Assembly: GCA_903879705.1 (NCBI GenBank)
Contig: CAIRMO010000064.1
Span: 1 to 32,970, forward strand
Direction of reading: 5' to 3'
DNA from: an uncultured Candidatus Competibacteraceae bacterium
GTDB lineage: Bacteria; Pseudomonadota; Gammaproteobacteria; Competibacterales; Competibacteraceae
DNA: 32,970 bases
Each line of letters begins with the position of its first letter. Positions within the stretch are counted from its first letter, which is position 1. Below are positions 1 through 32,970 of this stretch, piece by piece. Under the pieces are notes generated by a model. It was given only the letters and a program-made list of their open reading frames with translations. It made no database searches and was not told where the DNA came from. The translations under genes and the position numbers were made by a program.

Positions 1-893
1 ATAGTGACATAGGGGCTGATGTCGCTGACTTCGTGGGGAATCGCCCGCTTTTCCACCGCGATCCGAATCTTTTCAGCCAGGTACGCTGCGCCATCGAGGG
101 CGGTATCGGGCAGGAGGACGATGAACTCCTCGCCACCGTAACGCGCCACAAGATCGCCGGGCCGGGACATCATATTCTTTATGGCCGCCGCAATTTGCTT
201 CAAGCAATCATCGCCGCCCAGATGTCCGTAATGGTCGTTGAACGATTTAAACCGATCCACATCCAGCATGATCAGGGCGACCGGCTTTTTGTTCCTCGCC
301 GCTCTGGCCCATTCCTCCGCATAACGCTCGTTGAAATAGCGGCGGTTGGCCAAGCCGGTCAGCCCGTCCAGATTGGCTAACTGCAACAATTTCATATTGA
401 GTTCTTCGAGCAGGATTTGGCTGGCCCGCAAGGCCCGATAGGCTTCATCCCGCTGCAACCTGTTGATATAGGAAATCGAGTGGTAGCGCAACCGGGCGAT
501 TAACTCGAGTTTTTCAGGCGGCTTGACCAGATAATCATTAGCGCCGGCCACGAACGCTTGCGCCTTGATCGCCGAGTCATTGGTGCTGGACAGCATGACC
601 ATCGGCAGATCGCGGGTCGTAGGGTGATTGCGGAACAAGCGGCACAGCGTCAACCCATCAATGTTTGGCATGACCAGATCGAGCAAAACCACGGTCGGAC
701 CGATTTTTTCGGCGGTGCTGATGGCCTCGGCAGGATTGACGCAGTAATGAAAGTTGATGTCCTGCTCACCGAGCAATTGCCGGCGGATAATCTCGGCCAC
801 AAACCGTTGATCATCCACCAGCATCACCAAGAGCGGATGCTCCGGGCAAGAGGTAATGGCGGATTCATGGGGGGTACTGGAAGATATATTCAT
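1..893 (-). CDS. WspR-like response regulator diguanylate cyclase (3' end outside window)
   Basis: Translation from the ATG at 893 gives 297 residues before the window edge cuts the gene. An N-terminal receiver domain (about residues 20-140) has the acidic pair DD at 27-28, phospho-acceptor Asp72 in a LLDLVMP context and the KPP lysine. A short helical linker leads to a GGDEF domain. The active-site motif GGEEF lies near residues 253-257, with an intact RxxD inhibitory site (RPGD) five residues before it, so an active, product-inhibited cyclase making c-di-GMP from two GTP is expected. The domain order and linker wording (LQRDEAYRALR) closely resemble Pseudomonas WspR. It lies 275 bp downstream of cheW on the same strand, with an inverted repeat between, and is probably the output of the chemosensory kinase. 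Only the cyclase C-terminus is missing. Family confidence is high; pathway membership is inferred. Confidence 0.93.
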   Translation of the reverse strand, partial: MNISSSTPHESAITSCPEHPLLVMLVDDQRFVAEIIRRQLLGEQDINFHYCVNPAEAISTAEKIGPTVVLLDLVMPNIDGLTLCRLFRNHPTTRDLPMVMLSSTNDSAIKAQAFVAGANDYLVKPPEKLELIARLRYHSISYINRLQRDEAYRALRASQILLEELNMKLLQLANLDGLTGLANRRYFNERYAEEWARAARNKKPVALIMLDVDRFKSFNDHYGHLGGDDCLKQIAAAIKNMMSRPGDLVARYGGEEFIVLLPDTALDGAAYLAEKIRIAVEKRAIPHEVSDISPYVT

Positions 894-994
894 TCAATTT
901 GCCTGAATGTGTCGAACCGCGCTAACCGGGTGCCGAAAGTGACCATCACCCATTGAATGATTATGGGAATCCGATTTAAGTTGTGGCATTTATC

Positions 995-1047
995 GTAGCA
1001 CGGGCATCCTGCCCGTGTTTAGCCCACGGGCAGGATGCGCGTGCTAC
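995..1047. repeat. Long imperfect palindrome (REP-like hairpin)
   Basis: Two 23-nt arms, 995-1017 and 1025-1047, are reverse complements with one mismatch and a 7-nt loop. Each arm is also partly self-complementary (CACGGGC...GCCCGTG). It lies in the 275-bp gap between cheW and the WspR-like gene, which otherwise shows no coding sequence. A second, weaker GCCGG/CCGGC hairpin is at about 1086-1105. No T-tract follows, so it is not a classical intrinsic terminator. A dispersed extragenic palindrome that also shapes mRNA ends is the likeliest reading. Confidence 0.75.
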
Positions 1048-1168
1048 TTCTACAACCGGTTTAGGATGCCTATAGTCCACCGCTGGCCGGCAATTATTTT
1101 CCGGCGGATCATCGGTAATCTGGATGATCTTGCGGCCCTCGCCACCCTCGCATTTTTACTTCCTCGTC

Positions 1169-1639
1169 TCACGCTGGCGCGGCGATCACAGTAGCGTCCC
1201 ACTGGAACAGCGCTGGCGGGTCAAGGATGGCGATCAGCCGGTCGCCTTCGCGCCACAGGCCATACAGGTTGCCCCGTAACACGGGATCAATGCCGGCGGG
1301 GGGCGGGGCGATCCGGTCCTCGCTGACCACGATAGCATCGGTCACGGCGTCTACCAGAAAGCCAATGGGTTCACCCTGCCACTCCATGATCAGCAACCGC
1401 GCCTCCGGACCCCGGGTGGCGCAGCCCAATTTCAGCCGCACCGCCAGATCGACGACGGTCACGATCCGTCCGCGCAGGTTGCGAATCCCGGCCACCGCCG
1501 CTGGCGCATGATGGACGCAGGTCAGATGGCCCACTTTGACCACTTCCTGAACCCGCCGGGCGTTGACCCCAAAGGTCGCGTTGCCCAGCGTGAACACGAT
1601 GATCAGCAGCCCTCTATCAAGATCTTCATCATGTTGCAT
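1169..1639 (-). CDS. CheW-like scaffold protein
   Basis: A 156-residue single-domain CheW protein. It would couple the chemoreceptor to the CheA kinase at the cytoplasmic face of the membrane. The fold is visible as FTLGNATFGVNARRVQEVV, then a GIRNLRGRIVTVVDLAVRL segment, the VDAVTD strand and a final ILDPPALF strand, as in CheW/WspB/WspD proteins. There is no signal peptide or extra domain. The ATG at 1639 lies 35 nt after the receptor stop codon, so it is very probably co-transcribed with the receptor and cheA. Because the CheA here already carries two CheW-like modules, this protein may serve as the separate array linker. Confidence 0.92.
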   Translation of the reverse strand: MQHDEDLDRGLLIIVFTLGNATFGVNARRVQEVVKVGHLTCVHHAPAAVAGIRNLRGRIVTVVDLAVRLKLGCATRGPEARLLIMEWQGEPIGFLVDAVTDAIVVSEDRIAPPPAGIDPVLRGNLYGLWREGDRLIAILDPPALFQWDATVIAAPA

Positions 1640-1674
1640 CGCGTTTCTCCCCGTCAGGATGCCCGCGTTCAGGC

Positions 1675-3687
1675 TTAAACCCGAAACTGGCTGACCATGC
1701 TCCGCAGTTGTTCAGCGAGACAGGATAGTTCGGCGGCGCTGACCTGCACATGTTCACCGCCGGTGCGGATTTCGCCCGCCGCCAGATTGACCTCGGCGAG
1801 ATCCCGGGCCATTGAGCGGGACACGCCGGCGGTTTGGGCGACCTGTTCATTGGCGTTCTGCACTCCGAATGACGCTTGGGCGATATGCCCGGCGACATCG
1901 CGGGTCACCGTCGTCTGCTCTTCAATCGCCGAGGCAATGCCGGCGATCAGGTGGCCGACATCAGTAATGACGGCGGTGATCTTCGCAATGTCGCTGGTAG
2001 CGCTGTGGGTAGCGCACTGCACCCCGCTGATCCGGCCCTTGATATCCTCGGTCGCGCAGGCAGTTTGTCGGGCCAGTTCCTTGATTTCACTGGCGACCAC
2101 CGCAAAGCCCTTGCCGGACGCCCCGGCCCGTGCCGCCTCAATGGTAGCGTTGAGCGCCAGCAGGTTGGTTTGCGAGGAGATATGGGTAATGGCTTCCGTA
2201 ACTTTGCCAATGGCCTGCGCCGCCTGATCCAGCTCCTGCATCAGTGCCGACACCGATGCCGCCTGCTCACCGGTATGGTGGCTAATGACGCGGGCCTTTT
2301 CCGCATTAGCGGCGATCTCGCCCATGGTGGCGCTCATCTCCTCGGTAGCGCTAGCCATCGACGCCAGGTTTAGCGCGGTCTGTTCCATGCCGACCACGAC
2401 CGCTGCAGTATTGGCGCTGGACTGGTCGGCGGCGATAGCGGCGGTAGCGGTGCGCGAGGACAGGGTTTCGAGGCTCTGGGTGGTCTGGGCGCTGATCACC
2501 GACAATTTGGCCGCTGCCGATGCGATGGTGACTGCGTTGCCGACCATCTGGCTGATGATGCCCTGGAGTTTTTCGACAAACCGGTTGAAATAGCGGGCCA
2601 GGTCACCCATCTCGTGAGCGCCGTCCGCCGCGAGGCGCAGGGTCAGATCGCCTTCGCCCTCGGCAATATCCTTGAGCATCGTTACCACAGCACGAATTGG
2701 CCGGGTGATACGGACCGCCATGAGCAGGGAGAACGCCACGACGCTGGATAGCACTACGATCAGGCCGACCCCCACTTCCCACAGCGTTCGGCTGGCTTCG
2801 CGTTCGAGTTGCGCGGTTTTGGTCAGGACGGCGCTGACCTCGGCCTCAATCAGCGTGCCGATATCGTCAATCACGCTAGTGGCGACGGGCCAGAAGTCGG
2901 CCGGCTTAATCCCGAAACCGCCGGTGCGGGACTTGTCCAGCACCGTGTTGATAGTCTGGTTCATTTGCCGCCAGTCGGGCTGGCTGGAAAGGTTATCGAT
3001 CCGGACCACGCTGTCGGGGAGCAGGGTCAGCGCCCTGGAGGACAGGTTGGCGTCAATCTGGCCCTTGAGTCGCCGCACCGTCAAGACCTGATCTTCAAGC
3101 AGGGGTTGATCCACCCCCAGAAGGCCCGAAACGGTGGCGCGAAGAAGGCCGGCGCTCTCCTTGGCGCTCTCCAGCACCAGCAACGAGGTAAACACCTTGC
3201 CGACACCCTTGGTGGTCGGGGTGTTGGTGATAGCGTTCATCAGGGTCAGCAGTTGATCAATTTTTTCGCTGTACAGCGGGATCGCCGCGGCTGGCTCAGT
3301 GATCGCAGCGCCGATCTGGTGGCGCAGGGCATCCAGCTTGATCATTTCCGGGGCATATTTGCGTTGCTCGGCGACGCTCAGCACGCTGGCCGCCAGTACA
3401 GTTTGCAACGCCTCCATCTGGGCATCGGTTTTCCGGCGCTGCCCGTCCAGCTCAGCGCGGACCAGAGCGCCGGTCAGGAACATCGACGTTCGTCCGCGTT
3501 CCCGTTGCAACTCGGTGATCAGTTCACTGGCCGCCTTGAAGCAGATGGCATTGTGGTTCATGGTCCGGGCCAGGACGCTGGTCTGGATGTTTTCAGCAAC
3601 AATCCCGATTCCGCTGAGCAAAATCAGCAGCAGCGGCAACAGATTCGTAACCAGAATACTGGCGCGAATGGACAGGTTCAGTTTCAT
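1675..3687 (-). CDS. Methyl-accepting chemoreceptor with NIT sensor domain
   Basis: A 670-residue inner-membrane receptor. TM1 is at about residues 10-30. A large periplasmic NIT-type sensor (about 40-295) carries the family hallmark [10 protein letters not shown] at 59-68. TM2 is at about 303-325, followed by a HAMP segment (about 326-380) and the long MCP signalling coiled coil. The hairpin tip is intact around 501-535 ([19 protein letters not shown], then [11 protein letters not shown]). NIT domains are linked to nitrate/nitrite sensing in NasR-type proteins, but the ligand here is unknown. There is no C-terminal pentapeptide tether for CheR/CheB. It sits between cheA (32 nt gap) and cheW (35 nt gap), so it is most likely the dedicated receptor of this kinase. 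Confidence 0.93.
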
Positions 3688-3719
3688 CAGGGTTTCCCGT
3701 AAGAAGGCATAATCTCAAC

Positions 3720-5885
3720 TCAAGCCGCGGCGCAAGCATGGACGCTGACCAACAGGGGGTCGCGGTCGAGCTTGATCCGATATTCATTGATCCCGATGGT
3801 TTTGCCCTTGGCGATGTCGTCTTCGCTGAACAGCGAGGTGAGGGCGATGATGGGCAGATGGGCGGTGCGCGAATCAGCGCGGATCCGGCTGGCCAGGCCC
3901 AGGCCGTTCAGGCGCGGCATCTCGAGATCCGTCACCACCACTCGCACCTGTTCCAGTTTGTGCAGCAGCAATTCCCAGGCGGCCTCACCATCGACCGCAT
4001 CCAGCACCGTAAAGCCGTCTTCCACCAGATATCGCTTGATCTGGTTGCGAAAGAAGTCGGAATCTTCGGCCAGCAACACGGTGACGGCCTGGTAGTCGCG
4101 GCAGGTGGCCCGCCAGTCGGGATGAACCACATCCACCAGATCATGCAGATCAGCGATCAGGGTCGTGCGGTGGTTGATCAGAACCGAACCGGCGATGCCC
4201 TTTTGCCGGTGGGTGATTAGGTCGATCATCAGCCGCGTTTCGACGACATCGATCGGCATGGCCCCCAGCAGGCCAACTTCACGCCCGTGGACGCTGGAGA
4301 CCAGCACCGCCAGTTCCTGAGCGTCTTCAATCGGGTGAATTCCGCCCGCATCGGCCAGTGTCACCAGCGGCAGTGAGCCGCCCCGGTATTGCATGGTGCG
4401 TTGCCCGCCGAGTCGCTCGATCCGGTTGGGGGTAATCCGTTCAATCCGCTGCACTATATCCAGCGGCACCGCGCACGGTTCATCCGGGCGGTTATGGAAC
4501 AGCAGCAAAAAATGGACATCCTGCAGGCGCTCGGTTTCGGCTTGGGTGACCCGATCGACCGCGCGAGCCGATCCGGCCACCGAGGTCAACCCCGCCCGAT
4601 TCGCCACGCCGGCGATATCCAGAATCAGGGCCACGGTCCCATCGCCGAGAAGTGTGGCTCCGGCATAGTCATGCAGGTGCTGGAGCCGCCGGTTGAGCGG
4701 TTTGACCACGATCTCTTCGGCGTCGTGAAACCCGCCGACTACCAGCCCGTAGCTCATCAAACCGGTGGTGACTACCGCAATCTCCAGCGCCGAGGCAGCG
4801 CTTTTGCGGCGACCGTCCGCCCGGGGCTGGCCAGCCGGCTGGCGGTGAGCCGCTGCCAGCGGTTCGCCAAACAGGGCATGGCGCGGGGAGCGCCGGTCGG
4901 CCAGTCGCCCGCGCTGATCGGGTCGGCGCTGGCCCGTTGCCGGATCGATATAGGTGGGAATAATGCCCAGCACCTGATCCAATCGGGTCAGCGGCAACAT
5001 CCGGTCGCGCAGCAGCAGCACCTCGGCATCACCCACCACTTCGATACGGCGCTGGACTTCTTCTGCCCGTAGCCGCAGCAGTTCTTCGATATTGGCCTGA
5101 GGGATGGCGAACCGCTCGGTTTCGACCGATACGATCAGCGCCGGAATGATCGCCAGAGTCAGCGGCAGTTTGATGCGAAACAGCGATCCCTTGCCCACTT
5201 CGGACAGGATTTCCATTTGCCCGCCGAGGCGATCCAGGTTGGTCTTGACCACATCCATCCCGACCCCGCGTCCCGAAACGTCGGACACCTGGCGGGCAGT
5301 GGACAGGCTGGGCAGGAAGATCAGCGCCTGTTTGTCGCGGTCGGTCAGCCCCTGGATTTTTTCTGCTGAAATCAAGCCGTTCGCGATCGCGGCAGCGGCA
5401 ACCCGGTGTGGATCGATCCCTCGGCCATCGTCGGCAATCTCCACTACCACCTGCCCGGCTTCATGGCGCGCATCGATCCGCAAACGTCCCACCGGATTTT
5501 TGCCGGCGCGGATGCGATCTTCGGCGGTTTCGAGGCCGTGATCGACCGCATTGCGCACCATGTGAGTTAGCGGGTCGGACAAGTTCTCAATCAGGCTGCG
5601 GTCGAGTGCGACGTCCTTGCCCTGAATATCGAGATCGATCTCCTTGCCCAAGGTCCGCGCCAGATCCCGCACCAACCGGGGAAACTTGGCGAACACATTG
5701 CCCATCGGTTGCAGGCGGGTTTGCAAGATGACGGTCTGCAATTCCGAGGTGACCTGGTTGATCCGATCTTCAGCGGCGGCGAGGGTTTGCGGATTGTTCT
5801 GAGTCACCGCGACGCGAAGCTGGTTGCGGCTCAACACCAGTTCACCGGCCAGATTCATCAGGATTTCCAGCAGGCCGACATGCAC
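3720..5885 (-). CDS. CheA-type hybrid histidine kinase, catalytic, CheW and receiver part
   Basis: 721 residues from a GTG at 5885; this is the larger half of a kinase split at 5949-5958. In order: dimerisation helices (1-60), an HPK ATPase domain with N-box RNAVDHGLE at 111-119, G1 DDGRGI at 152-157 and G2 GRGVGMD at 205-211, a first CheW-like domain (about 240-430), a second CheW-like domain (about 450-590), and a C-terminal receiver domain with Asp608, phospho-acceptor Asp653 and Lys705. CheA kinases with a fused receiver are typical of Wsp-, Pil- and Frz-type pathways. In the same frame, coding sense continues upstream of the GTG (PPGLTRAAEAAAPADETLRV), so the GTG is probably not the natural start and the true gene joins the Hpt ORF. 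An R/A/P-rich insert of about 55 residues (312-366) interrupts the first CheW-like domain. Confidence 0.9.
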   Translation of the reverse strand: MHVGLLEILMNLAGELVLSRNQLRVAVTQNNPQTLAAAEDRINQVTSELQTVILQTRLQPMGNVFAKFPRLVRDLARTLGKEIDLDIQGKDVALDRSLIENLSDPLTHMVRNAVDHGLETAEDRIRAGKNPVGRLRIDARHEAGQVVVEIADDGRGIDPHRVAAAAIANGLISAEKIQGLTDRDKQALIFLPSLSTARQVSDVSGRGVGMDVVKTNLDRLGGQMEILSEVGKGSLFRIKLPLTLAIIPALIVSVETERFAIPQANIEELLRLRAEEVQRRIEVVGDAEVLLLRDRMLPLTRLDQVLGIIPTYIDPATGQRRPDQRGRLADRRSPRHALFGEPLAAAHRQPAGQPRADGRRKSAASALEIAVVTTGLMSYGLVVGGFHDAEEIVVKPLNRRLQHLHDYAGATLLGDGTVALILDIAGVANRAGLTSVAGSARAVDRVTQAETERLQDVHFLLLFHNRPDEPCAVPLDIVQRIERITPNRIERLGGQRTMQYRGGSLPLVTLADAGGIHPIEDAQELAVLVSSVHGREVGLLGAMPIDVVETRLMIDLITHRQKGIAGSVLINHRTTLIADLHDLVDVVHPDWRATCRDYQAVTVLLAEDSDFFRNQIKRYLVEDGFTVLDAVDGEAAWELLLHKLEQVRVVVTDLEMPRLNGLGLASRIRADSRTAHLPIIALTSLFSEDDIAKGKTIGINEYRIKLDRDPLLVSVHACAAA

Positions 5886-5929
5886 CCGCAGAGTTTCATC
5901 AGCCGGGGCAGCGGCTTCGGCGGCGCGGG

Positions 5930-6469
5930 TCAGTCCCGGCGGTAGTGGTTTTTTTTTTCCACCGATGGCACGACGTGCGGCGGGACCGCGGGGATCGCCC
6001 CCGGCTCCGGGATTGTGACAGGGTCGTCCACGACCACCGGCGGTGCCGGAAAAAAAGTAGCCTTGCGATCCAGAGCGAGATCCGACTCAGCCAAATGGGT
6101 CAGGCTGGCCACCAGATCAGCAATGTGGACCTGATGGCTGCCGGCAGCGTCGTTGATCATTTCGCGGAGCTTGTCGAAGGCGGCCAGCAGAAGATTGGTC
6201 ACCTCGGCACTGGGGAACATCTGGCGCGAGCGGAGCAGGTCCAGCACCGTTTCAGCCTTGTGTGCCAGCTCCTTGACCTTGTCCAGTCCGAAAAAACCGC
6301 TGCCGCCCTTGATCGAATGGGCGGCCCGGAACACTTTATTAACCAGTTGCTCGTCGATATCCGCTCCACCTTTCTCGATGGCCAGCAGATCCGTCTCGAT
6401 GGTCGCCAGGTGTTCCCGCGATTCATCGATAAATTCATTCAATTCATTCAGGAGATCATCACTATCCAC
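5930..6469 (-). CDS. CheA N-terminal Hpt (P1) domain, frame-separated from its kinase
   Basis: 179 residues from a GTG at 6469, preceded by an AAGGGTG ribosome site. Residues 1-110 form an Hpt domain with phospho-accepting His51 in AAHSIKGGSGFFGL, the CheA P1 signature. A Pro/Val-rich linker follows, and the frame ends at a TGA shortly after a run of ten A residues (coding strand). Adding one A, or removing two, joins the linker smoothly to the kinase ORF to give one CheA of about 920 residues with no P2 domain. The start is 25 nt after the upstream receiver gene stop, so they form one operon. As read, the Hpt would be a separate phosphotransfer protein, which is possible but less likely than a slippage site or a sequencing indel. 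Confidence 0.88.
   Translation of the reverse strand: MDSDDLLNELNEFIDESREHLATIETDLLAIEKGGADIDEQLVNKVFRAAHSIKGGSGFFGLDKVKELAHKAETVLDLLRSRQMFPSAEVTNLLLAAFDKLREMINDAAGSHQVHIADLVASLTHLAESDLALDRKATFFPAPPVVVDDPVTIPEPGAIPAVPPHVVPSVEKKNHYRRD
5949..5958 (-). other. A10 homopolymer splitting cheA
   Basis: Ten consecutive T on the plus strand, A10 in the coding sense. The reading frame changes here between the Hpt and kinase halves of CheA. Possible causes are transcriptional slippage, +1/-2 ribosomal slippage, phase variation or a homopolymer sequencing error. The sequence alone does not decide. Confidence 0.9.
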
Positions 6470-6494
6470 CGGATTTCACCCTTTAAAACAGACT

Positions 6495-7703
6495 TCAGAA
6501 CAGCTTGAGGATAGAACCCACGATCGCGGCACCGGCAGCCAGCAAGGCGAGGAGGCCGATCACCAGCGCTGCCGTGGCGCGAGACTGGCCAGGAGCGCCC
6601 CCGTGCGTAGCAAGATTCGCCGCCGCCTGGTGAACCGAGCGATCCGCAGCTTCCCGGGCGATGGTTTCGATCACCGGCTGGATGCCGCCCCGGACCATCT
6701 GGATGACTTGCTGCTTGAATTCAGGCGCGCTAGTCGCCATCACCATGGCTTCCTGGGTTTGACGCTTGACCTGGACTTCGATTTCCCTGAACAACTCGTC
6801 CCGGTTCATCTCCAGACCCCGGGCGATATTGCGCTGCGAAACGCTCTCACTGACTTCACGCGCGGCGACTTCCGCGACCGCCCGGGCGCTTTCCTGGGCG
6901 GCAGTGCGGGCGGTGCGCTCAGCGGTGCCACGCGCAATTTCAGTAGCAATCTGCTTGGCCGCTTCCTGCGCGGCTCGTACCGCGGCATGTGCTGCCCGCC
7001 GGCCCAGATCCTCGGAAATGCTCCGGGCAGCTTGGGTAGCGGCTTCCCTCGCCAGGTTGGGAACCAGTTCCTGAACAAGGTCGCGGGCCACTTTTTCTGC
7101 CGCCGCCCAAGCCGCACGTTCGGCAATCTGCTCAATATCGGTCACCGATAGCCCGGGCGTTGCCGGCGCAGTTTCGGCAATTGGCGTCGCCGGGACAGGA
7201 GCGGCTGGTGTTTTGATGATCGGGATACTGATCGACGGTTCACCCGATCTGGCTGGCGGTGGGGCTTTTTCGACGATGACGGGCCTGGGGATGAGCGGCG
7301 CGGGAGTGGCTACCGGTTCCATGGAGATGGTCGCAATGCCGGCGCTGACCTTGTTCAGCACCTCATCAAGCTGCTCGGGGGTATAGGGTTTGGAGAGGAA
7401 ACCGACCGCGCCGCTGTCTCTGGCGTCGCGTTTATCCTCGTCCGTGGCGTTGGCGGAACACATGATGATGGGCGCAGTGTCCGGCTGGCGTCCGGTGATG
7501 GTTCGGCTGGTCTCGAACCCGTCCATGCCCGGCATCATGACATCCATAAAAATGATTTGGGGTTTCTTGGTATCCAGGTACTTGATACAGTCTTCACCCG
7601 ATCCCACCCAGTCTACTTCAATGCCACGTTCAGTAAGCAGCCTGCGTAAGGTAATGTGGGCGACCTTGGAATCGTCCACCACTAGCGCCTTTTTGATGTT
7701 CAT
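6495..7703 (-). CDS. Tail-anchored receiver protein with Ala-rich helical rod
   Basis: 402 residues from the ATG at 7703, chosen because AGGAGA lies 6 nt upstream; an ATG at 7721 in the same frame has no such site. Residues 1-125 are a complete receiver domain (Asp10-Asp11, phospho-acceptor Asp54 in FMDVMMPGMDG, Ser83, Lys105). A Pro/Ala-rich linker (about 125-180) is followed by an unusually Ala-rich, charged amphipathic helical region (about 180-300, many AA/AR/AE steps). Residues 374-400 form a single hydrophobic segment ending in LKLF, a likely C-terminal membrane anchor. No DNA-binding or enzymatic output domain is seen. It is the first gene of the cheA-mcp-cheW cluster, 25 nt before cheA, so CheA is the likely phospho-donor. 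I do not recognise a named family; a scaffold or localisation factor is inferred. Confidence 0.85.
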   Translation of the reverse strand: MNIKKALVVDDSKVAHITLRRLLTERGIEVDWVGSGEDCIKYLDTKKPQIIFMDVMMPGMDGFETSRTITGRQPDTAPIIMCSANATDEDKRDARDSGAVGFLSKPYTPEQLDEVLNKVSAGIATISMEPVATPAPLIPRPVIVEKAPPPARSGEPSISIPIIKTPAAPVPATPIAETAPATPGLSVTDIEQIAERAAWAAAEKVARDLVQELVPNLAREAATQAARSISEDLGRRAAHAAVRAAQEAAKQIATEIARGTAERTARTAAQESARAVAEVAAREVSESVSQRNIARGLEMNRDELFREIEVQVKRQTQEAMVMATSAPEFKQQVIQMVRGGIQPVIETIAREAADRSVHQAAANLATHGGAPGQSRATAALVIGLLALLAAGAAIVGSILKLF

Positions 7704-7769
7704 GCGGGTCTCCTGCGGCATGTAAAGTATGACTGTTGCTATGCGTGGAGTCGGCTTCCCGCTGGCTTA

Positions 7770-7788
7770 AACCGGTAGGGTGCCGGTT
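7770..7788. promoter_or_regulatory. Short perfect inverted repeat upstream of the chemosensory operon
   Basis: AACCGG at 7770-7775 and CCGGTT at 7783-7788 form a 6-bp inverted repeat with a 7-nt spacer, about 65 bp upstream of the receiver gene start. A TATAGT -10-like hexamer on the minus strand lies at 7817-7822, but no good -35 is seen. If that hexamer is used, the repeat lies in the 5' leader. The rest of the 7704-7888 gap has no coding sequence. Confidence 0.3.
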
Positions 7789-7888
7789 CCACTTCTGGAT
7801 TTCCGGTCAGACGTTGACTATAGCGCATCACGCCGGTATGCCACATCCAACCGGATGTCATGGGTCATGGAGTCATCGAATCATGGAG

Positions 7889-8839
7889 TCATGGTCGGTC
7901 ATCCGCGCTTTCCTTGGCGTGCGGCAACAAATCCTCGCGGCTGATGCCCAGATACAAGGCACTGGCGCTGGCAATATAGATCGACGAGTAGGTACCCACC
8001 ACGATACCGATGATCATGGCGACCGAAAAGCCGCGCATCACCGTTCCGCCAAAGAAGTACATCACGATCACCGACAACAGGGTGACGAAGCTGGTCATGG
8101 TGGTGCGCGACAGGGTTTCGTTAATTGACAGATTCATGATTTCCAGCACTGACCCCTTGCGCCGCTTGCGAAAATTCTCGCGGATTCGGTCCAGCACCAC
8201 CACCGTGTCGTTGACCGAGTAGCCGATCACGGCCAGTACCGCCGCCAGCACCGTCAGATCAAATTCCAGTTGGAACAGCGAAAACCAGCCAACTGTAAAA
8301 ATCACGTCATGGATAGTGGCGGCGATAGTGCCGACGGCCAGCCGCCATTCAAAGCGGAGCATCACATAGGCCAGAATCCCCAGTAACGCGCCCAGCGCCG
8401 CCAGTCCGCCTTGTTCGACCAGTTCATGGCCGACCTGCGGCCCGACGAACTCGGCCCGCGCCAGCGTGACTCCGGCTCCGCCTTCTGCATTCTGCAGGGC
8501 CGTCAAGACCTGATTGTTCAGGGTGGCGGCGTTGATCTGCGCACGGGGCGGAATGCGGATCAGCACATCCCGCGAAGTGCCAAAATGCTGAGTCTGTGCG
8601 TCGCCGTAACCGGCCTTGACCAAGGTTTCCCGCACCTGCGGGATGGCAACCGGATGAGGGTATTGCACCTCGATCACGGTGCCGCCGGTGAAGTCCAGCC
8701 CCAGATTCATCCCGCGAATCAGCACTGAGCCAACCGCGATCAGCAACACGGCGACTGACCAGCCCATCGCCAGTTTGCCCCAGCGCAGAAAGTCGATCCG
8801 GGTGTTGTAGAAATCAAATTGCCAGATAGCTTTTTTCAT
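7889..8839 (-). CDS. secF: Protein translocase subunit SecF
   Basis: 316 residues, the usual size. SecF forms the inner-membrane SecDF-YajC complex that uses the proton gradient to help pull proteins out of SecYEG. The N-terminal helix (about 22-42) is followed by a periplasmic region beginning GLDFTGGTVIEV, the SecF signature. A C-terminal bundle of five helices contains GYSVNDTVVVLDRIRENF and the SINETLSRTTMTS segment. The start lies 6 nt after the secD stop, so the two are translationally close. SecF is the last gene of the tgt-yajC-secD-secF block; 185 bp separate it from the chemosensory operon. Confidence 0.98.
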   Translation of the reverse strand: MKKAIWQFDFYNTRIDFLRWGKLAMGWSVAVLLIAVGSVLIRGMNLGLDFTGGTVIEVQYPHPVAIPQVRETLVKAGYGDAQTQHFGTSRDVLIRIPPRAQINAATLNNQVLTALQNAEGGAGVTLARAEFVGPQVGHELVEQGGLAALGALLGILAYVMLRFEWRLAVGTIAATIHDVIFTVGWFSLFQLEFDLTVLAAVLAVIGYSVNDTVVVLDRIRENFRKRRKGSVLEIMNLSINETLSRTTMTSFVTLLSVIVMYFFGGTVMRGFSVAMIIGIVVGTYSSIYIASASALYLGISREDLLPHAKESADDRP

Positions 8840-8845
8840 ACCCGC

Positions 8846-10717
8846 TCAAACCGACAGAGTTTGCAGCTTGCGGCCGCCATAAATGAGATTGACCAGCGCC
8901 CGCGACCCGGTGACCGCGGTGAACATCGAGGTCACGATGCCGATGCTGAGGGTGACTGCGAAGCCTTTGATCGGGCCGGTGCCGAATCCAAACAGCATGA
9001 TCGCCGCAATCAGGGTGGTCAGGTTGGAGTCGAGAATGGTGTCAAACGCCCGATCAAAGCCAGCGTGAATGGCGGCCTGCGGGCTGTTACCGTTGCGCTG
9101 CTCTTCACGGATGCGCTCGTAAATCAGTACGTTGGCATCGACCGCCATACCCATGGTCAGCACGATGCCCGCGATGCCGGGCAAGGTGAGGGTGGCCTGC
9201 AACATCGACAAGGCGGCGATCAGCAGCACCACGTTAGCGGCCAGCGCGGCGGTAGCGATCATTCCGAAGTTCTTGTAGCGCCAGGTCATGAACCCGGCGA
9301 TAACCAGCAGAGCAATCGCCGCCGCACGGAAGCCTTGAGCGATGTTTTCCTTGCCGGCGCTTGGCCCGACCGTGCGTTCCTCGATGATTTCAATCGGACT
9401 GACCAAAGCGCCGGCCCGGAGCAGCAAGGCCAGATCGCGGGCTTCGCGGGTGCTTTCCAGGCCGGTAATTTGAAACCGCCGGCCCAGCCGGTCGCGGATG
9501 GTGGCGACGTTGATCACTTCCTCAACCGTGTAGGAGGTCTTTTTCAGCTCGTCGCCGACCCGCTTGGTTTCGGTCTTGTTTTCGATGAACACCACGCCCA
9601 TCCGCTTGCCGATGTTGTCCTTGGTGGCATCCTCGAAGCGTTTCGCGCCCTTGCCGTCGAGACTGACGAACACCGTCGCCCCACCGCTCTGCTGATCGAT
9701 CCCGGAGGAAGCATCCACGATGGAATCACCGGTCAGCATTACCCGCTTTTGCAGCAGCACCGGACGGCCATTGCGATCCTTGTACAGCCGGGAATTGAGC
9801 GGCGCACGGCCCGTGCTTGCGGCCTGATTCCAGTCGTTATCCTCGTCGGCGAGCCGAAATTCGAGCGTAGCGGTCGCGCCGAGGATTTCCTTGGCGCGGG
9901 CGGTGTCCTGCACGCCAGGGAGCTGGACCACAATCCGGTCGCTGCCCTGTTGCTGGATGATCGGTTCAGCCACGCCCAGTTCATTGACCCGATTACGCAG
10001 GGTGGTGATGTTCTGTTGCAGGGCGAAGTCACGTTTCTCCTTGACCTCGCGCTCGCTGAGGGTGAATTTCAGACTCAGCGGCCCCGGCTCGGAGGCTTGC
10101 AGGGCCGGCAGACTCTTCCGCAATAATTGAGCAGCCTGGTCGCGCTCGGCGGCGTCCTTGAACTCAACCTGCACTCCGCCGCTGCCGGCGCGGCCCACCG
10201 AACTGTATTGAATCTTGTCGGTGCGGAGTTGGGCACGAATTTCATCGACGTAGCTGTCTTCAACCTGCTTGATGGTGGCATCCATATCGACCTGCATCAG
10301 AAAATGGACGCCGCCGCGCAAATCGAGGCCAAGGTACATCGGATTCAGTCCCATCGCCCGGAAAAAGCCGGGCGCAGCCGAGGCGAGATTGAGCGCCACG
10401 ATGTAGTCGCGGCCCAGCCGATCCTTGAGGATGTCAGCGGCCTTGAGCTGTTCTTCCGGGTCGGCGAAACGAATCAGCAGCCGTTCGCCGTCCAGTTCCA
10501 GCCGGCGATGCGGGAGTTGGTCGGCGTCCAGCAACGCGGCGACCCGATTCTGAAACACGGCATCGACGGTGATGTTGGCGCGGGCGCCGGAAATCTGCAC
10601 GGCCGGGTCTTCGCCAAACAGGTTGGGCAACGCAAAGATCAGGCCCCAGAACATGACCAGACCGATCAGCAGGTACTTCCACCAGGGGTATTGATTCAGG
10701 GAATACGGGGTAGGCAT
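8846..10717 (-). CDS. secD: Protein translocase subunit SecD
   Basis: 623 residues, matching proteobacterial SecD. One N-terminal helix (about 13-32, KYLLIGLVMFWGLIFALPNLFG), a large periplasmic P1 domain starting near GLDLRGGVHFLMQVD, then a C-terminal five-helix bundle with GMAVDANVLIYERIREE and the FAVTLSIGIVTSMFTAV segment, as in SecD. It works with SecF and YajC in the inner membrane in the late steps of export. It is 29 nt after yajC and 6 nt before secF on the same strand. No missing motif or frame problem was seen. Confidence 0.98.
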   Translation of the reverse strand: MPTPYSLNQYPWWKYLLIGLVMFWGLIFALPNLFGEDPAVQISGARANITVDAVFQNRVAALLDADQLPHRRLELDGERLLIRFADPEEQLKAADILKDRLGRDYIVALNLASAAPGFFRAMGLNPMYLGLDLRGGVHFLMQVDMDATIKQVEDSYVDEIRAQLRTDKIQYSSVGRAGSGGVQVEFKDAAERDQAAQLLRKSLPALQASEPGPLSLKFTLSEREVKEKRDFALQQNITTLRNRVNELGVAEPIIQQQGSDRIVVQLPGVQDTARAKEILGATATLEFRLADEDNDWNQAASTGRAPLNSRLYKDRNGRPVLLQKRVMLTGDSIVDASSGIDQQSGGATVFVSLDGKGAKRFEDATKDNIGKRMGVVFIENKTETKRVGDELKKTSYTVEEVINVATIRDRLGRRFQITGLESTREARDLALLLRAGALVSPIEIIEERTVGPSAGKENIAQGFRAAAIALLVIAGFMTWRYKNFGMIATAALAANVVLLIAALSMLQATLTLPGIAGIVLTMGMAVDANVLIYERIREEQRNGNSPQAAIHAGFDRAFDTILDSNLTTLIAAIMLFGFGTGPIKGFAVTLSIGIVTSMFTAVTGSRALVNLIYGGRKLQTLSV

Positions 10718-10746
10718 AGCGGGAGGGGTTTCCGATGGCGGGTGAT

Positions 10747-11094
10747 TCAGGGATTGCCCTTGAGGGTGCCCTTGGGCATCAGCGAGCTGACGGCCTGCTT
10801 TTGGACCTTGATCTGGACGCTTTCAGCGATTTCGACCTGGATGAAGTTCTCGCCGATTTCGATGATCCGGCCCAGCACGCCACCGCCGGTGACGACCTCG
10901 TCGCCTTTCTTGAGGGTCTCGACCATTTGTTTGTGTTCTTTGGCGCGTTTGGTTTGCGGGCGGATCAACAGGAAATAGAACGCGCCAATCAGGATGATCG
11001 GGAATAACAGGTTCATCAGCCCCATGTCGCCACCGGGTCCGCTGGCCGTTTGGGCCGCAGCGTCCCGGATCAGGAAGTTCAGAATGCTTTCCAT
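10747..11094 (-). CDS. yajC: Sec translocon accessory subunit YajC
   Basis: 115 residues. A single transmembrane helix (about 27-44, LLFPIILIGAFYFLLIRPQ) is followed by the family motif RPQTKRAKEHKQMVETLKKG and a small basic/acidic cytoplasmic domain. YajC associates with SecDF in the inner membrane. It lies between tgt (70 nt upstream) and secD, the standard order. The N-terminus is slightly longer than in E. coli, but the ATG at 11094 has a GGAA ribosome-site-like sequence nearby. Confidence 0.97.
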   Translation of the reverse strand: MESILNFLIRDAAAQTASGPGGDMGLMNLLFPIILIGAFYFLLIRPQTKRAKEHKQMVETLKKGDEVVTGGGVLGRIIEIGENFIQVEIAESVQIKVQKQAVSSLMPKGTLKGNP

Positions 11095-11164
11095 TGGAAT
11101 TCCTCAGAATTTGATTGAACGCGCCGCATGCTGAATCATTGCTGGCATCGCTTCGGTGGTCTTT

Positions 11165-12319
<1,155 letters not shown>

Positions 12320-12332
12320 CTACGCTAACCCG

Positions 12333-12338
12333 CTTATA
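12333..12338 (-). promoter_or_regulatory. tgt: Possible -10 element for tgt operon
   Basis: TATAAG on the minus strand, 41 bp before the tgt ATG. No convincing -35 is found at 16-18 bp, so this is a weak call based on position. Confidence 0.3.
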
Positions 12339-12379
12339 CCCATTTCGAGTAGGTTTTCGCATTCAGGTCTCCCGGGTTC

Positions 12380-12407
12380 CGTCATTCCCGTGAATGCGGG
12401 TATGACG
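12380..12407. repeat. Extragenic inverted repeat
   Basis: CGTCATTCCCG (12380-12390) and CGGGTATGACG (12397-12407) are inverted with one mismatch around a 6-nt loop. The type resembles the GTCATTCCCG dispersed palindromes common in proteobacterial genomes. It lies in the 267-bp gap between the PTP and tgt genes, where I see no gene. Confidence 0.5.
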
Positions 12408-12559
12408 AACGGGGTGGTTTTTGACCTGAAAAAGATAAAATCTATCGGGAAACGGGATTATCTGATAGTGCGGTCATGGCGCGATGGTTTTCCGAACAAT
12501 TGCTGGACGCATCTCCACGGTCCCTGGCCAAGGTCAGAGCAGCCTGATGAAAGGCCTCT

Positions 12560-13042
12560 TCAGAACGGGTAGCGTTCCCGGAGATGAATCAGCAAGCCCT
12601 GCGCTGCCGCCTCAACCATGTCCATCACCCGTTTGAAGCCTTCTGGCCCGCCATAATAGGGGTCGGGTACTTCCCGTTCCGGCCAGTCCGGCGCGAAATC
12701 CATCAATAACCGGATTCGCCGCCGCAATTCTACATCCCGGCACGCGGCCAGCAGATCAGCGAGATTATCCCGATCCATCGCCAAAACGTGATCAAATTCG
12801 GCAAAATCGGCCACAGTAACCAACCGGGCGCGAATGCCGCTTAAATCCACGCCCCGGTGTAATGCCGTCGCCTGGCCGCGACTGTCGGGTGGCGAATCGG
12901 GGTGATAATCAGCATGGGTACCTGCTGAATCGACGTACACTTGATCAGCCAGACCGGCATCTGCCAACAAGCGCCGGAATACCCCTTCCGCCATCGGCGA
13001 CCGGCAAATATTGCCCATGCAAACCATTAAGACCTTAACCAT
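12560..13042 (-). CDS. Low-molecular-weight protein tyrosine phosphatase
   Basis: 160 residues from the ATG at 13042, preceded by GAGGCA; a longer reading to 13198 would run through the opposite-strand gene and is unlikely. The N-terminal P-loop CMGNICRS (C8-x5-R14) and the distal general-acid motif DPYYGG show an intact catalytic LMW-PTP, a cytoplasmic enzyme acting on phosphotyrosine or arginine-phosphate-like substrates. In Pseudomonas the same family follows kdsB directly; here it is 264 bp beyond kdsB, with a plus-strand gene in between. A role in polysaccharide or envelope control (Wzb/PtpA-like) is inferred from family and context; the substrate is unknown. Confidence 0.93.
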   Translation of the reverse strand: MVKVLMVCMGNICRSPMAEGVFRRLLADAGLADQVYVDSAGTHADYHPDSPPDSRGQATALHRGVDLSGIRARLVTVADFAEFDHVLAMDRDNLADLLAACRDVELRRRIRLLMDFAPDWPEREVPDPYYGGPEGFKRVMDMVEAAAQGLLIHLRERYPF

Positions 13043-13072
13043 CACTTTTGCCTCATTGAAAACTTCGTCGCC

Positions 13073-13342
13073 ATGCCCACGATCGATCCCGAAAAACTCA
13101 AACCACTGCTCGGTCAAACCTTGCACTACCAGGGAATGGCCTGCCAGGTTATTGAAATTCTGGCTGACCCCCCGGCGCTGGTTCTGCAAGGACGCCACGA
13201 GCGCAAGGTCATCCAGCCCACCCAGTACGGCGACGCCGGCGACTGGATCGCCGAAACTTTCACCGTGGCCCTGCTCAACAGCCGCCTCGACGGCTTCAAT
13301 CCTGATTTACCGGAACTGGCCGGGTTCGACCTGCTGATCTGA
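13073..13342 (+). CDS. Small conserved-looking hypothetical protein, antisense within the kdsB-PTP operon
   Basis: 89 residues. The protein looks real rather than a shadow: it alternates hydrophobic and polar stretches (LLGQTLHYQGMACQVIEIL, then ETFTVALLN) compatible with a small beta-rich cytoplasmic fold, and has no Arg/Pro low-complexity bias. No signal peptide, membrane segment or known motif is seen, and no function is proposed. It starts 30 bp from the divergent PTP start and its last 36 nt overlap the 3' end of kdsB tail to tail. The ribosome site upstream of the ATG is poor. A shadow ORF in another frame over the same DNA is rejected. Confidence 0.6.
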   Translation: MPTIDPEKLKPLLGQTLHYQGMACQVIEILADPPALVLQGRHERKVIQPTQYGDAGDWIAETFTVALLNSRLDGFNPDLPELAGFDLLI

Positions 13343-14125
13343 ACGCGCCCACTCCGCGGCAACCCGCGCCAAATCGGCTTCGGTATCCACGCCCGGCGGC
13401 GGCGCTTCAGTGGTTTCGGCAACATGAATCCGGATGCCATGCGACAGCGCGCGCAGTTGCTCCAGGGATTCGGCCTGCTCCGCCGGGGCCGGCGGCAACC
13501 GTGGATAACCGCGTAATACCCCCGCCCGGTAGGCGTAAAGTCCGATATGGCGAAACCAGGCGGTATCGGCGGGAAGTTCAGTCGGCATTACTCCAGCGGT
13601 TCCAAACGCGCCGCGATGCCAGGGAATCGGGGCACGGCTGAAATACAGCGCATAACCACCCGCATCCCGCACCACCTTGACCACGTTGGGATCAAACACC
13701 TCCGCCGGATCATGAATGCGGGTGCAGGCGGTCGCGATCCCGGCGTCAGAGTGTGCCGCCAGCCCTGCTGCGACGTGTCGAACCAGCGCTGGCGGAAGTC
13801 GCGGCTCATCGCCCTGGACGTTGACCACAATGGCGTCATCCGGCCAGCCGCGCTGATCCGCGACTTCCGCCAGCCGATCGGTGCCGGTCGCATGATCGGG
13901 CGAGGTCATGCACACCACGGCCCCGAAACTTTCCGCGACCGCCTGAATCCTGGGGTCATCGGTGGCGATGATCACCTCCAACGCGCCACTGTCCAGCGCC
14001 TGCCGGTAGACCTGTTCGATCAGCGGTCGCCCGGCCAACCGCCGCAACGGCTTGCCCGGCAGCCGGGTTGAGGCGTAACGGGCCGGAATAGCGATCCGGA
14101 ACCGGAGCGAGTCAGCCTCACGCAC
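13307..14125 (-). CDS. kdsB: 3-deoxy-manno-octulosonate cytidylyltransferase
   Basis: 272 residues from the GTG at 14125. KdsB activates Kdo with CTP to CMP-Kdo for the lipopolysaccharide inner core, in the cytoplasm. Seen: the N-terminal nucleotide loop [15 protein letters not shown], the central [11 protein letters not shown] motif, FSRAPIPW, and the C-terminal [11 protein letters not shown] helix. An in-frame GTG at 14149 would add eight residues, but the family normally has only a few residues before the IPARYAS motif. The start overlaps the end of the Trm112-like gene, indicating translational coupling. The product is a little longer than E. coli KdsB. Confidence 0.96.
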
Positions 14126-14321
14126 GGTTTTGATCACCACCAGGGCCACACTCCTCAGCGGTCAACCGCCGCGCCTCAATCTCCAGCATCACCGGAATAC
14201 CGTCGCGGATCGGATAGGCCAGCCGACTTTCCTGGCAGATCAGCTCCTGCCGCACCGGGTCGTAAACCAGCGGGGCCTTGCTGACCGGACAGACCAGAAT
14301 CTCCAGCAATTTCTTGTCCAT
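14118..14321 (-). CDS. Trm112/YcaR family small protein
   Basis: 67 residues with a strong AGGTGA ribosome site 6 nt before the ATG. The layout [18 protein letters not shown], then ELICQ and a [13 protein letters not shown] end, is that of UPF0434/YcaR, usually found between lpxK and kdsB. The second cysteine of the usual CPxC pair is Ser here, so any zinc site is incomplete. Function is not established; Trm112-domain proteins are often activators or accessory subunits of other enzymes. It overlaps both neighbours: 146 nt inside the 3' end of the lpxK frame and 8 nt with kdsB. Confidence 0.93.
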
Positions 14322-15393
14322 TTTCGTTCACCTCGGATGATGGATGGGTGGAGGATGGGGGAAGGACGCTGCGCCGCCGTGCCGGAATCTCGCGCCGGAT
14401 GTCTTTGGACAGCGCGATGGCGGCCAGCCGTTGCAGTAACGCTTCCTCGAATTGCGGTTCCAGTTGCGCGCTGACCGGCACAGTCCAGCACCCTTCCGGG
14501 GCGAATTTCCAGCATTTGATCGCATCCTTCTCGGTCATCAATACCGGCAAATCTTGCCCGAACTGCAAATCTTCGGGGCGAAATGGATGATGATCAGGAA
14601 AAGGATGTTCGATCAGCCGCAGCCGGGCATGGCGCAGATGCTCGAAAAAGCGTCCCGGATCGCCAAGGCCGGCCACCGCGTGGATCGTGCTGCGCCGGAA
14701 GCCGGCCAGCACTGCACTGACCTTGGGGTCGCGCAGATTGATCGCGATTTCGCCACGCAGAATCATCAGATATTCATCGCCGCGCGCCGCACCGTTGCCC
14801 ACCACGAAATCGACTTCGCGCAATCGGGAAGGTGGCTCGCGCAAGGGTCCAGCCGGCAGACAGGCGCCGTTACCCAGCCGGCGAAAGCCATCCACCACCG
14901 CAATTTCGATGTCGCGCCGCAGGCGGTAATGCTGCAAGCCATCGTCGCTGACGATCACATTGCACGAAGGATAAATGTCCAGCAACGCCCGCGCCGCGGC
15001 GACCCGGTCGGGATCGACCACCACCGGACAGCGGCAACGCTGTGCCAGTAACACCGGCTCATCGCCGACCTGATGCGGATCGCTGTCGGCAATGACATGG
15101 CGGGGCCAGGTGGCGGACTGGCCACCGTAGCCGCGACTGATGATACCCGGCTGATAACCGGCTTCCCGCAGCAAGTTCACCAGCCGTGCCGTCAGCGGGG
15201 TCTTGCCCGCTCCGCCCACACTGATGTTGCCGACCATAATCACCGGGACGGCCACAGCCGCGCTCGGCAAAAAACCATTGAGATAGAGCCAGCGCCGCAC
15301 TCGCACGACCATGGAAAACAGGAGGCTGAGCGGCCAGAGCAACACCGCGATCAAGTTCAGAGAATAGCCATAGCGATCCAGCCAGCGCTGCAT
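14176..15393 (-). CDS. lpxK: Tetraacyldisaccharide 4'-kinase with a C-terminal overlap tail
   Basis: 405 residues. LpxK phosphorylates the 4' position of the lipid A disaccharide at the inner membrane. N-terminal membrane helix at about 11-30, P-loop [21 protein letters not shown], then the DDGLQHYRL motif, all intact. The conserved kinase core ends near residue 327; the remaining 78 residues are Arg/Pro/Gly-rich and read in a second frame through most of the Trm112-like gene (overlap 14176-14321). E. coli LpxK has about 328 residues, so this tail probably reflects a lost stop codon or a small indel rather than a new domain. The gene is 4 nt after exbD. Confidence 0.94.
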
Positions 15394-15397
15394 GAGT

Positions 15398-15820
15398 TCA
15401 GGGTCCAGGCGCTGGAGCGTTGATCGTAGCGAGGCTCAAGTGTTGCAGACCCAGTTGGGCAGCGACATCCAGCGCGGTCGCTACGGCCTGATGGGGCGTT
15501 CGGCCATCGGCGCTGATGGTCAGCGGCAGAATGCGCCCGCCGGTTGCCGCCAGCAGTTTGGCTTTCAGCGCCGCCGGCTCGCGGCCTTCCAGGGTTTGGC
15601 CGTTGACCGCATAGCGGCCGTCGGCGGTAATGCTCACCTCCAGTTGCGCGACGGCGCTGGGCATCGGCTGGCCGGAGGCTTCCGGCAGGCGGATTTCCAG
15701 TAGCGCTTCATGGCGCAAACTGGTGGCGATCATGAAGAAGATGAGCAGCACCAGCACGACATCAATCATTGGCACCAGATTGAGTTCCGGCTCCTCACGG
15801 TGACGGGGACGCAGATTCAC
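15398..15820 (-). CDS. exbD: ExbD/TolR family biopolymer transport protein
   Basis: 140 residues. Short cytoplasmic N-terminus, one transmembrane helix (about 16-36) carrying the proton-channel Asp in LVPMIDVVLVLLIFF, and a periplasmic domain of about 95 residues. Together with ExbB it forms the inner-membrane motor that energises TonB-dependent outer-membrane transport; a Tol-type role is also possible. The start overlaps the exbB stop by 4 nt (ATGA), and lpxK follows after 4 nt. No tonB is present, so the partner is elsewhere. Confidence 0.94.
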   Translation of the reverse strand: MNLRPRHREEPELNLVPMIDVVLVLLIFFMIATSLRHEALLEIRLPEASGQPMPSAVAQLEVSITADGRYAVNGQTLEGREPAALKAKLLAATGGRILPLTISADGRTPHQAVATALDVAAQLGLQHLSLATINAPAPGP

Positions 15821-16443
15821 GGCGGCGACTCCTGGCCGGGCGGTCCGGCGTCGAGCAGGTCAATGAGTTCGAGGGTTTCCTGTTCCATCCGCACCACCAG
15901 TTCATCGACCCGCGAATGAAAGTAACGGTAGAACAGCAGGCTGGGAATGGCGACCGTCAGACCGGCGGCGGTGGTCACCAGCGCTTCGGCGATGCCTACT
16001 GACAGCAGGCTGAAATTGCTGTTGCCCTGGGTGGAAACGATCTGGAAAATTTTAATCATGCCGGCCACGGTACCGAGCAGACCGAGCAGCGGGCTGATCG
16101 CGGCGATGGTGCCCAGGGTGTTGAGGAATCGCTCCAGTTCGTGAACGACGTGGCGACCGGCATCCTCGACCCGCTCCCGCAGAATCGCCCGGCCTCGATG
16201 GCGGTTGGCCAGGCCAGTCGCCACGATCCGGCCCAGCGGCGAATGCAGCGGCAGCGCTTCGACATCGGATGGCGTGATCAGGCTATGTTCCGTCCATTGC
16301 CGCAGCAACATGACCAGTTGACCCGGCAGCACTCGCGCCCGGCGCAACGCCAGCAGTCGCTCGATGATGATGGTCGCCGCCGCCAGCGAACAGGCCATGA
16401 TCGGCAGCATCACCCAGCCGCCGGCTTTCACGAATTCAAACAC
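15817..16443 (-). CDS. exbB: ExbB/MotA/TolQ family proton channel protein
   Basis: 208 residues with three membrane helices (about 10-30, 108-130 and 155-175). The family segment TIAAISPLLGLLGTVAGMI and the following GIAEALVTTAAGLTVAIPSL, with the channel-lining Thr residues, are present. It forms the pentameric part of the ExbBD motor. Gene order accA-exbB-exbD-lpxK-ycaR-kdsB resembles that of pseudomonads and relatives (there without accA). A 27-nt gap separates it from accA. Confidence 0.95.
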   Translation of the reverse strand: MFEFVKAGGWVMLPIMACSLAAATIIIERLLALRRARVLPGQLVMLLRQWTEHSLITPSDVEALPLHSPLGRIVATGLANRHRGRAILRERVEDAGRHVVHELERFLNTLGTIAAISPLLGLLGTVAGMIKIFQIVSTQGNSNFSLLSVGIAEALVTTAAGLTVAIPSLLFYRYFHSRVDELVVRMEQETLELIDLLDAGPPGQESPP

Positions 16444-16470
16444 GCGGCTGCCTCCCCTGCTGCTGCTTCT

Positions 16471-17511
16471 TCACCCTTCCCCCACTCGATCCTTGCCCAA
16501 CAACGCCGCCACGCTGCTCTGCCAGGTGGATTGCAACGAAACTGCCGGTTCGGCCTCCCGGAACACGCCATAAGCCATTAGCCGCCGATGGCGTTGTTCC
16601 AGCAGTTCGTCGATACCCAACCCGTCCAGTTGTTGCAGGTTGTCCAGCAACGCGCCGCGAATGGTTTCAGCCATCTGCGCCATGTTGCGGTGGGCGCCGC
16701 CGGCAGGTTCGGCAATGACACCGTCAATCAGCTTCAGCTTCAGCAACCGGTCCGCGGTCAAACCCAGGGCCTCAGCCGCCTCAGCCGCCCGTTCGGCGCT
16801 TTTCCACAGGATTGTCGCGCACCCCTCCGGCGAAATCACCGAATAAGTGCCGTATTGGAGCATCAACAACCGGTCGGCAACCCCGATCGCCAGCGCCCCA
16901 CCCGAACCGCCTTCACCGATCACCACGCCAATAATTGGCGTGCGCAGCCGGCTCATCTCGAACAGATTGCGGGCAATCGCCTCGCTCTGGCCGCGCTCCT
17001 CAGCGCCGAGGCCCGGATACGCGCCGGGGGTGTCGATGAAGGTCAGCACCGGCAACTGAAACCGCTCGGCCAGTTTCATCAGCCGCAACGCCTTGCGATA
17101 ACCCTCCGGGCGAGGCATCCCGAAATTGCGGTAAATTTTCTCTTTGGTGTCGCGACCCTTCTGGCAGCCAATGATCAGCACCGGCCGCCCACCCAGCCGC
17201 GCCAGCCCGCCCACCAGGGCATGATCATCGGCAAAGGCCCGGTCGCCGTGCAGTTCCTGGAAATCAGTGAACAGCCGTTCCACATAGTCCAGGGTGTAAG
17301 GCCGTAGCGGGTGACGAGCAATCTGGGCGATCTGCCACGGGGTCAAACTGGCGAAGATCGAATCGGTCAGCGCCTTGCTCTTGGCTTCCAGCCGGGCGAT
17401 CTCATCGTTGATATTCAAATCCTGTTCGGCGCTGAGATGACGCAACTCCCGCAGCATCGCCTCCAGTTCGGCGACGGGTTTTTCAAAGTCCAGACAGTTA
17501 TTTGGATTCAT
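16471..17511 (-). CDS. accA: Acetyl-CoA carboxylase carboxyltransferase subunit alpha
   Basis: 346 residues, about 27 longer than E. coli AccA (319). With AccD it transfers the carboxyl group from carboxybiotin-BCCP to acetyl-CoA, giving malonyl-CoA for fatty acid synthesis. Seen: an N-terminal coiled segment ([17 protein letters not shown]), [45 protein letters not shown] (first part), [24 protein letters not shown] and [10 protein letters not shown]. The last 25 residues have no special motif. It starts 15 nt after degP on the same strand; the pairing with envelope genes may co-ordinate lipid and lipid A supply. Confidence 0.97.
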
Positions 17512-17526
17512 GGGGATTTTCGCCGC

Positions 17527-18963
17527 TCATTCCTTTTCCGGCAGACGTACCGCCAGATACAGCGATTCATTCTCGCGCCGCACCAGCAACGGGATCGCCT
17601 TGCCCTTGGGCAACTCCCGGGCCATTTCGACAAACTGGCTGGCATTCTTCACCGGGATGCGGTTGAGTTGCAGGATGATGTCGTCCGGGTACAACCCGGC
17701 GTTGGCGGCAGGACCTTCGTCGAGGGCCGCCACCAGAACGCCCTGCTCCTCCATCCTCAACATGCGGCGCTGCTCGTTGCTGAGATCGGCAACGGTGAGT
17801 TTTAACCGCAGATCGCTGTGTTCATCCATGGTGGATACGGTTTCCGCCACCGCTTCCAGCCGAGCGATAGTGGCCTTGATTTCCAGCGGCTCGCCGTTGC
17901 GCAAAATGGACATCGCCACGGTTTTACCCACCGGAGTCGCGCCGATCATCCGGGGCAATTGCGAGGATTCCTCCACCGGTTCGCCGCCGTAACGCAGGAT
18001 GATGTCGCCCTGTTTGAAACCGGCGCTGGCTCCCGGGCTGTCCGGCAGAATCTGCGCTACCAGCGCTCCGCGTGGTCGATCCAGGCTAAACGCCTCGGCC
18101 AGATCATTGTTGACGGCCTGTAGCAGAATTCCCATCCAGCCTCGCGTCACTTCGCCCGTCGCCTTCAACTGTTCGACGACCTGCATCGCCAGCTTGATGG
18201 GAATCGCGAACGACAGTCCCATGTAGCCGCCGGTGCTGCTGTAAATTTGCGAGTTGATCCCCACCACCTCGCCGCGCAGGTTGAACAGCGGCCCGCCGGA
18301 ACTGCCGGGGTTAACCGCAACATCGCTCTGGATGAACGGGACATAGGCGCCGTTGGGCAGATTACGGCCCATCGCGCTGACAATACCCTGAGTGGCCGTG
18401 TGTTCCAGCCCGAACGGCGAACCGATCGCCAGCACCCATTCCCCGACCTCCAGCACGTCGGAGTCGCCTATTTTCACCGCTGGCAAGTTTTCGCCCTCAA
18501 TCTTCAGTACCGCCACATCAGTCAATTCGTCCGCGCCGATCACCTTGGCGGGCCGTTCCCGCTGATCGCTGAGCCGAACGATGATCTTGTCCGCGTCCCG
18601 GGCAACATGGGCGTTGGTCAGGACATAGCCATCCGGGGAAATGATGAAGCCTGATCCGAGTGAATTGGATTGCCGGTCGCCCGGCAGTTCGGGGCGCTCC
18701 TGAAAGAAGCGCTTAAAGAAGTCCAGGTAGGAATTTTCCTTGCCCGGCAATTCCGGCATACCGGGCGAGCGAGCGGGGGTCTGCCGGCGCGGGGTCTGGG
18801 TTGAACTGATGTTGACGACCGCCGCCTCGTTTTGTTTGACCAGCTTGCGAAAATCCGGGAGCGGCTGGGGATCAGCGATGGGCCGCGCCGCCGGGGCCAC
18901 CGCCATCCAGCCCAGCGATAGCCACAGCACGAAGAATTGGAACAGGCCACGAAAGCGGCTCAT
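17527..18963 (-). CDS. Periplasmic DegP/MucD-type serine protease
   Basis: 478 residues from the ATG at 18963, chosen because GGAG lies upstream and a signal peptide follows directly (hydrophobic 6-25, cleavage near APAARP); an upstream ATG at 19008 gives a poor N-terminus. The catalytic triad is complete: His119 (LTNAHV), Asp149 (LTDVAVLKI) and Ser222 (NPGSSGGP). Two PDZ domains follow (about 265-365 and 385-475). It degrades or chaperones misfolded envelope proteins. It heads the operon that continues with accA. Pseudomonad MucD is the closest functional comparison; DegS is excluded because a second PDZ is present. Confidence 0.94.
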   Translation of the reverse strand: MSRFRGLFQFFVLWLSLGWMAVAPAARPIADPQPLPDFRKLVKQNEAAVVNISSTQTPRRQTPARSPGMPELPGKENSYLDFFKRFFQERPELPGDRQSNSLGSGFIISPDGYVLTNAHVARDADKIIVRLSDQRERPAKVIGADELTDVAVLKIEGENLPAVKIGDSDVLEVGEWVLAIGSPFGLEHTATQGIVSAMGRNLPNGAYVPFIQSDVAVNPGSSGGPLFNLRGEVVGINSQIYSSTGGYMGLSFAIPIKLAMQVVEQLKATGEVTRGWMGILLQAVNNDLAEAFSLDRPRGALVAQILPDSPGASAGFKQGDIILRYGGEPVEESSQLPRMIGATPVGKTVAMSILRNGEPLEIKATIARLEAVAETVSTMDEHSDLRLKLTVADLSNEQRRMLRMEEQGVLVAALDEGPAANAGLYPDDIILQLNRIPVKNASQFVEMARELPKGKAIPLLVRRENESLYLAVRLPEKE

Positions 18964-19050
18964 AGCGGCGATGATCTCCTGATGATGGGCGGAAAGGCGG
19001 GGAAACAACCGGTGGGAAAGCGGTGCGCGGGCTGCGATAATCGACCTTCG

Positions 19051-19068
19051 CCCGCCTTTGTTGGCGGG
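19051..19068. other. Perfect GC-rich hairpin between degP and pilU
   Basis: CCCGCC and GGCGGG form a 6-bp perfect stem with a 6-nt loop in the divergent intergenic region (18964-19133). A TATACT -10-like hexamer for the degP direction lies at 19086-19091 (minus), which would place the hairpin in the degP leader RNA. No good -35 is visible. A regulatory role is speculative. Confidence 0.35.
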
Positions 19069-19133
19069 TGCAGATTGACACGCACAGTATAAAATAACTG
19101 GATAGCGTATGGGCGATGATTAGGGAGACAAGC

Positions 19134-20333
19134 GTGGAAGATCAAGAAGCAATGCCGGTGGTCACCGATCAAGACAAAGCGACCCGATTCATTTATGAAT
19201 TGGCGCTCAAGCTGATCAAACTGAACGGGTCAGATATTTTCCTCACCGCCGGTAGCCCACCGGCACTCAAGGTCAACCAGGAAATTCGCCGGGTGGGCAC
19301 CCAGATCCTGATGCCGCAACAGACTGCCTTGCTGGCGCGGTCCATCATGCGCGACCGTCAGTCGCGGGAATTCGATAAAAACAACGAAATCAATTTTTCC
19401 CTGCATCTCCCCAATGTGGCCCGGTTCCGGGTCAGCGCCTTTATCCAGCGGGGGAGTACCGGCTTGGTGATGAGGTTGATTCAGCAACAGATCCCGACCA
19501 TTGAGGAACTCAACCTGCCGCCAATTCTGCACGATATCGCCATGACCGCGCGCGGGCTGGTGATTTTTCTGGGCGGCACCGGCTGTGGCAAAACTACCTC
19601 GATGGCGGCGATGGTGAATCATCGCAACCACCAAAGCCGGGAACACATCATTACCGTCGAAGATCCCATCGAGTTTTTCCACCGGCACCAGCAGTGCCTG
19701 GTGGAGCAACGCGAGGTGGGCATTGATACCGAGTCCTACGAGATCGCGCTGAAAAACACCCTGCGCCAGGCACCCAACGTGATTCTGATTGGCGAATGCC
19801 GCGACCGGGCCACCATGGAGGCAGCGATCACTTTCGCCGAAACCGGCCATTTGTGCATCACCAGCCTGCATGCGAACAACACCGATCAGGCCTTCGACCG
19901 CATCATCAACTTTTTCCCCGACGGAAAGCGGACACAGATCCTCATGGATTTGTCCTTCAACATGAAGGCGTTCATCTCGCAGCGGTTGCTGCCGCGCGAA
20001 GACCAGCCCGGCCTGATCCCGGCGGTAGAAGTGCTGCTCAATACGCCGCTAATGGCTGAGTTGATCTTTCAGGGTCGGATCAAGGAACTGAAATCGATCA
20101 TGACCCGTTCCAGCGAGCAGGGCATCATCACCTTTGATCAGGCGCTGTTCGCCTTGTACGAAACGGGCCGGATCAGCTACGCGATGGCAATCCGCCAGGC
20201 GGATTCTGCTAATAACCTGCGACTGCGGATCAAGCTGGAGGGCAAGCGGATCTCACCGCAGACGACGGATATCGTTCTCCTTGAGATCGAGGAAGAAAAA
20301 AAGATCGACAGCTACCGCCGGTGGGAGGGTTAG
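19134..20333 (+). CDS. pilU: PilU-type twitching motility ATPase
   Basis: 399 residues from the GTG at 19134, which has AGGGAG 6 nt upstream; in-frame ATG codons at 19116 and 19152 are alternatives. Type IV pilus retraction ATPase family: N-terminal PAS-like domain (about 10-115), P-loop GGTGCGKTTS near 150-160, Asp box HIITVEDPIEF, Walker B-like ILIGECRDRATMEAA, and SLHANNTDQAFDRIINFFP. The MKAFISQRLLPR segment is PilU-like, as PilT has a different sequence there. PilU assists PilT in retraction at the cytoplasmic pilus base. PilT is not next to it. About 30 extra C-terminal residues are present. It stands alone between degP (divergent) and recG (convergent, 18-nt gap). Confidence 0.93.
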   Translation: MEDQEAMPVVTDQDKATRFIYELALKLIKLNGSDIFLTAGSPPALKVNQEIRRVGTQILMPQQTALLARSIMRDRQSREFDKNNEINFSLHLPNVARFRVSAFIQRGSTGLVMRLIQQQIPTIEELNLPPILHDIAMTARGLVIFLGGTGCGKTTSMAAMVNHRNHQSREHIITVEDPIEFFHRHQQCLVEQREVGIDTESYEIALKNTLRQAPNVILIGECRDRATMEAAITFAETGHLCITSLHANNTDQAFDRIINFFPDGKRTQILMDLSFNMKAFISQRLLPREDQPGLIPAVEVLLNTPLMAELIFQGRIKELKSIMTRSSEQGIITFDQALFALYETGRISYAMAIRQADSANNLRLRIKLEGKRISPQTTDIVLLEIEEEKKIDSYRRWEG

Positions 20334-20351
20334 CGGCGCGGCGTCCCGCAA

Positions 20352-22481
20352 CTACACCTCGCCGTAGCGGGCAGCAGCGCCGATCCAGCGCCGAATCAAA
20401 GGTTCCACGCAGTCGGGATCATCGCGCAACAGTTCATCGGCGGCGTGGCGGGCGATGGGCAGCAAATCCTGATCGCGCAACAAATCGGCAACCCGCAAGG
20501 TCTGCTCGCCGGACTGGCGGGCGCCGAGGACTTCGCCGGGGCCACGCAATTCCAGATCGCGGCGGGCGATTTCAAAGCCATCATGGCATTCCCGCAACGC
20601 CGCTAACCGGATATGAGCGACCTGGGACAGCGGCGGCCGGTACAGCAACACACAACTGCTCTCGAGCGCACCGCGCCCTACCCGCCCGCGCAGTTGATGC
20701 AGTTGCGCCAGGCCCAGCCGTTCGGCGTTCTCGATAATCATCAGGCTGGCATTAGGTACGTCCACCCCGACTTCAATCACCGTCGTGGCAACCAGCAGAT
20801 CGAGTTGTCCAGCCTTGAACATCGCCATGACCGCTTCCTTCGCCGCCCCCGGCAGCCGGCCATGCACCAGGCCGATCCGCAGTTCCGGCAGGATTTCGCT
20901 CAGCCGTTCGGCAGTGACTATCGCCGCCTGGCATTGCAAGGTCTCCGATTCCTCAATCAGCGGACAGACCCAGTAGGCTTGCCGGCCATTTTGACAGGCC
21001 TGGCGGACGCGGGTCACCACGTCATCACGGCGGCTGTCGGGTAAGGCAACCGTTTTGACCGGTTGCCGGCCCGGCGGCAGTTCGTCAATCACCGAGGTAT
21101 CCAGATCGGCGTAAGCGCTCATCGCCAAGGTACGCGGGATTGGGGTAGCGGTCATGATCAACTGGTGCGGGCGAACGCCGTCCTGTCGGCCCTTTTCACG
21201 CAACGCCAGCCGCTGATGAACGCCGAACCGGTGCTGTTCATCGATAATCGCCAGCCCCAGTTCGGCGAACACAACCCGCTCCTGAAACAGCGCGTGGGTG
21301 CCCACCAGCAAATGAATGTTACCCGCAGCCAACCGTTCCAACAGCGTCCGCCGGGCCTTGCCGGTCAACCGCCCGGTCAGCCACGCCACTTCAACCCCTA
21401 ATTCGCCCAGCCAGTTTTGAAAGTTGCGGTAATGCTGTTCGGCCAGCAGTTCGGTTGGCGCCATCAACGCCGCCTGCGCACCGACTTCCACCGCCCGCAA
21501 CGCAGCCAGCGCGGCGATCACCGTTTTCCCGGAGCCAACATCGCCCTGCAACAACCGCAGCATCGGGCGCGGCTGTGCGAGATCGGCAGCAATTTCGGTG
21601 AAAACCCGCTGTTGTGCAGCGGTCAGGGTAAAGGGCAGCCGCTCCAGAAACCGGCGGGTCAGATCACCGTCCCCGGCTAATCGCGGCGCGGTTTGCTGCT
21701 TCATGTGCTGGCGCAATCGGCGCGGGCTCAGCTGATGGGCCAGCAGTTCTTCAAACGCCAGCCGGCGCTGAGCCGGATGGCGGCCACGGGCTAACTCGGC
21801 CAGCGCGGTAGCCGGCGGCTGGTGCAACAGGCGCACCGCTTCGGCAATCGATGACAGCCGCAGTCGGGTCCGCAGTTCCACCGGCAGCAGTTCCGGCAAC
21901 AACATCGCCGTCTCCAGTTGCTCCAGCGCCTGTTCCGCCAGGTCGCGCAGGGTGAACTGTTGCAAACCGGCGGTTGCGGGATAGGTCGGGGTCAGACAAT
22001 CAGGCGCGAGCGGTTCATCCTGGCTGATGCGCTGGCATTCAGGATGGATCATCTCCAGGCCGGTATAGCTTTGCCGCACCTCACCGAAACAGCGCAGCCG
22101 CGCTCCGGTCTGGCCGAGCAACTGTTGCTGGCCGGGACTGAAATGAAAGAAGCGCAAAGTGAGAACGCCAGTGCCGTCAGCCAGATGGCAAAGCAGGAAT
22201 CGTCGACCCCGGGCGGTGACTTCGCTGCCTACGACCTTGGCCTCGATCTGCGCTTCGTCGCCCACTTGCAACTGACTGATCGGAGTAATGCGGGTGCGAT
22301 CCTGATAGCGCAGCGGCAGGTGCAGCAGCACATCGGCAACAGTATAAAGTCCGAGCCGACGCAGGCGTTCCGCCAGCTTGGGGCTGATGCCCTTGAGCGC
22401 GGTGAGTAACAACGGTTCGGGAGGGAGTGGTCGCGCCAATTCCGGTACGTTCAGTGTTGTAATCCTCGGTAACAACGCCAA
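20352..22481 (-). CDS. recG: ATP-dependent DNA helicase RecG
   Basis: 709 residues if read from the TTG at 22481; E. coli RecG has 693. It remodels stalled replication forks and Holliday junctions. Seen: the N-terminal wedge/OB region (LLHLPLRYQDRTRITPI), P-loop LLQGDVGSGKTVIAAL, DEQH box IIDEQHRFGV, TATPIPRTLAM, and the C-terminal QLRGRVGRG and GPGEVLGARQSG motifs. No ATG or GTG exists before the conserved N-terminal region: a TAA directly precedes the TTG, which itself abuts a TATAAT hexamer. The best ribosome site (CGAGGAT) lies before a CTG at 22454. The exact start is therefore uncertain, but the gene is intact. Confidence 0.95.
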   Translation of the reverse strand: MALLPRITTLNVPELARPLPPEPLLLTALKGISPKLAERLRRLGLYTVADVLLHLPLRYQDRTRITPISQLQVGDEAQIEAKVVGSEVTARGRRFLLCHLADGTGVLTLRFFHFSPGQQQLLGQTGARLRCFGEVRQSYTGLEMIHPECQRISQDEPLAPDCLTPTYPATAGLQQFTLRDLAEQALEQLETAMLLPELLPVELRTRLRLSSIAEAVRLLHQPPATALAELARGRHPAQRRLAFEELLAHQLSPRRLRQHMKQQTAPRLAGDGDLTRRFLERLPFTLTAAQQRVFTEIAADLAQPRPMLRLLQGDVGSGKTVIAALAALRAVEVGAQAALMAPTELLAEQHYRNFQNWLGELGVEVAWLTGRLTGKARRTLLERLAAGNIHLLVGTHALFQERVVFAELGLAIIDEQHRFGVHQRLALREKGRQDGVRPHQLIMTATPIPRTLAMSAYADLDTSVIDELPPGRQPVKTVALPDSRRDDVVTRVRQACQNGRQAYWVCPLIEESETLQCQAAIVTAERLSEILPELRIGLVHGRLPGAAKEAVMAMFKAGQLDLLVATTVIEVGVDVPNASLMIIENAERLGLAQLHQLRGRVGRGALESSCVLLYRPPLSQVAHIRLAALRECHDGFEIARRDLELRGPGEVLGARQSGEQTLRVADLLRDQDLLPIARHAADELLRDDPDCVEPLIRRWIGAAARYGEV

Positions 22482-22486
22482 TTATA
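22481..22486 (-). promoter_or_regulatory. recG: Perfect -10 hexamer upstream of recG
   Basis: TATAAT on the minus strand; the -35 region is poor. If used, transcription would begin near 22474, downstream of the first TTG codon of the recG frame, so a later start codon would be needed. Confidence 0.4.
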
Positions 22487-22573
22487 GTCCGGGCCACCCG
22501 AATGCAGCATTGCAAAATCTACAACGGTTTATGGAATAATGCCCATCATCAAAACCTTTTGAGGACAGCGGGC

Positions 22574-24187
22574 ATGAATAAATTGGCAGGCGGGGCGGTC
22601 GTGGTGGTGGTCTTGGCCGCAGCAGGCGTCACCGGCGCGGCGTACTGGTCGGGGATGCAGGCGGAGCGCTGGTACGAAGAAGCGCTGGCGGAAGGGGCGA
22701 AGAACCCCAACGTCAAATTCAGTACGGTGAGCTATCAGCGCGGATTGTTCTCATCGCAGTCGGTAACCCGCATCCAGTTGGCGATGCCCGAAGGCAGCGA
22801 TGCCAAAGAGGCTAATCCATCGTTTTCGATCCGCCAGGATATTTACCACGGCCCGTTGCCACTGGCCGGCTGGGGGGTTCCGGGGATTCCGATGCAAGTG
22901 GCCGGTGCGGTAGTGCGTGCGGTTCTGGAGCCGGACAGCAGCGCCTGGACCCGTGATCTGGCCAAAGCCTATGGCAATCAGCCGCCGGTGGTAGCGATCT
23001 CGCGGATCGCCTTCGACGGGGCCAGCGATACCCGCATCGCCATGCCACCGCTGACTCTGGACAATACCGGCGAGGTGCAAAGCCTCAAATTCAGTGGCTT
23101 GCAGGGCCAGTTTCAAGTCGCGCCCAAGGCTGCCGCAGTACAGGGCACCCTGACGGTCGTCAGTTTGGAGGCGGTCGGCAAACCCACCCCCGCCAGCGAC
23201 GCTCAGCCAGCGACCAACGGCGCTCAGGTCAGCCTGCGTGATCTTAGCCTGACCGTGAATCAACGCAAGGGCGCGTTTGACCTGCTGTTTGGCGAATCCA
23301 ACTTCAAAATCAGCGATCTGATCGTCAAGGATCAGGCCAGCGGCGCACCGTTTGCCATCAATAATCTCAGCATCAGCGGTTCGTTGACCCCGCAAGGCGC
23401 GCAGCAGGTCGCCGCCGAGGCGCTGATCAAGGCCAGCAAGGTGACCGTGGACCAGCAAAGCGGTGAAGGCAGCCTGAAGCTGTCGCTGCGGAATCTGGAC
23501 GGCGCGACCGTGGCCAAATTGCAGCAGTGGCAACAAAAGTCGGCGGGCAATCCCAGCGATCCCCAGGCGATCGATGAACTGATGAGGCTAACCAAAACCC
23601 TGCTGGCGGGTAAACCGGAATTCCTGATCGATAGCCAGGCCAAACTGGCCCAGGGCGACTGGCAAGGCCAATTAACCCTGAATTTCCAGGATTTTGGCGA
23701 TGCCAATCCGCTGCTCGACCCCAGCGGGCTGCTGAACGCGCTGGAGAAAGGCGCGGCAGATGTTGCCGCATCCCGGACGCTGGTTGAAGCGCTGCTGACC
23801 AATACCGCCAGGGAAGCGGTGCGGGCGCAGGCCAAGGCGGAGGATAAGACCGTCGATGACCAGACGGTGCAAACCCTGGCGGCGCAGCAGGTCACCGAGC
23901 AGTTGCAAGGGCTGACCGCCGCCGGATTCTTCACCCTGGAAGGCGACCAGTACAAGTCCAGCGCCCGCTTTGCCGAAGGCAAGCTGACGTTGAACGGCCA
24001 GGAAATTCCGCTGACGCCGGCGGAGGGCATGGACAGCGGCATGACTGAGGAAGAGACACTGCCTGAACAGGATATTCCGCTACAGGAAATTCCGCTGACG
24101 CCGGCGGAAAGCATGGACGGCGGCACGACCGAAGAAAAGACGCCGACCGAACCGGATGCCGCGGCCAAACCGGTGCAACCGCAATAA
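22574..24187 (+). CDS. YdgA/DUF945-family envelope protein
   Basis: 537 residues from the ATG at 22574, which follows GAGGACAG; an in-frame ATG at 22502 would add 24 unlikely residues before the hydrophobic segment. One N-terminal membrane helix (about 6-26), then a WYEEAL... SYQRGLFSSQSVTRI pattern and repeated beta-rich segments (LSISGSLTPQGAQQV and similar) as in YdgA/DUF945. It is expected to be anchored in the inner membrane with its bulk in the periplasm; function is not established. The C-terminal 60 residues are acidic and Pro-rich and contain a tandem 28-residue repeat beginning EIPLTPAE. It may be co-transcribed with the following monooxygenase (13-nt gap). Confidence 0.85.
   Translation: MNKLAGGAVVVVVLAAAGVTGAAYWSGMQAERWYEEALAEGAKNPNVKFSTVSYQRGLFSSQSVTRIQLAMPEGSDAKEANPSFSIRQDIYHGPLPLAGWGVPGIPMQVAGAVVRAVLEPDSSAWTRDLAKAYGNQPPVVAISRIAFDGASDTRIAMPPLTLDNTGEVQSLKFSGLQGQFQVAPKAAAVQGTLTVVSLEAVGKPTPASDAQPATNGAQVSLRDLSLTVNQRKGAFDLLFGESNFKISDLIVKDQASGAPFAINNLSISGSLTPQGAQQVAAEALIKASKVTVDQQSGEGSLKLSLRNLDGATVAKLQQWQQKSAGNPSDPQAIDELMRLTKTLLAGKPEFLIDSQAKLAQGDWQGQLTLNFQDFGDANPLLDPSGLLNALEKGAADVAASRTLVEALLTNTAREAVRAQAKAEDKTVDDQTVQTLAAQQVTEQLQGLTAAGFFTLEGDQYKSSARFAEGKLTLNGQEIPLTPAEGMDSGMTEEETLPEQDIPLQEIPLTPAESMDGGTTEEKTPTEPDAAAKPVQPQ
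23999..24166 (+). repeat. 84-bp tandem duplication inside the YdgA-like gene
   Basis: Two 84-nt units (23999-24082, 24083-24166) keep the frame, encoding 28 residues each. Their first 26 nt are identical; the rest differs at a minority of sites. A degenerate partial third copy of the first part occurs near 24068-24081. Confidence 0.85.
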
Positions 24188-24200
24188 CGGGTGTCCGTAC

Positions 24201-25355
24201 ATGATCTGGCCTAATACCGCCCTGACCCGGCGACTCGGCATCCGCTATCCGATCATCCAGGCCCCGATGGCGGGCGGTCCCGGTACCCCGCAATTGGTGG
24301 CGGCGGCGTCCAACGCTGGCGGATTGGGGTCGCTGGCCGGCGGCTACCTGCAGCCTGAACGGCTACGCGCCGCGATCGCCGAGGTGCGCGCCCTCACCGA
24401 CCGCCCCTTTGCGGTCAATCTGACGGCGGTCACCCCGGCCCGGTCTGATCCGGCCCGCATTGCCCGCGCCGGCGAACTGCTGGCCCCGTACCGCGCCGAG
24501 CTGGGCCTGCCCCCGGAACCGCCCACCCCACTGCCGCCACCCGAATTTGATGAACAGATGGACGTGATCCTGGAGAGCCAGATCCCGGTGCTGAGCTTCG
24601 TCTTCGGAGCGCCGGACGCCGAGCATCTGGCGCTGTTGCGAGAGACCGGCATCACCATCATGGCTACCGCCACCCACCTGCTGGAAGCCATCGTGCTGGA
24701 GGAAAGTGGGGTGGACTTCATCATTGCCCAGGGTGCGGAGGCGGGCGGTCATCGCGGCACGTTCATCGGCCGCCCCGAGCAGGGGCTGGTCGGCACCATG
24801 ACCCTCACACCGTTGCTGGCCAAGCATGTCGAGGTTCCGATTATTGCCGCCGGCGGGATCATGGACGGGCGCGGGATCGCTGCGGCGCAGATGCTCGGCG
24901 CAGTCGGCGTCCAGATGGGCACCGCCTTTCTAGCCTGCCCGGAAAGCGGCGCACATCCAGCCTACAAGGCGCTGCTGCGGCAAGGCAGCGAAATTTCTAC
25001 CCTCCTGAGCCGGGTGTTTACGGGTCGCCATGGTCGGGTGCTGCGCAACCGGCTGGTTGACGAGTTGCAGACGCACGAGGCGGAATGGCCGGGTTTTCCG
25101 TTGCAACTGTTTTTGACCCACGATCTGCAACGAGCCGCCGCCGAGCGGAATCTGACCGATTTCATGGCGCTGTGGGCTGGCCAGGGCTGCCATTTGTGCG
25201 AGGACCGGCCGGCAGGGGAACTGATCGCCCAGTGGGCAGCCCAGACGATGATCCTGCTCAATGGCCGGGAATGTGGCGAACCGTCCCGGCGGGAATCCGC
25301 TGAATCGGCTGCGCCAGCAGTGGATTCTCTTCCCGACCCGGTCGGTCTGATTTAG
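24201..25355 (+). CDS. Nitronate monooxygenase (2-nitropropane dioxygenase family)
   Basis: 384 residues from the ATG at 24201. A flavin (FMN) TIM-barrel enzyme that oxidises alkyl nitronates such as propionate-3-nitronate to detoxify them. Seen: IRYPIIQAPMAGG at the N-terminus, SNAGGLGSLAGGYL, a QGAEAGGHRGTF segment with the catalytic His region, AAGGIMDGRGIAAAQMLGAVGVQMGT (phosphate-binding loops, first part), and a C-terminal helical region. Similar barrels occur in enoyl-ACP reductase FabK, so the substrate is not certain. Its start codon is 13 nt after the YdgA-like stop, and it ends 13 nt before the convergent ampD stop. Confidence 0.9.
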   Translation: MIWPNTALTRRLGIRYPIIQAPMAGGPGTPQLVAAASNAGGLGSLAGGYLQPERLRAAIAEVRALTDRPFAVNLTAVTPARSDPARIARAGELLAPYRAELGLPPEPPTPLPPPEFDEQMDVILESQIPVLSFVFGAPDAEHLALLRETGITIMATATHLLEAIVLEESGVDFIIAQGAEAGGHRGTFIGRPEQGLVGTMTLTPLLAKHVEVPIIAAGGIMDGRGIAAAQMLGAVGVQMGTAFLACPESGAHPAYKALLRQGSEISTLLSRVFTGRHGRVLRNRLVDELQTHEAEWPGFPLQLFLTHDLQRAAAERNLTDFMALWAGQGCHLCEDRPAGELIAQWAAQTMILLNGRECGEPSRRESAESAAPAVDSLPDPVGLI

Positions 25356-25368
25356 CCGCTGGGCCGAT

Positions 25369-25926
25369 TTATGGAACTTCTTCCAGCAACCGGCGCAGTC
25401 GCTCCCAGTCGAATGCCGGCCCCGGATCGGTTTTGCGGCCCGGGGCGATGTCAGCGTGGCCGGTCAGCCGGTTGGCAGTAATGGCCGGATAAACCGCCCG
25501 CACCGCCCGGATCACCGCCGCCAGCCGTGGGTATTGGCCATCAGCGTAGGGAATCTGATCCGCGCCCTCCAACTCAATGCCGATGCTGAAATCATTACAG
25601 CAGGATCGCCCGGCGTACTCCGAAGCGCCAGCGTGCCAGGCCCGGCGGTGAAACGGCAGATACTGGGTCAATTCACCATCCCGGCGGATCAGTAGATGGG
25701 CCGACACCCGCAACCCGTCCAAGGTCTGAAAGTACGGATGTGCAGCGCGATCGAGCGCATTGGTGAATAAAGCATCGATCCATGGCCCGCCAAACTGGCC
25801 GGGCGGCAGACTGATCCCGTGGATCACGATGAGATCGATCGCGCTCCCGAACGGCCGATCATCGCAATTGGGCGAGGGCAGGTAACGGGCCTCATCCAGT
25901 AGCCCAGTACCCAAATCGACCCGCAT
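25369..25926 (-). CDS. ampD: 1,6-anhydro-N-acetylmuramyl-L-alanine amidase AmpD
   Basis: 185 residues, no signal peptide. Cytoplasmic zinc amidase that cleaves the peptide from anhydro-MurNAc during wall recycling. Zinc ligands are visible: His36 (VIHGISLP), a distal His in LTGHADIAPGRKTDPGP near 157, and the following Asp. The RRAWHAGAS and FSIGIELEG motifs are those of AmpD rather than AmiD. It starts 6 nt after the stop of the FimX-like gene on the same strand, so the two are probably co-transcribed, although no functional link is known. No ampE follows. Confidence 0.95.
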   Translation of the reverse strand: MRVDLGTGLLDEARYLPSPNCDDRPFGSAIDLIVIHGISLPPGQFGGPWIDALFTNALDRAAHPYFQTLDGLRVSAHLLIRRDGELTQYLPFHRRAWHAGASEYAGRSCCNDFSIGIELEGADQIPYADGQYPRLAAVIRAVRAVYPAITANRLTGHADIAPGRKTDPGPAFDWERLRRLLEEVP

Positions 25927-25932
25927 GGCCGT

Positions 25933-28395
25933 TTAAAGCACCGTTTGATCGAAGTTGTAGCTCAGATCGGTGTGTGGCCGTTGCAGGAAAAAACCCTGCA
26001 CATAATCGACACCGCACGCCCACAGTGCCGGCAAGGCGCTCGCATCCTCGACGCCGGTGACGATGGTCGTGATGCCCTGGTCGGCCAAGGACCGGCACAG
26101 TTGGTTAAGTTGTTGCTGGCGTTCTTTGTCGTTGATCAAGTCATGGGCGTACTTGGCGTCCAGCTTGACATAGTCGACCCGCAAGAATTGTGCGAGCGCC
26201 TGCGCCCGCTCGTGACCGCTGAAATGATCCAGCGACAGTCCGCACCCGATCGCCTTGAGTTGCTGCAAAAACGGCAGCAAGGCCTGCTTGTTCATTTGGG
26301 CAGTGGTTTCGGCCATCTCGAACACCAGGTTGGCTGCGGGCACTCCGGTTTTTTGCAGACCGCCCCGCAACCAGTTCAGCAGTTCTTCATCCTGCAGGAT
26401 GGTTGGCGAGATATTGATAAACAGAATCGCCGAATGCCCATGCGCCTGCCGTTCGCGCAGCATCCGGATCGAGTGGGCGATCACCCAGCGATCCAGCACC
26501 ATGCCGATCCGGTGGCGCTTGATCAGGGTAAAAACCGTTTCCGGCAATAATTCCCAGCCTTCACTGTTATGCATCCGCAATAACACCTCGTAGCGCTCTG
26601 TGGCATCGCCGCGCAGGCTGGCGGTGGGCTGAAACAACAGGGTCATCCGCTGTTGTTGCACCGCCTCGCGGATTTCCTCCAGCAGACGCCGCTGGCGCAG
26701 ATTGCCAACCTCCTCCGGTTCGGCGCGCTGGCCATCGTGCTGGATATGAATCCGGGTGTCCTTGCTGTCGCGGGCCAAGGCGCAGGCCAAATCAGCCTGC
26801 TGGATTAGCACGGCGGTATCGCGCATCGCGGGACCGGCGATGCTGATGCCAATGCTGGTGCGCAGCTCAAAATCATGGCCGCCGACCCGGTAGGGTTCGG
26901 TTTCCAGGCGAGTTTGCACCGCCTTGGCCGTGGCCCGCAGCGCGTCCTGATGGATAAAGCTGAGCAGCACTGCAAACAGGGTATCGCTAAACCGGGCCGC
27001 CAGCGGGTCGTTGCCCAGCACCCCCTGCAGGCGAGCAGCGGCTTGTTCGACCACTTCATCGGCAGCGACGACATCCTGGCTTTCGATGACGCGCAGGTTG
27101 TCGAGAGCAATCAGCATGATCGCGACCGTCTGGGTGCTGGCCGCGGTGGCGATCAGCGCCCGTTCCAGGCGAGTGAGAAAATACGGGCGGTTGTGCAGAC
27201 CGCTGACGGTGTCCAAGTGGCTGAGCTGGCTGAGTTTGCGGTACAGGCCCGATCCGGGGCGCAGCCGTTTGGCGATGACCGTGAACAGCAGTTCCGGATT
27301 GGGGGGTTTACCCAGCAGGGCTTCGCCGCTCAGCCCGGTTGTAGCCAGCCGCAAGCCGATGTCGGGCCGCGCCGACAGCAGCGCTAGCGGCAGTTCCCGG
27401 AACGAGGCGTGTTGCCGGATGGCCTGTGCCAGCAGCAGACCATCGACGCCCTTGATGTCCAGGCTCAGGATCAGTAGGCTGGGCTGAAAGTTATTGAGTG
27501 CCTGCAACACATGCAGCGGTTGGGCGAGTACTTGGGTGATCATGCCCCGGTTTTCCAGCCAGCGGGCGATTTCACGCGCGGACGGCAGGTGGTCATCAAC
27601 GATCAGCACCCGATGATTGAGGATTTGCAGCGCCCGTTCTTCGAGCGTTTCCAGCAGCACCGGCAAGTCAGCCGGATTGACGAAGTAGCCGGTGGCACCC
27701 GCATCGACCGCATCGAGCCGGGCGGTGATGTCGCCCCGGTCGGCCAAAAACAGGAGCGGAATTTCCGGAGCCAGCGCCTGGCGTAATGCCGGGAGTTCTG
27801 ACAGAGCGGCCTGGCGGTCGGGTAGGCTATCCAGGTCAATCAAGAGCGCGACCGGTGGTCGGGACTCAGCCAGCAGTGCGTGAATTTCGGTCAGCTGGGC
27901 AAACAGCCGGACCTGAAAAGCGCCGCGCTGTTCGAGCCGGCGGATCAGATCGCGGGCAGATTCCGGGGGGGTTGCCAGCCACAGACTCGCCGCCGTTTTT
28001 TCGCTGATGGGCGACGGCCATTCCCCTTGGTCCCACCGGGAGAACAGCGGGATCGTGGTTATTTCGTCCGCAGGAGTTGATTCACTGCCACCCAAGTCCG
28101 GCGTGGCGCGACACAGCGCGTCGACGATAGTGATCAGGCGTTCCCGGTTAGTGCCTCGGGGCAGTTCGCCTTTTTCAAGCGCTTCACTGACTTGCCGTTC
28201 GATCCGTTCGGCCAGCACCACGAGCCGACGGCAATCCTCGCGCGGGCGGGCCAAGGCCAGCACATCCTGGGCCGAACGCAGCAGTAACACGAAAAACTCC
28301 CGGCTCCATTTGATGTACACCAATTTTTCGGCGAGATCTTCGATGCGTTGCAGTTTGCCGGCGAGCGAGTCGGGAGAAGCGGATTTTAGTTTCAT
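25933..28395 (-). CDS. FimX-like protein with degenerate receiver, GGDEF and EAL domains
   Basis: 820 residues, probably cytoplasmic. Residues 1-100 are helical. A first pseudo-receiver (about 158-255) and a second receiver (about 261-375) follow; the second lacks the phospho-acceptor Asp (Ser311), though DD267-268 and K363 remain. The GGDEF domain (about 390-555) has SDTLF at 470-474 in place of the active motif. The EAL domain (about 570-805) reads EVL at 603-605, keeps Asn661, Glu693, Asp723, Lys744 and Gln800, but has LDHF instead of DDF and TGVE instead of EGVE, losing expected catalytic acids. P. aeruginosa FimX is similarly degenerate (GDSIF/EVL) and binds c-di-GMP without using it. 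An effector rather than an enzyme is inferred. It heads a unit with ampD. Confidence 0.85.
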   Translation of the reverse strand: MKLKSASPDSLAGKLQRIEDLAEKLVYIKWSREFFVLLLRSAQDVLALARPREDCRRLVVLAERIERQVSEALEKGELPRGTNRERLITIVDALCRATPDLGGSESTPADEITTIPLFSRWDQGEWPSPISEKTAASLWLATPPESARDLIRRLEQRGAFQVRLFAQLTEIHALLAESRPPVALLIDLDSLPDRQAALSELPALRQALAPEIPLLFLADRGDITARLDAVDAGATGYFVNPADLPVLLETLEERALQILNHRVLIVDDHLPSAREIARWLENRGMITQVLAQPLHVLQALNNFQPSLLILSLDIKGVDGLLLAQAIRQHASFRELPLALLSARPDIGLRLATTGLSGEALLGKPPNPELLFTVIAKRLRPGSGLYRKLSQLSHLDTVSGLHNRPYFLTRLERALIATAASTQTVAIMLIALDNLRVIESQDVVAADEVVEQAAARLQGVLGNDPLAARFSDTLFAVLLSFIHQDALRATAKAVQTRLETEPYRVGGHDFELRTSIGISIAGPAMRDTAVLIQQADLACALARDSKDTRIHIQHDGQRAEPEEVGNLRQRRLLEEIREAVQQQRMTLLFQPTASLRGDATERYEVLLRMHNSEGWELLPETVFTLIKRHRIGMVLDRWVIAHSIRMLRERQAHGHSAILFINISPTILQDEELLNWLRGGLQKTGVPAANLVFEMAETTAQMNKQALLPFLQQLKAIGCGLSLDHFSGHERAQALAQFLRVDYVKLDAKYAHDLINDKERQQQLNQLCRSLADQGITTIVTGVEDASALPALWACGVDYVQGFFLQRPHTDLSYNFDQTVL

Positions 28396-28430
28396 GGCAC
28401 GTCTTTGGTTGTTGCGGTGCTGACCAATGA

Positions 28431-28466
28431 GCGTCTCGCTGCGTCTGAACCGGCGCAGCGAGACGC
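28431..28466. repeat. Perfect 13-bp inverted repeat upstream of the FimX-like gene
   Basis: GCGTCTCGCTGCG (28431-28443) and its reverse complement (28454-28466) surround a 10-nt loop. It lies in the 202-bp gap between fbp and the FimX-like start, 36 bp before that start. It could be an fbp transcript end without a T-tract, an operator, or a leader hairpin. Confidence 0.7.
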
Positions 28467-28517
28467 AAGATGCTAATTACAAGATGTTGCTTTAAGTGTA
28501 GTACGGCCTTGGTCGGC

Positions 28518-28540
28518 GTTCCCACGCTCTGCGCAGGAAC
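28518..28540. repeat. Degenerate GTTCCCACGC-type palindrome
   Basis: GTTCC...GGAAC outer arms and CGC/GCG inner arms with two mismatched positions between them. This is a decayed form of the widespread GTTCCCACGC...GCGTGGGAAC dispersed repeat. It lies just downstream of the fbp stop; no coding sequence is seen in 28396-28597. Confidence 0.5.
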
Positions 28541-28597
28541 ACGTCAGGCAGACTCCATTGCGTTATTGGCGGTGGCGGCAAGGCAACGAGAGAAGGC

Positions 28598-29617
28598 TCA
28601 CTGCGCCTCGAGATGGTAGGAAATAATCCGTTCGACCTCGTTGCGGGAACCCATGATCACGGGGCACCGCTGATGCAGGTTGACCGGTTGCAACGCCATG
28701 ATCCGCTGCTCGCCCGTGGTCGCCAGCCCCCCGGCCTGTTCGACGATGAAGCCCATCGGATTGGCCTCATACAGCAGGCGCAGTTTGCCTTCCTGATGCT
28801 TGGCCCGCAGCTTGCTGTCGATGGGATACAGGAACACGCCGCCCTGGCACAGCACCCGATGCACGTCGGCGATCATCGCCCCGGCCCAGCGCATGTTGAA
28901 ATCCCGGCGGCGCGGGCCTTCCTTTCCGGCCAGACACTCGTCGATGTAGCGGCGCATCGGTGGATCCCAGAACCGCATATAAGAGGCGTTGATCGAGAAA
29001 TCCTGAGCTTCGGCGGGGATTTTCATGTCGGGATTGGTCAGGATGAACTCGCCGATGCGCTGGTCAAGCGTGAAGCCGTTGACGCCGTGGCCGGTGGTCA
29101 GCACCATCATGGTGGATGGCCCATACAGGGCATAGCCGGCGCAGACCTGATGATCGCCCGATTGCAGGAAATCGTCCTCGGTGGGCTCACCCAGCGCACC
29201 TTCGGGGCGGCGCATGATCGAGAAGATGGTGCCTACCGCGCCGTTGACGTCGGTATTGGAAGAACCGTCCAGCGGGTCGAACACCAGCAGGTATTTACCG
29301 CGGGGATACTGAGCCGGCAGGTGATAAACGTCGGTCATTTCTTCCGAAGCCATGGCGGCGACGTGCCCGGCCCATTCGTTGCGCTTGATAAACAGGTTGT
29401 TGGAGATGACATCCAGTTTTTTCTGGGTTTCACCCTGGATGTTTTCGGTGTCGGCGGCCCCAAGCACGCCCACCAGGCTACCGTAGCGGACCGCGCTGGC
29501 GATGGTCTTGCAGGAGATCACGACGTCATTGATCAGCGCGGTGAAATCGCCCGAAACACTGCCAATGCGCCGCTGTTCTTCGATAATGTATTCGGTGATA
29601 GTAGTGCCGATAGGCAT
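28598..29617 (-). CDS. fbp: Class I fructose-1,6-bisphosphatase
   Basis: 339 residues, close to E. coli Fbp (332). It removes the C1 phosphate of fructose 1,6-bisphosphate in gluconeogenesis and, where present, the Calvin cycle. The metal/catalytic motif FDPLDGSSNTDVNGAVG, the downstream GYALYGPSTMMVLTTG segment, the GGVFLYPID loop and the C-terminal EQAGGLATTG are intact. Cytoplasmic, probably tetrameric. It stands alone with its own likely promoter (TATAAT at 29707-29712). No Calvin-cycle partner is nearby, so a gluconeogenic role is the default. Confidence 0.98.
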   Translation of the reverse strand: MPIGTTITEYIIEEQRRIGSVSGDFTALINDVVISCKTIASAVRYGSLVGVLGAADTENIQGETQKKLDVISNNLFIKRNEWAGHVAAMASEEMTDVYHLPAQYPRGKYLLVFDPLDGSSNTDVNGAVGTIFSIMRRPEGALGEPTEDDFLQSGDHQVCAGYALYGPSTMMVLTTGHGVNGFTLDQRIGEFILTNPDMKIPAEAQDFSINASYMRFWDPPMRRYIDECLAGKEGPRRRDFNMRWAGAMIADVHRVLCQGGVFLYPIDSKLRAKHQEGKLRLLYEANPMGFIVEQAGGLATTGEQRIMALQPVNLHQRCPVIMGSRNEVERIISYHLEAQ

Positions 29618-29706
29618 GAGTGCTTATCCTTGGTTGGAGATAAATGGGTTGGATAAAATGGAGAAGATGCGGCGGACGGTCATCTTTCAGGCTGCCGCCG
29701 GTCGGC

Positions 29707-29712
29707 ATTATA
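29707..29712 (-). promoter_or_regulatory. fbp: Perfect -10 hexamer for fbp
   Basis: TATAAT on the minus strand, 90 bp before the fbp start. No convincing -35 at 16-18 bp. Confidence 0.4.
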
Positions 29713-29798
29713 ACGTGTAGCGGGTTGTCGGGAGGGTGCGAAGCACAATTCAGGCGACAGAACGTGTTGAGTCGGTTTTTAACCAAAAGGGCGAAGCC

Positions 29799-30047
29799 AT
29801 GCCTCATTCCATCGGGCAGGAGTTGCAGATCCGGCGGCGGGACCTGGGTAACGAGTGGGATGAACTGGCGGAGGTCATCGCCGAATTGACCACCGGGTTG
29901 CGCGATGCTGAACCCGACGCTGATGACCTCGCGGAGCGCCAGGAACGGCTGGCCTGGCTGAGCCGCCAGCAGACGGGCGTTCTGGTGGTGTTGGGTGAAA
30001 CCGAGCGGGCGTTGCTGGCACTCGGCGAGATCGCCTGGGACGATTAA
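29799..30047 (+). CDS. Small acidic helical protein of unknown function
   Basis: 82 residues from the ATG at 29799, which has AAGGGCG upstream; a GTG at 29736 in the same frame lacks spacing from its GGGAGG. The sequence is mostly predicted helical and charged (acidic stretch DAEPDADDLAERQERL in the middle, then LGETERALLALGEIAWDD). No cysteine, membrane segment or known motif. I do not recognise the family. It is divergent from fbp and ends 21 bp before the convergent ABC transporter. The long opposite-strand ORF over the same DNA is Arg/Pro-rich and was rejected as a shadow. Confidence 0.65.
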   Translation: MPHSIGQELQIRRRDLGNEWDELAEVIAELTTGLRDAEPDADDLAERQERLAWLSRQQTGVLVVLGETERALLALGEIAWDD

Positions 30048-30068
30048 CACGCTCCCGCCCGGTTTTCC

Positions 30069-31889
30069 TCAAGCGCCGCTCAGCAACTGCGCCTCGGCCT
30101 CGTGGGTCGCCTGTTCCTGCTGCTGCAAAGCCCACATCTGGGCATATAGCCCGTCCTGTTGTAATAACTCACGGTGACGGCCCTGCTCCCGCACCCGGCC
30201 CTGATCCAGCACCAGGATTTGATCGGCATCGACAATGGTGGAGAGCCGGTGGGCGATCACCAGCGTCGTATGCTCCGCCGCTACCGCCCGCAACGCCTGC
30301 AAAATCGCCTGTTCCGACTGGCTGTCCAGCGCCGAGGTCGCCTCGTCGAAAATCAGGATGCGCGGACGTTTGAGAATGGCGCGGGCAATGGCGACCCGCT
30401 GTTTCTCGCCGCCCGACAGCTTCAGGCCGCGCTCCCCCACCACCGTGTCGTAACCCGCGGGCAGCGCCGCGATGAAGTCGTGCAATTGCGCCATCCTGGC
30501 AGCGGCGGCAATTTCTTCACGGCTGACGCCGGGCCGGGCATAGGCCAGGTTGTACTCCAGTGTGTCGTTGAACAGCACCGTGTCCTGCGGAACGATGCCA
30601 ATCGCTGCCCGCAGGCTGTGCTGGGTCACGGTGCGAATATCCTGACCATCAATCAAAACTCGTCCGCCGCTCACGTCATAGAACCGGAACAGCAGTCGCG
30701 CCAAGGTCGATTTTCCGGCACCACTGGCGCCAACCACCGCCAGTTTGCGCCCCGGGGGTACGGTGAAATTCACCCCAAACAGAATTTGCCGCTCCGGCTG
30801 ATAACCGAAATCGACCTGTTCAAAGCGCAATTCGCCTTGCATCGCCTGCAATTCGGTGGCGGCGGGTGCATCGCAGATTTCCGGGGTGCGCTCAAACAAC
30901 CGGATCAAATCATCCATGTCAGCCAGGGCGTACTTGATCTGGCGGTAGACGATGCCAAGGAAATTTAGCGGGATGAACAGTTGCAGCAACAAGGCGTTGA
31001 CCAGCACCAGATCGCCAATGGTCAACTGGCCAGCGGCGACCCGGTCAGCGGCGGCCCACATGATGACCGTCACCCCCATCGCAATGATCGCGCCCTGGCC
31101 GAAGTTGAGCGCCGACATGGAGGTCTGGCTGAGAACGGCGCTGTTTTCCCATTGCGCCAGAGTGGCGTCGCAGCGCCGCAGTTCCCAATCCTCATTGCCG
31201 AAGTATTTGACGGTTTCGTAGTTGATCAGACTATCCAGCGCTTCATTGCCGGCCTGTGATTCCAGCCGGTTCATCGCGTGACGATGCTCCATCCGCCAAT
31301 TCGTAATCGCCAGCGTGAAACCCACATAGGCGGCGACGCTGCCGAAAATGATCAGGGTGAAAATGGCCGGATAGCGGCCTAGCAGCAGCCCCGCCGCCAG
31401 CAGGAATTCCACCAGCACCGGCAAAATGCTGAACGCCAGATAATTCAGCAGGGTACTCAGGCTGCGAGCGCCGCGCTCCAGATCGCGGCTGATCGCGCCG
31501 GTCTTGCGTTCCAGATGGAACCGCAGTGACAGGTTGTGCAAATGCGCCAGAGTTCGCACCGTCAGCCGGCGCATCGCCCGGTAACGCACCCGGGCAAACG
31601 CGACATCACGGAGTTCACTGAACAGGACGTTGCCGAGCTTCAGTGTTCCGTAGGCCAACAACAGGGTTGCCGGTAGCACCATAGTCGCCAGCCGGGGATC
31701 GAGCCGATCCACAATCTGCTTCAAGGCCAGGGGGACGCCGATATTGGCGAGTTTAGCCAGCGCCAGACAGCCGATGGCTAACCAAACCCGGCCGCGATAT
31801 TCCCAGAGATACGGCAACAAGGCGCGCAAGTTAGTCCAGTCGCGATGTTGCTCGTGGGGTGTTTCGGTAGGGCGAAAATCGGGGCGCAT
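30069..31889 (-). CDS. Atm1/HMT1-type ABC exporter (fused permease-ATPase)
   Basis: 607 residues from the ATG at 31889. A longer reading to 32024 would run through the terminator and into the cytochrome gene, and is Arg-rich, so it is rejected. The N-terminal transmembrane domain (about 30-310, five or six helices) is followed by an ATPase domain with Walker A VVGASGAGKSTLARLL, signature LSGGEKQRVAIARA, and Walker B ILIFDEATSALD; the H-loop VIAHRL is present. The Atm1/ABCB7 branch typically exports glutathione-linked sulfur species or metal conjugates from the cytoplasm; the substrate here is unknown. Functions as a homodimer. The start sits only 12 nt after a strong terminator. Confidence 0.92.
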   Translation of the reverse strand: MRPDFRPTETPHEQHRDWTNLRALLPYLWEYRGRVWLAIGCLALAKLANIGVPLALKQIVDRLDPRLATMVLPATLLLAYGTLKLGNVLFSELRDVAFARVRYRAMRRLTVRTLAHLHNLSLRFHLERKTGAISRDLERGARSLSTLLNYLAFSILPVLVEFLLAAGLLLGRYPAIFTLIIFGSVAAYVGFTLAITNWRMEHRHAMNRLESQAGNEALDSLINYETVKYFGNEDWELRRCDATLAQWENSAVLSQTSMSALNFGQGAIIAMGVTVIMWAAADRVAAGQLTIGDLVLVNALLLQLFIPLNFLGIVYRQIKYALADMDDLIRLFERTPEICDAPAATELQAMQGELRFEQVDFGYQPERQILFGVNFTVPPGRKLAVVGASGAGKSTLARLLFRFYDVSGGRVLIDGQDIRTVTQHSLRAAIGIVPQDTVLFNDTLEYNLAYARPGVSREEIAAAARMAQLHDFIAALPAGYDTVVGERGLKLSGGEKQRVAIARAILKRPRILIFDEATSALDSQSEQAILQALRAVAAEHTTLVIAHRLSTIVDADQILVLDQGRVREQGRHRELLQQDGLYAQMWALQQQEQATHEAEAQLLSGA

Positions 31890-31901
31890 AATAGTGGGCC
31901 T

Positions 31902-31936
31902 AAAAAAACCAGGGCCACCCGGTGGGATGGCCCTGG
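31902..31936 (-). terminator. Strong intrinsic terminator after the cytochrome gene
   Basis: On the minus strand a perfect 9-bp stem (CCAGGGCCA/TGGCCCTGG at 31909-31936, with an extra CCC/GGG inner pairing) is followed by seven T (31902-31908). It lies 35 nt after the cytochrome stop and just before the ABC transporter ATG. Confidence 0.95.
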
Positions 31937-31971
31937 TATTTCGATAGCGGCAACGGCGGGGATACGGCGGC

Positions 31972-32469
31972 TTACTTCGCCGCCGCGTCGGCCTTGAGGC
32001 CGGTCTGATCCAGCATATAGACAATGGTATCCTTGAGGTTGGCTTCGGTCAGTGAGGGATCGCCACCCTTGGCGGGCATGGTGCGAATGCCGGCAACGGC
32101 ATTATTAACCAACCCGGTTAGACCCTGCGTCAGGCGCGGCTCCCACAGTTCTTTCGAGCCAACCTTGGGAGCGCCCATGACGCCGGCGGCATGGCAGGCG
32201 ATGCAGACCTTGTTGTAGACCTCTTGACCGGTCAGCTTGACCTCGGTACCGGCTGGCTTGGGCAAAGCAGTCGTGGCCCGTGCCACCGGTCTGATGCGCT
32301 CGATCACGGCGGCCTGTTTCCGCGAACCGTCGTCGGGAGCAACCCGGCTGATGACGCCGATGAGGGCGGCGACCAGAAATAGCACGGTCGCCAGTAGCGC
32401 CAATGCTGAAACCAGGGCGACGGACGTAGTGACAACGGATTTATCGGCTTGCAAAACGTGCGAACTCAC
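31972..32469 (-). CDS. Membrane-anchored c5-type cytochrome
   Basis: 165 residues from a GTG at 32469 with GAGGTGA 5 nt upstream. An uncleaved N-terminal helix (about 14-42) anchors the protein. A periplasmic Pro/Arg linker leads to a single c-type haem domain with CIACH (haem-binding CxxCH) near residue 90, GAPKVGSKELWEPRL, and MPAKGGDPSLTE, where Met is the probable sixth ligand; this matches the cytochrome c5 (CycB-like) class I fold. It likely transfers electrons to a terminal oxidase or reductase. It has its own promoter candidate and terminator, so it is probably monocistronic. Confidence 0.93.
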   Translation of the reverse strand: MSSHVLQADKSVVTTSVALVSALALLATVLFLVAALIGVISRVAPDDGSRKQAAVIERIRPVARATTALPKPAGTEVKLTGQEVYNKVCIACHAAGVMGAPKVGSKELWEPRLTQGLTGLVNNAVAGIRTMPAKGGDPSLTEANLKDTIVYMLDQTGLKADAAAK

Positions 32470-32646
32470 ACTTTCACCTCGCTGGACGCTGGATCGACCG
32501 GTGCCTCCCCGGTGCGCAGCGACCGACTCGACTCGAATAGGGCCCCCGTCCGTCGGGCCTGAGTCTTCGCAGCGGCATTGGTTAGCGGGAAGGTTTCGGC
32601 TTGGGGTTGTTATCTTTAAGGTTTGGGCAAGGGCTTGAACGCGCCA

Positions 32647-32675
32647 ATTATAGTGTTATTCAGCTTGACCGGAAA
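32647..32675 (-). promoter_or_regulatory. Likely promoter of the cytochrome gene
   Basis: TATAAT at 32647-32652 (minus strand) is a perfect -10, with TTTCCG 17 bp upstream as a weak -35. It gives a leader of about 170 nt, containing a GGCCC/GGGCC hairpin near 32539-32560. The remaining 32470-32797 DNA has no gene. Confidence 0.5.
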
Positions 32676-32750
32676 CGGATTTCGCCATGCCGGCGGCTGG
32701 ATGCCGGATGCCAGCGGTGATGTTAAATTCTGAAAAATCCCGGCGAGGAC

Positions 32751-32780
32751 TAGACGCGGGACCGTCATCATGGGTATTCT
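32751..32780 (+). promoter_or_regulatory. Possible promoter of tRNA-Arg
   Basis: TAGACG (four matches to TTGACA) and TATTCT are separated by 18 bp and lie 17 bp before the mature tRNA 5' end, a usual tRNA arrangement. Confidence 0.4.
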
Positions 32781-32797
32781 AGCCACCCTTTCTCCAT

Positions 32798-32874
32798 GCG
32801 CCCGTAGCTCAGTTGGATAGAGTGTCGGCCTCCGAAGCCGAAGGTCGTGGGTTCAAGTCCCGCCGGGCGCGCCA
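32798..32874 (+). tRNA. tRNA-Arg (anticodon CCG)
   Basis: 77 nt including an encoded CCA. Acceptor arm GCGCCCG/CGGGCGC, D-stem GCTC/GAGT, anticodon stem TCGGC/GCCGA around loop CTCCGAA (anticodon CCG, codon CGG), five-nt variable loop, and T-arm GTGGG/CCCGC with TTCAAGT. All stems pair (one G-U in the D-stem). Confidence 0.98.
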
Positions 32875-32930
32875 ATCTTTTCATGTACTTATCTCCGCAG
32901 TTTCCGCCGTCATCCCGCCAAGTTCATGTC

Positions 32931-32970
32931 AGGTCGCGTCAGGTCGCGTCAGGTGACGACAGGTGACGAC
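32931..32970. repeat. 10-bp tandem repeat at the window edge
   Basis: Four units, two AGGTCGCGTC then two AGGTGACGAC, beginning 56 nt after the tRNA 3' end and continuing to the last base. The array may extend beyond the window. Confidence 0.85.

Follow-up and report, generated by a model that had tools for sequence, protein, structure and literature searches.

A predicted tail-anchored response regulator with a conserved helical rod in Competibacteraceae

A gene from an uncultured Candidatus Competibacteraceae bacterium encodes a new architecture of response regulators, in which a receiver domain is followed by a flexible linker, a very long rod and a hydrophobic tail that is predicted to anchor the protein in the membrane. 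The rod, with a hydrophobic period close to four residues, is a structural puzzle. We propose, giving the idea about an even chance, that this tail-anchored response regulator is a membrane-tethered, phosphorylation-controlled, self-assembling helical scaffold. The gene lies in the window, the whole stretch of 32,970 nucleotides that was analysed, where a preliminary description had singled it out.

Results

Domain organisation of the receiver-rod protein

The coding sequence (6495..7703, minus strand) is an open frame of 402 residues with orthologues in other genomes. Its ATG at 7703 is preceded by AGGAG, a ribosome-binding-site-like motif (7710..7714, minus). Residues 1–120 (7344..7703, minus) form the receiver, as indicated by Pfam, alignments and the structural model. 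The PF00072 match in the 402-residue protein covers residues 7–116 with an E-value of 3e-28. Residues D10, D11, D54 and K105 show no variation in alignments of 12 and of 21 relatives, and position 83, a serine here, is Ser or Thr in 12 of 12 aligned rows. With Foldseek, the receiver found receivers or receiver proteins throughout the 50 matches listed out of 1749. Judged by its residues, the protein is a response regulator, combining the receiver fold with the acidic pair, the phosphoacceptor aspartate, the Thr/Ser and the lysine. The Pfam match and the intact catalytic residues bear out the preliminary description of a complete receiver that is probably phosphorylatable.

The receiver leads into a Pro/Ala-rich linker at residues 121–186 (7146..7343, minus), as had also been described, which is predicted to be disordered (pLDDT <50 at residues 124–184). 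In the AlphaFold2 model, built with 21 aligned sequences, the rod begins with a first helix at residues 187–324 (6732..7145, minus), unbroken over 138 residues and with block pLDDT of 80–89 over residues 191–320. A predicted second helix occupies residues 327–366 (6606..6725, minus; pLDDT ~65–68). The Ala-rich helix of the preliminary description is therefore recovered by the model, while its length of about 120 residues was an underestimate. Lastly, residues 373–401 (6501..6587, minus) form a hydrophobic C-terminal helix, the predicted tail anchor, with a Kyte-Doolittle mean of 2.52 over residues 378–396; the helix is modelled at low confidence (block pLDDT 47–73), and the hydropathy upholds the earlier reading of a hydrophobic tail. 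A lone C-terminal hydrophobic segment with few residues beyond it is the pattern of a tail-anchored protein, and insertion is predicted. Beyond the receiver and the first helix, little confidence attaches to the AlphaFold models: at a pTM of 0.35 the mutual placement of the parts carries no meaning, and the mean pLDDT across the five models ranges from 74.8 to 57.1. A second structure model, made for the relative L060, gave rod pLDDT of about 45–62 and was too uncertain for use.

As the preliminary description had supposed, the protein has no recognisable output domain: Pfam gives the receiver alone. Profile searches recognised only the receiver and left the rod without a family in Pfam, NCBIfam or PHROGs, both among the best 25 of 94 receiver-type matches and when rod and tail were searched by themselves. 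Against the PDB the rod sequence had six matches, the best with an E-value of 0.17. Matches to DUF445 (1e-4), BshC and a PHROG in L124, and to apolipoprotein (5e-4) in L139, were distrusted, as they involve repetitive helices and fall below the curated cut-off where one exists. A literature search covering few subscription papers found no paper matching a membrane-anchored, membrane-bound or tail-anchored response regulator.

With single-domain CheY-type response regulators the protein has the receiver and its catalytic residues in common, but it carries about 280 residues beyond these, comprising linker, rod and tail. In the MCUR1/CCDC90 head-neck-stalk-anchor proteins a stalk ends in a C-terminal membrane anchor; to our knowledge they have no receiver, and they are absent from the Pfam and PDB matches of the receiver-rod protein.

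Distribution and related forms

A receiver-rod match (E<=1e-22) occurs in 34 of the 39 genomes of the window's family, some of the matches being partial or distant. Among the closest 22 loci, 15 are named Competibacteraceae, Competibacter or Contendobacter and 7 bear broader or other names, including one Synechococcaceae and one Phycisphaerales; the odd assignments among these seven are probably misnamed assemblies. When a profile from 12 relatives was run against 369 gammaproteobacterial genomes (E<=1e-28), 94 matched, many of them with plain short receivers. At least 24 of the 369 genomes, four of them Competibacteraceae, hold the tail-anchored form. A sister form is found in at least 26, a count that includes L177, with only about 47 residues past its membrane helix, and L171, whose frame is uncertain. 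Both forms occur together in four genomes.

In the sister form (loci L131, L133, L135, L136, L138, L140–L142, L144, L146, L148, L150, L170–L172, L174, L175, L177–L183, L186, L188 and L189), receiver and linker are followed by a single membrane helix, in most cases around residue 220, and then typically by about 200 residues, which would be periplasmic. Pfam gave no match above cut-off outside the receiver in the ten family members scanned, nor to these residues in the five sister forms scanned. The end of the sister-form C-terminal domain presumably resembles an OmpA motif. An OmpA-like protein follows the tail-anchored gene of L153, but it has no match to the sister-form C-terminal domain, and an OmpA link was rejected.

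A receiver tree of 124 rows and 116 columns, with many forks unresolved, needs only 2 state changes between membrane-anchored and other proteins, so the membrane anchor looks ancestral; six paralogue rows were kept in this tree, and its 53 non-anchored loci rows came from the same query rather than from a random sample of receivers. The paralogue, found in Competibacteraceae, has a receiver, a helical part and, in most cases, a hydrophobic tail (in L196 none passes the hydropathy cut-off), with periods mostly of 3.7–3.9; the copy in the source genome lies at C61:24399-25484. In 19 of 19 fetched loci (L151 3823-5985, L191–L208) the gene after the paralogue encodes a coiled-coil protein with an N-terminal anchor; the single one that was scanned showed no Pfam match, and srfB is nearby in 7 of the 19.

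In another lineage the gene for the tail-anchored form has a constant place, flanked by an rsmE-like methyltransferase gene and prmC; Pfam names these neighbours in L061, and the genes of L163 and L164 are alike in size and order. Other tail-anchored loci adjoin unrelated genes: tex, a helicase, glutamate dehydrogenase and methionine synthase.

The nearest precedents in layout are FrzS and AglZ of Myxococcus xanthus, in which an N-terminal receiver precedes a long helical, coiled-coil C-terminal part (PMC4546325). By analogy, the receiver-rod protein could be a polarity or pilus regulator whose receiver positions it and whose rod binds a motility machine. All 46 carriers (24 with the tail-anchored and 26 with the sister form, four having both) have a pilT-family match (E<=1e-120), versus 261 of the remaining 323 genomes sampled from the class, which may include further carriers; the p-value of 1e-4 is uncorrected for genome size or descent. 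This co-occurrence is only a hint towards pili; the pilT-family model lacks specificity for pilus retraction, as it also matches in the control, E. coli. Among the neighbours scanned there is no pilus gene. Moreover, the FrzS and AglZ receivers have no functional phosphorylation site, whereas D54 is intact and invariant here. The receiver-rod protein also differs from them in its hydrophobic tail and right-handed period, and known homology is limited to the receiver. A role of the FrzS/AglZ kind thus seems rather unlikely. In RomR, another Myxococcus xanthus protein with an N-terminal receiver, we know of no tail anchor or long rod. RomR takes phosphate from the CheA homologue FrzE and acts in cell polarity (PMC4546325).

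Conservation of the rod

From 28 extracted sequences we excluded L020 and L037 beforehand and compared the remaining 26 orthologues, one of which, L035, is a frame of 219 residues. Receiver and linker have mean pairwise identities of 0.85 and 0.38, respectively; the rod again reaches 0.85 at residues 183–300, followed by 0.67 at residues 301–350, 0.49 at residues 351–376 and 0.54 in the tail. Against three near relatives, the dN/dS of the rod at residues 183–300 is 0.028–0.042, that of the linker 0.20–0.50 and that of the tail 0.07–0.56; for the receiver, two near pairs gave 0.047 and 0.072, and the third pair was saturated. The hydrophobicity of the tail is kept more than its letters.

A rod core conserved as strongly as the receiver makes a passive spacer unlikely, contrary to the spacer role that the preliminary description had offered as one option, and together with the low dN/dS it argues for a specific binding surface. 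The same constraint bears on the idea of a membrane-tethered phosphate sink or buffer, whose rod merely keeps the receiver near a membrane kinase. The complete receiver, the flexible linker and the lack of an output domain would all suit such a protein, but a passive tether needs no rod that is constrained like the receiver and has a recurring period, and we consider a sink improbable.

Gene neighbourhood and the chemosensory cluster

In the window the gene lies on the same strand as, and 25 bp ahead of, the Hpt-domain piece of cheA (5930..6469, minus; called from its GTG), which was identified by Pfam and locus comparison and is a downstream neighbour in this genome only. Around them is a cluster of cheA-REC, MCP, cheW and REC-GGDEF genes. 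More fully, the minus strand of window positions 3–6469 encodes a CheA with a C-terminal receiver, an MCP with a NIT sensor, a CheW and, at the contig edge, a REC-GGDEF protein, a content that we take to be Wsp-like. The cheA gene is split into two frames (5930-6469 and 3720-5885, minus) close to a stretch of ten consecutive A (within 5947-5963). In relatives it is one open frame, of 932 residues in G027 and 902 in G026; judging from the sequence, the split could equally be an assembly error or slippage.

This position suggests a chemosensory accessory of the operon, phosphorylated by CheA and using its rod to tether or space the array at the membrane, much as the preliminary description had it when it called the gene the first of the cheA operon. 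The gene does adjoin cheA in this genome, but the link is not general among its homologues. Across 24 related loci (L038–L059, L060 and L061, with flanks of up to 10 kb, although the contigs of L047 and L059 stop inside the gene or directly behind it, leaving no downstream sequence) there is no CheA, CheW or Hpt match, and the only MCP-like match is one in L039, about 3.5 kb upstream. A further 20 loci with wider flanks (L151–L170) are likewise free of CheA, CheW and Hpt matches. In the two nearest relatives that have this che cluster, it sits at a different place, on another contig in G027 and about 13 kb off on the same contig in G026, with no receiver-rod gene adjoining it. The placement upstream of cheA is therefore peculiar to this genome among the loci examined. 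In the family as a whole, a CheA match (E<=1e-90) is found in 16 of the 39 genomes, many of the matches being to other CheAs at about 50% identity, which falls well short of the distribution of the receiver-rod protein. Involvement in the cheA operon or its array is thus unsupported, and we consider it about as improbable as a sink.

The neighbours that do recur around the orthologues of the window gene are limited to two. Upstream, secF (7889..8839, minus, in the window; identified by Pfam and locus comparison) directly precedes the gene on the same strand in 20 of the 22 closest loci (L038–L059); the exceptions are L053, whose contig begins 22 bases upstream of the gene, and L058, which has no secF. 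Downstream, ggt, the gene for gamma-glutamyltranspeptidase, is found in at least 9 of the 22, a lower bound because several contigs are short. The source genome (148 contigs) gave no ggt match at E<=1e-30, in a search run without a control, which fits a loss or rearrangement at the locus.

A hydrophobic period close to four residues

The strongest repeat of the rod lies at residues 191–290 (6834..7133, minus), where hydrophobic residues recur with a period of 3.94 and a power of 29.5. For comparison, the coiled coil of the MCP in the window has a period of 3.52 with a power of 15.0, and the ATP synthase b subunit of the same genome reaches a power of 8.4 at 3.72 over 80 residues, its periods ranging over 3.72–3.76. 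When residues 191–290 were sorted into eight phase bins at 3.94, three bins were 81–100% hydrophobic and uncharged, four were 0–21% hydrophobic and 43–64% charged, and one was intermediate, at 70% hydrophobic. On an ideal helix, a stripe of this period turns right-handed once per about 46 residues.

The period recurs across the family. By a hydropathy rule 66 records, duplicates counted, are of the tail-anchored type, and such records form 24 clusters with receiver identity below 70% between clusters. Fifteen of the 24 have a power >=12 at a period of 3.80–4.04, matched by 0 or 1 of 200 shuffles. In the other nine, one has a power of 12.1 at 3.18 and eight lie at 11.6 or below, three of them with short rods. 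Among 872 open reading frames from loci L038–L115, a power >=15 was reached at any period in 35 and at 3.88–4.10 in 22, and all 22 belong to the receiver-rod gene family, one being an antisense frame of a member. Alanine makes up about 31% of the strongest stretch, but its share is only 9–27% in the other strong-period clusters and the power of the window rod was reached by 0 of 200 shuffles, so that, with the period so exclusive to this family among those frames, it is very improbable indeed that the rod is low-complexity filler owing its period and conservation to composition and recent descent.

The heptad period of 3.5 of a canonical left-handed coiled coil was not found in the rod, which measured 3.94. 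Like the YadA stalk, other right-handed coiled coils and the F-ATPase b subunit, the rod has a period above 3.63 and thus a right-handed sign, yet its value, with relatives up to 4.04, exceeds that of the b subunit and the local 3.8 of YadA, the most extreme coiled-coil example named by Hartmann and colleagues (PMC4786415). The same source expects the upper limit of coiled coils near 3.9 residues per turn and puts 4.0 outside the accessible range (PMC4786415). In the rod the near-four period stays coherent over about 100 residues, at or beyond that range, so simple coiling may not occur. The helices may be supercoiled this tightly, may cross, or may be packed differently. Cages of the SPFH/flotillin type were considered as a precedent for the period and rejected; the six Band_7 proteins of the same genome have no strong period near 4 (best powers 5.0–8.9).

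Discussion

Our analysis suggests a membrane scaffold under the control of a receiver. The receiver would hang by its flexible linker from the rod with its right-handed hydrophobic stripe, the last 25–30 residues would sit in the inner membrane, and the N-terminus would be cytoplasmic. Because the stripe is conserved, we infer both self-assembly and a fixed partner of the rod: most likely, the rod self-assembles along the wound stripe of alanine and aliphatic residues into a membrane-attached bundle that also binds this partner. The anchored coiled-coil neighbour of the paralogue fits such a membrane assembly. A kinase encoded elsewhere would phosphorylate D54 and so switch the set of molecules that the receiver end brings to the scaffold or frees from it; conceivably, the source genome has co-opted CheA for the purpose. 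The phosphorylation-controlled scaffold at the membrane that the preliminary description had put forward is retained here as a best guess, detached from the cheA operon and array to which it had been tied.

A bolder version, which we consider possible and yet unlikely, holds that the rods form a new four-residue ('tetrad'), Ala-based, right-handed bundle beyond the range of coiled coils, in an ancient gammaproteobacterial family that assembles phosphorylation-controlled membrane scaffolds and whose sister branch signals to a periplasmic domain. Since the near-4.0 period lies at or beyond the proposed coiled-coil limit, the structure of one rod would put that limit to a direct test.

In textbooks, response regulators are soluble proteins whose outputs are DNA-binding, enzymatic or single-domain binding. 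The sister form, with its receiver, membrane helix and further domain, prompts one to ask whether a response regulator could signal from inside to outside. If our proposal is true, a widespread membrane-fixed receiver on a conserved rod would represent a further output class of response regulators, the scaffold.
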